From Flavobacterium enshiense (GTDB lineage: Bacteria > Bacteroidota > Bacteroidia > Flavobacteriales > Flavobacteriaceae), in the NCBI RefSeq assembly GCF_022836875.1, contig NZ_CP090376.1, forward strand, positions 3,100,001 through 3,164,000: a DNA stretch of 64,000 nt. The letters run 5' to 3'. The notes beneath the pieces are model-generated. The model did not search any database and was not told the origin of the DNA. It saw only the letters and a program-made list of their open reading frames with translations. Positions within the stretch are counted from its first letter, which is position 1; each line of letters begins with the position of its first letter. The translations under genes and the position numbers were made by a program. This document shows, in pieces, positions 1 to 64,000 of the stretch.

Positions 1-290
1 TGATCCCAAATAGAAACCGTATGAGTTGCATCAAGAGGTTTAATCTCAACTTCTTTCTTCAGCTCACCACCTACTTCGACTTCCTCTCCTATTTTTATAT
101 CGCCATCGCCATTTAAATCGTTTGCTTCGACATAATGCGTTTTCAGATATTCTTCGATTTTAATCAAATCCTTAGGGTAAACTTCGCTATGAGGTTTGGC
201 AGGCGTTGGCCCAACCGAATCGTCTTCTTCACACTTAGCAAACAATATTCCCAGAGTCAAAATACCGAATATCTTAAAAATTCTATTCAT
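1..290 (-). CDS. Lipoprotein, FKBP-type peptidyl-prolyl isomerase-like (partial)
   Basis: The ATG is at 288-290 and the gene runs off the left edge, leaving 96 N-terminal residues. It starts with a short hydrophobic signal (about residues 5-17) followed by a cysteine and acidic residues (KCEEDD), as in Bacteroidota lipoproteins, although a lysine before the cysteine is not an ideal lipobox. The region after it (VYPKDLIKIEEYLKTHYVEA) resembles the linker helix before the FKBP domain in flavobacterial lipoprotein isomerases, including gliding-related GldI-like ones. The catalytic domain itself lies outside the window, so the function is inferred from the N-terminus only. The acidic insert with a DLNGDGD run resembles a calcium loop. 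Confidence 0.55.
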   Translation of the reverse strand, partial: MNRIFKIFGILTLGILFAKCEEDDSVGPTPAKPHSEVYPKDLIKIEEYLKTHYVEANDLNGDGDIKIGEEVEVGGELKKEVEIKPLDATHTVSIWD

Positions 291-372
291 TATTAGTTTA
301 TTTTTAGAGGCCGCAAGATACAATTTTCATTTATTTTTGTAATGTAATTAACACTGATTTTAACGAATTCCC

Positions 373-768
373 ATGAGAATTGACAAATACCTCTGGTGTG
401 TACGCTACTACAAAACCAGAAGCATAGCCACCGAAGCCTGCAAAAAAGGACACATTACCGTAAACGGACAAGAAGCCAAACCTTCCAAAGAAGTATTTCC
501 TTCCGACAAAATTACGCTTCGGAAAGACCAGATTACCTATATTTTATCTGTTTTGGATGTTCCTCAAAACAGAGTTGGCCCCAAACTGGTTGATATTTAC
601 CGTAAAGACGAAACACCGGCAGAAGCTTTTGAACATTTAGAATTACTTAAACTTTCAAAAGAACATTACCGCACCAAAGGTCAGGGACGACCAACCAAAA
701 AAGACCGCAGAGACATTGAAGATTACACTATCGATCCAGACGAACATCATGAAGAACCAACTGAATAG
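373..768 (+). CDS. S4-domain RNA-binding protein (Hsp15-like)
   Basis: The 131-residue protein opens with a canonical S4 RNA-binding fold (about residues 1-60: MRIDKYLWCVRYYKTR, then CKKGHITVNG), followed by a basic tail ending in an acidic stretch. This is the layout of the HslR/Hsp15 family, which in other bacteria binds free 50S subunits carrying nascent chains to help rescue stalled ribosomes. The GRPTKKDRR segment is typical of the family. Its last 20 bases overlap the start of the methyltransferase gene, so the two are probably co-transcribed. The start is the only ATG near the beginning of the conserved domain. The divergent lipoprotein gene starts 82 bases upstream. Confidence 0.88.
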   Translation: MRIDKYLWCVRYYKTRSIATEACKKGHITVNGQEAKPSKEVFPSDKITLRKDQITYILSVLDVPQNRVGPKLVDIYRKDETPAEAFEHLELLKLSKEHYRTKGQGRPTKKDRRDIEDYTIDPDEHHEEPTE

Positions 769-1336
769 CGAGTATTGGGAAAACCGATACCAAACAAACC
801 AAACCGGATGGGATGCAGGCAGCGTAACCACACCTCTTAAGGAGTATATCGATCAGATTAAAGACAAAAACCTTAAGATTCTTATTCCCGGAGCCGGAAA
901 CGGTTACGAACTGGATTATTTCCTTTCCAAAGGTTTTAAAAATGTATTTGTGGCCGACTTTGCCGAAAGCCCCCTTCAGAACATCAAAAAAAGAATTCCT
1001 GAATTTCCGGACAGCCAACTCCTTCAGACCGACTTTTTTGTTTTGGAAGGAAAATTCGACTTAATCATGGAGCAGACATTCTTTTGTGCCCTGTCGCCGG
1101 AACTTAGAAAAAATTATGTTACCAAAATGCATTCCTTACTTTCCGATAAAGGAAAACTATTTGGTTTACTGTTTGATTTTCCCCTGACAGAAGACGGCCC
1201 TCCTTTTGGCGGAAGCAAAGAAGAGTACACAAATCTGTTTTCAGAGCTTTTCAATATTAAAACTTTGGAAACCGCTCACAATTCAATACAACCAAGAAAA
1301 GCACGCGAACTGTTTTTTATTGTCACACCAAAATAA
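749..1336 (+). CDS. SAM-dependent methyltransferase, thiopurine/halide methyltransferase (TPMT) family
   Basis: A 195-residue methyltransferase. I chose the ATG at 749 (MKNQLNSEYWENRY) because the family begins with the W/YxxRY motif, and the longer frame from 716 only reads through the upstream S4 gene. Visible motifs are the glycine-rich SAM loop ILIPGAGNGYE (motif I), the acidic VADF after strand 2, and the TPMT-family segment with EQTFFCAL. The C-terminal PPFGGSKEEY and RKARELFF are also family features. Relatives methylate thiols, halides or thiocyanate; the substrate here cannot be told. It overlaps the S4 gene by 20 bases. Confidence 0.85.
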   Translation: MKNQLNSEYWENRYQTNQTGWDAGSVTTPLKEYIDQIKDKNLKILIPGAGNGYELDYFLSKGFKNVFVADFAESPLQNIKKRIPEFPDSQLLQTDFFVLEGKFDLIMEQTFFCALSPELRKNYVTKMHSLLSDKGKLFGLLFDFPLTEDGPPFGGSKEEYTNLFSELFNIKTLETAHNSIQPRKARELFFIVTPK

Positions 1337-1454
1337 ATCCGACCAACCTTACAGTTAATTTTAAAAAACACGCAAAACTGTGGTTTGACAAAAAATCTTT
1401 ATTTTTGGTTTTTATTACAACCGATTCAGCCGGACTCAAAAAACACTACATCAC

Positions 1455-1949
1455 ATGAAAAACATCATTTTAACACAAAGCGAAATCCAGCACAAAACCA
1501 AACGTATTGCTTACCAAATCTATGAAACCTTTGTGGATGAAAATGAAGTGGTACTAGCCGGAATAGCGAACAGCGGTTACATTTTTGCACAGAAAATCGC
1601 TCGCGAACTAGCCGAGATTTCCGATTTGAAAGTTATTTTATGTGAAGTAAGAATCAACAAGAACAATCCACAGGATGAAATTACGACTTCTTTAGAAGTG
1701 TCCGAGTATCAAAACAAGGGATTAGTTTTGATTGACGATGTTCTGAATTCGGGCACAACATTAATTTACGGTGTAAAGCATTTCCTCGACGTTCCTTTAA
1801 AGAAATTCAAGACAGCAGTGTTGGTAGACCGAAATCATAAAAAATACCCTGTAAAAGCTGATTTTAAAGGCATTTCCCTGTCTACATCCTTGCTGGAGCA
1901 CATCCAGGTTGTTTTTGAAGAGAATGACGAATACGCTTATTTAAGCTAA
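1455..1949 (+). CDS. Phosphoribosyltransferase domain protein (PyrR-like)
   Basis: A 164-residue type I phosphoribosyltransferase. The PRPP-binding signature VLIDDVLNSGTT is at residues 91-102, and the earlier loop GIANSGYIFA (about 36-45) forms the pyrophosphate contact. The length and the LCEVRINKN region match the PyrR/UpdP-like group, which either regulates pyrimidine genes or makes UMP from uracil. No pyrimidine gene is adjacent (carB is 45 kb away), so the exact role is uncertain. Its end overlaps the end of the convergent shikimate kinase gene by nine bases, with no room for a terminator between them. Confidence 0.85.
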   Translation: MKNIILTQSEIQHKTKRIAYQIYETFVDENEVVLAGIANSGYIFAQKIARELAEISDLKVILCEVRINKNNPQDEITTSLEVSEYQNKGLVLIDDVLNSGTTLIYGVKHFLDVPLKKFKTAVLVDRNHKKYPVKADFKGISLSTSLLEHIQVVFEENDEYAYLS

Positions 1950-2459
1950 AAGCCGAATTATTTCCTCTACTACATCTTCCGGATTCTTACCGTCCACCGA
2001 AACAACATGCTTTGATTTGAGGTAGAAATAACTTCTGTCAAACAAATGCTTTGCAATAAACTCGTGCAGTTCCTCGTCGCTTTGATGAGCAATCAGCGGG
2101 CGGTATTTCTTTTGAGGCATCAGACGTTTCGTAAGCTCATGAATCGATCCTTTTAAATATATAGAGTCGACACCCTCTTTTTGCAATTGCAAATGATTAT
2201 TTGCGTAACACGGCGTTCCTCCTCCTAAACTTAATATGTAGTGATCGTAAGCTGCCATAAAATTGTTTAGCATTTCATGTTCTATTTTCCGAAAACGGAT
2301 TTCTCCAATTTCCGAAAATAGCTCAGAAATCGTTTTTTGTTCCTTTTCTTCGATTATGGCATCAAGGTCAAAAAAAGGAATTTCGGTTTTTTCCGACAAT
2401 AATTTACCTACAGTCGATTTTCCGCTTCCCATATACCCAACTAACACAATTTTTTTCAT
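1941..2459 (-). CDS. aroK: Shikimate kinase
   Basis: A 172-residue P-loop kinase that phosphorylates the 3-hydroxyl of shikimate, the fifth step of the chorismate pathway. The Walker A motif GYMGSGKST is at residues 8-16. The shikimate-binding DLDAIIEE and the RFRKIEHE segment follow, then the LGGGTP substrate loop and a lid with RPLI. Length and motif order are those of AroK/AroL. It is a single gene, not part of an aro operon here, and converges on the phosphoribosyltransferase gene with a nine-base overlap. Confidence 0.95.
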   Translation of the reverse strand: MKKIVLVGYMGSGKSTVGKLLSEKTEIPFFDLDAIIEEKEQKTISELFSEIGEIRFRKIEHEMLNNFMAAYDHYILSLGGGTPCYANNHLQLQKEGVDSIYLKGSIHELTKRLMPQKKYRPLIAHQSDEELHEFIAKHLFDRSYFYLKSKHVVSVDGKNPEDVVEEIIRLLA

Positions 2460-2532
2460 ACCAACAACCTCCTATAAACTAATACTTTAAGAATAGACTT
2501 TAAAAAAAAGTCAAATTTATAATAAATTTCCC

Positions 2533-2562
2533 TTGCAAAATAAATAATACGTCTTATATTTG
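2533..2562 (+). promoter_or_regulatory. Bacteroidota sigma-A promoter for the tRNA cluster
   Basis: TTG at 2533-2535, then a 19-base spacer, then TATATTTG at 2555-2562. This is an exact match to the TTG / TAnnTTTG consensus of Flavobacterium housekeeping promoters. It ends 25 bases before the first tRNA-Lys. Confidence 0.85.
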
Positions 2563-2587
2563 CACCCGCAATCAGGAAGTAATTCTA

Positions 2588-2660
2588 GACTCGGTAGCTC
2601 AGCTGGTAGAGCACATCACTTTTAATGATGGGGTCCTGGGTTCGAATCCCAGCCGGGTCA
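2588..2660 (+). tRNA. tRNA-Lys (anticodon TTT), copy 1
   Basis: Full cloverleaf of 73 bases. The acceptor stem GACTCGG pairs with CCGGGTC (one G-T), the D-arm is GCTCAGCTGGTAGAGC, the anticodon loop holds CTTTTAA with anticodon TTT, and the T-arm is CTGGGTTCGAATCCCAG. CCA is not encoded. The second copy, 33 bases downstream, is identical. Confidence 0.97.
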
Positions 2661-2693
2661 CAAAAATGACCTAAATTATTTTCCTGAAAGCAA

Positions 2694-2766
2694 GACTCGG
2701 TAGCTCAGCTGGTAGAGCACATCACTTTTAATGATGGGGTCCTGGGTTCGAATCCCAGCCGGGTCA
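2694..2766 (+). tRNA. tRNA-Lys (anticodon TTT), copy 2
   Basis: Base-for-base identical to the first tRNA-Lys over all 73 positions, with a different spacer in front. This is a recent or conversion-maintained tandem duplication. It is presumably co-transcribed from the promoter at 2533 and is followed by a terminator hairpin at 2775. Confidence 0.97.
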
Positions 2767-2774
2767 CAAAAAGA

Positions 2775-2802
2775 AGTCGAACAGTAATGTTTGACTTTTT
2801 TT
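2775..2802 (+). terminator. Rho-independent terminator after the tRNA-Lys pair
   Basis: Eight-base stem AGTCGAAC / GTTTGACT (one G-T) with a six-base loop, followed by a T tract. It lies between the tRNA-Lys pair and tRNA-Leu, so tRNA-Leu may depend on read-through. Confidence 0.75.
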
Positions 2803-2808
2803 ATTTAC

Positions 2809-2890
2809 GGCCACGTGGAGAAATTGGTAGACTCGCCATCTTGAGGGGGTGGTGCTGCAAGGCGTATGGGTTCGAATCCCATCGTGGTCA
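2809..2890 (+). tRNA. tRNA-Leu (anticodon GAG)
   Basis: An 82-base class II tRNA. The acceptor GGCCACG pairs with CGTGGTC, the anticodon stem CCATC/GGTGG encloses TTGAGGG with anticodon GAG, there is a variable arm, and the T-arm is TATGGGTTCGAATCCCATC. CCA is not encoded. The last 16 bases plus the following C recur 117 bases downstream (2992-3008), and a long inverted repeat lies between the two copies. Confidence 0.95.
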
Positions 2891-2895
2891 CGAAT

Positions 2896-2958
2896 AAATA
2901 CAAAATGGAATTCAAACGACAAATCTTGCTTTACGTGTTTGAATTCCATTTTGTATTT
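2896..2958. repeat. 22-bp perfect inverted repeat after tRNA-Leu
   Basis: The 22 bases at 2896-2917 are the exact reverse complement of 2937-2958, separated by a 19-base loop. The arms are not GC-rich and are followed by only a short T run, so this is not a textbook terminator. It sits inside the 117-bp segment bounded by the two copies of the tRNA-Leu 3' end. Confidence 0.9.
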
Positions 2959-2991
2959 TCAAAGCGGAGCTTTGTTGGGAAGAACAAAGTC

Positions 2992-3008
2992 AATCCCATC
3001 GTGGTCAC
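2992..3008 (+). repeat. Duplicated 3' end of tRNA-Leu (17-bp direct repeat)
   Basis: AATCCCATCGTGGTCAC at 2992-3008 repeats 2875-2891 exactly. The first copy is the 3' half of the T-arm plus the acceptor strand of tRNA-Leu; the second has no tRNA body. The arrangement is that of an attachment-site duplication at a tRNA 3' end, or of a partial tRNA duplication. No integrase gene is nearby. Confidence 0.85.
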
Positions 3009-3016
3009 ATTCAAAG

Positions 3017-3057
3017 AATCGCAATTCCTTTATAAATATAGGTTTGCGATTTTTTTA
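3017..3057 (+). terminator. Terminator downstream of the tRNA-Leu tail copy
   Basis: AATCGCAA (3017-3024) pairs perfectly with TTGCGATT (3044-3051) and is followed by a T tract. It starts eight bases after the second tRNA-Leu tail, where the tRNA's own terminator would be expected if the 117-bp segment were absent. Confidence 0.8.
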
Positions 3058-3456
3058 TTTACTGATCTGTATGATTTATGCACGGTAAATACACGTCATA
3101 CCTAAAAAGCAAATCTTTTGAAATTAAAAAAGTTCTATTTTTAAGCTTTTATTATTTGCTTTTAGAACAACCCACATTCCTCATCTCAAAAATTATTGTT
3201 TCGACAATTTAGCGATTGAAAAAAACTCATCTCCTTCAATAAAAGCACTCAGAATTATCAAACTCTCTCAAAGTTGTTTGAATCACTAGATTCGTAACTT
3301 ATTAAGTTTAAAATCAATAATAATAAATTAATCAAAAGACATTTGATAAAACACAAATACCATAAAAGCGTACAAGAATTATTCAGTATATTTGAACAAC
3401 TCTAACATGTTGATTGTTAACAAACTGCAATCGTTATTGGAATAAATCTCAAAAAT
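3058..3456. other. Gene-free spacer before the SLC13 transporter
   Basis: AT-rich, with no convincing reading frame. A ten-base inverted repeat (3105-3114 with 3154-3163) encloses about 39 bases. A TATATTTG element at 3387-3394 fits the -7 consensus for the transporter gene, but no TTG lies at the right distance upstream. Confidence 0.5.
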
Positions 3457-4839
3457 ATGGAAGAAAAAGGTGCCGATGGAAATAAACATAAATCACTTTA
3501 CCATTTTCTGCTATCCTTTGCTGTAGCTTTAGGGTTAACACTGCTATTGAAAGAACCAAATTTTACCGACTCACAGGTATATGTAATATTCCTGTTGTTC
3601 TTTGCCATTGGCTTGTGGATTACCGAGGCCATACCCGCATTTGCGGTAAGTCTTTTAATAATTTCTTACCTGGTATTTGCTCTTGGCAATAAACATTTTA
3701 ATTCAGCACCCGAAAATATTGAGCCTTATGTACAGACATTTTCCGACAGTATAATTTGGCTCTTACTTGGCGGTTTTTTTATTGCAAAAGCCATGGCCAA
3801 AACAAAATTAGATGAAGCGCTTTTCAGGTTCACACTTAAACTTGCGGGAACAAATCCTCGGAATTTATTGATTGGGATAATGACCACAACAATGTTAGCT
3901 TCTATGCTTTTGTCTAATACCGCTACTACCACAATGGTGTTAGCGGCAATAATGCCATTACTTAAAACGCTCGATAAAAATTCCGGAGTCGCCAAAGCAT
4001 TGTTACTGGGTATACCAGTCGCTGCAACTACAGGGGGAATGGCAACCATTGTCGGTACGCCTGCAAATGCAATTGCTACTGGTGCATTGCACAATGCAGG
4101 AATTACTATAGAGTTCATTGATTGGATGATTTATGGGGTACCGCTCGCAATAGTTGTGAATGCAGTTTGTTGTTTCGCTTTGATTAAGGCTCATATAAAA
4201 GATTCTACTCCTATTTCCATCGCTTTTCTTGATAACACGACAACAGATAGTTCAAAGGAAGCAGTATTGCAGCGGAATATAGTTATCGGTGTAATATTCG
4301 TCACCATCAGCCTATGGGTTACCAGCTCTTTGCATGGAATAAAAGCATCATCGGTATGTGCAATCCCACTTGTAGTACTTACGTTAACCGGTGTGCTTAA
4401 TGGAAAAGATGTTCAAAACTTAGGCTGGGATACACTCTTATTGGTTGCCGGAGGTTTGTCGTTAGGTCTTGCACTAGATCATACCGGTATATTAAAGCAT
4501 TATGCTGAAATACTCATCACTTTGCAATTGGACAACATTTTGCTACTTTGCATCTTTGGGATTTTAGCCATGGTATTAGCAAATGTAATGACCAATTCAA
4601 CAGCAACCACTTTAATGGTTCCAATCTGCATGGCCATACTTCCTGATCAAAAATTAGAAGTAGCTTTGATTATCGCTCTTTCATCATCTTCAGGTTTGCG
4701 ATTGCTGGCATCAAGCCCTTCCAATGCAATCGTATTCAATACTGGTTATCTTGAACAAAAAGATTTCAGGTTAACCGGATTAATCTATGGATTACTCGGG
4801 CCATTACTTGCAATTTTGTGGGTGCTCCTAATGTCGTGA
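3457..4839 (+). CDS. SLC13/DASS-family sodium-coupled anion transporter
   Basis: A 460-residue polytopic inner-membrane protein with roughly a dozen hydrophobic segments. It carries the two-fold repeat of divalent anion:sodium symporters: LLSNTATTTMVL in the first half (the SNT sodium/substrate motif) and VMTNSTATTLMVP in the second. IVGTPANAIA and ASSPSNAIVF are the paired re-entrant loop motifs, and LWITEAIPAFAVSL is the usual N-terminal signature. Relatives carry di- and tricarboxylates or sulfate; the substrate is not decidable here. The gene stands alone. Confidence 0.88.
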   Translation: MEEKGADGNKHKSLYHFLLSFAVALGLTLLLKEPNFTDSQVYVIFLLFFAIGLWITEAIPAFAVSLLIISYLVFALGNKHFNSAPENIEPYVQTFSDSIIWLLLGGFFIAKAMAKTKLDEALFRFTLKLAGTNPRNLLIGIMTTTMLASMLLSNTATTTMVLAAIMPLLKTLDKNSGVAKALLLGIPVAATTGGMATIVGTPANAIATGALHNAGITIEFIDWMIYGVPLAIVVNAVCCFALIKAHIKDSTPISIAFLDNTTTDSSKEAVLQRNIVIGVIFVTISLWVTSSLHGIKASSVCAIPLVVLTLTGVLNGKDVQNLGWDTLLLVAGGLSLGLALDHTGILKHYAEILITLQLDNILLLCIFGILAMVLANVMTNSTATTLMVPICMAILPDQKLEVALIIALSSSSGLRLLASSPSNAIVFNTGYLEQKDFRLTGLIYGLLGPLLAILWVLLMS

Positions 4840-5180
4840 AATTAATAAAACTATACTTGACAACTATCACCAAACCCTATTTAAAAAATCAATAAAACGA
4901 ATGTTATGGAAATACAATTTTAGACATTCATCATATCACAACTATTGCTGCTGATGCACAGCATAATTTCAATTTTCACTCTATAATTTAAGGATTTTAA
5001 GAATCGGCAGTAAAACACAATCTTCGCCCGGTGTTACCCTCCTATGCAGAGCAAAATTATTTCAACAAAAAAAATCTTTTTAAAATCTTCAAAAGAATCT
5101 ATATCAGTTTGGTAATTCCAGCTTACAAATTCATCTATTTCAAAGTTGATGACTGCTTCATTCTTCAAAAATCAAACAAT
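4840..5180. other. Gene-free spacer
   Basis: No supported gene. Short frames here have AT-rich, low-complexity translations and no start context. It separates the plus-strand transporter from the convergent sigma-factor operon, whose terminator begins at 5181. Confidence 0.5.
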
Positions 5181-5208
5181 AAAAAAGCCCCAAGAAGTAT
5201 TGGGACTT
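5181..5208 (-). terminator. Terminator of the sigma/DUF4252 operon
   Basis: On the minus strand AAGTCCCAA pairs with TTGGGGCTT across a six-base loop, followed by six T. It begins just after the stop codon of the last DUF4252 gene. Confidence 0.85.
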
Positions 5209-5214
5209 TGTTTT

Positions 5215-5751
5215 TTAAGGCTGTATCATCGCTTGCAAAGGCTTGAGCTGTTCCATATCTATATTGGCTTTCTGCATCAAACGCATAAGATTCAAAACAT
5301 CTGTCGGATTCATATCATCACCTATAACCCGCACTACCGCAAAACCATTTTCTTTTTTGTTGGCATACAACACGAATTCATCAATGTGTTCGTCCTGGCC
5401 GACAAAATAAATAGCACCGCCTTCTTTTCCTGAACCTACCCTCATCAATTGCTGATAGCTTTTATCTTTCAGTATTGTATTTACCTTTTCACGCTCTTCA
5501 TCAAACTTTTTCACGTTTACTGAATCGGATTTAAAAGCCAGGACATTAATCTTCTTAAATGACTCCAAAGCCTCTTTTTCTTCCGTTGAGAGCGATACTT
5601 TATCTACGTTGATGAAAGTCGGCGCCAAATCCAAAGAAATAAAATCTTTATTATCTGAATTGGCCACAAAATATTTCTGTAATGTAGGCTTTTGTTCACA
5701 GCCTGCAAAAAGCAATGAAATAAAAAGCCCGATGTATAAATACTGTTTCAT
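5215..5751 (-). CDS. DUF4252 lipoprotein
   Basis: A 178-residue exported lipoprotein: hydrophobic signal with lipobox LLFAGC at about residues 13-18, then a DUF4252 domain. The domain is recognised from the pattern of an early EKEALESFKKINVLAF strand and a late VVRVIGDDMNPTDVLNLMR segment. DUF4252 proteins occur in flavobacterial ECF sigma operons; their biochemical role is unknown. This is the last gene of the operon sigma, anti-sigma-like, DUF4252, DUF4252. A hairpin in the 69-base gap to the previous gene may reduce its expression. Confidence 0.85.
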   Translation of the reverse strand: MKQYLYIGLFISLLFAGCEQKPTLQKYFVANSDNKDFISLDLAPTFINVDKVSLSTEEKEALESFKKINVLAFKSDSVNVKKFDEEREKVNTILKDKSYQQLMRVGSGKEGGAIYFVGQDEHIDEFVLYANKKENGFAVVRVIGDDMNPTDVLNLMRLMQKANIDMEQLKPLQAMIQP

Positions 5752-5769
5752 ACTATTATTTTTTTAAGC

Positions 5770-5812
5770 AATAAAAATCGCCATCCTTCGCTAATGGTTA
5801 AATGGCGATTTT
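5770..5812 (-). terminator. Intra-operon terminator/attenuator hairpin
   Basis: An 11-base perfect stem (AAAATCGCCAT at 5774-5784 with ATGGCGATTTT at 5802-5812). On the minus strand it is followed by a T-rich run. It lies between the two DUF4252 genes, so part of the transcript probably ends here. Confidence 0.65.
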
Positions 5813-5820
5813 ACGAGTTA

Positions 5821-6342
5821 TTATTTAGAAGCTTTTTTCAGCGAATCTCCGCCCGGTAATTTCATTTTTTCCGTTAACGATGAAATTTCGTCAAGATCAA
5901 AGTTCCCGGTTAAGGAAAGCAATACGGTTTCGTTTTTAGAACCCGAGCCTTCAACAAACATAAGAAGTTCTTTTACCTGATTACTGTTTGCGCCGGATTT
6001 CACATAAATCTTAACAGCTTTACCCCCGTCATTGATACGCATCAACTCATCCAAAGGATTCGATTTCAAATAACTGTTCATTGTCGCCTTCATTTCAGAA
6101 GCCGGTTTTGCACTTGTTGTAGTAAACACTCTCAGATTGTCTAATTTTTTAAGCAGACTCATATAAGTCTGAGCTTCTTTATCGGAAGCATCAACTTTTA
6201 CTTTGCTCATTAATTCAAACATTTTCTTGTTTACGATTACTGATGTAACATTTTCCTGTCCGTCAAACTTATCAAAAGCAGTTTGAGCAAATATAGTTGT
6301 TGAAAACAGGGCTATTACTAAGGTTAAAAATAACTTGTTCAT
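5821..6342 (-). CDS. DUF4252 exported protein
   Basis: 173 residues from the ATG at 6340-6342 (MNKLFLTLVIALFSTTIFAQ), a clean signal peptide ending in AQ; the upstream in-frame extension adds only polar residues. After cleavage comes a DUF4252 domain like that of its downstream neighbour but without a lipobox cysteine, so this paralogue is probably soluble in the periplasm. It follows the anti-sigma-like gene by seven bases. The co-occurrence of two DUF4252 proteins with an ECF sigma factor suggests they are part of an envelope stress or sensing circuit, which is inference only. Confidence 0.85.
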   Translation of the reverse strand: MNKLFLTLVIALFSTTIFAQTAFDKFDGQENVTSVIVNKKMFELMSKVKVDASDKEAQTYMSLLKKLDNLRVFTTTSAKPASEMKATMNSYLKSNPLDELMRINDGGKAVKIYVKSGANSNQVKELLMFVEGSGSKNETVLLSLTGNFDLDEISSLTEKMKLPGGDSLKKASK

Positions 6343-6349
6343 TTTTTGA

Positions 6350-6802
6350 TTATTTAAAGATTGTTTTTGTTGTTTGATTGTACTCATTTACATAGTCGAT
6401 ACTTTTTACGCCTTCATTTACGTTTTCCGAAACCATTTGCAACGCTTTCTGAGTTTCTTGGAAAGCCAATTCCGGATCATCGAAAGTACCCAGATCTTTA
6501 TTCGCAGGCTGTTCCAATTTTTGATTCAGATTCATAAAGTAAAGCGTACCGGACAAAACTGCAATACTGGCCGCCACGGAAATCCACGCTACATAATTTC
6601 GTTTTCTGGGTTGTAGTGGAACCGTTCTGGTAAATTGCTCTTGTTTTGCCTTACCAAAGTAACCAAAGATTGCCTTGTATTGTTCCAGATGGGGCGCCAC
6701 ATCTGAAGATAAAAAGTATTCTTTCAATGCCTTTTCTTCAGCAATACTGGTTTCTCCTGCAAAGTATTTATCAACTAATATTTCAATTTTATGCAATTCC
6801 AT
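6350..6802 (-). CDS. Single-pass membrane protein, probable anti-sigma factor
   Basis: 150 residues. The N-terminal cytoplasmic part (KYFAGETSIAEEKALKEYF) is the helical pattern typical of anti-sigma factors in Bacteroidota, followed by one membrane segment (about residues 70-90, VAWISVAASIAVLSGTLYFM) and a periplasmic tail. There is no zinc-binding HxxxCxxC. The start overlaps the end of the sigma factor gene by 14 bases, so translation is probably coupled. Position and topology support an anti-sigma role; direct homology beyond that cannot be judged here. Confidence 0.75.
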   Translation of the reverse strand: MELHKIEILVDKYFAGETSIAEEKALKEYFLSSDVAPHLEQYKAIFGYFGKAKQEQFTRTVPLQPRKRNYVAWISVAASIAVLSGTLYFMNLNQKLEQPANKDLGTFDDPELAFQETQKALQMVSENVNEGVKSIDYVNEYNQTTKTIFK

Positions 6803-7298
6803 AATTATGTTTTTTAACCACTTGTTCTCTTATTTCTTTTCTCGCTCTTGAAAGGGCAACCCTTACGGCGGTTTCATTCATCTCCATTATTTTTGCTATC
6901 TCTGCAAATTCATATTCTTCAATATCCCGCATCTGAACAATCAGTCGTTGTTGTTCTGGTAAGCTTTCGATTATTTTCTCCACCAAACTCCAACTGTCTT
7001 TGTCCTCAACCTGCTTCTGAACGCTTGCTGCCCTATCGGAATAATTATTGTGGACAATCTGCAAATTGGATGCCCTTTTTGACTTCAGCTGATCGAGGCA
7101 GTAGTTTTTGGTCATCGTCATCGCGAAAGCTTCCACACTGGAATAATTCGAAAGAACATTGTTGTTTTTCCATAATTTCACCAAAACTTCCTGCGTTGCG
7201 TCTTCAGCTTCTTCGGTGCTCACAAGCAGCCGCTTCGCCATCCGAAACAACTTGTCCTTAAAAGGAGTAATCAAATTCACAAACTCCTGTTGATTCAT
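6789..7298 (-). CDS. RNA polymerase ECF sigma factor
   Basis: A 169-residue sigma-70 family protein with region 2 (about residues 10-80, including LFRMAKRLLVSTEEAEDATQ) and region 4 (about 110-160: LPEQQRLIVQMRDIEEYEFA, then the helix-turn-helix IMEMNETAVRVALSRAR). There is no region 3 or 1.1, as expected for ECF sigma factors. It is the first gene of a four-gene operon with an anti-sigma-like protein and two DUF4252 proteins. A promoter of ECF form just upstream suggests autoregulation. Confidence 0.93.
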   Translation of the reverse strand: MNQQEFVNLITPFKDKLFRMAKRLLVSTEEAEDATQEVLVKLWKNNNVLSNYSSVEAFAMTMTKNYCLDQLKSKRASNLQIVHNNYSDRAASVQKQVEDKDSWSLVEKIIESLPEQQRLIVQMRDIEEYEFAEIAKIMEMNETAVRVALSRARKEIREQVVKKHNYGIA

Positions 7299-7331
7299 AA
7301 TTACTTTAGTTTGGTGTTGGTTTATAAAATC

Positions 7332-7360
7332 TAGACGAACTGCTCTTCAGTTTGTTACAA
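7332..7360 (-). promoter_or_regulatory. Candidate ECF-type autoregulated promoter
   Basis: Read on the minus strand there is TTGTAACAAA (-35-like, with TGTAAC) and CGTCTA (-10-like) separated by 16 bases between TGTAAC and CGTCTA, ending about 33 bases before the sigma gene start. The AAC/CGTC pair with this spacing is the usual shape of ECF promoters. Assignment to this particular sigma factor is inference. Confidence 0.5.
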
Positions 7361-7394
7361 GGTACAATAAAAAAATACAATCTTTTTTAAAACA

Positions 7395-7423
7395 GAAAAA
7401 TCCCGATGCTTTCACACCGGGAT
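7395..7423 (-). terminator. Terminator of the btuB-btuG transcript
   Basis: On the minus strand ATCCCG...CGGGAT closes a hairpin that is followed by TTTTT. It lies about 55 bases past the stop of the beta-propeller gene. Confidence 0.75.
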
Positions 7424-7476
7424 AAGAAGCCTACTCTTAAAGGATAATTACTACTAAATTTGTATGCTATATTTTT

Positions 7477-8553
7477 CTAGTTATTGAAATAAAAACCATT
7501 AGGAGAAGTCCCTACTGTATATTGATGCAAAACTGTCCCTGTCGCGGAATAAACATACACCTTTCCCGGATCTGCATAATTGCCAGCATCTGCCACATAT
7601 ACAGTATTGTTTTTTACTGCAAAACCATAAGCAGATGCAACTCCTTGAGCAGAAGTACTAAATGCTACATTAGTTGGCAGTGTCGTTGCATTTAATGTAG
7701 TAGTATACACTCCGGCACCTACGTTATAATAAATTTTATCATTATCAATATCCATATTCGAAGGATGCGTTAAACCGGGGAAATCAATTGAAGAGGCAAT
7801 AGTGTTATTGCTCAAGTTCACTTTAACTAATTTTCCTGCTGTTTCAGGAGCTGCATAATCCGGTCTTCCATTACACAAAACATATAAGGTTCCATTGTGT
7901 TTCACTAAAGAAGACGGCACATCACCTACCTCAAAATTTGTTTCAACTGTATTGGTGTCAGAGTTAATCACTGATATCGAGTTGCCTTGTCCCCATCCGC
8001 CTTTGTGAGCTACATACACTTTCCCGTTATTTTCAATCATTTTTTCCGGTCCTTCTAGTACCTGAATAGAAGAAGTAACAGTATTCGTAGTAAGATTTAC
8101 CACTGCCACATAATCATCCGTTGCACTAGAACCGTCTCCCCAGTTGGTTACATAAGCTTTTCCGTTTGCAAAAGCAATGTATCTTGGATTGCTAAGCCCG
8201 GAACTGATAGTTGCAATACTTTTAAAAGTGTATCGGTTTACAATTTCAATTTTGTTTGACGCATTCACAACAATGTAAGCCAAATCACCATTAAAATTAA
8301 CACTTTGCGGAGTATCCCCTAATGTCATCCCAGGATTTACAAGAGAAAATACGTTATTCTCGATGGTGTTCTCATCAGACAAATAGGATACCATTCCGTT
8401 TGAGTTTCCAAAATTCCCTTCATTAACAACAAACAGTCCGCCTTGATAATCACCACGAGGTGCTTCATTCGCTGGGGCATCATCATTATTACATGATATA
8501 AGAAATATCGAACTCGATACAAGAGCAAAAAATAATTTAGTAAACTTTCTCAT
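7477..8553 (-). CDS. btuG: Surface beta-propeller lipoprotein, BtuG-like cobalamin-binding protein
   Basis: A 358-residue lipoprotein: signal with FLISC at about residues 17-21, an acidic DDAP linker, then a YncE/DUF5074-type beta-propeller made of repeated blades with the pattern VxN....VxxSIxV. In Bacteroides the surface propeller BtuG sits on BtuB and captures cobalamin with extreme affinity. Here the gene follows a BtuB-like receptor by six bases, and both lie behind a cobalamin riboswitch, so the same role is likely. The assignment rests on fold plus context; YncE-like propellers also occur with other receptors. Confidence 0.8.
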   Translation of the reverse strand: MRKFTKLFFALVSSSIFLISCNNDDAPANEAPRGDYQGGLFVVNEGNFGNSNGMVSYLSDENTIENNVFSLVNPGMTLGDTPQSVNFNGDLAYIVVNASNKIEIVNRYTFKSIATISSGLSNPRYIAFANGKAYVTNWGDGSSATDDYVAVVNLTTNTVTSSIQVLEGPEKMIENNGKVYVAHKGGWGQGNSISVINSDTNTVETNFEVGDVPSSLVKHNGTLYVLCNGRPDYAAPETAGKLVKVNLSNNTIASSIDFPGLTHPSNMDIDNDKIYYNVGAGVYTTTLNATTLPTNVAFSTSAQGVASAYGFAVKNNTVYVADAGNYADPGKVYVYSATGTVLHQYTVGTSPNGFYFNN

Positions 8554-8559
8554 TTAATA

Positions 8560-10419
8560 TTAAAAATTTAAGGTTAGATACGCGGTATAGTTTCTTCCGG
8601 GCATTGTCCTACCCGGCATGCTTTCATATTTTTCGCCCCAGACATTCAACACCTGAAAACCAAGCTTATATGTGTTTTTGTTTCCGAAATCATAATCAAC
8701 ACCAACATTCCCGACAGCATAATCTTTTACCACGAGCACAGGATTATTTAACGGCGTTGTAAAAACTTCCCCATTGTACAGGTACTGAAAATATGACGAA
8801 ACTTTTTTCCAATTGTATGAGACCGAAGCTGTCATTTTATGAAAAGGAACAAAGATTAATTGCTTATAAACCAATTCTCCCTGTTCCGGTTGTTTACTTT
8901 CAGAAATTGTATAAGCGTATGTGCCGTTGATTGAAAAATGATGGTTCTGCACTTTTTTCTTCCATTCCAGAAGTACTTCAGCCCCGTAAGCCCTTACTTC
9001 TTTTGTATTTTCCGGTGACCAGCTGTCGCTTCCTGATGAAGAAGGCACCCAACGAAGCAGGTTTTTTATTGAATTATAATAAGTGGTCACTGATAACAAA
9101 GAGTTATTGGCAAAAAACTCATTTCCTACTTCAATCTGGTACGACGTTTCCGGTTTTAAATCAGGATTACCGCTTCCTTCCCAATACAGATCATTATAAG
9201 TCGGCATTCTAAAATTCTTGGAACCATTTACCTTTACCCGGTAAAAATCAGTAAATGTATACCGACTCCCTAAGGAAAAAAGAAAAGGATTTCCATAATT
9301 ATCTGTTATTTCCTGACGAATACTGGCCGTATAATCCCATTTTTCCGTTAGCAAATGACGTAACAGAACACTCGCCGAACCTATTTTCCGCTTTACTTTA
9401 TCTATACTCGATCCAAATCCTTTATTTTGGGTAAAATCAAATATTGAATTGATTTTAATCTGACTGTTCACATCAAATGTTAAATCATACTTCGCTATGA
9501 ACGTCTCGACATTACCATACGTAAACAATTCCGAATTGATATTTGGAAAATATTTGTACGATTCCCCCAGATGAGCCACTTTCAATCTAGAAACGAAACG
9601 ATCGAACAAGACTTCCCATTCAAGCAAGTTTCTTGTGTTATAATCCTGGTATTTTGTTCGTGTTGCCGTGGGCGATGTCAGTGAGAAATGGCGTTCCCCA
9701 TCAAAAAACTGGCTATAGAATTTCAGTGTATTCTTCGAATTGATCCTATACCCTAAGGAGGTATTCATACTAGTGTTATAATAAGCCCCATTAAGGTTTT
9801 TCTGATTTGTATCCGGATATTCATAATCATTGTCCGAACTGTTCCTTGAAATACTTACCTGCGCACTGTACTTTTTTGATGAAATCATGGCACGGTAATT
9901 ACCACTGTAGGTGTCAAAACTACCGTAACTGAAATACACATCATTGGAAAATTTATCGTTAAAGCGCAAATCATTATTCAGGTGAATACTCCCCCCTATC
10001 GCACTGCTTCCGTACAATACGCTTCCACCACCGGCTTTAACGGAAATCGAATTAAAATCCCTGATCCCTACAGTATTAAAATCGGTTTGACCTAAAAACT
10101 GCGAATTGATATTGATCCCATTCCAAATAACTGCAGTCTGGGCACCGGTTGTCCCTCGAAAAGAAGGTGAAGAGGTCATTCCCAAGCCGTATTCCTTAAA
10201 ATAAATTACCGTATTATAATTTAACAATTGGGTTAATGATGGCTGGCTTTTCTTTAAAATGGAATCATTCAGATTCTGAACAGATTGGGAACTTGTAAAG
10301 TTTTTTAGTTGCGTATCGGAAATAACAACTTCCTTAAGCTGATATATAGTGTCCTTTTGCGCCAAAACAAATTGGCTCAACAACAGTAAAATAAATAAAA
10401 GTAGTTTTTTCGCAGTCAT
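8560..10419 (-). CDS. btuB: TonB-dependent outer-membrane receptor, BtuB-like
   Basis: 619 residues: signal peptide (1-20, ending LAQ), a TonB-box-like KEVVISD, a plug domain (about 40-150, with SFRGTTGAQTAVIWNGI and GSSAIGGSIHL), then a beta-barrel ending in YTAYLTLNF with the terminal phenylalanine typical of outer-membrane proteins. There is no carboxypeptidase-like N-terminal domain, unlike SusC receptors. A cobalamin riboswitch directly upstream and cob genes beyond it identify the substrate as cobalamin or cobinamide. It is co-transcribed with the BtuG-like lipoprotein. Confidence 0.92.
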   Translation of the reverse strand: MTAKKLLLFILLLLSQFVLAQKDTIYQLKEVVISDTQLKNFTSSQSVQNLNDSILKKSQPSLTQLLNYNTVIYFKEYGLGMTSSPSFRGTTGAQTAVIWNGININSQFLGQTDFNTVGIRDFNSISVKAGGGSVLYGSSAIGGSIHLNNDLRFNDKFSNDVYFSYGSFDTYSGNYRAMISSKKYSAQVSISRNSSDNDYEYPDTNQKNLNGAYYNTSMNTSLGYRINSKNTLKFYSQFFDGERHFSLTSPTATRTKYQDYNTRNLLEWEVLFDRFVSRLKVAHLGESYKYFPNINSELFTYGNVETFIAKYDLTFDVNSQIKINSIFDFTQNKGFGSSIDKVKRKIGSASVLLRHLLTEKWDYTASIRQEITDNYGNPFLFSLGSRYTFTDFYRVKVNGSKNFRMPTYNDLYWEGSGNPDLKPETSYQIEVGNEFFANNSLLSVTTYYNSIKNLLRWVPSSSGSDSWSPENTKEVRAYGAEVLLEWKKKVQNHHFSINGTYAYTISESKQPEQGELVYKQLIFVPFHKMTASVSYNWKKVSSYFQYLYNGEVFTTPLNNPVLVVKDYAVGNVGVDYDFGNKNTYKLGFQVLNVWGEKYESMPGRTMPGRNYTAYLTLNF

Positions 10420-10461
10420 AATTTCTGAACCTTTTTTCCCGAAAGTCCGATATTTGTTACG

Positions 10462-10692
10462 AAAAAGGCAGGTCTCCTGGCTTGCGTCCTGTTGTTTACC
10501 TTCCCATTTTGAATTTAGAATTTAGAATTCAGAATTTAGAGTTTCTTCTAATTTCCGACTTCTACTTCCACATTTCTCAACAGTGGTTTGTAGATAACAA
10601 CAGGCTTTACAGCTTACAGTTGCGGGAACAGCTTAGGATTTAAAACCTAATTCCCTTTTAATGCAGTTTGAAATAATCAAATCGCAACCTTA
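10462..10692 (-). promoter_or_regulatory. Cobalamin (B12) riboswitch
   Basis: On the minus strand the class signature appears in order: AAGGTTGCGAT, AAAAGGGAA, TCCTAAGCTGTTCCCGCAACTG, CCACTG, TGGGAAGG and the B12 box AAGCCAGGAGACCTGCC (near 10468-10485). The arm between CCACTG and TGGGAAGG is enlarged and contains a 7-bp tandem repeat. Downstream, the CCTTTTTC that follows the B12 box can pair with GAAAAAAGG at about 10430-10438, just ahead of the btuB start, which suggests control of translation. It governs btuB and btuG only; the cob genes lie upstream of it. Confidence 0.93.
10511..10545. repeat. 7-bp tandem repeat inside the riboswitch
   Basis: Five units of GAATTTA (third unit GAATTCA, fifth degenerate GAGTTTC) at 10511-10545, within the variable arm of the cobalamin riboswitch. 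Repeats of this type can change copy number by slippage. Confidence 0.85.
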
Positions 10693-10811
10693 ATCGGGCG
10701 CAAATATAAAGTTATAATTATCAAAAATGCAAGTGAATCTGTGATTTTAAATGATTTTTTAAACAATAAGCAAAAAACCACTAGTCTCTCATCTTATTTT
10801 ACAAACAATTC

Positions 10812-11336
10812 CTACCACTGAATTTTGACTACAGAACCAAATTCAACTTTATTCTGAAAAGCATCTTTTAAAGGCAGATTATTGATTTTACATAAAAGGC
10901 TTCGGATTACTCCGGCATGGGTTACGAGAACAATAGGTTTTGCTGCGTCCGACGAAAAAGTAGTTTCCGCAAAATCAATGACTCTATTGTATAATTCGGT
11001 GAACGATTCTCCGTTTGGGACTTTTATATGCACATAATCTTTCATCCACGGATTGAGTTCCTCCGGATTTATGTCATCCCACTTTTTCATTTCCCAATCG
11101 CCAAAACTCATTTCCATGAGTCTTACATCGGTTTCATAATTACCATCCGTTAAATAGTCTGCCAAAACTGTACATCGCTGCAACGGACTCGAAAAAAAAA
11201 CTGCATTTGAAGGAATCTGCTCTTTAATGCTTTCAAAATGATTTATAAAAGGTTCAAGCAGGCCAACATCAGATTGGCCATAACAAATCCCCTTTCTGCA
11301 GACGGTTTCTGTATGTCGGACTAAATAAATTTCCAT
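10812..11336 (-). CDS. cobC: Alpha-ribazole phosphatase (histidine phosphatase family)
   Basis: A 174-residue histidine phosphatase. The phosphohistidine motif is LVRHTETV near the start (residues 5-12), the second-half catalytic histidine is in VLVTHAGVIRS, and LMEMSFGDWE is characteristic of CobC. The enzyme removes the phosphate from alpha-ribazole 5'-phosphate or adenosylcobalamin 5'-phosphate in nucleotide-loop assembly. Its start overlaps the end of cobS by 16 bases, so it is the last gene of the cob operon before the riboswitch. A general phosphatase is the alternative, but the context makes CobC likely. Confidence 0.9.
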   Translation of the reverse strand: MEIYLVRHTETVCRKGICYGQSDVGLLEPFINHFESIKEQIPSNAVFFSSPLQRCTVLADYLTDGNYETDVRLMEMSFGDWEMKKWDDINPEELNPWMKDYVHIKVPNGESFTELYNRVIDFAETTFSSDAAKPIVLVTHAGVIRSLLCKINNLPLKDAFQNKVEFGSVVKIQW

Positions 11337-12118
11337 ATAGCAATAGCTGAAAGATAAAAAACAACTTCACAAACCTGCTGAGTTGCCCCCAAACAGTCTC
11401 CGGTATAACCGTCAATCCACTTCTGAAAATAACGCACCAAAAAAAATCGGGTTAAAAAAACAGGAATCAATACAAAAAGGAATTGCCACTTAAAATAAGA
11501 CAAAACAAGAAGCGGCAACAACCCGAAAAAGAAAGCACCCATCACTTCCCTCCAGGTGAATTTCTGGGCGATCGGCTTGCTTTTACTTGAAGCATCCTCA
11601 CGCGAATACTGATGTGTAAAAACTATCGAAACTGCCGCCAATCTGCTTATAGAGTGTGCTGTGATAAATAGTAATAAAAAAACAAGATAAGGATTCAGGC
11701 TAATCATTTCAGCATTTTTTAAGAGTAAATCTGTTGACATGAATTTTGTCAGCAAGAGCAACACGATGCCGATGGCACCATACACACCAATGGCACTGTC
11801 TTTCATAATCATCAGGATTTTTTCCTTGGTCCAGCCTCCTCCAAAACCATCGCAAACATCGGCAAAACCGTCTTCATGAAAAGCACCGGTAACCAAAATG
11901 GAAGCTATCATCGAAAACAGCACGGCAATTTCAGGAGCAATCAGATAATCAAAAACGGAATAGGCACAAAATGCGACGCTTCCAACAATCCAACCAATCA
12001 AAGGAAAATAACGTGATGCTTTGTTGAGATAATCTGGATCATGATTGATGTTCTTCGGACAAGGAATCCGGGTATAAAACATCAAAGCCGTAAAAAATAT
12101 ATGTAACTCTTTTTTCAT
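11321..12118 (-). CDS. cobS: Adenosylcobinamide-GDP ribazoletransferase (cobalamin synthase)
   Basis: 265 residues from the ATG at 12116-12118 (MKKELHIFFTALMFYTRIP), which is where the family begins; the in-frame extension to 12166 does not look like protein. It is a polytopic inner-membrane enzyme that joins adenosylcobinamide-GDP to alpha-ribazole phosphate. The family motif GAFHEDGFADVCDGF is present near residue 95, and the C-terminus carries GYTGDCLGA. It overlaps cobC by 16 bases and lies 130 bases downstream of the bluB-cobT fusion. Confidence 0.93.
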   Translation of the reverse strand: MKKELHIFFTALMFYTRIPCPKNINHDPDYLNKASRYFPLIGWIVGSVAFCAYSVFDYLIAPEIAVLFSMIASILVTGAFHEDGFADVCDGFGGGWTKEKILMIMKDSAIGVYGAIGIVLLLLTKFMSTDLLLKNAEMISLNPYLVFLLLFITAHSISRLAAVSIVFTHQYSREDASSKSKPIAQKFTWREVMGAFFFGLLPLLVLSYFKWQFLFVLIPVFLTRFFLVRYFQKWIDGYTGDCLGATQQVCEVVFYLSAIAIWKFI

Positions 12119-12248
12119 TTGAATTGGAACGCGGATAAAACGGATGCATGCAACGCGGATTAGCACCTATTTTTTTATTTATAATTTAGATTATTCTGGA
12201 TAATACAACTGAATCTTGTAACTCCAACTGCTCACTGAGACTGGCCAA

Positions 12249-13928
12249 TCACTTATTACTCACCCCAGCACTTTCGAAACTCGCCATTTCATTCAAAAAA
12301 GCTACTGCTGACTGTACAATAGGAAACGCAACGGCACAACCTGTTCCTTCACCTAACCTCAGATCGAGCTGTAAAATTGCTTTTACTTCTAAATAATTCA
12401 ACAGTTTTATATGGGCTTGTTCGGCCGATTGATGGCTGAAAACAGCGTTTTTGATAATCGACGGATTCTTTTTGAAGGCAATCAAAAAAGCCACGCTACA
12501 AATGAATCCGTCTACCAGAATAAGCATGTTATTTTTATACGCTTCAAGCATTCCTCCTGCCATTTGAAGAATTTCAAATCCGCCAAAATAAGCGAGTTTT
12601 TCATCTAGAGAGTCATTCCCTTCATAGCTGACAATCGCTTTTCTCAAAATTTCATTTTTGAATCGGAGCTTTTCATCATTTACACCCGTACCTTTTCCAA
12701 CGCAGTCTTCAATTGGAATTCCGGTGATGACACTCATCAATACCGAAGCCGTAGAAGTATTCCCGATACCCATTTCCCCAAAACCGATGCAATTGCTACC
12801 TTTTTGTGCAATGGCCGAAACAATTTCGCCTCCTTTCTCAAAACAAAGCTCCAATTGTTCTTTGCTCATGGCCGGACCTTGTAAAAACGATTTGGTTCCG
12901 CGGTCAATTTTTGCGGCTATTAAATTGGAAATCGGTGCAAAATCATAATTCACTCCCGAATCCACCACGGACAACTGAATATTATGCTGTCTGCAAAACA
13001 CATTAATGGCAGCGCCTCCTTCAAGGAAATTAGCAACCATTTGTCTTGTGACATCCTGAGGATACGCACTTACTCCGTGATTGGCAATCCCGTGATCGGC
13101 AGCAAAAACCACGATATTCGGCTGAAGAATTTTGGGCTCAAGTGTTTTGAAGACAGTTCCGATTTGCTTTGCCAAAACTTCCAGAATTCCCAAAGCGCCT
13201 GTTGGTTTGGTCTTATGGTCGATTTTATGCTGCAGCGCTGATTCGAATTCGGTTGAAACATTTTCAAGTGCATTTTCTACAGTCGAATTATCACCCGATT
13301 CAGTTTTATGAAGGATGGAAATTTCCTCCACAAAAGGTTTTTCCGATTTCTGTTTCCACTGCAACTGCTGGAGCATTGGCTGGTTGTTGTAATTGGTTGC
13401 AGGCTTTCCGATACAGAAATAGCCCAGCGGTTCAATATATTCGGGGAAACCCAATAATTTCTTAAACTGATAGTAATTCAGAATAGAAACCCATCCCATC
13501 GAGTAGCCTTGTTCCGTAAGCGACAACCATATATTCTGGGCTGCACAAACGGCGCTGAATTTTATCGCCTCATTGCTTCCGACAGTTCCAATGGTAAAAT
13601 TATTCAGAACCGAACGGTCATAACAGATAACCAAGCCCAGCGGAGCTTCTTGAATGGCTTCGAGTTTTAAGTTTTTGTATTGTTCTTTCTGATTGAGGTT
13701 ATCGGTCTGATTGGCCGCTTTTTCATCGTATTCCAGAAATAAGTCCTTAACGGCTTTTTTAATTTCGTCTGATGTAATCAAATAATATTTCGTAGCATCG
13801 GTCAGACCAACGGAAGGTGCCCAATGCCCTGCCTGCAATGCTTTTTCAATGACTTCATCGGGAACAGCATCATTTGTAAAATGGCGTGTGTCCCGGCGCG
13901 ATTGTAGAATTTCGTATAAATCTGTCAT
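12249..13928 (-). CDS. bluB-cobT: Fused 5,6-dimethylbenzimidazole synthase (BluB) and nicotinate-nucleotide:DMB phosphoribosyltransferase (CobT)
   Basis: 559 residues carrying two enzymes. Residues about 1-205 are a nitroreductase-fold BluB (RRDTRHFTNDAVP, then APSVGLTDATKY), which destroys FMN with oxygen to make dimethylbenzimidazole. Residues about 215-559 are CobT (KPTGALGILE, FAADHGIANHGVSAYP, GEMGIGNTSTAS, and LGEGTGCA with the catalytic glutamate near 527), which converts the base to alpha-ribazole phosphate. The fusion places two consecutive lower-ligand steps in one chain. It sits between the ATP-pyrophosphatase gene (20 bases upstream) and cobS. Confidence 0.95.
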   Translation of the reverse strand: MTDLYEILQSRRDTRHFTNDAVPDEVIEKALQAGHWAPSVGLTDATKYYLITSDEIKKAVKDLFLEYDEKAANQTDNLNQKEQYKNLKLEAIQEAPLGLVICYDRSVLNNFTIGTVGSNEAIKFSAVCAAQNIWLSLTEQGYSMGWVSILNYYQFKKLLGFPEYIEPLGYFCIGKPATNYNNQPMLQQLQWKQKSEKPFVEEISILHKTESGDNSTVENALENVSTEFESALQHKIDHKTKPTGALGILEVLAKQIGTVFKTLEPKILQPNIVVFAADHGIANHGVSAYPQDVTRQMVANFLEGGAAINVFCRQHNIQLSVVDSGVNYDFAPISNLIAAKIDRGTKSFLQGPAMSKEQLELCFEKGGEIVSAIAQKGSNCIGFGEMGIGNTSTASVLMSVITGIPIEDCVGKGTGVNDEKLRFKNEILRKAIVSYEGNDSLDEKLAYFGGFEILQMAGGMLEAYKNNMLILVDGFICSVAFLIAFKKNPSIIKNAVFSHQSAEQAHIKLLNYLEVKAILQLDLRLGEGTGCAVAFPIVQSAVAFLNEMASFESAGVSNK

Positions 13929-13948
13929 CTAAAAGTAATCTTTTTAAA

Positions 13949-14593
13949 TTATGCTTCCCAAACCACAAAACAGTAGTTGTTATGAGTCGTCGTAGTGTAT
14001 TTAGGCAGTACAATCGCCTCCGAAAATAAAGGACAATTTACGACTAAAGTATGAAATTCACCATTTTCACCGCAAGGGTCAATTCCTTTTTCTTCTAATT
14101 CGGCAGCCAGCTCTTTGGTTAGTATTTTCCCTAAATATTGTTCACCCATTTGGTTGTTACAGGAAACTATCATCGTTTCAACACCTGCTTTAATCATTTC
14201 ATGAACTAATGCAATACGGTCTTGTTGCCAAAGCGGTAAAACTGCCTTCAACAACGCAGCTTCACAAACTTTATCTTCCCAGTCTTTATGTGATTGAATA
14301 TCAATATCGCCAAAGACGGCTGCTTTCAAATCATACGTATTATTCAAGTGCTGGAGTATTCCGATAAATTTCTCTTCGTAATCGCCCCAAGTCGCCGGAA
14401 CCGCTTCAAGTGGTAATTGCATTTTCTGAGCCTGCTGCTTAAGAATTTCCAAAGCCAATCCGTGAGAGCGGGAAATTTTTCCGTTTTCGTTCATCATATT
14501 CAGCAACACCTTTGGGACAAAACCGGCAGCAACCGCTTTCATCATGGCATAGCAACTGTCTTTTCCACCACTCCAGGAACTTACAAAGTTCAT
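13949..14593 (-). CDS. PP-loop ATP-pyrophosphatase, diphthine-ammonia ligase (Dph6) family
   Basis: 214 residues with the N-type ATP-pyrophosphatase loop SSWSGGKDSCYA at residues 5-16, and family segments GDIDIQSHKDWED and CGENGEFHT. In eukaryotes and archaea this family amidates diphthine on elongation factor 2, a modification bacteria lack, so the bacterial substrate must differ. The ATG overlaps the cobU stop by one base (TAATG), and bluB-cobT follows 20 bases on, so it is a genuine member of the cobalamin operon. An amidation or adenylation in corrinoid salvage is an attractive guess, not something shown by the sequence. Confidence 0.85.
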   Translation of the reverse strand: MNFVSSWSGGKDSCYAMMKAVAAGFVPKVLLNMMNENGKISRSHGLALEILKQQAQKMQLPLEAVPATWGDYEEKFIGILQHLNNTYDLKAAVFGDIDIQSHKDWEDKVCEAALLKAVLPLWQQDRIALVHEMIKAGVETMIVSCNNQMGEQYLGKILTKELAAELEEKGIDPCGENGEFHTLVVNCPLFSEAIVLPKYTTTTHNNYCFVVWEA

Positions 14594-15105
14594 TACTGTC
14601 CTTTTATTTTCACTGGAATTCCGGATACCATCAGCACAACCTCATCGGCATTTTTAGCCAGGTATTGGTTCATCCAGCCCTGCAACTCGGTAAATTTTCT
14701 ACCGATATGAGTATCCGCATGCACGCCCATTCCAATTTCATTGGTGATAATTATGATCTTTGCATCCTGCTGATTCGCAATTTTATCGAATTCTGCCTTA
14801 GCCTGTTCAAGACTTGCCTGCACATCGTTTTTGGTATCAACGAAAAAATTAGTTAGCCAAAGCGTTACGCAATCGACCACAGCTACTTTTCCGGAGAAAT
14901 CGATTTCGCTCAAGTGCTTTTCGTTTTCAACATTAATCCATCTTTCATCACGATCTTGCTGATGGCGGTCAATACGTTTTTGGAAATCATCGTCCCATTT
15001 TCGAGCCGTTGCAACATACATAGGATTAGTTGCTAAATCTTTTGCCAGATTTTCAGCATATGAACTCTTACCGGAGCGTTCTCCTCCTGTTATCAAATAA
15101 ATCAT
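14593..15105 (-). CDS. cobU: Bifunctional adenosylcobinamide kinase / adenosylcobinamide-phosphate guanylyltransferase
   Basis: 170 residues starting MIYLITGGERSGKSSYAE, the P-loop of CobU (GGxRSGKS, residues 7-14). The guanylyl-accepting histidine is in RIDRHQQDRDERW, and the VVDCVTLWLTNF and IITNEIGMGVHAD segments are family signatures. The protein phosphorylates adenosylcobinamide and converts it to the GDP derivative used by CobS. It overlaps the next gene by one base and follows the membrane protein gene by 35 bases. Confidence 0.95.
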   Translation of the reverse strand: MIYLITGGERSGKSSYAENLAKDLATNPMYVATARKWDDDFQKRIDRHQQDRDERWINVENEKHLSEIDFSGKVAVVDCVTLWLTNFFVDTKNDVQASLEQAKAEFDKIANQQDAKIIIITNEIGMGVHADTHIGRKFTELQGWMNQYLAKNADEVVLMVSGIPVKIKGQ

Positions 15106-15140
15106 CTATTCTATTTCTTCTATTTTCTATTTTCTCCTCT

Positions 15141-15851
15141 CTATTTTCTCCTCAAAAGCTGTCTGATAGAAACCAAATGTCCGAACAAAACAATCGGAAC
15201 TATAAAAACAGGCAACCAGATAAACGGAAAATTCAAGAGCGCCACATTCGGTTGATCAAACGCAAATTGCTGTAGGGGTAACGGCATCGATAATACTGCA
15301 TTTACAACAATATTGATTAAAAGTCCGAGACAAATAAAATTCCACACCAAAATAACTTTTCTGCTCAATAATGCTTTTCTGAATCCGAAATAAGCAATAA
15401 AAGGAGCTGAAAGTCCGGCAAAGATATCAAAATTACGGCCTGCAAAAGTCATTAATTCCGGAATGGTTTTATGCAGGAACAACCAATACAGAACAATTTC
15501 AACCGCAACTCGTACGGTGTTTAAATAAGTAATCTGCAATAACGGTAAAGAATCTATGAAACGCCGCCCTTTTTCGGAAACAAACAAATAAATCATCAAA
15601 ATTAGTACAGGCCAAACTCCGAACATCGCAATCTTAGGAGGAAACGCATCCGGACTGGAATTATAAAGATTATTAAGCGATAGAACACCCTGTAAAGCCA
15701 GCCAGGCAATCATGCCATAAACAATACCGTTTGCTTTTTGCCTTACTCCTTCATCATTGGAATTCTTGACTATCTGATGAAAAAAGATTAAAGTTGCCAC
15801 AGTAGTTAGCGCAAAAACAATTGAAATGTAGAGTGGTAAATTGACTATCAT
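15141..15851 (-). CDS. Seven-helix membrane protein of unknown function
   Basis: 236 residues with seven predicted hydrophobic segments (near residues 5-24, 45-62, 75-92, 110-126, 140-156, 165-187 and 208-230), no signal peptide cleavage site and few charged loops; the C-terminus is basic (RQLLRRK). I do not recognise the family. It lies directly upstream of cobU on the same strand (35-base gap) and could be part of the B12 operon, perhaps in transport, but nothing in the sequence proves it. Confidence 0.7.
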   Translation of the reverse strand: MIVNLPLYISIVFALTTVATLIFFHQIVKNSNDEGVRQKANGIVYGMIAWLALQGVLSLNNLYNSSPDAFPPKIAMFGVWPVLILMIYLFVSEKGRRFIDSLPLLQITYLNTVRVAVEIVLYWLFLHKTIPELMTFAGRNFDIFAGLSAPFIAYFGFRKALLSRKVILVWNFICLGLLINIVVNAVLSMPLPLQQFAFDQPNVALLNFPFIWLPVFIVPIVLFGHLVSIRQLLRRK

Positions 15852-15899
15852 GATTCCTATGTTTTTATAGTAAATGTAAGCTATTTTTCCGACATCATT

Positions 15900-16280
15900 T
15901 TATCGTTCCTTTTCAAAGCCATAGGGACAGTGTCGGCATCCGTTTTCGCAACAATGACCTCTTTTTAAATGGAACCATTCTTTAAAAACATAGTTTCCGT
16001 TCTCGATATAATAATCGATTCCTTCAATAAGACGGGTGGTTTTCGGAAGATCTTTCGCCCGATTTTCAATTGCAGATTCCGCCGAAACAGTCGCAACATA
16101 GTCCTCGATTTTTACGGCACAGGCATTTTTAAAACAACCCGGACAAAGGCAATCGATAACATCTATCGGAGCGAAAATTGGCGGAAAATCATTGCACCAG
16201 CATTTTTTTCCTTCAGGTGTGTCCCCACAATTAAAAGCGGTTCCGCAATTGGAACATTTTTTTACTTTTATGACATTCAT
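15900..16280 (-). CDS. Cysteine-rich CWC and DUF5522 two-domain protein
   Basis: 126 residues, twelve of them cysteine. The N-terminal half has the CWC pattern (CSNCGTAFNCG, then CWCNDFP, then CLCPGCF), likely a zinc or other metal site. The C-terminal half has the DUF5522 pattern (DYYIENGNYVFKEWFHLKRG, then CCENGCRHCPYG). Both are usually found as small separate proteins, so this is a fusion. The function is unknown; the cysteine sets argue for metal binding. It is 48 bases upstream of the seven-helix gene and divergent from btuF. Confidence 0.8.
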   Translation of the reverse strand: MNVIKVKKCSNCGTAFNCGDTPEGKKCWCNDFPPIFAPIDVIDCLCPGCFKNACAVKIEDYVATVSAESAIENRAKDLPKTTRLIEGIDYYIENGNYVFKEWFHLKRGHCCENGCRHCPYGFEKER

Positions 16281-16377
16281 GGGGTAAAGATATTATTTGT
16301 TCCTTTCTGATGAGTCAAAAATAAGCAGGATTTTTTTGCAAATTCTTATACCTTTGCGGACATCGAAATACAACATA

Positions 16378-17520
16378 ATGAAGATTTATTTTTATAAAAT
16401 GATGTTTATTTTCTTTCTTCTGACCTTCGTCGGATGCAAGAAAAATGAAAAAATAACAACAGAAAAAAACGTAAATACCGAAAATACAATCAAATATGCC
16501 AGCGGACTTGCGATTTACGAATACGATGGCTATTCCGTGGTTAAAGTGACCAATCCGTGGCCAGATGCGAGCAAAGACTTCACTTATGTACTGAAGGAAA
16601 AAAACGCTGTAGTTCCAGATAGTTTACAAAATCATATTTCAATTCAGGTACCTTTACAGTCAATCGTTGTTACCTCAACCACCAATGTTCCTTTTTTGGA
16701 AATGCTGGGAGTTGAAAACAAACTGGTTGGATTTCCGCATACCGATTATATTTCATCTGAAAAAACACGTGCCCTGATTGATAAAGGCTTGGTAAAAAAT
16801 GTTGGTCAGAATGAAAAACTCAACATGGAGCAGCTTATCGATCTGGCTCCCGAACTGATTGTAACCTTCGGCGTAGACAACAACAATCCAATGCTGCAGA
16901 ATCTGGAAAAAAGCGGATTGAAAGTGATGATTCAGGGTGATTGGATGGAACAGTCTCCGCTTGGAAAAGCCGAATGGATAAAATTATACGCTGCCTTATT
17001 CGGTAAACAGAAAGAAGCCGAAAAATTATTCAACAGCATAGTAAAAGACTACAACCAAGCCTTGGAATCAGTTAAAAATAGCAAAGCCGAAACCACGGTT
17101 CTTTACGGGTCAATGTATCAGGACCAGTGGTATGTTGCCAAAGGAAACAGCTGGGTAGCTCAGTTTTTAAGGGATGCCAAAGCAGATTATCTTTGGAAGG
17201 ATGTTGAAGGAACCGGAAGTTTGGGATTATCCTTCGAAAACATTCTGGACAAAGCCAAAAATGCCGGATGCTGGATTGCCGCAGGGCCTTATAAAACCTT
17301 ATCGGAACTCGAGGAAAGCAATCCGCATTACAGTCAGTTTGACGCTTTCAAAAAGAAAAACGTTTATACTTTTGAAGCAAAAGTGGGCGCTACAGGCGGA
17401 ACGGTTTATTACGAATTGGCACCCAGCCGACCGGATCTGGTTTTGAAAGATTTCGTAAAGATCTTCCATCCAGAGTTAGTTCCCGATTATACCTTTACCT
17501 TTGCACAAAAGCTGAATTAA
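16378..17520 (+). CDS. btuF: Cobalamin ABC transporter substrate-binding lipoprotein (BtuF-like)
   Basis: 380 residues from the ATG at 16378 (MKIYFYKMMF), chosen because a lipoprotein signal with FVGC follows at once; the frame extending to 16297 is unsupported. It is a two-lobed helical-backbone binding protein (lobe 1 with VVTSTTNVPFLEMLG, then DLAPELIVTFG; lobe 2 from about residue 215). Relatives bind cobalamin, haem or ferric siderophores. The directly following permease and ATPase genes and the neighbouring cob operon favour cobalamin. A -7 element TACCTTTG lies at 16349-16356. Confidence 0.82.
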   Translation: MKIYFYKMMFIFFLLTFVGCKKNEKITTEKNVNTENTIKYASGLAIYEYDGYSVVKVTNPWPDASKDFTYVLKEKNAVVPDSLQNHISIQVPLQSIVVTSTTNVPFLEMLGVENKLVGFPHTDYISSEKTRALIDKGLVKNVGQNEKLNMEQLIDLAPELIVTFGVDNNNPMLQNLEKSGLKVMIQGDWMEQSPLGKAEWIKLYAALFGKQKEAEKLFNSIVKDYNQALESVKNSKAETTVLYGSMYQDQWYVAKGNSWVAQFLRDAKADYLWKDVEGTGSLGLSFENILDKAKNAGCWIAAGPYKTLSELEESNPHYSQFDAFKKKNVYTFEAKVGATGGTVYYELAPSRPDLVLKDFVKIFHPELVPDYTFTFAQKLN

Positions 17521-17521
17521 G

Positions 17522-18553
17522 TTGGCAAACAAAAAACGAAATACGATTTTATTTATTCTCCTTGGTTTGGGACTGATTGCACTGTTTCTTATTAACATCA
17601 GTTTTGGTTCCGTAACCATTCCGTTCAAAGAAGTTTTCAACAGTCTGACCGGAGGTGAGGCAGCCAAATCAGCTTGGGAGTATATCATTATCAATTATCG
17701 TTTACCAAAAGCCATTACGGCGGTACTTGCGGGAATGGGACTTTCCATAAGCGGATTGCTGATGCAGACCCTTTTTCGAAACCCGCTTGCCGGACCCGAT
17801 GTTTTGGGATTAAGTTCCGGCGCCAGTCTGAGTGTGGCATTTGTAATATTGGGCGCCGCTTTAATGCCTTCCTTTTTAAGTAACGTTTTACTTTCTTCCT
17901 ATGGTTTGGTTTTAGCTTCAACATTCGGAAGTTTTGTTGTTTTGATAGCCATACTTTTAGTGTCACAACGTTTACGCGACACCATGGCGATTTTGGTCAT
18001 GGGACTGATGTTTAGCAGTTTCACTAATTCGTTCGTAAGCATACTGACGTATTTCAGTTCGGCGGAACAATTGCAGAAATTCACTTTCTGGTCGATGGGG
18101 AATCTCGGCAATTTGTCGTGGACTTCCATCCTACTGTTATCTATCACTGTGGCATTTGGGTTAGCCATGGGACTCATCAGCGTAAAACCTTTGAATGCAC
18201 TTCTTTTAGGCGAAAATTACGCCAGAAGTTTAGGATTAAATTTCAAAAGAACCCGATTACTTATTTTATTTGCCACCAGTATTTTAACCGGAAGCATTAC
18301 CGCTTTTGCAGGTCCGATTGCCTTCATTGGCCTTGCGGTACCTCATATTGCCAAACTGCTGTTTCAAACGAGTAATCATTTCGTTCTCTATTGGAGTACA
18401 TTGCTTTTGGGAGCGGCCACATTGCTGATCTGCGATGTCGCTTCGCAGCTGCCGGGAATGGAAGTAACCTTACCGATTAACGCCATAACTTCTCTGATTG
18501 GTGCTCCTGTGGTGATTTGGCTATTAGTTAAGAAAAGAAAGATGATGAATTAA
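17522..18553 (+). CDS. btuC: Cobalamin ABC transporter permease (FecCD/BtuC family)
   Basis: 343 residues, about ten membrane helices, with the family signatures NYRLPKAITAVLAGMGLSIS near the first periplasmic turn, NPLAGPDVLGLSSGAS, and the late GPIAFIGLAVPHIAK that contacts the ATPase. The start codon is TTG one base after the btuF stop; it gives the expected short N-terminus and no ATG lies nearby, so translation is likely coupled. The family also serves siderophores, and the substrate is inferred from the B12 context. Confidence 0.87.
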   Translation: MANKKRNTILFILLGLGLIALFLINISFGSVTIPFKEVFNSLTGGEAAKSAWEYIIINYRLPKAITAVLAGMGLSISGLLMQTLFRNPLAGPDVLGLSSGASLSVAFVILGAALMPSFLSNVLLSSYGLVLASTFGSFVVLIAILLVSQRLRDTMAILVMGLMFSSFTNSFVSILTYFSSAEQLQKFTFWSMGNLGNLSWTSILLLSITVAFGLAMGLISVKPLNALLLGENYARSLGLNFKRTRLLILFATSILTGSITAFAGPIAFIGLAVPHIAKLLFQTSNHFVLYWSTLLLGAATLLICDVASQLPGMEVTLPINAITSLIGAPVVIWLLVKKRKMMN

Positions 18554-18568
18554 CGGTAATACTATCCG

Positions 18569-19348
18569 ATGACAAAAACGATCCTACATACCGATAATCT
18601 CACCACCGGCTACAAGTCTAAATCGGGGGAAACTGTCATTGCTGAAAATCTGAACCTAAAATTAAGCTCAAGTAAGCTGACCACTTTAATCGGGGCGAAC
18701 GGAATCGGGAAGTCAACTTTATTAAGAACTATTACTGGAATCCAAAAACCTCTGGCGGGCAGTGTTTATCTCAACGATAAAAAGGTAACCGATTACGAAC
18801 CGCTGGAGCTGGCACAAAACCTCAGCGTTGTATTAACTGAAAAATTACCACCGAGCAATCTGACTGTTTTCGAATTGGTTGCTTTGGGACGTCAGCCGTA
18901 CACTAATTGGATTGGAACCTTAACCGAAGAAGATATACGTAAGGTACACGAAGCCATGGAACTCACGCAAATCAGTCATCTCTCAGCCAAAAAACACTAT
19001 GAAATCAGTGACGGGCAATTACAGAAAGTACTGGTCGCACGGGCATTGGCACAAGACACCAACCTGATTATTCTCGATGAACCGACTACCCACTTGGATT
19101 TGGTTCACAAAGTATCGCTTTTCAAATTACTGAAGAAACTCACCCACGAAACTGAAAAATGTATTTTATTTTCAACACATGATGTTGATCTGGCCATTCA
19201 GCTGAGCGACGAAATGATTGTCATGACGCCCGAAAAAGTAGTTCAGAACGAACCCTGCAATTTAATTTCGGACGGAACCTTTAACACCATCTTTAAAGAC
19301 GAAAATATCTTTTTTGACGCAGGTAGAGGCAAATTCATCATTCAATAA
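18569..19348 (+). CDS. btuD: Cobalamin ABC transporter ATP-binding protein
   Basis: 259 residues with Walker A GANGIGKST (about residues 43-51), the signature ISDGQLQKV (a variant of LSGGQ with ISDGQ), Walker B LIILDEPTTHLD and the H-loop STHDVD. It is the ATPase of a BtuCD/FecE-type importer and completes the btuF-btuC-btuD operon. The gap to btuC is 15 bases. The ISDGQ signature instead of LSGGQ is a mild deviation seen in this branch. Confidence 0.88.
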   Translation: MTKTILHTDNLTTGYKSKSGETVIAENLNLKLSSSKLTTLIGANGIGKSTLLRTITGIQKPLAGSVYLNDKKVTDYEPLELAQNLSVVLTEKLPPSNLTVFELVALGRQPYTNWIGTLTEEDIRKVHEAMELTQISHLSAKKHYEISDGQLQKVLVARALAQDTNLIILDEPTTHLDLVHKVSLFKLLKKLTHETEKCILFSTHDVDLAIQLSDEMIVMTPEKVVQNEPCNLISDGTFNTIFKDENIFFDAGRGKFIIQ

Positions 19349-19400
19349 ACTAGAAATCCCTGAAGGTTTTTGTAACTTTATACTTCAAAATTCATGACGT

Positions 19401-20174
19401 ATGAAAACAAAAACATTACTTGCTTTGGTACTGACTATTTCTTCAACAGTACTGGTCCAGGGACAACTGAAAGCTGTTTCTTATGCTGATGGTAATCAAA
19501 AATTAGAAGGTTTTTCCGGTAGTCCGAAAAAAAGCAACCCAAAAAAAGCAGGCGTTTTAATTTTACCTGCCTGGATGGGAATCGACGCGCATTCGAAAGA
19601 AAGTGCCGAAGCATTATCAAAATTAGGGTATTATACTTTTGTAGCTGATATTTATGGTGTAGGCAACAAACCAACCAGCGCACAGGAAGCCGGAAAAAAA
19701 GCCGGTCATTTCAAAACCAATTACAAAGAGTATCAGAAACGTATTCATTTGGCTTTGGAACAATTAATTAAATCAGGTGCAAATCCCAATGACATTGCTG
19801 TAATCGGTTATTGCTTCGGAGGTTCCGGGGCTTTGGAGGCGGCAAGGGCCAATATGAACGTAAAAGGAGTGATTTCCTTTCATGGCGGTTTAGGACGTGA
19901 CGCCGCAAGGTCAATTGAACCTATTAAACCAAAAGTTCTTGTCTTGCACGGCGCCGATGATTTCTATGTTTCCGAAACCGAAATCAAAGCGTTTCAGGAC
20001 GAAATGCGCACCTCGAAAGCAGATTGGCAAATGGTGTATTATGCCGATGCGGTTCACGCATTTACACATAAAGATGCAGGGAACGACAAGAGTAAAGGTG
20101 TTGCTTACAACGAAAAAGCAGACAAGCGCTCCTGGAAAGCCATGTTGGACTTCTTCGATGAAATTTTTAAATAA
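19401..20174 (+). CDS. Dienelactone hydrolase family protein, exported
   Basis: 257 residues with a signal peptide (1-21, ending VQGQ) and an alpha/beta-hydrolase fold. The nucleophile elbow is GYCFGG with cysteine as nucleophile, as in dienelactone hydrolase; the aspartate is in LHGADDFYV and the histidine in DAVHAFTH. Dienelactone hydrolases open lactone rings in chloroaromatic degradation, but exported paralogues like this have unknown substrates. It is a single gene, 52 bases after btuD, with its own terminator at 20228. Confidence 0.88.
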   Translation: MKTKTLLALVLTISSTVLVQGQLKAVSYADGNQKLEGFSGSPKKSNPKKAGVLILPAWMGIDAHSKESAEALSKLGYYTFVADIYGVGNKPTSAQEAGKKAGHFKTNYKEYQKRIHLALEQLIKSGANPNDIAVIGYCFGGSGALEAARANMNVKGVISFHGGLGRDAARSIEPIKPKVLVLHGADDFYVSETEIKAFQDEMRTSKADWQMVYYADAVHAFTHKDAGNDKSKGVAYNEKADKRSWKAMLDFFDEIFK

Positions 20175-20227
20175 TAATAAGAACTACACTATGAGATCTT
20201 AGGCTATCAACGTATTTAGATAACAGG

Positions 20228-20258
20228 AAAGCTGCAACGTTTTTGTTGTAGCTTTTTA
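20228..20258 (+). terminator. Terminator of the dienelactone hydrolase gene
   Basis: AAAGCTGCAAC pairs with GTTGTAGCTTT (one G-T) and is followed by a T-rich tract. Confidence 0.8.
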
Positions 20259-20347
20259 TTTTCGCACAATCGGCGTTACTTGGATTTCTCCCCTATTTTT
20301 AATCGACGTTTATATAACTAAAGGATAGTTTAATAATGACATAGCAG

Positions 20348-20391
20348 TGCTATATCAGTACTATATCAGTGCTATATCCATACTATATCAC
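20348..20391. repeat. 11-bp tandem repeat (four units)
   Basis: Four head-to-tail units with consensus TRCTATATCAG (20348-20358, 20359-20369, 20370-20380, 20381-20391), plus a degenerate unit just before. The period is close to one helical turn, so the units fall on one face of the DNA. No gene starts within 500 bases on either side in a direction that would make this an obvious promoter element. Confidence 0.85.
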
Positions 20392-20532
20392 TAAACAATT
20401 CATAATGAAAACCGTTAGCACGGATTTACAATCCGAACCGATAATAAATATCAAACCAGGTCTCATAAAACAATTTCCAGATCATTGTCTAAACCGGTAG
20501 AATATCTATTTGAACCAAGAAATATTTAATAA

Positions 20533-20848
20533 TGATGAGATCCCTCCTATCATCGGGATGACAGAACGGAAATAAGTCGGGGCTTCGATAGCCTCAGCCA
20601 CCGTATGGTTTGATGAGATCCCTGCTATCGTCGAGATGACAGAACGGAAAATAAAGACAGGACTTCGAGAACCTAAGCCACCGTATGGTTTGATGAGATC
20701 CCTGCTATCGTCGGGATGACAGAACGGAAATAAAGACGGGGCTTCGAGAGCCTCAGCCACCGTATGGTTTGATGAGATCCCTCCTATTGTCGGGATGACA
20801 GAAAGGAAATAAAGACAGGACTTCGAGAACCTCAGCCACCGTATGGTT
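20533..20848. repeat. 79-bp tandem repeat, four units, each with two hairpins
   Basis: Units begin at 20533, 20611, 20691 and 20770 (lengths 78, 80, 79, 79). Each unit starts TGATGAGATCCC, has a first inverted repeat ATCCC/GGGAT (damaged in unit 2), ACAGAA, a second element around CTTCGA, and ends CAGCCACCGTATGGTT (AAGCC in unit 2). Units 1 and 3 share GGGGCTTCGA while 2 and 4 share AGGACTTCGA, so the array may have grown by copying a dimer. A long minus-strand frame crosses it but looks accidental. Confidence 0.9.
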
Positions 20849-20880
20849 TGGATGATAAAAACCATCAACCATTTTAAACA

Positions 20881-20910
20881 AAAAAGGCCCTATAGCGGGC
20901 CTTTAATTTT
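20881..20910. terminator. Bidirectional terminator
   Basis: AAAGGCCC (20883-20890) pairs perfectly with GGGCCTTT (20897-20904), with A tract before and T-rich tract after. It serves the minus-strand VOC gene that ends at 20925. Confidence 0.85.
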
Positions 20911-20924
20911 TATGATTCCTGAGA

Positions 20925-21350
20925 TTATTTTTGCTCGTAATCGTAGTTAACCATCCAGTTGATTCCGAATTTATCCGTGCACATTCCGAATAAAGCACCC
21001 CAAAATGTTTTGTTCAACGGCATAGTTATAATTCCGCCCCCTGAAATTCCTCCAAAAATTCTGTCAGCCTCTTCTTCACTGTCTGCATTGATGGAAATGG
21101 TAATATTGTTCCCTTCTTTAAAATTATCACCAAAACCTGCAGCCGCATCACTCCCCATTAAAACGGTGTTCCCGATAGGCAATGAAATGTGCATTATTTT
21201 TTCTTTGTCTTCTTCTTTAATCGGATATTCAGACGGCATGTCTTTATATTTCCCTGAATAAGAAAAATCGCCTCCAAAAACTGATTTGTAAAAATTAAAT
21301 GCTTCTTCGCATGTACCGTTAAAGGTAATGTACGGATTAACTACTGCCAT
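20925..21350 (-). CDS. VOC-fold protein, PhnB/DUF1428-like
   Basis: 141 residues from the ATG at 21348-21350 (MAVVNPYITFNGTCEEAFNFY), the usual PhnB-type beginning; ten extra in-frame codons upstream are unsupported. The pattern YITFNGTCEEAFNFYKSVFG, then WGALFGMCTDKFGINWMVNY is that of the bacterial PhnB-like branch of the glyoxalase/bleomycin-resistance fold. These proteins are not known to have one reaction; the family name in phosphonate operons is historical. Two relatives lie 3-4 kb downstream on the other strand. Confidence 0.88.
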   Translation of the reverse strand: MAVVNPYITFNGTCEEAFNFYKSVFGGDFSYSGKYKDMPSEYPIKEEDKEKIMHISLPIGNTVLMGSDAAAGFGDNFKEGNNITISINADSEEEADRIFGGISGGGIITMPLNKTFWGALFGMCTDKFGINWMVNYDYEQK

Positions 21351-21394
21351 ATTTTTTATAAGTTTTTTGATTAGAATCAAATTTAAAAAATAAA

Positions 21395-22363
21395 CTAAAA
21401 GAAGTAAGAAAACTTTCGGTTAATTCTATCCACAGCATACCAAAAAATAATTGCCAGCAGACAAATCATGAAATATTTCAATACAATGTAACCGAAAGTC
21501 CTTTGAGGTAAAAATTCATACACTAATCGGACCGCATAAGGATGACATAAATAAATGCCTAAAGAAATGGATGGGTTAATTTTCAAATTAGAAGAACATT
21601 GCTTTTCTACCACTATTGAAAACAAAAGCACGCTCAAAGGCAGTATTGCTATACTAAAATCCAAGGCACCAATTTTAAGGGTATAATACAGATACACTTC
21701 GGCAAACAAGAGTATCCAAAAAGGCATAAACAGAAAGTTGATTTTGGCAACGGCTTTCCGCCAAGACTCGTATAACGTACCCAAGACCAAAAAAGGATAA
21801 CCCATAAAAATAAAATTACGGGACGTCCCTGTTACCTCATATAATAATTTCAAAGCCGGGACATCATTAAGTAGATTGATTTTATAAGCCAACTGAAAGA
21901 CATACCCGGCAAAAAACAACAGCAGGGCCATTATTATTTTTTTCGATACGGACTGCATTCTCAGGAAATACAGCATGAAAACGGCACACACTGTTGCCTG
22001 GAGGTACCATAAATGCCAATATCCGTAAACCAATTTTAAAACCAGATCAAAGGTCGAAAACCGTCCCAATTTGTAAAACCGAATCAGATCAGGGAGATAA
22101 ATAAGCTGCCAGACCAAAAAGAGAATCAGTATACGTTTTGCGTATTTAATCAGGTAGGCTTTATCGTTTAATTTGTTCCGAAGTAAATAACCGGAAATGA
22201 TAAAGAAGGTGGGAACGCCGATTCGGGTAATGCCGTTTACTATTTCATAAGAGAGTATTCCCTGAATTCCTTTTAATCCGGAAACCGGGAAAATATGCAA
22301 AGCCACAATCAGAAAAGAAAGACCTAACTTTAAAATATCGATTGAGGGATTGCGGCTTGCCAT
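21395..22363 (-). CDS. Membrane acyltransferase (acyltransferase 3 family)
   Basis: 322 residues with about ten membrane segments. The first helix carries the catalytic-type histidine pattern (LSFLIVALHIFPVSG) and the family sequence GVPTFFIISGYLL at about residues 49-61. The family (OafA/NodX) transfers acetyl or succinyl groups to sugars of the cell envelope. The donor and acceptor are unknown. It is preceded four bases upstream by trmL and is probably co-transcribed with it and the pseudouridine synthase. Confidence 0.85.
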   Translation of the reverse strand: MASRNPSIDILKLGLSFLIVALHIFPVSGLKGIQGILSYEIVNGITRIGVPTFFIISGYLLRNKLNDKAYLIKYAKRILILFLVWQLIYLPDLIRFYKLGRFSTFDLVLKLVYGYWHLWYLQATVCAVFMLYFLRMQSVSKKIIMALLLFFAGYVFQLAYKINLLNDVPALKLLYEVTGTSRNFIFMGYPFLVLGTLYESWRKAVAKINFLFMPFWILLFAEVYLYYTLKIGALDFSIAILPLSVLLFSIVVEKQCSSNLKINPSISLGIYLCHPYAVRLVYEFLPQRTFGYIVLKYFMICLLAIIFWYAVDRINRKFSYFF

Positions 22364-22367
22364 AGAA

Positions 22368-22823
22368 TTACTTTTTCAGGCCAATCTGCCTTTTGGCTTC
22401 CCCTACCACAAAAGCAACGGAATTGGCAATATTATAGCTTCTGATTTTATCCGACATCGGAATGGTCAGATGGTTTTCAAACTGGCTTAACACCTCCTGG
22501 CTTAACCCGACACTTTCTTTCCCGAATACCAACCAATCGCCATCCTGAAAATCCGTTTCAAGATACGATTTTTCGGCATGGGAACTCATCAGAAAAACGC
22601 GTGACAAGTCCGGAATCTGTGCTTTCCATTCGGCTACATTCTGATATTCATACCAATCCAGATGTACCCAGTAATCCAGGCCGGAACGCTTTAAGTTTTT
22701 ATCGGTTATCTCAAATCCAAACGGATGAATCAGATGCAGCCTGCATCCGGTTCCCACACATAAACGACCTATATTCCCGGTATTATTCGGGATTTCCGGT
22801 TCCACTAAAACTACATTTAACAT
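22368..22823 (-). CDS. trmL: tRNA (cytidine/uridine-34-2'-O)-methyltransferase
   Basis: 151 residues of the SPOUT superfamily. The N-terminus MLNVVLVEPEIPNNTGNIGR is diagnostic of TrmL (YibK), and the knot region has FGKESVGLSQEVL and IPMSDKIRSYNIANSVA. The enzyme methylates the ribose of the wobble base in tRNA-Leu isoacceptors. It follows the pseudouridine synthase gene by 12 bases. Confidence 0.95.
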   Translation of the reverse strand: MLNVVLVEPEIPNNTGNIGRLCVGTGCRLHLIHPFGFEITDKNLKRSGLDYWVHLDWYEYQNVAEWKAQIPDLSRVFLMSSHAEKSYLETDFQDGDWLVFGKESVGLSQEVLSQFENHLTIPMSDKIRSYNIANSVAFVVGEAKRQIGLKK

Positions 22824-22835
22824 ATTTTCTTTTGG

Positions 22836-23408
22836 TTATTTGGATAGTTGAAAGTCGGGCACTTCTAAAACTTCTCCAGCTTTTAATCCGTGTAAATCAA
22901 TTGTTCCCACACGCATGCGAATCAACCGCAACGTTGGTAACCCCACTGCAGCCGTCATCTTACGCACCTGACGAAACTTTCCTTCGGTCAATGTAATCGA
23001 AAGCCAGCTGGTTGGTCCGTGCCGTTCATCACGAATACGTCTGCCCTCGCCTATGCAGTCCGGCAAATCGGTAATGATTCTTGCTTCACATTCTTTGGTC
23101 ACATATCGGATGCCTTTAAAACCGATTTCAACACCTCTTTTTAGTCGCATTATGGCTTCTTCGGTTACGATGCCATCCACTTGCGCAAAATATTCTTTTT
23201 CGACAGTCTTACTCCTTACAAGTTCACTCATCATTCCGTCGGTAGTCAGCAGCAGCAATCCCTCGGAATCTTCATCTAAGCGACCGATAGCCATAGTTCC
23301 TTCGGGAAAATCAAACAACTCCCCCAGCTTTTTCTTAGCACGCTTCTTCTCATAGATAAACTGACTTAAATAGCCATGCGGCTTATGAAGCAGAAAGTGT
23401 TGATGCAT
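22836..23408 (-). CDS. rluE: Ribosomal large-subunit pseudouridine synthase E-like
   Basis: 190 residues, no S4 domain. The RsuA-family catalytic motif GRLDEDSEGLLLLT (about residues 41-54) contains the nucleophilic aspartate, and GKFRQVRKM near 146-154 is the second family motif. The short length and lack of an S4 domain match RluE, which modifies U2457 of 23S rRNA in E. coli. First gene of a three-gene run with trmL and the acyltransferase. Confidence 0.88.
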   Translation of the reverse strand: MHQHFLLHKPHGYLSQFIYEKKRAKKKLGELFDFPEGTMAIGRLDEDSEGLLLLTTDGMMSELVRSKTVEKEYFAQVDGIVTEEAIMRLKRGVEIGFKGIRYVTKECEARIITDLPDCIGEGRRIRDERHGPTSWLSITLTEGKFRQVRKMTAAVGLPTLRLIRMRVGTIDLHGLKAGEVLEVPDFQLSK

Positions 23409-23513
23409 AGACTTTTTTTTTTACAAAAATACATTTTATGTTTTATCGCTTGGTTAAAGTGTCGTAATTTTATGACTATTCATTTCAACCTTCGTCCACT
23501 AAAAAAAGATTCA

Positions 23514-23954
23514 ATGGCAACAAGCGAAAGAACAACAATTACAGTTACCGCAACAGTTAATGCTACTGTGGATAAAGTATGGAAAATCTGGACACGACCG
23601 GAACATATCAGCCAATGGAACAATGCTTCCGACGATTGGCACACCCCACAGGCGACTAATGATTTGAGGCCAAAAGGAAAATTTATATACAGAATGGAAG
23701 CCAAAGATGGCACTTTTGGTTTTGACTTTCGGGGAACTTACAGCAACATCAAAATCAACGAATTAATTGAGTATGCTCTCAGCGACGGAAGAAAAGTACG
23801 CATTACGTTTGAAGCCGATGGTAATTTGACGACTGTCACTGAAACCTTCGAGCCTGAAGAGGTCAATTCTTTAGAGATGCAGCAAAGCGGTTGGCAAGCC
23901 ATACTTGACAATTTTAAAAAACATACTGAATCCACTAATCAAGACATACTATGA
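23514..23954 (+). CDS. SRPBCC/AHSA1-family protein
   Basis: 146 residues from the ATG at 23514 (MATSERTTITVTATVNATVD); an upstream in-frame extension overlaps the opposite-strand gene and is unlikely. The helix-grip fold is recognised from VDKVWKIWTRPEHISQWNNASDDWH, here interrupted for length as WTRPEHISQW, and GKFIYRMEAKDGTFGFDF. AHSA1-like proteins bind small hydrophobic molecules; no ligand is known for this branch. The stop overlaps the next gene's start by four bases, so translation is coupled to the glyoxalase-fold gene. Confidence 0.88.
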   Translation: MATSERTTITVTATVNATVDKVWKIWTRPEHISQWNNASDDWHTPQATNDLRPKGKFIYRMEAKDGTFGFDFRGTYSNIKINELIEYALSDGRKVRITFEADGNLTTVTETFEPEEVNSLEMQQSGWQAILDNFKKHTESTNQDIL

Positions 23955-24358
23955 AATCACAAATTTTTATCAACCTTCCGGTAAAAGATCTTGGAAAAGC
24001 AATGGACTTTTATACTAAAATCGGATTCACCAACAACCCGCAGTTTACAGACGACACCGCTGCCTGCATGGTTTTTAGTGAAGAAATTTTTGTAATGCTT
24101 GTGACACACAACCGATTTAAAGACTTTATCGTAAAAGAGATATCAGACACTTCAAAAACTACCGGGGTTATCAATTCTTTATCCCTGGAAAGTGTTGCCA
24201 AAATGAATGAAATGGCAGATAAGGCTGTAAAAGCAGGCGCTGTGGAATACAATGAGGCTAAAGATTATGGTTTTATGCAGTTGCGCAGTTTTGAAGATCC
24301 TGACGGTCACTGTTGGGAAGTTTTTTATATGGACACCAGCAAAATCCCTCAAAAATAA
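23951..24358 (+). CDS. VOC-family (glyoxalase/bleomycin-resistance fold) protein
   Basis: 135 residues with the VOC pattern: INLPVKDLGKAMDFYTKIGF at the start and SFEDPDGHCWEVFYMD at the end, including a likely metal-ligand glutamate. The branch is the one often annotated as extradiol dioxygenase or lactoylglutathione lyase-like, without proven substrate. It overlaps the AHSA1 gene by four bases and is followed 14 bases later by a double-VOC gene, so all three form one operon. Confidence 0.88.
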   Translation: MKSQIFINLPVKDLGKAMDFYTKIGFTNNPQFTDDTAACMVFSEEIFVMLVTHNRFKDFIVKEISDTSKTTGVINSLSLESVAKMNEMADKAVKAGAVEYNEAKDYGFMQLRSFEDPDGHCWEVFYMDTSKIPQK

Positions 24359-24372
24359 AAACTTATAAAAGC

Positions 24373-25212
24373 ATGAAAAATCCAATATATCCTTGTCTTT
24401 GGTTTGAGGGAAATGCCAAAGAAGCTGCCGATTTTTACTGTAACGTTTTCAAAGAAACAAAAATTACCGACGAAAACCCAATCGTGGTAATGTTTGAATC
24501 TGCCGGGCAAAAATTCATGTGCCTTAACGGAAATCCGCAATTTAATATGAATCCTTCCATCTCATTTTTTGTGGTATGCGAATCGGAAGAAGAACTTATG
24601 AAAGCATGGAACATTCTGATTGATGGAGGTTCTGCACTTATGGCGTTGGACAAATACGAATGGAGCGAAAAATACGGTTGGGTTCAGGATAAATTCGGCG
24701 TTAACTGGCAATTGTCTTTTGGCAAATTGGCAGATGTAGGGCAGAAATTCACCCCAACGCTAATGTTTACCGAAAGCATGCACGGCAAGGCAGAAGAAGC
24801 CATCAATTTCTACACATCGGTATTTAAAAACTCGGACGTAGTTGGGATATTACGTTATGCCGAAGATGATCATGATATTACCGGAACCATTAAACATGCC
24901 CAATTCAAACTGAACAATAATGTTTTCATGACAATGGACAGTGGTTTGGCAAAAGGCTTCGGATTTAATGAAACTATTTCTTTTGTTGTGGAATGCGAAG
25001 ATCAGGAAGAAATTGATTATTTCTGGGAAAAACTAACCGAAGGCGGAGAAGAAAGTATGTGTGGTTGGCTGAAAGACAAGTATGGGGTTTGGTGGCAAAT
25101 CGTCCCTGCTATTCTGGGAGAATTGATGAGTAATCCTGAAAAATCACAAAAAGTTGTGGAAGCCTTTATGAAAATGAGAAAGTTTGATATTCAAACATTA
25201 CTAAGCGTATAA
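24373..25212 (+). CDS. Tandem PhnB-like VOC protein (3-demethylubiquinone methyltransferase-like domain)
   Basis: 279 residues from the ATG at 24373 (MKNPIYPCLWFEGNAKEAAD). Two homologous domains lie in tandem: about 1-125 (ending WVQDKFGVNWQLSF) and about 130-262 (starting FTPTLMFTESMHGKAEEAIN, ending WLKDKYGVWWQIVP). Databases often label this 3-demethylubiquinone-9 3-methyltransferase-like, but no SAM motif is present. The two halves would make an intramolecular VOC dimer. Third gene of the AHSA1-VOC operon. Confidence 0.88.
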   Translation: MKNPIYPCLWFEGNAKEAADFYCNVFKETKITDENPIVVMFESAGQKFMCLNGNPQFNMNPSISFFVVCESEEELMKAWNILIDGGSALMALDKYEWSEKYGWVQDKFGVNWQLSFGKLADVGQKFTPTLMFTESMHGKAEEAINFYTSVFKNSDVVGILRYAEDDHDITGTIKHAQFKLNNNVFMTMDSGLAKGFGFNETISFVVECEDQEEIDYFWEKLTEGGEESMCGWLKDKYGVWWQIVPAILGELMSNPEKSQKVVEAFMKMRKFDIQTLLSV

Positions 25213-25320
25213 CTTGCTTTCAGGAAAAAATTATCACAATCATATGTATTTATTGCGTCTCTTATAAAAATAAATAAAATTCCTACTTTATTTTTTCTTT
25301 CTTACGAAAAAATATATTAC

Positions 25321-25350
25321 TTTAGTTACACATTTAACATGTTAACTAAA
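25321..25350 (+). promoter_or_regulatory. Nested palindromes before the sensor kinase gene
   Basis: TTTAGTTA (25321-25328) pairs with TAACTAAA (25343-25350), and overlapping them is a perfect 12-base palindrome TTAACATGTTAA (25334-25345). They end 11 bases before the start codon. This is a plausible operator or mRNA hairpin; no regulator is known for it. Confidence 0.45.
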
Positions 25351-25361
25351 TAGGAATCCGT

Positions 25362-26486
25362 ATGAATAAGCAGACCTTTTTAGAGAATTTAAGACGACCA
25401 TCGAGGTTCATCGTTTTACTGATACTATTTTTAACATGCTCCTCGTTTAAACATTTCAGTCATCGTTCATCAAAAAGATCCACTAAAGAACTGGTATTCG
25501 TTTCGTCGGAATCAAATTTTAAAAAGAGGCCAATACAAATAGTAAACACATCCGATTTAGGTTCGGGCTTTCGAAGAAGATTGGTTTCAAGTACACATCT
25601 TTTGATGGCCATACCATCTGAAACAGGAAAAAATTATACCGTTGCCCCAAGTGAAGTCAACTTAAACAATAAAAAGTACTTCATTTGGGGCAACGTCATT
25701 TTCCTCCTATTGGTAATATGCCCAATGGTTTTGTATTACAGGTCAACGTTAAAAAATCTTATCCGTTCCAAAAAAGAAACTGAAGAACAAAATAACGATT
25801 TAACAGTCGCCAATAAAGAATTGTATCGTTTCGTATACAGCGCTTCTCATGATTTACGATCCCCAATCAACTCGGTAAAAGGTCTGATCGAAATTGCTCA
25901 AGAGGAAGAAAATGTCCACAAAATAAAAGACTATTTAAATTTAATGCATGAAAGTCTTACGCAGCAAGATCATTTTATCAGTGACATTATTGATTATTCC
26001 AGGAACAAGCGAAAACATCAATGTATAGAATTAGTCAGTCTGGACAAATTGACAGACGAGATAATTTCCCAGCATCTGTACATGAAAAAAGCAAATTCCA
26101 TTACCTTTAAAAAAGACATCTCGGCCGACAAAATTATTATCGATAGTTTAAGAGTGCGAATCATACTTAATAACCTTCTCTCAAATGCCATCAAATATTC
26201 TGATGACAATAAACACAACAAAGTGATTACAATCAAAACTTATGAAAATCGCTCTTTTTATGTGATTGAAATTGAAGACAACGGCATAGGAATCAACCGG
26301 GAAAATCAGGATAAAATTTTTGACATGTTTTTTGTCACTAATGAAAAAATGGGGTCCGGCCTCGGACTATTTATCGCCAAAGAAGCTGCCGAATGCCTTA
26401 ACGGAAACATTGCGGTACATTCAGAAAAAAATATTGGTACTACCTTTACGGTAGCCCTTCCCAAATTAGAAATAAACCAAGTCTAG
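25362..26486 (+). CDS. Membrane sensor histidine kinase (orphan)
   Basis: 374 residues. An N-terminal hydrophobic segment (about 16-26) and a second one at about 108-127 bracket a short periplasmic region of some 80 residues with no recognised sensor domain. A coiled linker follows, then the H-box FVYSASHDLRSPINSVKG (about 162-179), N-box NNLLSNAIKYSDD, G1 DNGIGI and G2 GSGLGLFIAKEA. No response regulator gene is adjacent. The small extracytoplasmic part suggests sensing within or near the membrane, which is inference. Confidence 0.88.
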   Translation: MNKQTFLENLRRPSRFIVLLILFLTCSSFKHFSHRSSKRSTKELVFVSSESNFKKRPIQIVNTSDLGSGFRRRLVSSTHLLMAIPSETGKNYTVAPSEVNLNNKKYFIWGNVIFLLLVICPMVLYYRSTLKNLIRSKKETEEQNNDLTVANKELYRFVYSASHDLRSPINSVKGLIEIAQEEENVHKIKDYLNLMHESLTQQDHFISDIIDYSRNKRKHQCIELVSLDKLTDEIISQHLYMKKANSITFKKDISADKIIIDSLRVRIILNNLLSNAIKYSDDNKHNKVITIKTYENRSFYVIEIEDNGIGINRENQDKIFDMFFVTNEKMGSGLGLFIAKEAAECLNGNIAVHSEKNIGTTFTVALPKLEINQV

Positions 26487-26513
26487 TTTTCTGCTAAAAA
26501 ATTCGTGTTTTTT

Positions 26514-28703
26514 TTAATACTGGAACGTAATTCCTGCACCCCAGTCCATATCACTGTCGTAGTGCGTTGACAAGGACCAATATTTTGTCATTATATATTT
26601 CGCGCCTATCGTCCATTCTTTATCCGTGTTCCACATACCGCGCAAACGCAGTCTTTCCGTCACGGGAATATCATCTCGGGAAAAACTGAATCTTATTTTT
26701 GCGTCAGAATCAATTCGGGCATCGGCGACAATAAACCATGGCATGGTGTATTGCACTCCCATTGAAAAAACACTTCGCTGATCTTTAGTATTCGTCTGAT
26801 TGAATATATTCGTTTCGTCTTCTCCTCCCGGGCGATAACGAAAATCCCATCCCACATAAGGCATCAAAAACTGGTTTTTACCTAAAAGCCTTCCAAATCG
26901 AAGTTCATTTTCATATCCATATTCTTTTTTAAAACCAACATGCCATTCGGTTTGCAGCATCCAGCGTGTATTTGAATACCGAATTTCCCCATCGCTACTG
27001 TTGCTTTCCAAACCGATTTCAGCACCCAGGTAAAAACGACGGTCGTCCGCATAGACTTTACGCAGCGCTTTTTTCGGGTCTCCTAATTCCGGATTAACAG
27101 GCGAGTTTTCGTAGCTGAAAATTTTCCCCATCCCCGACATCATGTGATACAGAATATGACAGTGAAAATACCAATCACCGTAATTTTCTGAAGCATGGAA
27201 CTCAATCACGTTGGTTTCCATCGGCATGATATCCATAACATTTTTTAGTGGAGAATAATCGCCTTTTTCATTGACGATTCGGAAGAAGTGACCGTGAAGA
27301 TGCATCGGATGGCGCATCATCGAATTGTTTTTCAGAATGATGCGGACATTTTCTCCTTTCTTTATCAGGATCTTATCGGTTTCGGATATCGTTTTATTGT
27401 CCATTGTCCAGACATACCGATTCATGTTCCCGGTTAATTCAAACGTAAATTCCCGAAAAGGAACATCCGGCAGCTTCGATTTTGTAACCGATTGCAGCAT
27501 ATTGTAATTTAAGGTCACCTTATCTACCTCTGGAGTTTCGGCATGATTGTGATGAATTCCATCCGTCTTTTTATCCTTTTCCTCCGAATAACTTCCTGTG
27601 ATTTCAGGATACATTACAGCGTTCATATCCATTTGCTGCAGACTCATATTCATGCCCATGTCGTTCATTTTTCCGCCCACTGTCATCATCTCATTCATCA
27701 TTTTCATCCCTTCAAAATACTTTAGGCGCTCCATCGGTTTTATTGGCTTTTTGGAACCTTCCCCTATCCAAAGCGATACCGATCCCGTCCGGTCTTCCGA
27801 AGTAGCTGAAAATTCATAACTCCCTATTTCAGGGATGGTGACTATAATATCATACGATTCGGAAACCCCAACAATCAATCGGTCAACAGCAACCGGTACA
27901 ACATCGACACCATCACTGGCAACTACTTTCATTTTTCCGCCTGAAAACTGAAGCCAGAAATAGGTTGAAGCACTTCCGTTTATGACCCGAAGTCGTATTT
28001 CTTCACCTGGTTTTGCATCGGAAACCGATTCGGACAGATTACCATTGATAAGGAATCTTTCATAATAAACGTCGCTCACATCCATAGCCATCATGCGTTT
28101 CCATTCATTTTCCAATTTGGTGGAAAAATGACCTTCTTTAATCGCCTGAGCATAATTTTGCGTTGCCCCTTTTTTTATCGCATACCAATCGGTTGCCTGA
28201 TGCAATGAGCGCTCAATTTGATGCGGATTTTCATCACTCCAATCGCTCAACAAAACGACTTTCTCTCTTACCTGAGAAGGTTCTTTTTTATGGATGATAA
28301 ATGCACCATACATACCGCTCTGCTCCTGCAACATGGTGTGTGAATGATACCAATACGTTCCGTTTTGGACTATCGGAAAACGATACACCGCTTCGGAATG
28401 GGGCTTGACAGGAGCTGTGGTCAAATAAGGAACCCCATCCATTTCGTTGGGCAAAATAAGTCCGTGCCAATGCAAAGACGTTTCGTGATGCATGTGATTA
28501 TGAACATGGATTTCTGCAATATCTCCTTCAGTAAATTCTAAGGTAGGCGCTGGAATCTGACCATTAATGGCTATTCCTGGTTTTGTTTTTCCCGTGTAAT
28601 TCACCAGCGTATCCTTTACATGCAAATCGTAACGTTTTACTTTTTGTCCGATTGCCACAAAAGAGACCAATGTCAGGAACCATAAAAGGAACAGCCTTTT
28701 CAT
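26514..28703 (-). CDS. Multicopper oxidase (CopA-like) with C-terminal beta-barrel-like extension
   Basis: 729 residues from the ATG at 28701-28703 (a GTG two codons upstream is the alternative). Signal peptide 1-20 (ending AIGQ), then three cupredoxin domains with all four copper clusters: LHWHG (77-81), YWYHSH (117-122), HPMHLHGHFF and DWYFHCHILYHMMSGM. A methionine-rich stretch (about 335-365, MNEMMTVGGKMNDMGMNM) suggests Cu(I) oxidation. From about residue 560 the chain becomes alternating amphipathic strands ending ITFQY, resembling CopB outer-membrane barrels. The fusion would tether the oxidase to the outer membrane. It is followed on the transcript by nothing; DUF3347 and HMA genes precede it. 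Confidence 0.88.
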   Translation of the reverse strand: MKRLFLLWFLTLVSFVAIGQKVKRYDLHVKDTLVNYTGKTKPGIAINGQIPAPTLEFTEGDIAEIHVHNHMHHETSLHWHGLILPNEMDGVPYLTTAPVKPHSEAVYRFPIVQNGTYWYHSHTMLQEQSGMYGAFIIHKKEPSQVREKVVLLSDWSDENPHQIERSLHQATDWYAIKKGATQNYAQAIKEGHFSTKLENEWKRMMAMDVSDVYYERFLINGNLSESVSDAKPGEEIRLRVINGSASTYFWLQFSGGKMKVVASDGVDVVPVAVDRLIVGVSESYDIIVTIPEIGSYEFSATSEDRTGSVSLWIGEGSKKPIKPMERLKYFEGMKMMNEMMTVGGKMNDMGMNMSLQQMDMNAVMYPEITGSYSEEKDKKTDGIHHNHAETPEVDKVTLNYNMLQSVTKSKLPDVPFREFTFELTGNMNRYVWTMDNKTISETDKILIKKGENVRIILKNNSMMRHPMHLHGHFFRIVNEKGDYSPLKNVMDIMPMETNVIEFHASENYGDWYFHCHILYHMMSGMGKIFSYENSPVNPELGDPKKALRKVYADDRRFYLGAEIGLESNSSDGEIRYSNTRWMLQTEWHVGFKKEYGYENELRFGRLLGKNQFLMPYVGWDFRYRPGGEDETNIFNQTNTKDQRSVFSMGVQYTMPWFIVADARIDSDAKIRFSFSRDDIPVTERLRLRGMWNTDKEWTIGAKYIMTKYWSLSTHYDSDMDWGAGITFQY

Positions 28704-28714
28704 AATCACACTTC

Positions 28715-29188
28715 TTAATTAATAGTTTTCTTTACGCTGCCGCATGTTAGCATCGCTTTCCCGTAATATGGATTCTTTACGGTATTGGAATCATCAAGCC
28801 AGTTGACTTTCTTCATGGGGCAATTAATAATATACAGCTCTTGACCGGCAAATACTTTTTGCTCCGCCAATGCAATCATCGAACCTGAGATTTTACCGAA
28901 TCCGGTTCTTATTTCCTCCAGCGAATCCGATTTCGCATAAATATCTAAATAGGCCGCCAAAAATTTCAGTTCTTTTTGTTGAGATGCTTTACCTGCGGTA
29001 ACAGGTTGCAAGTCCTGAACATCGGTTTGCATTTGTTTTAAAGCGTCTTTTGCATTACCAACATTTGAGGCAACCAAAGCATCTTCCACAGCCAGGTAAT
29101 CTTTTAGCAGTCGATTCCACTCTTTGTCTTGGGCCTGAGTTGTCATAATTCCTGCCCAACTCATCAGGATAATAAATAAGGTCTTCAT
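28715..29188 (-). CDS. DUF3347 periplasmic protein (copper-associated)
   Basis: 157 residues with a signal peptide (1-19, ending TQAQ). The DUF3347 pattern is clear: DYLAVEDALVASNVGNAKDA early and CPMKKVNWLDD with NPYYGKAMLTCG at the end. The two cysteines plus the nearby methionines could bind copper. The same domain often occurs at the C-terminus of CusB-type efflux adaptors; here it stands alone between an HMA chaperone (3 bases upstream) and the multicopper oxidase. An exported copper-binding partner is likely but unproven. Confidence 0.87.
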   Translation of the reverse strand: MKTLFIILMSWAGIMTTQAQDKEWNRLLKDYLAVEDALVASNVGNAKDALKQMQTDVQDLQPVTAGKASQQKELKFLAAYLDIYAKSDSLEEIRTGFGKISGSMIALAEQKVFAGQELYIINCPMKKVNWLDDSNTVKNPYYGKAMLTCGSVKKTIN

Positions 29189-29191
29189 TTT

Positions 29192-29419
29192 TTATTGGTT
29201 TTGAGTTAATGATTCGATTTTAAATCCAGCATTAGTAACTTGTTTCACAAGCATTTCTTCATCCAGATTATCAATACTGACGGTTAAAATTTTGTCTTTA
29301 TTTGTGGTATCCACTTCCCATCGATCTTCACCTAGCAACGGATTTAGAATCGGAGACACTTTGGCCACACAGCCGGAGCAATTAATATTGGTTTTGAATT
29401 GTTTCGTTTTTGTTTTCAT
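29192..29419 (-). CDS. Heavy-metal-associated (HMA) copper chaperone
   Basis: 75 residues forming one ferredoxin-like HMA domain. The metal-binding motif is NCSGCVAKV (MxCxxC-type loop with cysteines at about residues 14 and 17). There is no signal peptide, so it works in the cytoplasm, probably delivering Cu(I) to the CopA ATPase encoded upstream. First gene of the run HMA, DUF3347, multicopper oxidase. Confidence 0.88.
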   Translation of the reverse strand: MKTKTKQFKTNINCSGCVAKVSPILNPLLGEDRWEVDTTNKDKILTVSIDNLDEEMLVKQVTNAGFKIESLTQNQ

Positions 29420-29514
29420 AACATCTAATTTAGTGATTATTTATACTACAAATTTCAGATATTGAATTGTACAAATTATTATATAATTTCACTCCGGATT
29501 TACAACATTTACAG

Positions 29515-31929
29515 TTATTTTCTCAACTTTAACCGAAGACTGTTACTTACCACACTTACGGAACTTAAAGCCATAGCAGCACCCGCAATCATTGGATTCA
29601 ATAAGAAACCATTAATCGGATATAAAAGCCCTGCAGCTATCGGAATCCCGATTACGTTATAAATGAACGCCCAAAAAAGATTCTGTTTAATCGTAACAAC
29701 TGTTTGTCGTGAAAGCTTGATCGCTTCCGGAACTTTCAACAAATCCGAAGAAATAATGGTCATATGAGCCACATCCATCGCGATATCCGAGCCTTTACCC
29801 ATGGCGATGCTCACATTGGCCTGAGCCAAAGCAGCACTGTCATTGATACCATCTCCCACCATGGCAACCACTTTTCCTTCCTCCTGTAAACTTTTTATGA
29901 ACGAAAGCTTATCCTCGGGCAAAACATTGGCTTTGTATCGGTTTAGACCGATTGTTTTGGCAACAGATGCTGCTGTTTTGTCATTATCACCTGTAAGCAT
30001 AATTACTTCAATTCCCTGATTTTGAAGTTGGTTTACTGCCGTAGCAGAAGTGTTTTTAATTTTATCGGCAACGGCAATGACCGCTAAGAGTTTCTCTTCA
30101 TTGAAAAAATACAACAGCGTGTGAGCCAATGCGGAATGTTCCTTAATAAATTCCGAAAAATTGCTATCAATCGGAATATTGTTTTCCGTTGCCAAACGCT
30201 GGTTTCCGACATAATAGGTTTGACTCTCAACTCTCGCTTTCACTCCGAACCCAGTAATACTCTCGAATTCAGTTGCTGATTTGGAATGCATCCCTGAATA
30301 ATATTTTGCGACAGCCTCAGCCAATGGATGCTCTGATTTGGATTCGATCGAAAATAAAATGCCCTGCAAATTATGATTCTCTTCTTTCCATAAAGCAGCC
30401 ACAACAGACGGTTTGCCTTCGGTAAGTGTACCGGTTTTGTCAAAAATGACAGTGTCAATCTTTTGCGCGAGTTCCAGACTTTCCGCGTCTTTAATCAGGA
30501 TTCCTTTTTCGGCACCTTTCCCTACTCCAACCATAATCGCCGTTGGGGTGGCCAATCCTAAGGCACACGGACAGGCAATTACCAGTACCGTCACCATAGC
30601 TAAAAGCCCTTGTGTAAAACCGTTTTCGCCACCTAATACAACCCAGGAAATCAACGCTATCAAGGAAATAACAAGCACAATAGGAACAAAAATTCCCGCA
30701 ATTTTATCGACCAGTTTTTGGACAGGAGCTTTACTTCCCTGCGCATTTTGCACCATCTGAATAATATGCGCCAGGAGCGTTTCCGAACCTATTTTTTCTG
30801 CCGTGTACTGAAAACTTCCTTTCTGATTGATGGTTCCGGCAAAAACAGTATCGCCTGCATTTTTGGCCACCGAAACAGGCTCTCCGGAAATCATACTTTC
30901 GTCGACGAATGAAGTTCCGGACAGTACTTTTCCGTCTACAGCAATTTTTTCCCCCGGTTTTACCAAAAGCAAATCACCCGGAATAACATCGCTGATTTTT
31001 ACCTCTTCCTGCTGACCGTTTTCAGTTAATCTGGTAACGGTTTTTGGCTGCAGTCCCATTAGTTTTTTTATGGCCGAAGCGGTATTCCCCTTGGCTCTTT
31101 CTTCCAATACTTTCCCCAAAAGAATAAATGTGATGACTACCGTTGCTGCCTCAAAATAAACGTGTGCATGCAAACCACGGCTGTACCAGAATTCGGGGTT
31201 CAATGTATTAAACACACTGAAAAGATAAGAGATACCCGTACTTAGCGCTACCAATGTATCCATATTGGCTTTACGATGCTTGGCTTGTTTCCAGGCATTA
31301 ATGAAAAAACTTTTTCCGAACCAAAACAAAACAGGAGTGGACAACATCCACATTATCATATTGGCAAAAGGCCAATCCATAAAAAACATTCCGATCACAA
31401 AAACCGGCAACGTAAAAAGTGCTGCCGCTATGGTTCGTTTTTTTAAAATCAAAAATTGCTCATTTTGACGTTCTTCAATTTCTGCTTCCTGATTTTCCGA
31501 TTCGTCAATAATCAAATCGTAACCGATACTTTGAATAGCTTTTTTGAAATTTTCCAATCTCGCTATTCCCGGAACGTATTCCACCGTAGCCGTTGCATTG
31601 GCGTAATTAACCGATGAAGCGATAACTCCTTCTTCAAAAGAAAGAATGCTTTCCACACTCACAGCACACGAAGCACAGGTCATCCCTTCAACCGGAAAAC
31701 TCTTTTTGACCGTTGTAACGTTGTAACCTAAATCCCGAATGTTCTGCACGAGTTGTCCCAGTTTAAAAAACTTAGGATCTGTTTCAATTTTTGCCTGATG
31801 ATTGTTGAGTTCGACTTTATGGGACAAAACACCTTGGGTTTTAGCCAAAGCATCATCAACAATAAGGGCGCAATGCTCGCTATGAACATCCTCCAGTGGA
31901 ATTATCGTTATTTTATTATTCGTTTCCAT
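29515..31929 (-). CDS. copA: Cu(+)-exporting P1B-type ATPase
   Basis: 804 residues from the ATG at 31927-31929 (METNNKITII). Two N-terminal HMA-like domains: the first (1-75) lacks CxxC and has HSEHC at 16-20, the second has the normal GMTCASC at 82-88. The membrane part carries the CPC metal site at 453-455 (VIACPCALGLATPTA). The phosphorylation loop DKTGTLTEG has its aspartate at 497, SEHPLAEAV is the P1B-specific HP motif, and GDGINDSAAL the hinge. It pumps Cu(I) from the cytoplasm. The regulator gene lies 81 bases upstream. Confidence 0.95.
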   Translation of the reverse strand: METNNKITIIPLEDVHSEHCALIVDDALAKTQGVLSHKVELNNHQAKIETDPKFFKLGQLVQNIRDLGYNVTTVKKSFPVEGMTCASCAVSVESILSFEEGVIASSVNYANATATVEYVPGIARLENFKKAIQSIGYDLIIDESENQEAEIEERQNEQFLILKKRTIAAALFTLPVFVIGMFFMDWPFANMIMWMLSTPVLFWFGKSFFINAWKQAKHRKANMDTLVALSTGISYLFSVFNTLNPEFWYSRGLHAHVYFEAATVVITFILLGKVLEERAKGNTASAIKKLMGLQPKTVTRLTENGQQEEVKISDVIPGDLLLVKPGEKIAVDGKVLSGTSFVDESMISGEPVSVAKNAGDTVFAGTINQKGSFQYTAEKIGSETLLAHIIQMVQNAQGSKAPVQKLVDKIAGIFVPIVLVISLIALISWVVLGGENGFTQGLLAMVTVLVIACPCALGLATPTAIMVGVGKGAEKGILIKDAESLELAQKIDTVIFDKTGTLTEGKPSVVAALWKEENHNLQGILFSIESKSEHPLAEAVAKYYSGMHSKSATEFESITGFGVKARVESQTYYVGNQRLATENNIPIDSNFSEFIKEHSALAHTLLYFFNEEKLLAVIAVADKIKNTSATAVNQLQNQGIEVIMLTGDNDKTAASVAKTIGLNRYKANVLPEDKLSFIKSLQEEGKVVAMVGDGINDSAALAQANVSIAMGKGSDIAMDVAHMTIISSDLLKVPEAIKLSRQTVVTIKQNLFWAFIYNVIGIPIAAGLLYPINGFLLNPMIAGAAMALSSVSVVSNSLRLKLRK

Positions 31930-32010
31930 AATTCTTATTATTTGATGATACAAAGTTCCGTCGGATAATAAGATAAAGTATTACAGGATTCTTATAACGA
32001 ATTGTAACTT

Positions 32011-32571
32011 TTACAGATGATCAAGTGGAACCCGTTTTTGCTGCCCGATGGATTTAAAATGCGAAGGTGTTAATCCGGTTACTTTTTTAAACTGATTACT
32101 GAGGTAAGCCACACTACTGTAGCCTAATTGGTTTGCTATTTCTTTTAATGAAAGTTCATCATAAACGATGAGTTCCTTTACTTTTTCTATTTTTTGAAGG
32201 ATGACATATTTCTCAATGGTGGTCCCTTCTACTTCCGAAAATAAATTGCTCAGGTAATTGTATTCATAACCCAATTCCGAAGCCAGAAAATCGGATAAAT
32301 TTATTTTGATAAGTTCTTTATCATGATGGATATGTGTAATGATGGTGCTCTTAATCCGTTCGATTAACTGATTTTTTTTATCATCAATGAGTTCAAAACC
32401 AATCGACTGAAGTTCTTGTGATAATTTATCCTTATTACCACTGTCTAAAGAATCCTGAAATTCAATTTCGCCTAAAGTGACGCTTTTGTAATTCAAATTA
32501 AGATTGTTGAGAATTGTTTCCACTGCCAATACACAACGGTGGCAAACCATATTTTTAACGTAGACTTTCAT
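32011..32571 (-). CDS. AraC-family transcription regulator with N-terminal HMA-like metal domain
   Basis: 186 residues. The first 65-70 residues resemble an HMA fold (YVKNMVCHRCVLAVETIL with cysteines 10 and 13, then FQDSLDSGNKDKLSQELQSIGFELI), followed by an AraC-type double helix-turn-helix (about 75-178, with SLKEIANQLGYSSVAYLSNQF and FKKVTGLTPSHF). The combination suggests a one-component copper sensor in which metal binds the HMA part. It lies directly upstream of copA on the same strand, so regulation of copA is the natural guess. Confidence 0.88.
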   Translation of the reverse strand: MKVYVKNMVCHRCVLAVETILNNLNLNYKSVTLGEIEFQDSLDSGNKDKLSQELQSIGFELIDDKKNQLIERIKSTIITHIHHDKELIKINLSDFLASELGYEYNYLSNLFSEVEGTTIEKYVILQKIEKVKELIVYDELSLKEIANQLGYSSVAYLSNQFKKVTGLTPSHFKSIGQQKRVPLDHL

Positions 32572-32660
32572 ACTGATTCGATTACGTTAAAATTACGAAT
32601 TCTTTTATAAAAAATAAAAACCGAATCAATGCTGCCAATAATTATCTCAGAAATAGAAAC

Positions 32661-32797
32661 AAAAAAAGAGGTCCTTTTACAGACCTCCTTACAATGTTTG
32701 ATTTACTATTACCCTCTAACTATACAAGTATAAACGATCACGCAAATCTGTCCTCTTTTCACGGATGAACTTCTTTGAATAACAAATCAAATATCGT
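32661..32797 (-). ncRNA. Structured small RNA, copy 1 (137 nt, candidate)
   Basis: On the minus strand a TAAATTTG -7 element (32802-32809) precedes a segment whose 5' part (32778-32796) pairs with its 3' part (32692-32710) in a 19-position stem with one mismatch, extendable by two more pairs. A GAGGTC/GACCTC hairpin (32668-32687) with seven T follows as terminator. No open frame of useful size is inside. A second, longer copy lies 300 bases away; the ends are conserved and the middle is not. No known RNA family could be assigned by eye. Confidence 0.6.
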
Positions 32798-32966
32798 ATA
32801 TCAAATTTACAGCTTTTATCAATTTAAATAACTAAAAAACAAAACATTAACATATAAAAGTTATTAACTTTTTTAAATCACTGTCGGTATCCATCAGAAA
32901 GCAAATAATGAAAAGCATAAATTCATTTTTAAAAATTTAAAATCATCTAAACTTTACATTATTTTC

Positions 32967-33180
32967 AAAAAAAAGAGGCCCTTTTACAAGCCTCTCTTAC
33001 AGTATTTGATTTACTATTACCTTATTAACTATAGCCCCAACGACTTCTCACTATCACTAGTGTAAATACCATTCAGCTATTAAAGTCTCTATGACTCCCG
33101 AGGATGGTTTTTCACATCAACGAACCGAAAATGCCCTCTTTTCACGGATAAACAAATTCGAACAACAAATCAAAAACCGT
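32967..33180 (-). ncRNA. Structured small RNA, copy 2 (214 nt, candidate)
   Basis: Same plan as copy 1: -7 element TAAATTTG (33185-33192), 5' strand at 33161-33179 pairing with 33000-33018 over 19 positions with one mismatch, and a terminator GAGGC/GCCTC (32975-32994) with eight T. Compared with copy 1, one stem pair changes A-U to G-C, another A-U to G-U, and the fifth terminator pair changes U-A to C-G, all keeping pairing. The longer middle can form extra hairpins (ACCAT/ATGGT). A 95-codon plus-strand frame crosses it but looks accidental. Confidence 0.6.
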
Positions 33181-33471
33181 ATATCAAATTTACAACTTTA
33201 CACAAAACAAAACACTGTAACACAAAACATTAACACCAAAAGTTATCAACAACTGATAGCTGACTACTTGGTCAAAAAACAGAAAAAATGTATTTTATCG
33301 AATATAACAGTAAAACATCAAACTAATTTACTTTTTAAATCTATCGTATGTAAATTAACAAGCAAAATCATCATTTAAACCTATTTAAGAGTTTTACGAA
33401 ATCTATTTTTTTTATCAAGATGCGTTTTACAGAGTAGAATACAAGGAAGTTAAACTAAATAAATTAAGCCT

Positions 33472-34836
33472 ATGAAAAATATATTACTTTTAGTTTTATC
33501 CTTATTATCACCTATTGCAGTTATTGCCCAATGCTGGACTTCCATATCAGCCAAAAACGGACAATCCGCAGGGATAAAAAACGATGGCACATTATGGACA
33601 TGGGGATTTAATGGCCAAGGACAATTAGGAGACGGAACATCTGTAAACAAAAACATTCCCGTTTTGGTATCCGGACCAGCTGATTGGAAAATGATCTCTT
33701 CCGGCTATAATCATATGGTCGCATTAAAAAGCAATAACACATTATGGGCTTGGGGATGGAATCAATCCGGCCAGTTAGGTAATGGTACCAATACGTCAAG
33801 CTCTGTTCCAATACAAATAAGTTCAGAAACTAACTGGAAAACGGTTTCCGGAGGTGGAAGCCATAATTTAGCTTTAAAAAATGACGGAACATTATGGGCT
33901 TGGGGAGGCAATGTCTATGGTAATTTGGGAGATGGAACTACCGCTGATAAATTATATCCGACACAAATCGGCACAAATAATGATTGGTTATATATCTGCG
34001 CCGGCCATAACAATTCGTTTGCAATAAAAACAGACGGAACTCTTTGGGCTTGGGGTGATAATTCGCACGGCAAACTAGGCGATGGAACTGCCACTAACAG
34101 AGCAGTCCCCACTCAAATTGGCACCGACTCCAATTGGGCAAAAATAAGCGACGGATTCGGACATACTATAGCAATCAAACAAGACGGCACACTATGGGTT
34201 TGGGGCTGGAATGCCTACGGACAATTAGGGGATAATACCAATACCGACAAATTTTCCCCCATACAATTAGGCATAGATACGAACTGGTCAAACATTAACG
34301 CCGGAGGGTATCATTCCTTGGCTATAAAAACGGACGGAACCCTATGGGCTTGGGGATATAATAGTTTTGGACAATTGGGTAACGGTACCAATACCGGTGT
34401 CAAGTTCCCTATCCAGGTCGGAAGCGGAACCAATTGGCGTGACATAGCGCTCTCATTCCAACACAGTATCCTTATAAACACCAATGGCAATATGCGTTCT
34501 TGTGGGTATAACACAGACGGACGATTAGGCATTGGTACAAACCAGCATGTAAATATTCCAAAGGATGTCAATTGTCTTATTTTAAACAATGAAAATTTCG
34601 ACAAAACTGATCCGTTTTTTTTATACCCCAACCCGGTATCAGACAAATTATTCATTGTTAATACCGAAAACCGCATAATTGACAAGATGTCTTTACTTGA
34701 TGTAACGGGAAAAAAAATCAGGGAACTGGAGGTAAAAATTTCGGAAATTGACATGCAGGAATTAGAAAGCGGAATGTATTTCCTTCAGATTACGATCAAC
34801 GGTCTAAACCAAATGAAAAAAATCATAAAAAAATAA
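33472..34836 (+). CDS. Secreted RCC1-repeat protein with type IX secretion sorting domain
   Basis: 454 residues: signal peptide (1-19, ending VIAQ), about seven RCC1-like repeats of some 50 residues with the core GTLWAWGxNxxGQLGxGTxT, forming a seven-bladed propeller (about 25-365), then a T9SS type A C-terminal domain (about 382-454; LYPNPVSDKLFIV, LLDVTGKKI, LESGMYFLQI). It should be secreted across the outer membrane and anchored or released. The propeller probably binds a protein or glycan; no enzyme motif is visible. Confidence 0.92.
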   Translation: MKNILLLVLSLLSPIAVIAQCWTSISAKNGQSAGIKNDGTLWTWGFNGQGQLGDGTSVNKNIPVLVSGPADWKMISSGYNHMVALKSNNTLWAWGWNQSGQLGNGTNTSSSVPIQISSETNWKTVSGGGSHNLALKNDGTLWAWGGNVYGNLGDGTTADKLYPTQIGTNNDWLYICAGHNNSFAIKTDGTLWAWGDNSHGKLGDGTATNRAVPTQIGTDSNWAKISDGFGHTIAIKQDGTLWVWGWNAYGQLGDNTNTDKFSPIQLGIDTNWSNINAGGYHSLAIKTDGTLWAWGYNSFGQLGNGTNTGVKFPIQVGSGTNWRDIALSFQHSILINTNGNMRSCGYNTDGRLGIGTNQHVNIPKDVNCLILNNENFDKTDPFFLYPNPVSDKLFIVNTENRIIDKMSLLDVTGKKIRELEVKISEIDMQELESGMYFLQITINGLNQMKKIIKK

Positions 34837-34856
34837 CTCCCTATTTAAAAAATCCG

Positions 34857-35345
34857 ATGCAACAGGCAAGACAAATTTCTTTATTTATTGCGATCATTTG
34901 TTGGGCTGTAATTTTAGGCGGACTAACCTACTCTCATATTGTTTATTATCCTAATTATCTTTCACATTTACCAGAATCAACATTTCTGATTAACGACAAA
35001 TACGGGTTGGAAGAAGATAAATTCTGGTTAATCGTTCATCCGTTGATAATTATATCTACTGCAGCTGCATTTATAATGAATTGGAAAATAACTGAAAGAC
35101 GCAAATACTTCCTGATAACAATTCATATTTATGTTTTGTCCATGGTAGTAACCGCAACCTACTTCTATCCTGAAGTAATTGAATTTTCCCAAAGTCATCT
35201 TTCAAACACTATATCTCCAAAAGAATGGCGTAAAAGAGGTCATATTTGGCTAATTTTCAGTTCAATAAGATTGTTTTTTGTATATATAGCCTTTGCTTCG
35301 CTTCTTATTGCTCTTACCAGGAAAAAAACAAAGAATAAAATATGA
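34857..35345 (+). CDS. Four-helix membrane protein, unknown
   Basis: 162 residues with four hydrophobic segments (about 8-27, 56-74, 84-103 and 130-152) and no motif I recognise. The HP at the start of the second helix and the long polar loop between helices 1 and 2 are reminiscent of small DUF1772-like membrane proteins, but the match is weak. It follows the RCC1 gene by 20 bases on the same strand. Confidence 0.65.
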   Translation: MQQARQISLFIAIICWAVILGGLTYSHIVYYPNYLSHLPESTFLINDKYGLEEDKFWLIVHPLIIISTAAAFIMNWKITERRKYFLITIHIYVLSMVVTATYFYPEVIEFSQSHLSNTISPKEWRKRGHIWLIFSSIRLFFVYIAFASLLIALTRKKTKNKI

Positions 35346-35518
35346 AACCGAAACATCGTCTAATATAGTTTTCAGAATAAGTACGATTAGTTCTATAATT
35401 AAAAACCTCAACAAAAAAATTCTGAAATATTTAACCGAAAGTTATTTACTCACTCATTTCGTAAAAAAACACATTCTATTTTTTTCTACTTTTACAGTAA
35501 TAAACAAATCATAAAACC

Positions 35519-36889
35519 ATGTCAGAAACCCTTTTAGTAACAGCCGCATTTTGTATTGCCTTAGGAATAGGTATTTTCATTGGAAAACTCTTGTTTTCAG
35601 CCAAATCACAATCGGAAAAATCAGGGTTGGAGGAACGTATCAATGGCCTGATGAGCCAGATTGAACAGGCAAAAGACCAATTCCAGAACGAACGCAACAG
35701 TTTCGAAAAACAACTTCAGCAGTTAAATACCGAAAAAGAAAACATCCGTTGCGAAAAAGAAGCCATTGCCATTCAACTATCCAAAAAGGAAGTCGATTTC
35801 GAAAACCTATGGGAACGCAATAAAGAACAGAAAGAAGAAGTAAATCGCTTACAGGAAAAATTCACTAAAGAATTTGAAAACCTGGCCAATAAAATATTGG
35901 AAGAAAAGACAAATAAGTTTACCGAGCAAAACAAGGAGAACCTTAAAAACATTCTTTCCCCGCTTCAGGACAAAATTCAGTTATTTGAAAAGAAAGTAGA
36001 AGACACCCACAAAGAAAGCATTGACTATCATGCCGCATTACGCCAGCAAATTTTGGGGCTGCGCGAAATGAACGAACAAATGAGCAAAGAAACCCTAAAT
36101 CTTACAAAAGCTTTGAAAGGAGACAGTAAAATGCAGGGTAACTGGGGCGAATTAATTTTAGAGCGCGTACTTGAAAAGTCAGGTTTGGAAAAAGGCAGGG
36201 AATATGAAGTACAGCAAAGCTTTGTAACCGAAGATGGTTCACGTGTTCAGCCCGATGTGGTGATTAATCTACCAGACGGTAAAAAAATGATCGTGGATTC
36301 CAAAGTATCATTAACGGCTTACGAACGATACATTAATGAGGAAGATGAAGAAACAAAAGCATCTTTTTTGAAAGAACACGTTAATTCCATCAAGCGCCAT
36401 GTAGAGCAATTAAGTGGAAAGAATTATCAGGATTTATATCAGATAGAAAGTCCGGATTTCGTATTGCTATTCATTCCGATGGAACCAGCTTTTGCTTTAG
36501 CCTTAAACGAAGACAGTTCAATTTATACCAAAGCGTTTGAGAAGAATATCGTAATTGTAACTCCGTCGACGCTTCTGGCTACCCTCAGAACTATTGACAG
36601 TATGTGGACGAACCAGAAACAACAGGAGAATGCTTATGAAATTGCGCGCCAGGCAGGTGCTTTATATGATAAATTTGAAGGCTTTATATCTGATTTGATT
36701 AAAATCGGAAAGAAAATGGACGAAGCCAAGAGCGAATACGGTAACGCAATGAACAAACTTGTCGATGGAAAAGGCAATCTTGTTACCAGCGTGGAAAAAC
36801 TCAAAAAAATGGGAGCCAAGGCCAAAAAAGCATTACCGGAAAGTCTACTGATTCGTGCTTTTGAAAAAGAACAAAACATCGAAAATTAA
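35519..36889 (+). CDS. rmuC: DNA recombination protein RmuC
   Basis: 456 residues: one N-terminal membrane anchor (about 4-22), a long coiled coil (about 38-165, rich in E, K and Q), then the RmuC nuclease-like domain (about 195-420), with GNWGELILERVLEKSGLEKG, VQPDVVINLPDGKKMIVDSK and FIPMEPAFALAL. RmuC limits inversions at short inverted repeats in E. coli. It starts an operon-like run with two small genes. Confidence 0.95.
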   Translation: MSETLLVTAAFCIALGIGIFIGKLLFSAKSQSEKSGLEERINGLMSQIEQAKDQFQNERNSFEKQLQQLNTEKENIRCEKEAIAIQLSKKEVDFENLWERNKEQKEEVNRLQEKFTKEFENLANKILEEKTNKFTEQNKENLKNILSPLQDKIQLFEKKVEDTHKESIDYHAALRQQILGLREMNEQMSKETLNLTKALKGDSKMQGNWGELILERVLEKSGLEKGREYEVQQSFVTEDGSRVQPDVVINLPDGKKMIVDSKVSLTAYERYINEEDEETKASFLKEHVNSIKRHVEQLSGKNYQDLYQIESPDFVLLFIPMEPAFALALNEDSSIYTKAFEKNIVIVTPSTLLATLRTIDSMWTNQKQQENAYEIARQAGALYDKFEGFISDLIKIGKKMDEAKSEYGNAMNKLVDGKGNLVTSVEKLKKMGAKAKKALPESLLIRAFEKEQNIEN

Positions 36890-36895
36890 GCTGTC

Positions 36896-37261
36896 ATGAG
36901 AAAATACATTTTGTACGCAATCGCTGCTTTCCTAGTGATTTTATCGGGTTATTTCGCTTTTATCTATTACATACCTTTCAGTGAAGGTGTAAGAGCCGGC
37001 GAGCTTATTAAAATTAGCAGAAAAGGTGTCATCATGAAAACGTGGGAAGGCGAAATCAGCCAAGGTATTTCCGGGGCACAAATATTCGCTTTTTCAGTTT
37101 TAGACAAAGACGCGAAAGTAATTGAGGATTTACAAACCTACCAAGGCAAATATGTAAAGATAACCTATGTGGAACGCTATAAAACGTTCCCATGGTGGGG
37201 TGATACAAAATATTTTGTTACCGATGTAAAACAGGAGGCTACTCCGCATTTCAGGAACTAA
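36896..37261 (+). CDS. Small membrane-anchored protein, unknown
   Basis: 121 residues: one N-terminal transmembrane segment (about 5-26), then a soluble beta-rich part with GELIKISRKGVIMKTWEGE and YVKITYVERYKTFPWWGDTK. Homologues are common in Bacteroidota and are sometimes labelled 6-phosphogluconate dehydrogenase by automatic transfer, which this length and sequence do not support. It lies six bases after rmuC and four before the thioesterase gene. Confidence 0.75.
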   Translation: MRKYILYAIAAFLVILSGYFAFIYYIPFSEGVRAGELIKISRKGVIMKTWEGEISQGISGAQIFAFSVLDKDAKVIEDLQTYQGKYVKITYVERYKTFPWWGDTKYFVTDVKQEATPHFRN

Positions 37262-37265
37262 TCGA

Positions 37266-37817
37266 ATGGAAAACTTCAAAAAGGTAAGCGATTCTAAAAT
37301 TACTCTGTCCCAACTGATGCTGCCCTCCCACTCCAACTTCAGCGGGAAAATACATGGCGGCTACATTTTATCACTAATGGACCAGATAGCTTTTGCATGT
37401 GCTTCAAAATATTCCGAAAAATACTGTGTCACCGCTTCGGTTGATACGGTAGACTTTTTAAATCCAATTGAAGTGGGCGAACTTGTTACACTTAAATCGT
37501 CTGTAAATTATGTAGGAAGAACCTCAATGGTTGTCGGTATTCGGATAACTTCACAAAATATCCTGACCGGAAAAGTAAAGCATTGTAACTCATCCTATTT
37601 CACCATGGTGGCCAAAGATGAAAACGGTAACTCAACACCTGTGCCAGGATTGATTTTATCAAACCTTGAAGAAGTAAGGCGTTTTTATGACGCCGTAAGA
37701 CGAATAAACAGTAAAAAAGAACATCAGATTAAAGATGGAACTTTCGATTTCTCCTCAAAAGAGGCGTTAAAAAACCTACAGAACTTTAATGTTGTATTAA
37801 AAATAAATCCACAATAA
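37266..37817 (+). CDS. Acyl-CoA thioesterase (hotdog fold)
   Basis: 183 residues. The hotdog helix with HSNFSGKIHGGYILSLMDQ (about 21-39) contains the acidic residue and glycine pair of YciA/BACH-type thioesterases, and YVGRTSMVVGI is the matching strand. These hydrolyse acyl-CoA esters. The C-terminal 45 residues extend beyond the usual single domain. Third gene after rmuC, ended by a strong terminator at 37861. Confidence 0.87.
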   Translation: MENFKKVSDSKITLSQLMLPSHSNFSGKIHGGYILSLMDQIAFACASKYSEKYCVTASVDTVDFLNPIEVGELVTLKSSVNYVGRTSMVVGIRITSQNILTGKVKHCNSSYFTMVAKDENGNSTPVPGLILSNLEEVRRFYDAVRRINSKKEHQIKDGTFDFSSKEALKNLQNFNVVLKINPQ

Positions 37818-37860
37818 AACAAGTTAAAAAATAACACTTACACATAAAAAACTAACCAAT

Positions 37861-37894
37861 AAAAAAGTCCCTAATGAACAGGGACTTTTTTATA
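37861..37894. terminator. Bidirectional terminator
   Basis: AAAAAAGTCCCT (37861-37872) pairs perfectly with AGGGACTTTTTT (37880-37891). It ends the thioesterase transcript and the convergent DUF5777 operon. Confidence 0.9.
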
Positions 37895-37911
37895 TCTTAC
37901 ATGAAAAACAT

Positions 37912-38790
37912 CTAAAATACACGCAGTAAATTAAATCCAAAGCATATTTCGCCTTTTGACCAATCACCCGATGTCTGACCTAAGAAACCGGTTTCATGCA
38001 TCGCTCTTGAGTTTGTAAAATGCATTTGAAAAACATGTCCGCCGGTTTCCAAATCCACACCTATGGCAAGCGGATTTCTGTATATTGATTCGGACGCACG
38101 GTTCAAATGAGCGGCATAATCAATGTTTACAGACCAGCGTTTGGTTAATTTATACCTCCCTCCCATACCTATTGCAAATTGGCTGTTGTTCTGAGGATTA
38201 GGCAAAATAGGTTCTCCGTTTTCATCTAAAATATCGCGAATAGTATTTTCATGAAAATAGGTAGGCACCAATTCCAAAGACAATTGATCATTGAATTTGC
38301 GCGAAACCAATAATTGGGTAACATAACTCAATCGATTGGCAAATTCCATTTCCGGATAGTCTTCTTCCTTCATTTCCGCATTGATTGCAATACTGTTGAA
38401 TCCAGCCAAAGCAACCGGGAACCCATCTTTTTCCTGATCTTTTATTTTATACTTAGCCCCTAAATCAATTGTCTCCTGAAAACCACTCCTCGCAACGTGA
38501 ATCGTCATCCATGAGGCCAGTCCGTATACGAATTTAAGTTGTGTATTAGCATTATCCAATCCAAAGAAATCATCGAAACCGTTCTTCATATAATCGAATC
38601 GGTGCGCGACGATAAAATACAAATCGCCTCTTGCAGCCAATTTTGTAGATTCAAGATTGACAATTTTGAGTCCTTTAAAGGCAGATTCGACTTGGGTATC
38701 GACTTTTGCGGTATCTATCTCGGAAAGAAGATCATCCTGAGAAAACACACTTAATGGAAATACTAAAAGAAGCAGTAAAAGTTTTTTCAT
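37912..38790 (-). CDS. DUF5777 outer-membrane beta-barrel protein
   Basis: 292 residues: signal peptide (1-17, ending VFSQ), then alternating strands of a predicted outer-membrane barrel finishing in ICFGFNLLRVF with a terminal phenylalanine. The family-typical start of the barrel is RGDLYFIVAHRFDYMKNG, with FFGLDNANTQLKF and GLASWMTIHVARS following. DUF5777 proteins have no known function. It is the last gene of the operon OB-fold, ankyrin, DOMON-like, DUF5777, three bases after the DOMON-like gene. Confidence 0.87.
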   Translation of the reverse strand: MKKLLLLLLVFPLSVFSQDDLLSEIDTAKVDTQVESAFKGLKIVNLESTKLAARGDLYFIVAHRFDYMKNGFDDFFGLDNANTQLKFVYGLASWMTIHVARSGFQETIDLGAKYKIKDQEKDGFPVALAGFNSIAINAEMKEEDYPEMEFANRLSYVTQLLVSRKFNDQLSLELVPTYFHENTIRDILDENGEPILPNPQNNSQFAIGMGGRYKLTKRWSVNIDYAAHLNRASESIYRNPLAIGVDLETGGHVFQMHFTNSRAMHETGFLGQTSGDWSKGEICFGFNLLRVF

Positions 38791-38793
38791 ATA

Positions 38794-39564
38794 TTAATAA
38801 ATTACCAACGTTTTTGTTCCTTCCCCTTTTTCTGTTTTTATTTTCATCAGATAGGAACCGCAGTTCAGTCCGGTAACATCTACTTTATTGTTTTCCAAAG
38901 TTACTTTCACCTCTTTTACTTTTCTTCCCTGGACGTCATAAATCAAAATATCTGCTTCAAAAACCGCATCCTGCAATTCAATTTTCACAAAATCATGGGC
39001 AGGGTTTGGATAAACTTTAAAACGCTCTAAATCAAAGCCATCTATAGCCAGATTTGAAACGGTACTCCCACAATTTCCAAAGCCATGAAATACAATCATT
39101 AAATCCTCTCCGCGTGCATAAGTCAAATCTAAAGGTTGTGCTGCCAATGGAAAGGTGTAATCCGTTGATTCAGCCGCTACTCTACTCCTGGTGGCCGACA
39201 CGGTTCTAACGCCGGAACTCACCGTATTCGAAGTTACAGTCCAGTTTTGAGTATCAAGAGGTGGCTCTGCTTGACCATTAAAACTTCGGTCCGTCATATT
39301 TGTTCCGTTAAAAATAAGCACATCACTACCTAAATTATTCATTTGATTAGGACCGGTGACATTAAAAGCAATACCTAACCATCTGTTTGAAGGACCAATC
39401 AACGTTACAGTCACCGTTGTGCTTGTAACATCCACCTTCCCCGAATAAGCCAAACTTGGGCCTCCTCCAAAAAATGTGACGATACCCGTAGAATAAGTTG
39501 TTTGAGCCCATAATCCTGTAACTGCAAACAATAGCCCAAAAACTGAAAATGTAATTTTTCCCAT
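38794..39564 (-). CDS. Secreted DOMON-like protein with type IX secretion sorting domain
   Basis: 256 residues: signal peptide (1-20, ending LWAQ), a beta-sandwich resembling DOMON domains (about 25-165; RWLGIAFN, SDVLIFN, DLMIVFHGFG), and a T9SS type A C-terminal domain (about 182-256; FKVYPNPAHDFVKIEL, LNCGSYLMKI). DOMON domains bind haem or sugars; the methionine and histidine needed for haem are plausible (GPNQMNN, FHGFGNCG) but not certain. It overlaps nothing and sits four bases after the ankyrin gene. Confidence 0.8.
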   Translation of the reverse strand: MGKITFSVFGLLFAVTGLWAQTTYSTGIVTFFGGGPSLAYSGKVDVTSTTVTVTLIGPSNRWLGIAFNVTGPNQMNNLGSDVLIFNGTNMTDRSFNGQAEPPLDTQNWTVTSNTVSSGVRTVSATRSRVAAESTDYTFPLAAQPLDLTYARGEDLMIVFHGFGNCGSTVSNLAIDGFDLERFKVYPNPAHDFVKIELQDAVFEADILIYDVQGRKVKEVKVTLENNKVDVTGLNCGSYLMKIKTEKGEGTKTLVIY

Positions 39565-39568
39565 AATT

Positions 39569-40087
39569 CTATTCTTTTAAGAGATTCATCATTTTTTCGT
39601 CATTGTTCATTTTAGCATAATCCATTGCCGATTTTCCACGTATGTCTTTTATAGCTATATCAGCTTTTGCCTTAACGAGCATAGCGGCTATATCATAATT
39701 TTTAAAGATTACTGCATAGATAAGTGCCGTATTACCGCTTTGATCTGCAATATTTGTATCAACTTTGTGTTCCAAAAGAACTTTCACGATTTCTAGATTC
39801 CCTTTAACAACTGCCGACATTAAGGGCGATCCGTAATTACTTGTACCGTTTATATCCGCCCCGTTTTCAATCAGAAACCTTGCCACTTCATTATTACCTC
39901 TGTATGTTGCCAAGACCAAAAGACTATAGCCGTGGTTGTTAACCGAGTTAATATCAGCCGGGGTTTTCTCAATTAGACTTTTCATTTCTGCAACAGTTCC
40001 TTTACGGGCAACATCGAAAATGTCTGCCTGGGAAAAACCTAGTTGACAGAAAAGAAAAAAAATACAGTTCGCTACAACTTTCCCCAT
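39569..40087 (-). CDS. Exported ankyrin-repeat protein
   Basis: 172 residues with a signal peptide (1-20, ending FSQA) and four to five ankyrin repeats (about 30-165), such as VNNHGYSLLVLATYRGNNEV and DQSGNTALIYAVIFKNYDI. Exported ankyrin proteins in bacteria often protect periplasmic enzymes; AnkB supports catalase in Pseudomonas. Here it is flanked by an OB-fold gene (one base upstream) and the DOMON-like gene, so it is likely a scaffold of the same system. Confidence 0.87.
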   Translation of the reverse strand: MGKVVANCIFFLFCQLGFSQADIFDVARKGTVAEMKSLIEKTPADINSVNNHGYSLLVLATYRGNNEVARFLIENGADINGTSNYGSPLMSAVVKGNLEIVKVLLEHKVDTNIADQSGNTALIYAVIFKNYDIAAMLVKAKADIAIKDIRGKSAMDYAKMNNDEKMMNLLKE

Positions 40088-40088
40088 A

Positions 40089-40484
40089 CTATTCGGTTAC
40101 AAAAACACACTGATCCATTTTCATTTCATCGAGCAAATCGTCATACCCCATAAAACGGCCTTTGATTTTTACCTTAGACTGCAGTTTAATTTCTTGAGGC
40201 AATTTATCTTTAAAAACAGCAAACATTTTTTCATCAATAACCAATGAGTTTCCTTCGACATCCATACTGGAAATAGTTCCGGTTACATCAATAGTCTTAT
40301 CGTCGTATTTTGCACTTGCCTTTGTCTGATCAGCTTTAAATTCGTTGTAAATTTCATCGGCAGTAACCGTAAAGCTACCTTTTTCAGAGGCGATATCGCG
40401 GTGGGATTTATACACATAAGAATAAACCAAATAACCTGCAACTAAGACTAAGATCAAAAATATTATAATTCTATTTTTTTTCAT
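40089..40484 (-). CDS. OB-fold (tRNA_anti-like) membrane-anchored protein
   Basis: 131 residues: an N-terminal transmembrane anchor (about 5-25) and an OB-fold of the tRNA_anti-like family (about 40-131; TADEIYNEFKADQTKASAKY, IDVTGTISSM, KVKIKGRFMGYDD). In the periplasm such folds bind peptides or small ligands rather than tRNA. First gene of the minus-strand four-gene operon. Confidence 0.85.
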   Translation of the reverse strand: MKKNRIIIFLILVLVAGYLVYSYVYKSHRDIASEKGSFTVTADEIYNEFKADQTKASAKYDDKTIDVTGTISSMDVEGNSLVIDEKMFAVFKDKLPQEIKLQSKVKIKGRFMGYDDLLDEMKMDQCVFVTE

Positions 40485-40503
40485 ATTACCTGACAGTTTC
40501 TTA

Positions 40504-40536
40504 CAAATTTAACTAAAATATTTTCTACTTTAACAA
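40504..40536 (-). promoter_or_regulatory. Probable promoter of the OB-fold/DUF5777 operon
   Basis: On the minus strand TTG (40534-40536), a 22-base spacer, then TAAATTTG (40504-40511), matching TAnnTTTG and ending about 20 bases before the OB-fold gene. Confidence 0.55.
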
Positions 40537-40576
40537 TAAAAATCATAACTTTAAAAATAAAATTCAACACATAAAA

Positions 40577-40933
40577 ATGAATATATCAAAAAGTATTGTA
40601 TTGGGTATTTTTGCAGCAGCATCATTAAGTTGTACAAACGACTCAGAGTCCGATTTGATTGACAATAATACCGGCGAGGTAACATATAACGGCACCGTAA
40701 AGTCAATAATCACACAGAACTGTATCAATTGTCATTCGCAGCCTCCTCAAAACGATGCACCAATGTCACTAATCACTTATGATGACGTAAAGAATGCCGT
40801 TTTAACCCGTGGATTAATTGCCCGAATATCGAGTAACGACCCGGCATTTTGGATGCCACGCGATGGACAACGACTACCACAGTCGCAAATTAATCAGATA
40901 ATAGCCTGGAAAGACGCAAATTTCCCTGAATAA
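40577..40933 (+). CDS. c-type cytochrome lipoprotein
   Basis: 118 residues: lipoprotein signal with AASLSC at about residues 14-19, an acidic linker, then a small domain with one haem c attachment motif CINCH (about 54-58) and a likely distal methionine in FWMPRDG. It resembles the single-haem planctomycete-type cytochrome lipoproteins common in Bacteroidota. It starts 92 bases from the divergent OB-fold gene and precedes a YceI gene by seven bases, so it is part of the same locus. Confidence 0.88.
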   Translation: MNISKSIVLGIFAAASLSCTNDSESDLIDNNTGEVTYNGTVKSIITQNCINCHSQPPQNDAPMSLITYDDVKNAVLTRGLIARISSNDPAFWMPRDGQRLPQSQINQIIAWKDANFPE

Positions 40934-40940
40934 GAACACC

Positions 40941-41483
40941 ATGAACACGAAATTATTTTTAGCAATCCTTCTCTCAGTTTCATTTTTAGGGTTCTCCCAA
41001 TCCAAAAAAATGACAAAAACCGGAGATGTGAAATTTGAAGCCTCCGTACCTTCTTTCGAAGAGGTAAAAGCTCAAAATACAACAACAACCGTTGTATTAA
41101 ACACCGATAACGGCGAAATCGCGGCCCTGGCCCTAATGAAGGGATTCAGGTTTAAAGTCGCATTAATGGAAGAACATTTCAATGAAAACTACATTGAAAG
41201 CAACAAATATCCAAAAGCGACATTTAAAGGCAAAATCGACAATTTCGACATGTCTAAATTATCCGAAGAGGAAAAAGAGTTTACCATTAAAGGCACGTTG
41301 GAACTACACGGAAAATCAAAAAAAATATCGGCTCCGGCAAAAATCAAAAAATCGGGCGACTCAATCTACCTGACTTCGGCCTTCTCAGTAAACTCGGACG
41401 ATTTCGCTATTGAAATACCTGCCATAGTAAGCAAAAAAGTTTCCAAAAAAGTAAACATCGACGTCGACTGCGTTCTCAAATAA
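40941..41483 (+). CDS. YceI-family periplasmic protein
   Basis: 180 residues: signal peptide (1-19, ending GFSQ), then a YceI lipocalin-like barrel recognised from VKFEASVPSFEEVKAQN, YIESNKYPKATFKGKI and FTIKGTLELHGKSKKI. Relatives bind polyisoprenoids such as quinone precursors in the periplasm. Co-transcription with a cytochrome lipoprotein is a recurrent arrangement in Bacteroidota and suggests a redox function. Confidence 0.92.
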   Translation: MNTKLFLAILLSVSFLGFSQSKKMTKTGDVKFEASVPSFEEVKAQNTTTTVVLNTDNGEIAALALMKGFRFKVALMEEHFNENYIESNKYPKATFKGKIDNFDMSKLSEEEKEFTIKGTLELHGKSKKISAPAKIKKSGDSIYLTSAFSVNSDDFAIEIPAIVSKKVSKKVNIDVDCVLK

Positions 41484-41505
41484 AAACAATCAATTAGTTA
41501 GTTAT

Positions 41506-41543
41506 AAAAAAACGCTCTATGAAAAACATAGGGCGTTTTTTTA
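41506..41543 (+). terminator. Terminator after YceI
   Basis: AACGCTCTATG and CATAGGGCGTT form a long stem (one T-G) around AAAAA, followed by seven T. Confidence 0.88.
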
Positions 41544-41584
41544 TAACAATTATTACATTATATTCGCGTTAAAATTATATTAAT

Positions 41585-43507
41585 ATGACAAAAAAGTTAC
41601 TTTTTGCTTCACTTACTTTTTTTCTTTTCCAGTATTCATTTTCACAAAAAAACATAGATCCGACGACGGACGATATTGCATTGGCAAAAAATTTACGTGA
41701 CAAATACAAGAAATCGGATATAGCGATTTTATCAAGTTCAGAAAACATCACATTTGACCTTAATGCCAAAGAAGAAAAGGTCATTGTTAAACAAAAAATC
41801 AAAGAAAACTTAATGAATATTACGCACCGTGCCGATATTCAGAAATTTGAGTTTTATGATAGTGAAAGCGAAATCGAAGGCTTCCAAATGAAATTCAGAA
41901 ATGATAAAAAAGCTCTTTTCACGGTTAATGATGAATTTTACAAAAGTGATGATTTGTTCTACAATGATGCACGCGTAAAATACATGAGTATAGACTTTCC
42001 GGTTCAAGGGTATTCCTATTTTTATGAACTCACCAAAAAATACAAAGACGTAAAATATTTTACTACAATCTATTTTAATGACGAATACCCGATTCTGAAA
42101 AAAGAAGTAACTATTACTGTTCCAAAATGGCTTGAACTGGAGATCAAAGAATTTAACTTTGCTGGTTTTCAAGTCAAAAAAGAAATAAAAAAAGATTCAA
42201 AATCAGAGGAAACTATTTACACTTTTACTGTGGAAAATGTAAATCCGGGCGCCAATGAGCAATTGTCTCCAGGACCTAGTTACATTTATCCGCATATACT
42301 TTTAATTGCGAAGTCCTATACCAAAAAAGATGTAAAAACAACCCTTTTCAGTTCTACAGCCGATCTGTACAAATGGTACAAATCCTTGGTAAACATGATG
42401 AAAGAAGACCCTGAAGTATTGAAAGACAAGGTGAAAGAGCTGACTGAAAAGGCAAAAACAGACGAGGAAAAAATAAAAAATATTTACTATTGGGTTCAGG
42501 ACAACATCAGATACATCGCTTTTGAAGATGGAATTGCCGGATTCAAACCAGACGAATCTCAAAACGTTTTCCGAAAACGTTATGGCGATTGCAAAGGAAT
42601 GGCCAATTTAACGAAACAAATGCTGAAACAAGCCGGTTTCGATGCCCGACTTACCTGGATCGGAACAAAAAGAATCGCTTATGATTACACGGTTCCATCG
42701 CTTTCTGTGGACAATCACATGATCTGCACCCTTTTGCATAATGGAAAAAAATATTTCCTGGATGGCACCGAGAAATTCAACTCTTTTGGAGAATATGCCG
42801 AACGCATTCAAGGCAAAGAAGCTTTAATTGAAGACGGGGATAATTTCATCATAGAAAAAATCCCAACTTCCAGCGCACACGCCAATACTGAAACTTTTAC
42901 CGCAAAACTGCGCATCGAAAATGAATCCATAACTGGTAAAACCTCAAATTCATTCTCGGGAGAAAGCAGATCGGGCTTTTTATACAGTTACAACAACATC
43001 AAAAACAACAACAAGGAAGAAGCGCTTAACAATTATCTGACGGATAACGACAAAAACCTCACTATCTCATCTGTAACAACTTCCGATTTAACCAACAGAG
43101 ATAAAAAGCTATCCATAGAATATGATATAAAGATTGACAATAAAGTTTCCCGTTTTGACAACGATATTTATATCGATCTGGATTTCAAAAAAGAGTTTAA
43201 TCATTTGCTTTTCAAAGAGCGCAAAAACGATTTTGAATTTTCACATAAGGAAAATTACGAATCACTACTTACCCTTGAAATTCCGGCGGGGTACAAAGTC
43301 ACTAAATTACCGGAATCCGTATCCATCCAAAAACCGGATTACAGCATCAGCATAACCTATGAACAGGTTGGAAATGAAATCCGATATAAAAAGAATTTCG
43401 AATTTAAAAACGGCATGGTAAAAGCATCTGATTTTAACGAATGGAATCTGTTTATCGAGAAAATGAACAAAATTTACAACGAACAAATCACTTTAACAAA
43501 ATCATAA
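41585..43507 (+). CDS. DUF3857/transglutaminase-like exported protein, catalytic triad intact
   Basis: 640 residues: signal peptide (1-20, ending SFSQ), DUF3857 region (about 55-215), then a transglutaminase-like cysteine protease core with cysteine 336 (YGDCKGMANL), histidine 378 (DNHMICTL) and aspartate 393 (FLDGTEKF), and a DUF3858-like C-terminal beta domain. It is predicted to be a periplasmic peptidase or amide hydrolase. It forms a pair with a paralogue five bases downstream that has lost these residues. Confidence 0.9.
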   Translation: MTKKLLFASLTFFLFQYSFSQKNIDPTTDDIALAKNLRDKYKKSDIAILSSSENITFDLNAKEEKVIVKQKIKENLMNITHRADIQKFEFYDSESEIEGFQMKFRNDKKALFTVNDEFYKSDDLFYNDARVKYMSIDFPVQGYSYFYELTKKYKDVKYFTTIYFNDEYPILKKEVTITVPKWLELEIKEFNFAGFQVKKEIKKDSKSEETIYTFTVENVNPGANEQLSPGPSYIYPHILLIAKSYTKKDVKTTLFSSTADLYKWYKSLVNMMKEDPEVLKDKVKELTEKAKTDEEKIKNIYYWVQDNIRYIAFEDGIAGFKPDESQNVFRKRYGDCKGMANLTKQMLKQAGFDARLTWIGTKRIAYDYTVPSLSVDNHMICTLLHNGKKYFLDGTEKFNSFGEYAERIQGKEALIEDGDNFIIEKIPTSSAHANTETFTAKLRIENESITGKTSNSFSGESRSGFLYSYNNIKNNNKEEALNNYLTDNDKNLTISSVTTSDLTNRDKKLSIEYDIKIDNKVSRFDNDIYIDLDFKKEFNHLLFKERKNDFEFSHKENYESLLTLEIPAGYKVTKLPESVSIQKPDYSISITYEQVGNEIRYKKNFEFKNGMVKASDFNEWNLFIEKMNKIYNEQITLTKS

Positions 43508-43512
43508 TCAAC

Positions 43513-45660
43513 ATGAAACCAACAATTCTGAAAGTTGCATTATTGCTTTTTACAGGAACAGTTTTTGCTCAGGATAAAGCAGAAATTAAAGATTTTTTCT
43601 GGGGTAATAACGACACTTATAAGAAAACCATCGACATTCCTGAAAAATGGAAAAATGAATCAGCAGTAGTAATCTATAAAAACGAAGATTATGATTTTCA
43701 CAAATTCGGAAAAAGCGTTACCTACCGATCTGCCATCAGAGAAAGAGTAAAACTGCAGGACCAGGCAGCGGTTACAGAATTCTCTGAATTCACTTATAGT
43801 GAAAAATCAAATCCCAGATACGGTACCGTAGTTAAAACAGTGATCGGTATCAAGGTTTTAAAACCGGACGGAAAAGAAATTGAAATCAATGTTGACAAAG
43901 AAGCCGTTACTGTGGATGATCACAAAAAAATCGCTATTCCAAATCTGGAAATTGGTGATATCATTGATACTTATGAATATAGTACTGAATCTTTTCAGTC
44001 AGCTTACGACTACGGATTTGATGAAGTAGAAAAAACATTGGGAGGAAAACATCCTATCATGAGCTACAAATTAACTTTTCAAACCGAGAATGATTTCTTT
44101 GTGAACTTCAACACTTACAACGGTGGCCCGGAACTCAAAGAAATTCCATTGGAAAAAAGAGGGGAAAGAAAATATGAGCTAACAGCATCCGACATTGAAA
44201 AAAACGATTTCCCGGTATGGTTCTACCCATTGGTTGAATTGCCTTGTTATAAATTTCAGGTGTTTTTTGCACGCTCAGGTAAATTTGAGAAAATGGCCGA
44301 TGCTTTCCTTCCTGAAAAAGAGGATATCGTAAAAAAAACGGTTTCAAAAGAAGATGTCCTGAACTATTACATGAACAAATTCAAACCGTTTGGTAATTTG
44401 GGAGACATTGAAAGATTTTTGAAAGGCAAAACCTTTGCTACCAACGAAGAAAAAGTAAGAGCAGTATATTACTTCACAAGACATTACTACTACACAATGT
44501 ATTTAGAAGCTTTTGTGGCCAAAGAGGCGAATATAATGTATCCTTTTTATTTATACGGAACCAATCCAATTTTCTTCCGATCGGATATTGCGTTCATAGA
44601 CCACTTCATGGCGTTTCTTAAGGACAATAAAATTGAATACGATATTATTGTCGGGACCAACCGTCATAACGGACCTATAAAAGACTTACTGATTCAGGAA
44701 AATGCAACAGCAATTTTAAGAGTAAATACCGAAAACCCTATTTATATTGATTATTTCTCTCCATTCTCCGATCTGGACAAGTTTTCGGCTCAATTGGAAA
44801 ACACCGATGCATACGCACTAAAAGTAACAAAATTGAAAAAAGTGGTTGATGTAGAAAATGTCAAACTTCCGTCATCAACATACAAGGACAACACATCAAA
44901 ACAAGTTACTAATGTAAAAATCAATGCTGATTTTAACGCAATTCAGTTAAATCGTGAAACAGCTTTAAACGGCCACAACAAAGACGAAGAACAATCGGAA
45001 AAACTGTATTTCTTTGACTATGTTAATGAAGATTATACTAAATACGAAACCAAGTCACTTTTAGACCGTGTAAAGAACAAGAAGGACAAAGAAAAGTACA
45101 CCAAAGAATTTGAAGCCCTTATAAACAAGCTAAAAGACAAAAGAAAAGAAGAATTAACAAAAGAAACCGGAAAAGAATATGGTGTAGAAATTGAGGATCA
45201 TTCTCTTGAAATCATCAACACGGGACGTTTCGGAAAAACAACTCCATTTATTTACAAAGAGAATTTTGCTATTAAGAACAATCTGATTAAAAAAGCCGGT
45301 GACAATTACATTTTTGAAATCGGAAAATTAATCGGATCCCAATTTGAAGTGAGCAAGAAAGAGAAAAACAGAACCAACAATATTTACTTTGCTTTCCCGC
45401 GTTCCTTCGATGATGAAATTATTTTTGAGATTCCGGAAGGCTACACAGCAACAGGAATTGAAAAACTGAACAAAACTGTGGAAAACGAAACTGGAGGATT
45501 TACAAGTACAGCCATAATTGAAGGCAACAAATTAAAAATAAAGACCTTTAAGTACTATACTAATTATTTTGAGCCTAACAAAAATTGGGCAAAAATGGTA
45601 GACTTCCTTGATGCCGCTTACCAGTTTAATCAAGAAAAAATATTATTGAAGAAAAACTAA
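43513..45660 (+). CDS. DUF3857-type exported protein, transglutaminase core degenerate
   Basis: 715 residues from the ATG at 43513 (MKPTILKVALLLFTGTVFAQ), which begins a clear signal peptide; the frame extending to 43441 only overlaps the previous gene. The order of domains matches the neighbour: DUF3857 region (about 60-250) and a transglutaminase-like region (about 285-435). In place of the cysteine motif there is ANIMYPFYLYGTN, and in place of the histidine motif IDHFMAF and later VNTENPIYIDYF, so catalysis by the usual triad is unlikely. It probably works as a binding partner of the upstream enzyme. Confidence 0.87.
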   Translation: MKPTILKVALLLFTGTVFAQDKAEIKDFFWGNNDTYKKTIDIPEKWKNESAVVIYKNEDYDFHKFGKSVTYRSAIRERVKLQDQAAVTEFSEFTYSEKSNPRYGTVVKTVIGIKVLKPDGKEIEINVDKEAVTVDDHKKIAIPNLEIGDIIDTYEYSTESFQSAYDYGFDEVEKTLGGKHPIMSYKLTFQTENDFFVNFNTYNGGPELKEIPLEKRGERKYELTASDIEKNDFPVWFYPLVELPCYKFQVFFARSGKFEKMADAFLPEKEDIVKKTVSKEDVLNYYMNKFKPFGNLGDIERFLKGKTFATNEEKVRAVYYFTRHYYYTMYLEAFVAKEANIMYPFYLYGTNPIFFRSDIAFIDHFMAFLKDNKIEYDIIVGTNRHNGPIKDLLIQENATAILRVNTENPIYIDYFSPFSDLDKFSAQLENTDAYALKVTKLKKVVDVENVKLPSSTYKDNTSKQVTNVKINADFNAIQLNRETALNGHNKDEEQSEKLYFFDYVNEDYTKYETKSLLDRVKNKKDKEKYTKEFEALINKLKDKRKEELTKETGKEYGVEIEDHSLEIINTGRFGKTTPFIYKENFAIKNNLIKKAGDNYIFEIGKLIGSQFEVSKKEKNRTNNIYFAFPRSFDDEIIFEIPEGYTATGIEKLNKTVENETGGFTSTAIIEGNKLKIKTFKYYTNYFEPNKNWAKMVDFLDAAYQFNQEKILLKKN

Positions 45661-45668
45661 AAACAAAG

Positions 45669-45701
45669 AAGCCTTTCGGAAAATATCCGGAAGGCTTTTT
45701 A
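45669..45701. terminator. Bidirectional terminator
   Basis: AAGCCTTTCGGA (45669-45680) pairs perfectly with TCCGGAAGGCTT (45686-45697), followed by T. The stop codon of the convergent Kir gene overlaps its T tract. Confidence 0.87.
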
Positions 45702-46658
45702 ATTTAAAGGCGTTATCTCAAACATATTTAATTTATCAATAAACAGACGAGTGTGGCTGTCATCATCACTTCTGGAATACATCGGCACAAATTTAGCACC
45801 GTGAACAATCTCAGAAAAAGTATAAGAGGTACGTTTAACCACAGAAGTACTAAACATATCATCAAAAACCCTCACATAAACAACTACTTCCCCCCTGATT
45901 TTTTCAAAGTCTTCTTTCGTAAGATTGTAAAACGGACTTACTTCCGTAATGGGATGCACCAAAGTCCAACTCAATGTCAAAGCATTGATTCGCTGCAGTT
46001 CCAGATCCAATGAATAAAACCTGTTGACCGTTTTCCCGTCTTCTTCCAAAATCATCCCTAAAGTCATTTGTGCTTGCGCTTCGGTAAGATTCGTGTTTTT
46101 AAACGGAGTCATTCGCAACATCAATGCATTAATATCTTTATAAGGTGCAATGAGCGCATTATCCGAAAAACGAATAAATGCTTTCGGTTTACTGAATCGT
46201 CCGTAAAACAAACCTGTGGCAATGGCAAAGCTTAACAATCCAAAAAGCGCTTCCACCGAAGCTACAAAACTGGCCCAAAAACCACTCGGACTGATATGCC
46301 CATACCCCACGGTAGTAAACGTTTGTGCACTAAAGAAAAATGCCTGACCAAATTTATCAACTGGATTATCCGCCGTGATTCCGTTGAGATGCCCAACGCC
46401 AATAATGCAATAAACGCAGGCAAAAAAAAGGTTTACCAATAAATAAAAAATGAAGATAACCATCATAAATTTCCAACGGGGAAGCACAAGCATTGTATGA
46501 TACCAGCTAATACTTTCCACCAATCCAATACCTTCTTTTTTAACGTTCGCATCTCCATCTTTCGTAATAAAACGACCTCCATAATTAGATGAATTCGTTC
46601 CAAATCCGGTATTGGCATCGGTTTTCGCTCTTGCGTTTATTCGTTTCAAAAAGGCCAT
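45699..46658 (-). CDS. Inward-rectifier potassium channel (KirBac-like)
   Basis: 319 residues: cytoplasmic N-terminus, slide helix (about 48-58), two membrane helices (about 64-88 and 130-152) around a pore loop with the selectivity filter TVGYG at 116-120, then the large immunoglobulin-like cytoplasmic domain (about 165-315; VYVRVFDDMFSTSVVKRTSY). This is the layout of bacterial Kir channels. It is a monocistronic gene. Confidence 0.93.
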   Translation of the reverse strand: MAFLKRINARAKTDANTGFGTNSSNYGGRFITKDGDANVKKEGIGLVESISWYHTMLVLPRWKFMMVIFIFYLLVNLFFACVYCIIGVGHLNGITADNPVDKFGQAFFFSAQTFTTVGYGHISPSGFWASFVASVEALFGLLSFAIATGLFYGRFSKPKAFIRFSDNALIAPYKDINALMLRMTPFKNTNLTEAQAQMTLGMILEEDGKTVNRFYSLDLELQRINALTLSWTLVHPITEVSPFYNLTKEDFEKIRGEVVVYVRVFDDMFSTSVVKRTSYTFSEIVHGAKFVPMYSRSDDDSHTRLFIDKLNMFEITPLN

Positions 46659-46745
46659 AACAATATCTTTTTAGTAAAGCTATTAAATTTACAACAGATG
46701 ATTTACATCTTTTATTTGGTATTTTTGATTAATAAACCGAAACCA

Positions 46746-47225
46746 ATGGAGCCAAGAATAGAACTATTATCCGCAAAAAAACTGATCGGAAAACGAAAAA
46801 GCATGTCGTTTGCAAACAATACAACTTTCGAATTATGGAGAAGTTTCATGATTGTACGAAAGGAAATTGAGAACACAATTGGCACCGATCTTTATTCGGT
46901 TCAGGTATATCCCAAAAACTACTTTGAAAATTTCAGTCCGAATACCGAATTTGAAAAATGGGCAACCGTAGAAGTAAGTGATTTTGAAACTATTCCTGAT
47001 GAAATGGACACTTTTGAATTATCTGGTGGATACTACGCTGTTTTTACATACAAGGGCTTAAGTACTGATAACGGAATCTTCGAATATATTTTCATCAAGT
47101 GGTTGCCTAATTCGGAATATGTTTTAGACAACCGTCCGCATTTTGAAATTCTGGGAGAAAAATATAAAAATGCCGATCCGAATTCAGAAGAAGAAATCTG
47201 GATCCCCATCAAGGCAAAGGAATAA
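46746..47225 (+). CDS. GyrI-like small-molecule-binding domain protein
   Basis: 159 residues from the ATG at 46746 (MEPRIELLSAKKLIGKRKSM). It has the GyrI/AraC effector-binding fold (ELLSAKKLIGKRKSMSFAN at the start; FELSGGYYAVFTYKG; PHFEILGEKY near the end) without any DNA-binding domain. Stand-alone versions bind or hydrolyse small molecules. It is divergent from the Kir gene and followed by a strong terminator. Confidence 0.87.
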   Translation: MEPRIELLSAKKLIGKRKSMSFANNTTFELWRSFMIVRKEIENTIGTDLYSVQVYPKNYFENFSPNTEFEKWATVEVSDFETIPDEMDTFELSGGYYAVFTYKGLSTDNGIFEYIFIKWLPNSEYVLDNRPHFEILGEKYKNADPNSEEEIWIPIKAKE

Positions 47226-47244
47226 TTTAACTTTGCTGTAAAAT

Positions 47245-47274
47245 AAAAAATCCCTCTTTCGAGGGATTTTCTTT
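47245..47274. terminator. Bidirectional terminator between GyrI-like gene and carB
   Basis: AAAATCCCTC pairs with GAGGGATTTT around TTTC, with A and T tracts on both sides. Confidence 0.88.
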
Positions 47275-47290
47275 TATCTGAATCTGAATT

Positions 47291-50143
47291 TTATTTACTC
47301 AAATACATTTTTCTTCTGGAATACAATTCATAGAACTGATCGTCTTTCAAGTCATCAATAAACAAGATACTTTCTCCTGTTGATTTCATTTCAGGACCTA
47401 AAGCTTTGTTCACGTTTTTGAACTTACTGAAAGAGAATACCGGCTGCTTGATAGCAAATCCTTTTAATTGCGGATTAAAATTGAAGTCAGTCACTTTGTT
47501 GTGGCCCAACATTACTTTAGTCGCATAATTTACATAAGGCTCACCGTAAGCTTTCGCGATGAAAGGAACTGTACGGGATGCTCTTGGATTCGCTTCGATG
47601 ATGTAAACGATATCATCTTTAATCGCAAACTGAATATTGATCAGACCAACTGTTTTCAGTGCCAAGGCAATCTTTTTAGTATGATCTTTAATCTGCTGCA
47701 TCACAAACTCACCAATGTTGAATGGTGGTAAAGTCGCGTTACTGTCTCCAGAGTGAACCCCACAAGGCTCGATATGCTCCATGATTCCGATGATGTATAC
47801 ATTTTCACCATCACAGATTGCATCTGCCTCAGCTTCAATTGCACCGTCCAAATAATGGTCTAACAATAATTTATTACCTGGAATCGATTTCAACAAATCG
47901 ATTACATGTTCTTCAAGTTCCTGTTTGTTGATTACGATTTTCATTCCCTGTCCACCCAATACATATGAAGGACGAACCAATAACGGGAAGTCTAACTTAT
48001 CTGCTAAAATTGACGCTTCTTCAGCACTTTCCGCGATTCCGTATTTCGGGAACGGAATGTGCAGGTCAGTCAACAAATCAGAGAAACGCCCTCTGTCTTC
48101 TGCTAAATCCAACGCATCGTAGCTTGTTCCTAAAATCTTAACTCCATATTTAGAAAGTTTTTCAGCTAATTTAAGCGCTGTCTGACCTCCTAACTGAACA
48201 ATCACTCCTTCCGGTTTCTCGTGACGGATGATGTCGTAGATGTGCTCCCAGAAAACAGGTTCGAAATACAATTTATCAGCTGTATCGAAATCTGTTGAAA
48301 CTGTTTCAGGGTTACAGTTGATCATGATCGTTTCATAACCGCATTCAGCCGCAGCCAAAACTCCGTGAACACAGGAGTAATCAAACTCGATTCCCTGTCC
48401 GATTCGGTTTGGACCGGAACCTAAAACAATTACTTTTTTCTTGTCTGTAACTATACTTTCATTGTCTACATAACGTGTTCCGTCGGCTTTTTCAATTTCC
48501 GCTTCAAACGTCGAGTAGTAATAAGGTGTCAGTGCTTTAAACTCAGCGGCACAAGTATCAACCAATTTATAAACACGGTTCACACCCATTTGCTCGCGCA
48601 GGTTGTACACCTGGCTTTCCAGACAGTTCATCATATGAGCAATCTGACGGTCAGCAAACCCTTTTTGTTTCGCTTCCAAAAGTAATTCTTTTGGTAACGT
48701 ATCTATTTTGTATTTTGAAACTTCCTTCTCCAATATGTACAATTCTTCATATTGTTTCAGGAACCACATGTCGATTTTAGTGATTTCGTGAATTCTGCTT
48801 AACGGAATTCCCATCGCAATCGCATCATAAATCACAAATACACGATCCCAGCTGGCATGCGTTAATTTGTCAATGATTTGGTCGAAATTCGTATAACCTT
48901 TCCCGTCAGCTCCCAAACCGTTACGTTTGATTTCCAACGACTGGGTTGCTTTATGCAAAGCTTCCTGGAATGAACGTCCGATTCCCATTACTTCACCAAC
49001 TGATTTCATTTGAAGACCTAATGTTCTGTCGGCTCCTTCAAATTTATCGAAGTTCCAACGCGGGATTTTTACGATAACATAATCCAAAGTTGGTTCGAAT
49101 AATGCTGAAGTTGATTTTGTAATCTGGTTTTGTAATTCGTCAAGCGAATAACCTAAAGCTAATTTTGTAGCGATTTTAGCGATTGGATATCCTGTCGCTT
49201 TTGATGCCAATGCAGACGAACGCGATACACGTGGATTGATTTCAATCGCAACGATATCTTCTTTTTCATCCGGTGAAACAGCAAACTGTACGTTACAACC
49301 TCCGGCAAAGTTTCCGATGCTTCTCATCATCAAAATTGCCATATCACGCATTCTCTGGAACGTTCTGTCCGAAAGCGTCATCGCAGGTGCTACGGTAATA
49401 CTGTCTCCTGTGTGGATTCCCATAGGATCCATATTTTCGATAGTACAGATAATTACAACATTATCGTTCTTATCGCGTAATAACTCTAATTCGTATTCCT
49501 TCCAGCCTAAAAGCGCTTTATCAATCAATACTTCATGGATTGGAGAAGCTTCCAAACCACGCGTCAGCAAATCGTCGAAATCTTCTTTTTTGTGTACGAA
49601 AGCAGCCCCTGTTCCTCCTAGCGTAAACGAAGGACGAATTACAAGAGGAAAACCAAACTCCTGAGCAATTTCTTTTCCTTTAAGGAATGAATTTGCCGTT
49701 TTTGCAGGCGCAACCGGGATCTCGATTTTTTCTAACAATTGTTTGAATTGCTCTCTGTCTTCCGTGATATTGATGGCATTTACATCAACTCCGATCAATC
49801 GCACTCCGAAATCCGTCCAGATACCTTTTTCATCAGCCTCCAAACATAAATTTAAAGCAGTCTGCCCACCCATTGTTGGCAAAACGGCATCAATTTGCGG
49901 ATGCGCTTTTAAGATTTCGATGATTGATTTTGTGGTAAGCGGTTTTAAATAGATATGATCGGCCATGGATGGGTCGGTCATGATCGTTGCCGGATTCGAA
50001 TTAATCAAAATTACTTCGATTCCCTCTTCTCTTAAAGAACGTGCAGATTGCGATCCTGAGTAGTCAAACTCACAGGCTTGTCCGATTACGATAGGTCCTG
50101 AACCAATAATTAAAACCGATTTGATTGAAGTGTCTTTAGGCAT
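47291..50143 (-). CDS. carB: Carbamoyl-phosphate synthase large subunit, without the C-terminal allosteric domain
   Basis: 950 residues with the two ATP-grasp halves of CarB: the first about 1-400 (KSVLIIGSGPIVIGQACEFDYSG, then GGTGAAFV), the oligomerisation region about 401-545, and the second about 550-935 (VIVLGSGPNRIGQGIEFDYS). The chain ends soon after GPEMKSTGESIL, where E. coli CarB (1073 residues) goes on into the MGS-like domain that binds UMP, IMP and ornithine. The small subunit gene carA is not in the window. Confidence 0.96.
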   Translation of the reverse strand: MPKDTSIKSVLIIGSGPIVIGQACEFDYSGSQSARSLREEGIEVILINSNPATIMTDPSMADHIYLKPLTTKSIIEILKAHPQIDAVLPTMGGQTALNLCLEADEKGIWTDFGVRLIGVDVNAINITEDREQFKQLLEKIEIPVAPAKTANSFLKGKEIAQEFGFPLVIRPSFTLGGTGAAFVHKKEDFDDLLTRGLEASPIHEVLIDKALLGWKEYELELLRDKNDNVVIICTIENMDPMGIHTGDSITVAPAMTLSDRTFQRMRDMAILMMRSIGNFAGGCNVQFAVSPDEKEDIVAIEINPRVSRSSALASKATGYPIAKIATKLALGYSLDELQNQITKSTSALFEPTLDYVIVKIPRWNFDKFEGADRTLGLQMKSVGEVMGIGRSFQEALHKATQSLEIKRNGLGADGKGYTNFDQIIDKLTHASWDRVFVIYDAIAMGIPLSRIHEITKIDMWFLKQYEELYILEKEVSKYKIDTLPKELLLEAKQKGFADRQIAHMMNCLESQVYNLREQMGVNRVYKLVDTCAAEFKALTPYYYSTFEAEIEKADGTRYVDNESIVTDKKKVIVLGSGPNRIGQGIEFDYSCVHGVLAAAECGYETIMINCNPETVSTDFDTADKLYFEPVFWEHIYDIIRHEKPEGVIVQLGGQTALKLAEKLSKYGVKILGTSYDALDLAEDRGRFSDLLTDLHIPFPKYGIAESAEEASILADKLDFPLLVRPSYVLGGQGMKIVINKQELEEHVIDLLKSIPGNKLLLDHYLDGAIEAEADAICDGENVYIIGIMEHIEPCGVHSGDSNATLPPFNIGEFVMQQIKDHTKKIALALKTVGLINIQFAIKDDIVYIIEANPRASRTVPFIAKAYGEPYVNYATKVMLGHNKVTDFNFNPQLKGFAIKQPVFSFSKFKNVNKALGPEMKSTGESILFIDDLKDDQFYELYSRRKMYLSK

Positions 50144-50202
50144 TGTGTGTTTTGTTGTAGTTATTGAGACACAAAAAATGTGTCTTTATTATCTCTAAGG
50201 TA

Positions 50203-50234
50203 CAAAAAAAGCGTTACCGATAAAAAGTAACGCT
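50203..50234 (-). terminator. Terminator of rpmH
   Basis: On the minus strand AGCGTTAC pairs with GTAACGCT (50227-50234 with 50210-50217), followed by seven T. It separates rpmH from carB, so carB needs its own promoter. Confidence 0.88.
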
Positions 50235-50256
50235 CTATGTCATGATTAAAAAATCA

Positions 50257-50418
50257 TTATTTTTTGTGTCTTGGCTCAGATGAAACCGTTAACTTATGTC
50301 TTCCTTTAGCTCTTCTGCGTGCTAAAACTTTTCTTCCGTTAGCAGAAGCCATTCTGTCCATGAAACCGTGTTTGTTTCTTCTTTTTCTTTTTGAAGGTTG
50401 GAACGTTCTCTTACTCAT
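50257..50418 (-). CDS. rpmH: 50S ribosomal protein L34
   Basis: A 53-residue, highly basic protein starting [19 protein letters not shown] and continuing with [18 protein letters not shown], an unmistakable L34. In most bacteria rpmH sits beside rnpA and dnaA; here it stands alone between carB and an unrelated TPR gene. It has a strong promoter at 50490 and its own terminator. Confidence 0.98.
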
Positions 50419-50489
50419 TGCTTTTTATCTTTAAATCGTGTTTTAAAATATGTTCAGCTTTGAAATTAACCTCGCTTCAAAACCGAGTG

Positions 50490-50519
50490 CAAATATACAA
50501 AGACTTTTATTTCTAACAA
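50490..50519 (-). promoter_or_regulatory. Sigma-A promoter of rpmH
   Basis: On the minus strand TTG (50517-50519), a 19-base spacer and TATATTTG (50490-50497), a perfect match to the Bacteroidota consensus, leaving a leader of about 65 bases. Confidence 0.87.
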
Positions 50520-50672
50520 GTGGTTTGAAATATTTTTTTTCATTCCCTGTCAGCTTATTGTTTTCTAATCATTTAGAAATGCAAATTTAAGGATTTTCAT
50601 TACTTTGAAAAAAACTTTTTTTCAGTTGCCCTTTCTATTTATTACATTTGCAAACTTAAAAATAAAACCGCT

Positions 50673-51188
50673 ATGTTTCACAGAAATATTAAATTGATTT
50701 TAGCCGGATTGATTATCGCATTAGGAATTTGGCAAATGACCGAAGACTATATTGGCACTGGGATTTTTCTTATTTTATTATCAGTAATCCCTATTGTCCT
50801 TTATTTTAAAAACGAATTTATCCTGTTAGCATTCCTTCAATTGAGAAAACAAGACCTAGAAGGCGCTGGTAAATGGCTTGCTTACATTAAAAACCCGGAA
50901 ACGGCTCTGGTTAGAAAACAACAAGGCTACTTTAACTATCTTAACGGAATCATGGTATCGCAAACCAATTTGTCGGCTGCCGAAAAATATTTCAAAAAAG
51001 CTATCGAATTAGGCTTGAACATGGATCAGGATTTGGCTTTGGCTAAATTACAATTAGCCGGAATCGCCATGACCCGCCGAAGAAAAGTGGAAGCCACCAA
51101 CTTATTAAATGAGGCAAAAAAACTTGACAAACAAAACATGCTTAAAGATCAGATCAAAATGATGAAAGAGCAGATGAAGAAAATATAA
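50673..51188 (+). CDS. Membrane-anchored TPR-like protein
   Basis: 171 residues: two N-terminal membrane helices (about 8-24 and 28-46) followed by helices of TPR character (about 75-165; YFNYLNGIMVSQTNLSAAEK, KAIELGLNMDQDLALAKLQL). Function unknown; such proteins usually scaffold membrane complexes. It has a TACATTTG -7 element at 50643-50650 and its own terminator at 51209. Confidence 0.78.
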   Translation: MFHRNIKLILAGLIIALGIWQMTEDYIGTGIFLILLSVIPIVLYFKNEFILLAFLQLRKQDLEGAGKWLAYIKNPETALVRKQQGYFNYLNGIMVSQTNLSAAEKYFKKAIELGLNMDQDLALAKLQLAGIAMTRRRKVEATNLLNEAKKLDKQNMLKDQIKMMKEQMKKI

Positions 51189-51208
51189 CTATTTGAATAT
51201 CAGTATTT

Positions 51209-51234
51209 AAAGCGCTTTTTTAGCGCTTTTTTTT
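51209..51234 (+). terminator. Terminator of the TPR-like gene
   Basis: AAAGCGCT pairs with AGCGCTTT around a T-only loop, followed by T tract. Confidence 0.85.
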
Positions 51235-51332
51235 ATTTCAAAATGTATCCTGACGACTATTTATGTTGCTCATCGGTAAAGCAAGTGATTCAGCGATATT
51301 AAGCGTAATTTTATCGATTCAAAACGATAAAG

Positions 51333-52043
51333 ATGCTGAAATTTTACTTAAAAATTATAGCTTTTTATTTTCTGTCTTATACTGTTACCGCACAAGACAG
51401 CGCTCATGAATTGCTATCCTACAACATTCACAAAAACATAAAACCTTACATCAAAGAAGCTAACACAGCATTCGAAAAAGGTGATAACGAACTTGGAAAA
51501 ACACTTCTCGATTCGTTGGTTCAGAATTACCTCATCGGAACAACCTTTGACAATTTCAGCTTTCAGCGCATCAATAAAAAAAGACTTTTTATCGACAAAG
51601 TAAAAAAACCTGTTTACCTCCTCACCTATTCTACCTGGTGCCTTACCGCAAACGGAGAAATCCAAGCACTAAACAAGCTGGCAAAAAAATACAAAAAAAA
51701 CATCCAGATTGTAGTCGTTTTTTGGAACAGAAGAGAAGACATAAAAAAAATAGCATCTAAGTTTGACAACTCCATCGAAGTTTGTTACGCACATGAATCC
51801 TACAACAAAGACGATTTTTTGGTTTCCACCTTAAAACACACCTTAGGCATCCCAACCACTTTTTTAATTGACGAAGGGATGAATCTAATTGACATTCGCA
51901 GGGGCGGCATTAATTTAGGAATCAAAATGCCATATGAAGAGTCCTTCGACTTAAACTACAATAGATTTCATGATGGCATCAGCCCCTTACTCACGAACGA
52001 AGCCAATATTAAAGACAGGAACGAAAACGGAATTTCAAAATAA
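51333..52043 (+). CDS. Exported thioredoxin-fold protein without the CxxC site
   Basis: 236 residues: signal peptide (1-20, ending VTAQ), a helical spacer, then a TlpA-like thioredoxin fold (about 85-205; VYLLTYSTWCLTANGEIQAL, IQIVVVFWNRREDIK, GIPTTFLIDEG with the cis-proline-type turn). Where TlpA has WCxPC this protein has WCLTA, so it keeps one cysteine and cannot act as a standard disulfide oxidoreductase. The stop codon adjoins the stop of the convergent gene. Confidence 0.72.
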   Translation: MLKFYLKIIAFYFLSYTVTAQDSAHELLSYNIHKNIKPYIKEANTAFEKGDNELGKTLLDSLVQNYLIGTTFDNFSFQRINKKRLFIDKVKKPVYLLTYSTWCLTANGEIQALNKLAKKYKKNIQIVVVFWNRREDIKKIASKFDNSIEVCYAHESYNKDDFLVSTLKHTLGIPTTFLIDEGMNLIDIRRGGINLGIKMPYEESFDLNYNRFHDGISPLLTNEANIKDRNENGISK

Positions 52044-52418
52044 CTATTTTCCTAAAATCATTTTACCAGCAACAATCAGCAAGACTACTCCGAAAATTTT
52101 TTTAAGCATTTTTGCATCGATGGAAACAGCCAGTTTACTTCCAAAGTAACCGCCTACCACAAAAAAAACTGCAATAACAGCCGCAAACCGCCAATCGATA
52201 TATCCTTCCTTATAATAATTATAAACCGCAACAGCTGTCACCGGAGCTACCAAAACCGCCAAACTGGTCCCTTGTGCCTGATACTGGGAAAACCCTAAAA
52301 GCAGCAGAAGAGGAACCATTACAATTCCGCCTCCAACCCCTACTAAACCGCTTAACATACCAGCCAAAAGACCAATAGCCATCAAAGCAAAAAATGTCGC
52401 TAATGTCATGGATTTCAT
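52044..52418 (-). CDS. Half-size TauE/SafE-family membrane protein
   Basis: 124 residues with four membrane helices and the family signature GLLAGMLSGLVGVGGGIVMVP near residues 17-37 (shown in full only as GLVGVGGGI). Typical TauE/SafE sulfite or anion exporters carry two such repeats (about 250 residues), so this one must dimerise. No partner half is next to it. It follows the lytic transglycosylase gene by two bases and is probably co-transcribed with it. Confidence 0.87.
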   Translation of the reverse strand: MKSMTLATFFALMAIGLLAGMLSGLVGVGGGIVMVPLLLLLGFSQYQAQGTSLAVLVAPVTAVAVYNYYKEGYIDWRFAAVIAVFFVVGGYFGSKLAVSIDAKMLKKIFGVVLLIVAGKMILGK

Positions 52419-52420
52419 TT

Positions 52421-53314
52421 TTACCTGGTATATCCTTCCAACGGAATTTCGATAATATAAACTTTTCCAGGTTGCACCACCAGGGACTTATCACGCAACC
52501 AAGGATTATGAATCTTTAAAATCTTGTAATTAATACCCTGCTCGATGGCAAAAGTTGCCAAATCAGGAATATTCTCAGAAACTTCAATCTTTTTCGTCGG
52601 AATTTGTTTGTACAGAATTTCTGCAGGTAATTCGTAGCCGTATTTCTTCTGATTCTGCATGATTTCTTTCAACGCTAAAATCCTGAAAACATAACGGGAT
52701 GTTTCTTCATTAACCAGCAAATCATAATAATCGGTCACTTTTTGTGCAATCATGAAACGATCCATTCCATTCATTCCTCCGTTATAAGAAGCTGCCGCCA
52801 TAGTCCAATTTCCAAATTTAGCTTTGGCTTTCAACAAATACTGGCATGCTAATTCAGTCGATTTTTCCAAATGATAACGTTCATCCACTATATCGTTAAC
52901 TTCCATTCCCATTTGTTTAGCCGTTTCAGGCATAAATTGCCATACCCCTGTTGCTTTTGATGGAGAAACCACATTTACCAGACCACTTTCAATTACAGCT
53001 AAATATTTGAAATCGTCAGGCACACCGTTTTTCTTCAGAATGGATTCGATAACCGGAAAAACACGATTAGCTCTTTTTATGACCAATTCGGTCGTTGCGT
53101 GAAGATTTACGTTTACGGTCAATTCGCGATCAAAACGCTCACTCACATCCGAAATATTCAACGGAACCTTTTCTCCGGCAAAATCAACATCCACAGGAAT
53201 CCGTGTAAATTCATACCCTCTGTCTGTTGCTGGCGTAGTTGATGCTGCATAAATAAAAACGCCGCTTACAATTACTATTGCCGCTACCGCTGCGATTCTT
53301 TTGATCATCTTCAT
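52421..53314 (-). CDS. Lytic murein transglycosylase (SLT domain)
   Basis: 297 residues: N-terminal membrane/signal segment (about 5-24), then an SLT domain (about 85-230) with the catalytic glutamate in YLAVIESGL, followed by GVWQFMPETA and MAAASYNGGM. The C-terminal part (about 245-297; NYKILKIHNPWLR) is a LysM-like fold that binds peptidoglycan. This is an MltD-like enzyme cutting glycan strands to anhydro-muropeptides. Confidence 0.9.
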   Translation of the reverse strand: MKMIKRIAAVAAIVIVSGVFIYAASTTPATDRGYEFTRIPVDVDFAGEKVPLNISDVSERFDRELTVNVNLHATTELVIKRANRVFPVIESILKKNGVPDDFKYLAVIESGLVNVVSPSKATGVWQFMPETAKQMGMEVNDIVDERYHLEKSTELACQYLLKAKAKFGNWTMAAASYNGGMNGMDRFMIAQKVTDYYDLLVNEETSRYVFRILALKEIMQNQKKYGYELPAEILYKQIPTKKIEVSENIPDLATFAIEQGINYKILKIHNPWLRDKSLVVQPGKVYIIEIPLEGYTR

Positions 53315-53323
53315 AATCCTTTA

Positions 53324-53980
53324 TTATTCGGTTATTATTCTTGGGAGATTTTCATTCATCCATTTGTACTTAAACAAAATCATGGCATGAGTCCCTCCTT
53401 TTACCACTATACAATTTTTAATATTCTTAATCGGAAACACATCGTCCTTATCCCCATGAATATGAACTACTTTCTCGTCGACTTCAGCCCTGCCCCATAT
53501 CAATACGTTTTCAATAGCCCAGGTCAGGTATTTCACATCGTTTACCGAAAGATAGTTCCTATACAATTCCAGACGTTCTTTCATTCTTGGGCTATTACTG
53601 TATTTAAGCAAATACTCCACTTTAGAAAACAGGCCTTTAGGAATGAGTTTGTACATTTTAGTATTTCTAAAAAAACGCATTCTTCGGGGTAACTCTTTCC
53701 TACTCTTTACACTCGAGATAATAATGGTTTTACGGACAGGCTTAATCTTAGCGATTTCTTCAACCAAAATCCCGCCAAAGGAAACACCAATCAAAACCGC
53801 ATCATCGTGTTTGATTTTTTCAGCCATCCTTTTTGCATAGCCTGCCAACGTCTCGCTTTTCTCAGGCAAGAACCATTCCAGCATATGAACTTCAAATTGA
53901 TCTTCAGGCAATTTTATTCTTTCGAAAATTTTCGGACTGGCCGCCAAACCCGGCATAAAATAAACAGGTATTCTACTCAT
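53324..53980 (-). CDS. Alpha/beta hydrolase
   Basis: 218 residues with the hydrolase triad in order: serine in GVSFGG (about 65-70), aspartate in HGDKDDVFP and histidine in GGTHAMI. There is no signal peptide or membrane segment. The substrate is unknown; the family includes esterases and lipases. It precedes the transglycosylase gene by nine bases and may share its transcript. Confidence 0.85.
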   Translation of the reverse strand: MSRIPVYFMPGLAASPKIFERIKLPEDQFEVHMLEWFLPEKSETLAGYAKRMAEKIKHDDAVLIGVSFGGILVEEIAKIKPVRKTIIISSVKSRKELPRRMRFFRNTKMYKLIPKGLFSKVEYLLKYSNSPRMKERLELYRNYLSVNDVKYLTWAIENVLIWGRAEVDEKVVHIHGDKDDVFPIKNIKNCIVVKGGTHAMILFKYKWMNENLPRIITE

Positions 53981-54128
53981 TGACTGGTATTTGAATTCAG
54001 CTTAAAAACAAACTTGAAATTTTCATAAAAATAGCACTTTTTCTCAATTATTTTAGATACCAAAAAAACTTAAATTTTTAACTAAAACAATAAAACCCAT
54101 TTGCTTTCCTAATACCTCCACAAACAGT

Positions 54129-54158
54129 TTGATATTGATTATCAAATGAGTAACTTTG
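54129..54158 (+). promoter_or_regulatory. Sigma-A promoter of the GNAT-like gene
   Basis: TTG (54129-54131), a 19-base spacer and TAACTTTG (54151-54158), matching TTG / TAnnTTTG, ending 32 bases before the start codon. Confidence 0.75.
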
Positions 54159-54190
54159 CAGAGTAATTATTCAACAACAAAATCCCTCAA

Positions 54191-54475
54191 ATGGTTATTA
54201 AAAACAATGAATTTTCGAGGCAGTTTGAAACGACTGTTGATGGTCAGTTACTCACGATTGAATATTCATTTCAGGAGAAAAAGATTTTTTTATCCAAGGT
54301 GAATATCCCTGAGCAATTTGACGGGTCGGAAACCATGTCTGATTTTTTAAAACAGATCCTATTGGTCGCAGAAGAAAAAAAATGGAAAGTAGTCCCCATT
54401 CATCCGAAGGTGGCCGCTTTTTTCAGAAAGAACCCGGTTTACAAAGAATTACTTCCGCCTGGAATAAAAATCTAA
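54191..54475 (+). CDS. Small GNAT-family N-acetyltransferase (NATD1-like)
   Basis: 94 residues with the compact Gcn5-related fold of the YidJ/NATD1 group: FETTVDGQLLTIEYSFQEKK, then VNIPEQFDG, then WKVVPIHPKVAAFFRKNPVY containing the acetyl-CoA contact. These mini-GNATs lack the long N-terminal part of normal acetyltransferases; substrates are unknown. It is monocistronic, with a promoter and a terminator of its own. Confidence 0.87.
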   Translation: MVIKNNEFSRQFETTVDGQLLTIEYSFQEKKIFLSKVNIPEQFDGSETMSDFLKQILLVAEEKKWKVVPIHPKVAAFFRKNPVYKELLPPGIKI

Positions 54476-54483
54476 CTAAAAAT

Positions 54484-54517
54484 AAAAGTCGTTCTAAAAG
54501 CAGAACGACTTTTTTAT
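54484..54517 (+). terminator. Terminator of the GNAT-like gene
   Basis: AAAAGTCGTTCT pairs perfectly with AGAACGACTTTT (54502-54513), with extra T after it. Confidence 0.87.
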
Positions 54518-54545
54518 TTCTGAAAAATTAATGTACATTTAGCAC

Positions 54546-54887
54546 ATGACACAAGAAGAATTCTACACTGATATCATCCATTTTTTTGAAAACATACAAA
54601 AGTACTACGGCAGCAAAACCGAAGTCACAGAAGGCCTCTGTACTTCTGCCGGTGATTTTAACGCCGATTCATCTACGTGGAATTTGTTCGAGTTCGATTT
54701 AATCCGTTCTGCCTATCGTAAAAACGGCGACCGTTTTATGATGGAAGGCGAAGGCATGTATTATGAAATAGACGCCGGTTCCATCGTTTCTTTTACCCAA
54801 CCAGGAAGAAATAAATTCGAATTTATCGAACAACTGGGAAATAATGTTTTTCGCATTACTAAACTGCGCTTTCACTATAAGTATTAG
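54546..54887 (+). CDS. Small acidic cytoplasmic protein, unknown
   Basis: 113 residues, no signal peptide, acidic N-terminal half (TQEEFYTDIIHFFENIQKYY) and a C-terminal part of alternating strands (MMEGEGMYYEIDAGSIVSFT, NVFRITKLRFHYKY). I do not recognise the family. Codon use matches neighbouring genes and the ATG is preceded by AT-rich leader, so it is probably expressed. Confidence 0.65.
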   Translation: MTQEEFYTDIIHFFENIQKYYGSKTEVTEGLCTSAGDFNADSSTWNLFEFDLIRSAYRKNGDRFMMEGEGMYYEIDAGSIVSFTQPGRNKFEFIEQLGNNVFRITKLRFHYKY

Positions 54888-54943
54888 AAAAGAGAAAAGA
54901 CACAACACCTATACTCTTTTTTCTATGTCCAATTCTCTACTTA

Positions 54944-56278
54944 CTATTTTCCCACTTCAGCATTCAAAAATTCCAATCGTACACTTCCGTCTTCATCTAT
55001 TCTGGTTAGATTGATTTCATGTAACGTATTTACAAGTTCCGGATTCCAAGGTGTTTTTACTTTTACGTAATTTTCCGTAAAACCGTGAATGTAACCTTCT
55101 TTATTTTCTCCTTCAAACAGAACCGTTCTGTTGGTTCCGATCTGACTCTCGTAAAACGCCCTTCTTTTCTTTACTGAAAGTCCGCGTAACATCTTACTTC
55201 GTTTTGCTCGGACATTAGACGGAACTACACCTTCCATTTCAGTCGCTTCGGTATTATCTCTTTCTGAATAAGTAAAAACATGCAGATAGGAAATATCCAG
55301 CTCGTTCAGGAAATGATAGGTTTCCAAAAACAGTTCGTCGGTTTCACCCGGAAAGCCGACAATAACATCCACACCAATGCATGCATGCGGCATCACTTCC
55401 CTGATTTTAGCAACACGTTCCAAATACAATTCACGCATATAACGACGCTTCATTTTTTTCAGAATCTCGTTGCTTCCCGATTGCAGCGGAATATGAAAAT
55501 GCGGTACAAACGTTCGACTTTGTGATACGAAATCGATGGTTTCATTCTTTAACAAGTTGGGTTCGATGGATGAAATTCGCAAACGCTCGATTCCTTCGAC
55601 TTTATCCAAATTCTGGACCAATTCGTAAAACGTATGTTCGTGTTTCTTATTTCCGAATTCACCTTTACCGTAATCACCAATATTTACACCGGTTAAAACG
55701 ATTTCTTTAATCCCCTGCCCTGAAATTTCTTTGGCGTTTTTCAGCACATTTTCCATGGTGTCGCTTCGAGAGATACCACGAGCTAACGGAATGGTACAAT
55801 AGGTACATTTATAATCACATCCATCCTGAACTTTTAAAAAGGCACGGGTTCTGTCCCCTATCGAGTAACTTCCCACATAGAAATCAGCTTCCTCTATTTC
55901 GCAGGAATGCACTTCGCCCATATCGTTTTTGGACAAATCGTTAATGTAATCAGTGATTTTAAATTTTTCTGTAGCGCCTAGAACAAGATCCACACCATCT
56001 ACATCTGCCAGTTCTTCAGGTTTTAACTGTGCATAACAGCCTACTGCCGCAACGAATGCTTTGTTATTAAGCTTCATTGCTTTTTTCACAATCTGCTTGA
56101 ATTGTTTATCCGCATTGTCGGTAACAGAACATGTGTTAATCACATAAATGTCGGCCACTTCTTCAAAATCAACGCGTTCAAAACCCTCGTCTTGAAAATT
56201 TCTGGCAATGGTGGACGTTTCTGAAAAATTCAGTTTACAGCCCAGCGTGTAGAACGCTACTTTCTTTTTATTTTCCAT
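54944..56278 (-). CDS. mtaB: tRNA (N6-L-threonylcarbamoyladenosine-37-C2)-methylthiotransferase
   Basis: 444 residues from the ATG at 56276-56278 (MENKKKVAFYTLGCKLNFSE). N-terminal UPF0004 domain with three cysteines (GCKLN, NTCSVTDNADKQ, AVGCYAQ), radical SAM domain with CDYKCTYCTIP (about 159-169), and a C-terminal TRAM-like domain. The KLN after the first cysteine separates MtaB from MiaB and RimO. The enzyme makes 2-methylthio-N6-threonylcarbamoyladenosine at position 37 of ANN-decoding tRNAs. Confidence 0.94.
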   Translation of the reverse strand: MENKKKVAFYTLGCKLNFSETSTIARNFQDEGFERVDFEEVADIYVINTCSVTDNADKQFKQIVKKAMKLNNKAFVAAVGCYAQLKPEELADVDGVDLVLGATEKFKITDYINDLSKNDMGEVHSCEIEEADFYVGSYSIGDRTRAFLKVQDGCDYKCTYCTIPLARGISRSDTMENVLKNAKEISGQGIKEIVLTGVNIGDYGKGEFGNKKHEHTFYELVQNLDKVEGIERLRISSIEPNLLKNETIDFVSQSRTFVPHFHIPLQSGSNEILKKMKRRYMRELYLERVAKIREVMPHACIGVDVIVGFPGETDELFLETYHFLNELDISYLHVFTYSERDNTEATEMEGVVPSNVRAKRSKMLRGLSVKKRRAFYESQIGTNRTVLFEGENKEGYIHGFTENYVKVKTPWNPELVNTLHEINLTRIDEDGSVRLEFLNAEVGK

Positions 56279-56461
56279 AAGTAAGCTCAATTAATGAAAT
56301 CGTTGTCAAAAAATTGAGTAGGCAAATTTACGGACAATAATCCGTTTCCAAAAATTATCAACCAGCCATATTTCAGTTATTTGAAACACGAGAATTAAAA
56401 TCATAAGCGATTAAAAATTAAACTGTTGAATTTAGTAACTTTGAAAAAAAGGAAAAATCAA

Positions 56462-56668
56462 ATGAAGAAAGCAGCTTACATACTTGCGATTGCTGTCCTG
56501 ACATCATTTTCATCGTCGGAAGTTTACATCTGTGCTAGTCCGAATGCTAAAAAATACCATTACAACGAAAACTGCCGCGGATTATCCAATTGCAAACATG
56601 AAATAAAGAAAGTTTCAAAATCTGAAGCCTTGGATAAAGGTTTAGGACTTTGCGGGTATGAAGATTAG
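56462..56668 (+). CDS. Small exported cysteine-containing protein
   Basis: 68 residues from the ATG at 56462 (MKKAAYILAIAVLTSFSSSE): a signal-peptide-like start, then YICASPNAKKYHYNENCRGL, KHEIKKVSKSEA and GLGLCGYE. Four cysteines and two histidines in about 50 residues suggest a small metal-binding or disulfide-stabilised domain. Similar sequences occur across Flavobacteriia without known function. A TAACTTTG -7 element lies at 56436-56443, 18 bases before the start. Confidence 0.75.
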   Translation: MKKAAYILAIAVLTSFSSSEVYICASPNAKKYHYNENCRGLSNCKHEIKKVSKSEALDKGLGLCGYED

Positions 56669-56740
56669 CTTCCTACTTCTCAAAAGGAAAAGACAAATAT
56701 TATAAGACTGTCAAAATATTAAACAGAGTCAAATTTTATA

Positions 56741-56771
56741 AAAAAGCCACGATGATAATTCGTGGCTTTTT
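56741..56771. terminator. Bidirectional terminator
   Basis: AAAAGCCACGA pairs with TCGTGGCTTTT (56760-56770), with A and T tracts. It ends the plus-strand small gene and the convergent aspA. Confidence 0.87.
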
Positions 56772-56775
56772 GAGA

Positions 56776-58170
56776 TTACCCTTTTTTAGGGGCAAGCATA
56801 TTTTCGGGATTCAGAATATCGTCAATCTGTTCCTTCGACAAAATATTGTGTTCCAAAACAAGATTGTAAACACTTTTTCCGGTTTCCAATGCCTCTTTTG
56901 CAATTTTGGTACTGTTTTTATATCCAATGTACGGATTCAAAGCCGTCACAATTCCGATACTGTGAAGTACCATTTCACGGCAATGCTCTTCGTTCGCCGT
57001 GATACCTTCAATACATTTTTGTCGTAATGTATCCATTCCGTTAGACAGCAATTGCATCGATTCCATAATTGCATAAGTCAACACCGGTTCCATAACATTT
57101 AATTGTAATTGTCCGGCTTCTGCTGCCATGGTTACCGTCAAATCATTACCAATCACACGGAAACAGACTTGGTTCATCACCTCAGGGATTACAGGATTCA
57201 CTTTTCCGGGCATGATAGAAGAGCCAGGCTGCATAGGCGGTAAATTGATTTCGTTTAGACCACAACGCGGACCTGAAGAAAGTAAACGCAAATCATTACA
57301 GATTTTTGAGATTTTAATCGCCATACGCTTCAAAGCAGACGAATAAATTACATAAGCACCAGTATCTGGAGTCGCCTCAATTAAATTAGGAGCCGACACT
57401 ATTGCCAGTCCGGTAACTTTAGCCAGGTTCTCGGCGCATAATTTTGCATAACCCGGTGCAGCGTTAAGTCCGGTTCCAATGGCCGTTGCTCCCATATTGG
57501 TTTCCAGAAACAAATTGGAATTTTGCGTCAGTCTTTCGATTTCTTCTTCCAGTGTTACCGCAAATGCTTCAAATTCCTGCCCAAGGGTCATCGGAACAGC
57601 ATCCTGCAGCTGAGTTCTCCCCATTTTCAATACATGCTTAAACTCTTCACCCTTATTTCGAATCGATTTAATCAGGTCTTTCAAATGCTCAATAAGCAGT
57701 TTCGTTGAATGAACGCCGGCAATTCGTATAGAGGTCGGATAAGCGTCATTAGTGGATTGGGATAAATTCACATGATCATTAGGCGAACAATACTGATATT
57801 CCCCTTTTTGATATCCCATCAATTCCAGAGCGCGGTTTGCCAGAACTTCGTTAATATTCATATTGGTCGAAGTTCCTGCTCCTCCCTGAATCATATCGAT
57901 CGGAAATTCCTTATCGAATTTTCCGGTGATGACTTCCTTAGCCGCATCCACAATAGCGTTTTTGAGTTTTTCATCAAGCAACCCCAGTTGGAAATTAGTT
58001 TCGGCAGCAGCCCATTTTACATAAGCCAGTCCTTTAATAAATTCGGGAAACTGATGTAATTTCACTCCCGATATCTGAAAATTATCAATAGCTCTTTGCG
58101 TCTGAATTCCGTAATAAGCATTCGCCGGAACTTGCATATCTCCCAATAAATCGTTCTCTATTCTGTACAT
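56776..58170 (-). CDS. aspA: Aspartate ammonia-lyase
   Basis: 464 residues of the fumarase/aspartase superfamily, starting at the ATG at 58168-58170 (MYRIENDLLGDMQVPANAYY), three codons inside a longer TTG-initiated frame. The superfamily signature GSSIMPGKVNP is in the loop that closes on substrate, and GAGTSTNMNINEVLANRA and SPNDHVNLSQSTND supply the active site. The sequence is closer to aspartase than to fumarase C. It converts aspartate to fumarate and ammonia. Confidence 0.92.
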   Translation of the reverse strand: MYRIENDLLGDMQVPANAYYGIQTQRAIDNFQISGVKLHQFPEFIKGLAYVKWAAAETNFQLGLLDEKLKNAIVDAAKEVITGKFDKEFPIDMIQGGAGTSTNMNINEVLANRALELMGYQKGEYQYCSPNDHVNLSQSTNDAYPTSIRIAGVHSTKLLIEHLKDLIKSIRNKGEEFKHVLKMGRTQLQDAVPMTLGQEFEAFAVTLEEEIERLTQNSNLFLETNMGATAIGTGLNAAPGYAKLCAENLAKVTGLAIVSAPNLIEATPDTGAYVIYSSALKRMAIKISKICNDLRLLSSGPRCGLNEINLPPMQPGSSIMPGKVNPVIPEVMNQVCFRVIGNDLTVTMAAEAGQLQLNVMEPVLTYAIMESMQLLSNGMDTLRQKCIEGITANEEHCREMVLHSIGIVTALNPYIGYKNSTKIAKEALETGKSVYNLVLEHNILSKEQIDDILNPENMLAPKKG

Positions 58171-58200
58171 AGCTTTCAAAGTTTAGAGAATAAATTTACA

Positions 58201-58232
58201 AAAAAACCACGACTACTCTCGTAATCGCGGCT
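58201..58232 (-). terminator. Terminator of the GlmU-like gene
   Basis: On the minus strand CCGCGATTAC pairs with GTAGTCGTGG (two G-T pairs), followed by T tract. Confidence 0.8.
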
Positions 58233-58256
58233 ATATAATTTATCTAAAAATTCAGA

Positions 58257-59432
58257 CTATTCTTTTCTGTATTTTTTAGTTTCCTCAAAAACGTGTTCCA
58301 AAATAGCTGCATCCTGTTCCGTGAATTCTACATGACGACGGGACATTACAATTTTAGCTGTTTCAAAAGCTTTTTTAGTGATGTAGGTCGTAAATCCTGA
58401 AGCACCGCCCCAGGAGAAACTCGGTATAAAATTACGAGGGAATCCGCTTCCAAAAATATTAGCACTAACCCCTACAACTGTCCCAGTATTAAACATGGTA
58501 TTGATACCACATTTACTGTGATCACCCATCATCAAACCGCAGAACTGAAGACCTGTTTTGGCAAAACCTTCGGTTTCATAACTCCATAGTTTTACTTCTT
58601 CATAATTATTCTTTAGGTTCGAATTATTACTGTCTGCTCCAATATTACACCATTCACCTAAAACAGAATTCCCTAAAAAACCGTCATGACCTTTATTCGA
58701 ATACCCAAAAAGCACCGAGTTATTTACCTCTCCGCCAATTCGACTATGTGGTCCAACCGTGGTGGCTCCATACACTTTCGTTGCCAGTTTCACCTGTGCT
58801 TCTTCACACAAAGCAAAAGGACCACGGATTACAGACCCTTCCATGATTTCGGCATTTTTCCCGATATAAATTGGGCCGGTGGATGCGTTTAGTGTTACAA
58901 ACTCCAACTTTGCTCCCTCTTCGATGAAAATATTTTCCGGAGCAATTACATTGACACTTTTCGGAATCGGTTGCGAAATACGACCTTCGGTAATCAAATC
59001 AAAATCCTCGCGTAATGCAGCATCGTTTTTCTGAAAAATATCCCACGTATGTTCTATTTTCAGGCAGTCTTCGGTATACTCAATTATATCATACGTGTCA
59101 AAATCAACTTCTTCCTGATTTTCTCTGCTGTAAAAAGCAACCACTTCATCATTGCAAAAAATAGCCTGATCAGCCTCCAGGGAACGAACCATTTCCGACA
59201 GGATTTCATTTGGCAAAAAAGAAGCATTGATCATCACATTCTCTTCCATTTCCACCATTGGATATTTCTCCATCAAATACTCCTCTGTCAATGTAGTAGT
59301 GGTATAACCAAGGTATTTTTCCCATTTTTCACGAATGGTTAAAATCCCGATACGTATATCGGCAACCGGCCTGGTGAATGTAAAAGGCAATAACGCGTTG
59401 CGAACAGTTCCGTCAAATAGTATGTAGTTCAT
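58257..59432 (-). CDS. GlmU-family sugar-nucleotide/acyltransferase-like protein
   Basis: 391 residues. The N-terminal half (about 1-180; MNYILFDGTVRNALLPFTFT) is a nucleotidyltransferase-like domain; the C-terminal half (about 185-370) is a left-handed beta-helix of hexapeptide repeats (IYIGKNAEIMEG, NSVLFGYSNKGHDG, GDHSKCGINTMFNTG). This is the GlmU-like family of Bacteroidota, separate from GlmU proper; it is thought to take part in nucleotide-sugar metabolism. It precedes nothing on its strand; rpmE2 ends 124 bases upstream. Confidence 0.88.
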   Translation of the reverse strand: MNYILFDGTVRNALLPFTFTRPVADIRIGILTIREKWEKYLGYTTTTLTEEYLMEKYPMVEMEENVMINASFLPNEILSEMVRSLEADQAIFCNDEVVAFYSRENQEEVDFDTYDIIEYTEDCLKIEHTWDIFQKNDAALREDFDLITEGRISQPIPKSVNVIAPENIFIEEGAKLEFVTLNASTGPIYIGKNAEIMEGSVIRGPFALCEEAQVKLATKVYGATTVGPHSRIGGEVNNSVLFGYSNKGHDGFLGNSVLGEWCNIGADSNNSNLKNNYEEVKLWSYETEGFAKTGLQFCGLMMGDHSKCGINTMFNTGTVVGVSANIFGSGFPRNFIPSFSWGGASGFTTYITKKAFETAKIVMSRRHVEFTEQDAAILEHVFEETKKYRKE

Positions 59433-59506
59433 TTTTTCTTATTTGTTGATGCGGTTATTTGGTTAACCGAATTCCAAAGTTACAAAGTTTTCTATCAGAT
59501 AAAAAC

Positions 59507-59531
59507 AAAAAAACCTCTCAAAACTGAGAGG
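59507..59531 (-). terminator. Terminator of rpmE2
   Basis: On the minus strand CCTCTCA / TGAGAGG around TTTT, followed by T tract. Confidence 0.87.
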
Positions 59532-59556
59532 CTTCCGTATATTGTAAAAACAACGA

Positions 59557-59808
59557 TTATTTATTGAATTTAGCGTATTTATTTTTGAATTTATCAATAC
59601 GCCCTGCAGTATCGATAAGTTTAGATTTACCTGTATAGAAAGGGTGAGATGTTCTAGAGATCTCCATTTTATATACTGGGTATTCAACACCATCAACAGT
59701 GATTGTATCTTTAGTTTCTACTGTAGATTTAGTGATAAATACATCCTCGTTTGACATATCTTTAAATGCTACTAATCTGTAATTTTCCGGGTGAATTCCT
59801 TTTTTCAT
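59557..59808 (-). CDS. rpmE2: 50S ribosomal protein L31 type B
   Basis: 83 residues starting MKKGIHPENYRLVAFKDMSN, with DVFITKSTVET and SHPFYTGKSKLIDTAGRIDK. It lacks the CxxC pairs of zinc-type L31, so it is the zinc-independent type B paralogue, which replaces the zinc form in many Bacteroidota. It has its own promoter and terminator. Confidence 0.97.
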   Translation of the reverse strand: MKKGIHPENYRLVAFKDMSNEDVFITKSTVETKDTITVDGVEYPVYKMEISRTSHPFYTGKSKLIDTAGRIDKFKNKYAKFNK

Positions 59809-59916
59809 GGTAAATCGTTTTTATTAATTGGTCACAAACCGTTCTGATGCTTTTATATATAAAAGGTATAAACGTCTGTAACTTTTTGTTTATAATCTTT
59901 TTATTTATTCAAGGCG

Positions 59917-59945
59917 CAAATGTACAACTAATTTTTAATAATCAA
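59917..59945 (-). promoter_or_regulatory. Sigma-A promoter of rpmE2
   Basis: On the minus strand TTG (59943-59945), an 18-base spacer and TACATTTG (59917-59924). The leader to rpmE2 is about 100 bases, long enough for regulation such as L31 autogenous control. Confidence 0.8.
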
Positions 59946-60037
59946 ATTATTGTGTAACTTTTTTTCAATTCATCAAACTAACTCTACGATAGTATAGAAT
60001 TCATATATTTGTAAATTATTTAAACCAAAAGAAAACT

Positions 60038-60568
60038 ATGAACGAAGTAATTAAAAAAAACGGGGTTAACTACGGAATAACCATTGGTATTATCTCAATT
60101 CTTTTAACGGCCTCACTCTACGCAATAGACCTAAAATTATTCACAAATATGTGGCTAGGGCTAATCATGATATTGGTTTATATCATCATTGGAGTAATTT
60201 TGGTTTCAAAGACAAAAAAACAATTAAACGGTCAGATTACATTCAAAGAAGCATTTACGGTTTATTTTTTGGCAGCAGCTATAGCAGCAGCGATGTCGGC
60301 TGTATTCAACATTTTATTATTTAATGTTATTGACCCTGCCGCAAAAGAAACTCTTAACAATGAAGTAATTGAGTACACTGTAAACATGATGAAAAAAACA
60401 GGCGCACCAACCGACAAAATAAAAGAGGTTGTTGAGAAAATGCAGGAAACAGATAATTATTCTTTTATGAACCAATTAAAAGGCCTGGTTTTTAGTTTGA
60501 TTTTTTCATCCGTTTTCGGGGCACTTCTAGCCTTAATTTTCAGAAACAAAACTTCGAACTTAGAATAA
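60038..60568 (+). CDS. DUF4199 membrane protein
   Basis: 176 residues with four membrane helices (about 14-30, 37-55, 76-98 and 148-168) and the DUF4199 signature GQITFKEAFTVYFLAAAIAA plus a periplasmic loop with EYTVNMMKKTGAPTDK. The family is frequent in Bacteroidota, always as small membrane proteins, often next to GT2 genes as here (three bases to the next gene). Function unknown. Confidence 0.87.
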   Translation: MNEVIKKNGVNYGITIGIISILLTASLYAIDLKLFTNMWLGLIMILVYIIIGVILVSKTKKQLNGQITFKEAFTVYFLAAAIAAAMSAVFNILLFNVIDPAAKETLNNEVIEYTVNMMKKTGAPTDKIKEVVEKMQETDNYSFMNQLKGLVFSLIFSSVFGALLALIFRNKTSNLE

Positions 60569-60571
60569 TTA

Positions 60572-61528
60572 ATGAACATATCCATTATAATTCCTTTACT
60601 TAACGAGCAGGAATCGTTGCCCGAATTGCATTCGTGGATTGTAAAAGTCATGAAAGAAAACAATTTCTCTTATGAAGTTATTTTCATTGATGATGGCAGC
60701 ACTGACAATTCCTGGAAAACCATCGAACAGCTTTCTGCTGAAAATCCTAACGTTAAAGGAATTCGTTTTTTACGCAATTACGGAAAATCACAGGCGCTTC
60801 ATGCGGGTTTTGCCAAAGCACAAGGTGATGTAATTATCACCATGGACGCCGATTTACAGGACAGTCCAGACGAAATTCCAGGACTTTTCGGCATGATTAC
60901 CAACGACAATTATGATTTGGTTTCAGGTTGGAAAAAGAAACGCTATGACTCGGTAGTAGCCAAAAACCTGCCTTCAAAGTTATTCAACTGGGCGGCTCGA
61001 AAAACATCGGGAGTAAAACTGAACGATTTCAACTGTGGCCTTAAAGCCTACAAAAACATAGTAGTAAAAAATGTTGAAGTTTCCGGTGAAATGCACCGTT
61101 ACATTCCTGTTTTGGCCAAAAACGCAGGATTTGGGAAGATCGGTGAAAAAGTAGTGATTCATCAGGCACGAAAATACGGCTCTACTAAATTCGGAATGGA
61201 ACGATTTATCAATGGCTTTTTGGATTTAATCACGATTTGGTTCATCTCAAAATTCGGAAAACGTCCTATGCACCTCTTTGGCGCATTGGGAGTAGTAATG
61301 TTCCTGATCGGATTTTTATCTGCCGGCTACATCGGTATCATGAAATTATACAAAATATACACTCATGAGACTGCAATTTTAGTAACCAACAACCCATGGT
61401 TTTATATCGCTCTGACTACCATGATTATAGGCACACAACTCTTTCTTGCCGGTTTCTTGGGTGAAATTATCCTACGAACCAAAAACAATGAAGAACGCTA
61501 TAAAATTTCAAAAGAGTTAAATCTGTAA
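60572..61528 (+). CDS. GT2-family glycosyltransferase (DPM1/GtrB-like)
   Basis: 318 residues: N-terminal GT-A domain (about 1-225; IIPLLNEQESLPEL, IDDGSTDNSW, ITMDADLQDSPDE with the DxD motif, and RKYGSTKFG) followed by two membrane helices (about 232-256 and 271-300). This is the layout of polyisoprenyl-phosphate glycosyltransferases such as GtrB and DPM1, which load a sugar onto undecaprenyl phosphate. Co-transcribed with the DUF4199 gene. Confidence 0.9.
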   Translation: MNISIIIPLLNEQESLPELHSWIVKVMKENNFSYEVIFIDDGSTDNSWKTIEQLSAENPNVKGIRFLRNYGKSQALHAGFAKAQGDVIITMDADLQDSPDEIPGLFGMITNDNYDLVSGWKKKRYDSVVAKNLPSKLFNWAARKTSGVKLNDFNCGLKAYKNIVVKNVEVSGEMHRYIPVLAKNAGFGKIGEKVVIHQARKYGSTKFGMERFINGFLDLITIWFISKFGKRPMHLFGALGVVMFLIGFLSAGYIGIMKLYKIYTHETAILVTNNPWFYIALTTMIIGTQLFLAGFLGEIILRTKNNEERYKISKELNL

Positions 61529-61541
61529 ATCAGAATTGAAA

Positions 61542-63269
61542 ATGCACATTGAAAAAGCAATTTTAGACAAAGTAAACATCTGGCTAACACCTACATTTGA
61601 CAACGATACCCACGAAGCGATTCGTGAAATAATGACTACCTCACCAAAAGAACTGGAAGACAGCTTTTATAAAAACCTGGAATTCGGAACAGGCGGTATG
61701 CGCGGAATTATGGGTGTGGGCACCAACCGAATCAACAAATACACCTTAGGCAAAAATACGCAGGGACTGTCCAATTACATGAAGAAAACATTCCCGAACC
61801 AACAATTAAAAGTAGCCATTGCTTACGATTGCCGCCACAACAGCGACACGTTAGCAAAAGTGGTAGCCGATGTGTTTTCGGCAAACGGAATTAAGGTTTT
61901 TCTTTTTTCCGATTTGCGTCCGACTCCCGAATTATCATTTGCAGTAAAATATTTGGAATGCCATGCAGGAATCGTGCTAACTGCTTCACACAATCCGCCG
62001 GAATACAACGGATACAAAGTATATTGGCAGGACGGAGGCCAATTGGTACCACCTCAGGATCATGAAATCATTGAAATGATCGAAGCTTTGGATTACAGCG
62101 AAATCAAATTTGAAGCCAACAACGACCTAATAGAATACATCGACACAGAAATAGACGAAGCCTTTATCGATTCGTCCATTGAAAATGCAACATTTAATAC
62201 TTCATCTGCAGCCAAAGAAGACCTTAAAATCGTGTTCACTTCGCTTCACGGAACTTCCATAAAACTAGTTCCCGATGTTTTAGCGAAGGCAGGCTATCCG
62301 AATGTTGAAATCGTAAAAGAGCAGGCTGAACCAGACGGAAATTTCCCAACAGTAAAATCACCAAACCCTGAAGAACCAGAAGCTTTGGCAATGGCAATGG
62401 AACTGGCAGAACAAACCAATGCTGACATTGTGGTTGGAACCGACCCAGATTCAGACAGATTAGGAGTTGCTGTGCGGGATGATAGTGGAAAGATGACATT
62501 GTTAAACGGCAACCAAACCATGGTTGTCATGACACATTTTCTGCTTCAGGAATGGAAAAAGCAAGGAAAACTAACTGGAATGGAATTTGTTGGCTCCACC
62601 ATCGTTTCAACGCCGATGATGCAGGAGTTAGCTTCAGCATACGATGTTGAATGCAAAGTAGGTTTGACCGGTTTTAAGTGGATTGCCAAAATGATTAAGG
62701 ATTTCCCTAATCAGAAATTCATCGGAGGCGGAGAAGAAAGTTTCGGATTTATGGTTGGTGATGCAGTTAGGGATAAAGATGCCGTAGCTTCTACCCTTTT
62801 AATATGCGAAATAGCGGCTCAGGCCAAGGAAAAAGGTAGTTCGATTTATCAGGAACTACTCAAGTTATATACTGATTTCGGTTTTTATAAAGAACACTTG
62901 ATTTCCATTACCAAGAAAGGAATCGAAGGCGCTAACGAAATTAAAAAAATGATGGTAGACCTTCGTGAAAATCCGGTACATGAAATCAACGGGGAACGAG
63001 TTGTGTGCATCGAAGATTATCAGAATTCGACGGTACGAAATTTATTTACCAATGAAACAGAACCGCTTTCCATTCCGAAATCCGATGTACTTATTTACTA
63101 CCTTGAAGACGGAAGTAAAATCTGTGCACGTCCGAGCGGAACGGAACCTAAAATAAAATTCTATTTCAGTGTCAACTGTGCCATTGAAACTATAGCCGAT
63201 GTTCCTGAAGCGGAGGCCTATTTGAATACTAAAATCAAAAATATTATTGCTGAAATGCAATTGAACTAA
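61542..63269 (+). CDS. Phosphohexomutase (phosphoglucomutase/phosphomannomutase)
   Basis: 575 residues from the ATG at 61542 (MHIEKAILDKVNIWLT). The four mutase domains show their landmark loops in order: GTGGMRGIMG, TASHNPPEYNGYK with the phosphoserine, GTDPDSDRLG binding metal, GGEESFGF for sugar, and RPSGTEPKIKF for the phosphate. The length fits the PgcA/Pgm-2 type that acts on glucose 1-phosphate and mannose 1-phosphate. Only 13 bases from the GT2 gene, so probably the same operon. Confidence 0.92.
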   Translation: MHIEKAILDKVNIWLTPTFDNDTHEAIREIMTTSPKELEDSFYKNLEFGTGGMRGIMGVGTNRINKYTLGKNTQGLSNYMKKTFPNQQLKVAIAYDCRHNSDTLAKVVADVFSANGIKVFLFSDLRPTPELSFAVKYLECHAGIVLTASHNPPEYNGYKVYWQDGGQLVPPQDHEIIEMIEALDYSEIKFEANNDLIEYIDTEIDEAFIDSSIENATFNTSSAAKEDLKIVFTSLHGTSIKLVPDVLAKAGYPNVEIVKEQAEPDGNFPTVKSPNPEEPEALAMAMELAEQTNADIVVGTDPDSDRLGVAVRDDSGKMTLLNGNQTMVVMTHFLLQEWKKQGKLTGMEFVGSTIVSTPMMQELASAYDVECKVGLTGFKWIAKMIKDFPNQKFIGGGEESFGFMVGDAVRDKDAVASTLLICEIAAQAKEKGSSIYQELLKLYTDFGFYKEHLISITKKGIEGANEIKKMMVDLRENPVHEINGERVVCIEDYQNSTVRNLFTNETEPLSIPKSDVLIYYLEDGSKICARPSGTEPKIKFYFSVNCAIETIADVPEAEAYLNTKIKNIIAEMQLN

Positions 63270-64000
63270 ATGAATAAAATTATATCAAAAATATTTCCTT
63301 TTGTAAAACCTTATAAATCACACGTAGTTTGGAATGTGATTTATAATATTTTATATGCTTTATTCAGTACGCTTTCGTTCATTACGCTCATCCCGATGAT
63401 GAACGTATTGTTCGACAAAACCAAGAAAGTGGAAACTCCCCCAGTTTGGGATGACATTTTCCATATTATGGGATATGCACAGGATTTACTGTACTACAAC
63501 ATTACACAACTAACCCAAAACGACGGTCCACAAAAGGCTCTTTTTTTAGTAGTTTCCCTGGTAATCTCTACGTTCCTTTTCAAGAATCTGTTCAGTTATT
63601 TGGCATCCTTTCACATGATGCACCTTAAAAACGGAGTATTGCGCGATTTACGTAAAACCATGTACGACAAAATAATTGAGTTGCCCATCTCATACTATTC
63701 CGAAAAAAGAAAAGGTGATGTGATGGCCAGAATGCTTGGTGATGTAAATGAAGTGCAAAATTCCTTTTTCTCGATTCTGGAACTTATCGTTAAGGAACCG
63801 ATGACCATCATTTTTTCCATAGCCATGATGTTCACCCTTAGTTTTAAACTAACGCTTTTCGTTTTTATTTTCATTCCTATTTCCGGCCTAATAATCTCTA
63901 AAATCGGAAAAAACCTAAAAGCAAGATCATTGCAAGCTCAAAACGAAAGCGGGCATTTAATTTCCATCGTTGAAGAAAGTTTATCGGGATTAAAAATCGT
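63270..64000 (+). CDS. ABC exporter, membrane domain (partial)
   Basis: 243 residues visible before the right edge, ATG overlapping nothing but immediately after the mutase stop. It begins MNKIISKIFPFVKPYKSHVV and has membrane helices near residues 18-45, 80-100, 160-185 and 190-205. The loop ELPISYYSEKRKGDVMARML is the coupling region of MsbA-type exporters. The ATPase half lies outside the window. A lipid or lipopolysaccharide exporter is plausible, but the substrate cannot be told. Confidence 0.85.
   Translation, partial: MNKIISKIFPFVKPYKSHVVWNVIYNILYALFSTLSFITLIPMMNVLFDKTKKVETPPVWDDIFHIMGYAQDLLYYNITQLTQNDGPQKALFLVVSLVISTFLFKNLFSYLASFHMMHLKNGVLRDLRKTMYDKIIELPISYYSEKRKGDVMARMLGDVNEVQNSFFSILELIVKEPMTIIFSIAMMFTLSFKLTLFVFIFIPISGLIISKIGKNLKARSLQAQNESGHLISIVEESLSGLKI

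Follow-up and report, generated by a model that had tools for sequence, protein, structure and literature searches.

Two predicted small-RNA copies in Flavobacterium enshiense belong to a structured, multicopy RNA family of the genus

The window analysed here, a 64,000-nt stretch of the Flavobacterium enshiense contig NZ_CP090376.1 (positions 3,100,001 to 3,164,000), contains two related units on the minus strand, unit B being followed by unit A. The 3' end of copy A lies 89 nt before a same-strand gene encoding an AraC-type regulator, next to which a copper-type P-ATPase gene is found. A divergent gene (33472-34836, plus strand) encodes a secreted-looking protein with RCC1-like repeats, as judged by eye, and a 95-residue ORF (33091-33378, plus strand), which overlaps some of copy B and the copy B promoter in antisense, is probably spurious. 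The window also holds a Cobalamin riboswitch (10450-10707, minus strand; 91.1 bits) and three tRNA genes in a row (2588-2890, plus strand), the first two of which have equal scores. The components of the two units are as follows.

33180-32967, minus strand: copy B RNA, about 214-215 nt
33230..33234, minus strand: proximal half-site of copy B, GTTAA, 42 bp ahead of its -7 box
33192-33185, minus strand: copy B -7 box, TAAATTTG
33161..33180, minus strand: copy B closing stem P1, 5' strand (fold and A/B comparison)
33126..33160, minus strand: copy B first inner arm P2, holding ATCCGTGAAAAGAGG at 33149-33135
33019..33125, minus strand: copy B enlarged region replacing arm P3, kept in locus L154
32999..33018, minus strand: copy B closing stem P1, 3' strand (fold and A/B comparison)
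32967..32998, minus strand: copy B intrinsic terminator (sequence and fold)
32797-32661, minus strand: copy A RNA, about 137 nt
32847..32851, minus strand: proximal half-site of copy A, GTTAA, 42 bp ahead of its -7 box
32809-32802, minus strand: copy A -7 box, TAAATTTG
32778..32797, minus strand: copy A closing stem P1, 5' strand (fold and A/B comparison)
32739..32777, minus strand: copy A first inner arm P2, holding ATCCGTGAAAAGAGG at 32766-32752
32711..32738, minus strand: copy A second inner arm P3 (fold)
32691..32710, minus strand: copy A closing stem P1, 3' strand (fold and A/B comparison)
32661..32690, minus strand: copy A intrinsic terminator (sequence and fold)

The first-pass annotation of this locus, which left out the promoter of copy B (extending to about 33234), had described a -7 element, a long-range stem and a T-tract terminator hairpin in each copy. 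All three are present in both A and B, the stem spanning 20 positions with 19 pairs and one mismatch. The compensatory changes that it reported between the copies are likewise seen: stem position 4 switches from A-U to G-C, stem position 18 from A-U to G-U, and one terminator pair from U-A to C-G. Its statement that the middle of the two RNAs is unrelated holds for most of the region, which differs, but not for the first arm, where an identical 15-mer, ATCCGTGAAAAGAGG, occurs in both copies; the middle is therefore not wholly unrelated. Both RNAs fold better than dinucleotide-shuffled sequences (copy A, z -3.50, 0 of 200 shuffles as good; copy B, z -3.59, 1 of 200).

The same B-then-A pair occurs in a related genome (locus L154), in which copy A shows 4 differences in 137 nt and copy B has the same 215-nt length with 22 differences; identity over the kilobase surrounding the pair is 87% between the two genomes. 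Changes at paired positions keep the pair in 2 of 3 cases in copy A (one breaks it) and in 9 of 13 cases in copy B (four break it). A third copy is found elsewhere in the genome (G000:362306-362450), and it has a counterpart, L164, in the genome of L154.

BLAST searches of 60 genomes with copy A returned matches at E<=1 in 58, most of which were noise. Among the 15 regions fetched, eight (L031-L033, L037-L041) contain family copies and seven (L034-L036, L042-L045) showed none; BLAST combined with inspection revealed copies in seven further genomes. Six of 13 copies, none of them from the window, were used to build a covariance model, R1. Window copies A and B, L031 and L032 were left out as a test set, and L033 and two L039 copies were left out on account of a one-base terminator shift. 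The covariance-model check suggested at the first pass came out in favour of a family: although derived from other genomes only, R1 recovers both window copies in a 70-kb search (copy A, 39.3 bits, E 1.6e-6; copy B, 30.5 bits, E 1.3e-4), with L031 and L032 scoring 33.2 and 51.8 bits. A second model, R2, was built from 84 copies with window A and B included, so that its scores for these two are not independent. Copy B is a weak family member, with an E of 0.00124 when R2 is run on the whole genome, and is missed in the genus-wide searches (R1 at E<=0.01; R2 at E<=1e-4). Five matches lying on the opposite strand of terminators (E 0.0012-0.0078) were dropped, reducing a set of 60 to 55. The largest alignment, A6, comprises the best 150 of 173 matches.

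Family members are predicted to adopt a fold in which a long closing stem, P1, surrounds a three-way junction bearing two arms, P2 and P3, and is followed by the terminator. In the P1 consensus the 5' strand features TGTGGTTTTGATT and the 3' strand AAATCAAAA, and the main helix of P1 forms a standard pair in 96.7% of cells. The linker between the arms is near AATA, and the 3' end reads GGAGGnCT...AGnCCTCC before the T tract. Letters are more conserved in P1 and the junction than in the arms, which vary in both sequence and length. In an alignment of 84 copies that was fitted to the covariance model and leans towards it, as do alignments A4, A5 and A6, both partners have changed and still pair at 36 of 43 base pairs. 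Pair-keeping both-side cells number 351; six controls with slid partners give 38-75, and shuffles average 92.5, none of 500 being as high. Paired cells amount to 92.4%, against 38-53% when partners are slid by 1-3 columns, and here too all 500 shuffles stay below the observed value. Both-side changes are already visible at 5 of the 43 pairs in a plain MAFFT alignment of six copies. The stems are maintained by covariation in homologues, one of the two points named at the first pass on which the reading could fail, and A and B are, on this comparative evidence, copies of a real structured RNA family.

GNRA-like tetraloops cap P2 in 67 and P3 in 49 of the 150 copies in A6, compared with shuffled means of 23.6 and 19.6. 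Arrays contain mixed arm subtypes, and 64 of the 150 copies fall outside the eight subtype labels used. Locus L155 (1501-1671, minus strand) is a 171-nt outlier, the fold of which has an unusually long arm inside P1. Closed ORFs of at least 20 residues are present in 49 of 150 copies and ORFs of at least 30 residues in 10; their scarcity, together with lengths that vary by single bases, argues against a coding role.

R1 at E<=0.01 detects the family in 56 of 199 Flavobacterium genomes, and R2 at E<=1e-4 yields 200 matches in 97 of 398. Of these 97 genomes, 51 carry one copy and 46 carry two to eight, often in tandem; because few candidates were scored per genome (16 in the R1 survey, 8 in the R2 survey), such copy numbers and shares are lower bounds. 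Arrays run head-to-tail, with copies mostly about 190-350 bp apart, and the largest comprise seven copies in 2.2 kb (G007) and eight in 2.4 kb (G394). Four R2 matches in F. limi (28-31 bits, E 0.24-0.75) were left uncounted. In a family-wide sample of 299 genomes over 236 genera, the one positive is the genome of the window itself, and as far as sampled the family appears confined to the genus Flavobacterium. A scan of viral contigs with one exact pattern gave 0 matches, a weak test given that a near-identical pattern finds only 28 of 150 known copies, and an equally null plasmid search with one copy is likewise a weak test.

Promoters were compared in 154 copies, that is, the 150 of A6 and four added by hand, window B among the four. 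Window A was checked separately, since A6 holds the best 150 of 173 matches and does not include it. Relative to a -7 box defined by the loose pattern TAnnTT[TAG], a GTTA is found 40-44 bp upstream in 140 of 154 copies and a second one 51-55 bp upstream in 116; both half-sites are present in 110 copies and neither in 8. The arrangement GTTAA-N6-GTTA occurs upstream of 108 of 154 copies; 50 mononucleotide shuffles average 0.48 and never exceed 2. In both window copies the proximal half-site is located at exactly 42 bp, and the distal one is absent in register. Half-sites one helical turn apart, or an 11-bp repeat, constitute a layout read by response regulators of the OmpR/PhoB type. The shared -7 box and the half-sites in register suggest that one transcription factor acts on these promoters.

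The pattern formed by the two sites and the box is present in 19 of 19 genomes, against 0-3 matches per strand for a reversed control. Seven genomes with no detected sRNA copy have 1-10 matches each, against 0-2 for the control, and the promoter repeat is thus not specific to the sRNAs. Of 30 pattern loci inspected, sRNA copies included, nine precede DUF4870-type genes (one confirmed), three a histidine kinase gene (one confirmed), three TetR-type regulators (by eye) and one a PadR-type regulator. A fourth such kinase is found in G009. As judged by eye, the repeat lies before DUF4870-type genes at L202, L217, L218, L220 and L223, and before TetR-type genes at L199, L207 and L222; it is also present in genomes that lack the sRNA. 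At L195, L203 (the same as L224), L211 and L225, two to three GTTAA repeats with an 11-bp period are located about 65-90 bp before a histidine kinase gene. This kinase could belong to an autoregulated two-component system sharing its site type with the sRNA promoters. Control of the family through that one kinase was rejected: a counterpart at E<=1e-60 is found in only 2 of 15 genomes, the other 13 giving no match at this threshold.

Neighbouring genes were recorded at 41 loci. An RdgB-cluster gene (Ham1 family) is present on the upstream side or between copies at 23 loci, and an NYN/OST-HTH-cluster gene lies downstream at 21. RmuC is upstream at six loci, including the window, and an AraC-type gene is downstream at four (the window, L088, L094 and L109). 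No single neighbour is common to all 41, and the copper genes adjoining the window copies look incidental. The next downstream ORF (at least 90 residues) is on the opposite strand at 27 loci and on the same strand at 14. This split, along with the changing neighbours, indicates that the RNA generally forms a unit by itself.

We consider it probable (roughly 0.6) that the copies are independent, signal-controlled, trans-acting sRNAs of a multicopy family, organised like LhrC or FopS. Each copy would constitute a gene of its own, with its promoter, a P1-closed three-way-junction fold and its terminator, from which an RNA would be made under the control of a transcription factor that recognises GTTAA half-sites spaced by one helical turn. 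In trans, the RNAs may regulate mRNAs: arm loops or a 5' end that has opened could pair with these, a protein could be bound, or both. With copies in tandem the dose would rise, and the variety of arm subtypes would extend the range of targets. Base pairing is the default mode for such sRNAs. Scanning 16 genomes, outside the sRNA genes, for sequences complementary to the commonest P2 loop (14 nt, at most one mismatch) identified no target. The search returned 8 scattered one-mismatch matches, below the 15 of the reversed control, and antisense action of this particular loop was therefore rejected.

Alternatively, the product may be a compact folded RNA, which, as a sponge or scaffold, binds a protein instead of pairing with mRNAs, the arrays supplying dose. 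The paired 5' end, the lack of a target for the commonest P2 loop and the enrichment of GNRA-like loops in both arms make this a serious rival, and the conservation of P1 and junction over the arms also speaks for it. GNRA-like tetraloops in P2 and P3 would suit a structural role better than that of a free pairing seed. Nevertheless, arm subtypes differ inside arrays and the loci lack a common neighbour gene, and we regard protein binding alone as possible rather than probable. Equally tentative is the proposal of a new class of compact, tertiary-folded RNA. Here a three-way-junction scaffold particular to the genus, its diversifying arms capped by GNRA loops, would be produced from arrays under a single response regulator and would act via a protein or exchangeable arms, not as a common antisense sRNA.

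That the copies are instead cis-acting leaders or attenuators of the downstream gene (in the window, the AraC-type regulator followed by the P-ATPase) is very unlikely. Copy A does end shortly before a same-strand gene, and at L092, L093, L095 and L096 a downstream, same-strand pseudouridine synthase gene starts 56-58 nt away. However, an opposite-strand gene follows at 27 of the 41 loci, so the RNA is not a leader in general, and arrays of up to eight terminated copies fit such a role poorly.

The long closing stem had, at the first pass, brought to mind a 6S-like RNA, which would sequester RNA polymerase; the wide presence in the genus also fits such a role. The 6S-Flavo RNA (RF01685) also occurs in flavobacteria and, like this family, features a long closing helix. 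Its model, however, has no match at A or B, and a separate 6S-Flavo gene is present in the same genome (3171650-3171755; 91.9 bits, over the cut-off). Moreover, the hallmark of 6S RNA is a central bubble, whereas the family fold is a closed three-way junction, and we consider a 6S-like role extremely improbable.

Least credible of all is a non-functional mobile repeat of the MITE type with terminal inverted repeats mimicking a stem: inverted terminal stretches do surround a variable middle and some copies occupy other sites (L078, L079), but covariation extending to the inner helices refutes this explanation in the main, promoters lie in register, syntenic sites recur, and the viral-contig and plasmid searches, both weak tests, gave no match. 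The first-pass view of a functional structured RNA, as opposed to a degraded repeat, is strongly supported by covariation over the 84 copies, the promoter register and the survey of the genus.

Knowledge of small-RNA regulation in Flavobacterium is sparse, one transcriptome paper standing out in the literature searched. A family that is frequent in the genus, shows strong covariation, forms up to eight side-by-side copies and has a promoter element in common with other operons may offer direct entry to a regulon and to the growth and diversification of sRNA arrays.

At gathering score, Rfam 15 has no match to the copies in the window region. A loose threshold gives four matches in this region and seven in eight homologous loci, to unrelated families and all far below curated cut-offs (for instance, ctRNA_p42d at 22.1 bits against 50). 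Neither Flavo-1, which the first-pass annotation had raised, nor Bacteroidales-1 is among them. The literature searches, supplements and most subscription journals aside, yielded no description of the family, which, passing no Rfam cut-off, is previously uncatalogued by these searches.

According to PMC9723704, Rfp18 of F. psychrophilum is a structured sRNA reported as broadly conserved across Flavobacterium, and its third stem-loop pairs with metalloprotease mRNAs. In the draft genome of F. psychrophilum DSM 3660, R2 finds 0 matches at E<=1, with 150 of 3147 candidates scored. RdgB and RmuC queries have 74% and 80% identity there, and both sites are empty: rdgB is separated by about 130 nt from an IMP dehydrogenase-like gene (identified by eye), and rmuC by about 65 nt from a pseudouridine synthase gene. 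Without filtering, no score at these sites exceeds 16.4 bits, and the match with that score falls inside a coding region. Identity with Rfp18, at first the leading candidate among published RNAs, is rejected at this sensitivity, as the family is undetected in the home species of Rfp18. It is this non-detection in F. psychrophilum, not sequence, that sets Rfp18 apart, and a very diverged member could escape detection.

The FopS RNAs of Bacteroides, as presented in PMC11697453, are multicopy sRNAs (9 of 14 intergenic) with their own promoters, a Rho-independent terminator, a single-stranded conserved 5' seed and one terminator hairpin. The flavobacterial family resembles them in being a multicopy sRNA family of the same phylum with its own promoters and terminator. 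In contrast, its conserved 5' end is paired in P1, leaving no open seed of the FopS type, it has two arms, and its copies are often in tandem.

OmrA and OmrB, sibling sRNAs named in PMC11697453, offer another comparison. The OmrA/OmrB pair is under OmpR control and has a simpler fold. Were the flavobacterial family likewise controlled by an OmpR-type regulator, the two would be alike in regulation.

LhrC genes of Listeria cluster in tandem. LhrC1-5 are homologous sRNA genes, the activation of which depends on the response regulator LisR. The flavobacterial family differs from the LhrC RNAs in its three-way-junction fold, and no sequence relation between the two is expected. The likeness is one of organisation: on sequence evidence, the flavobacterial family comprises several homologous sRNA genes, each with a promoter and a terminator.
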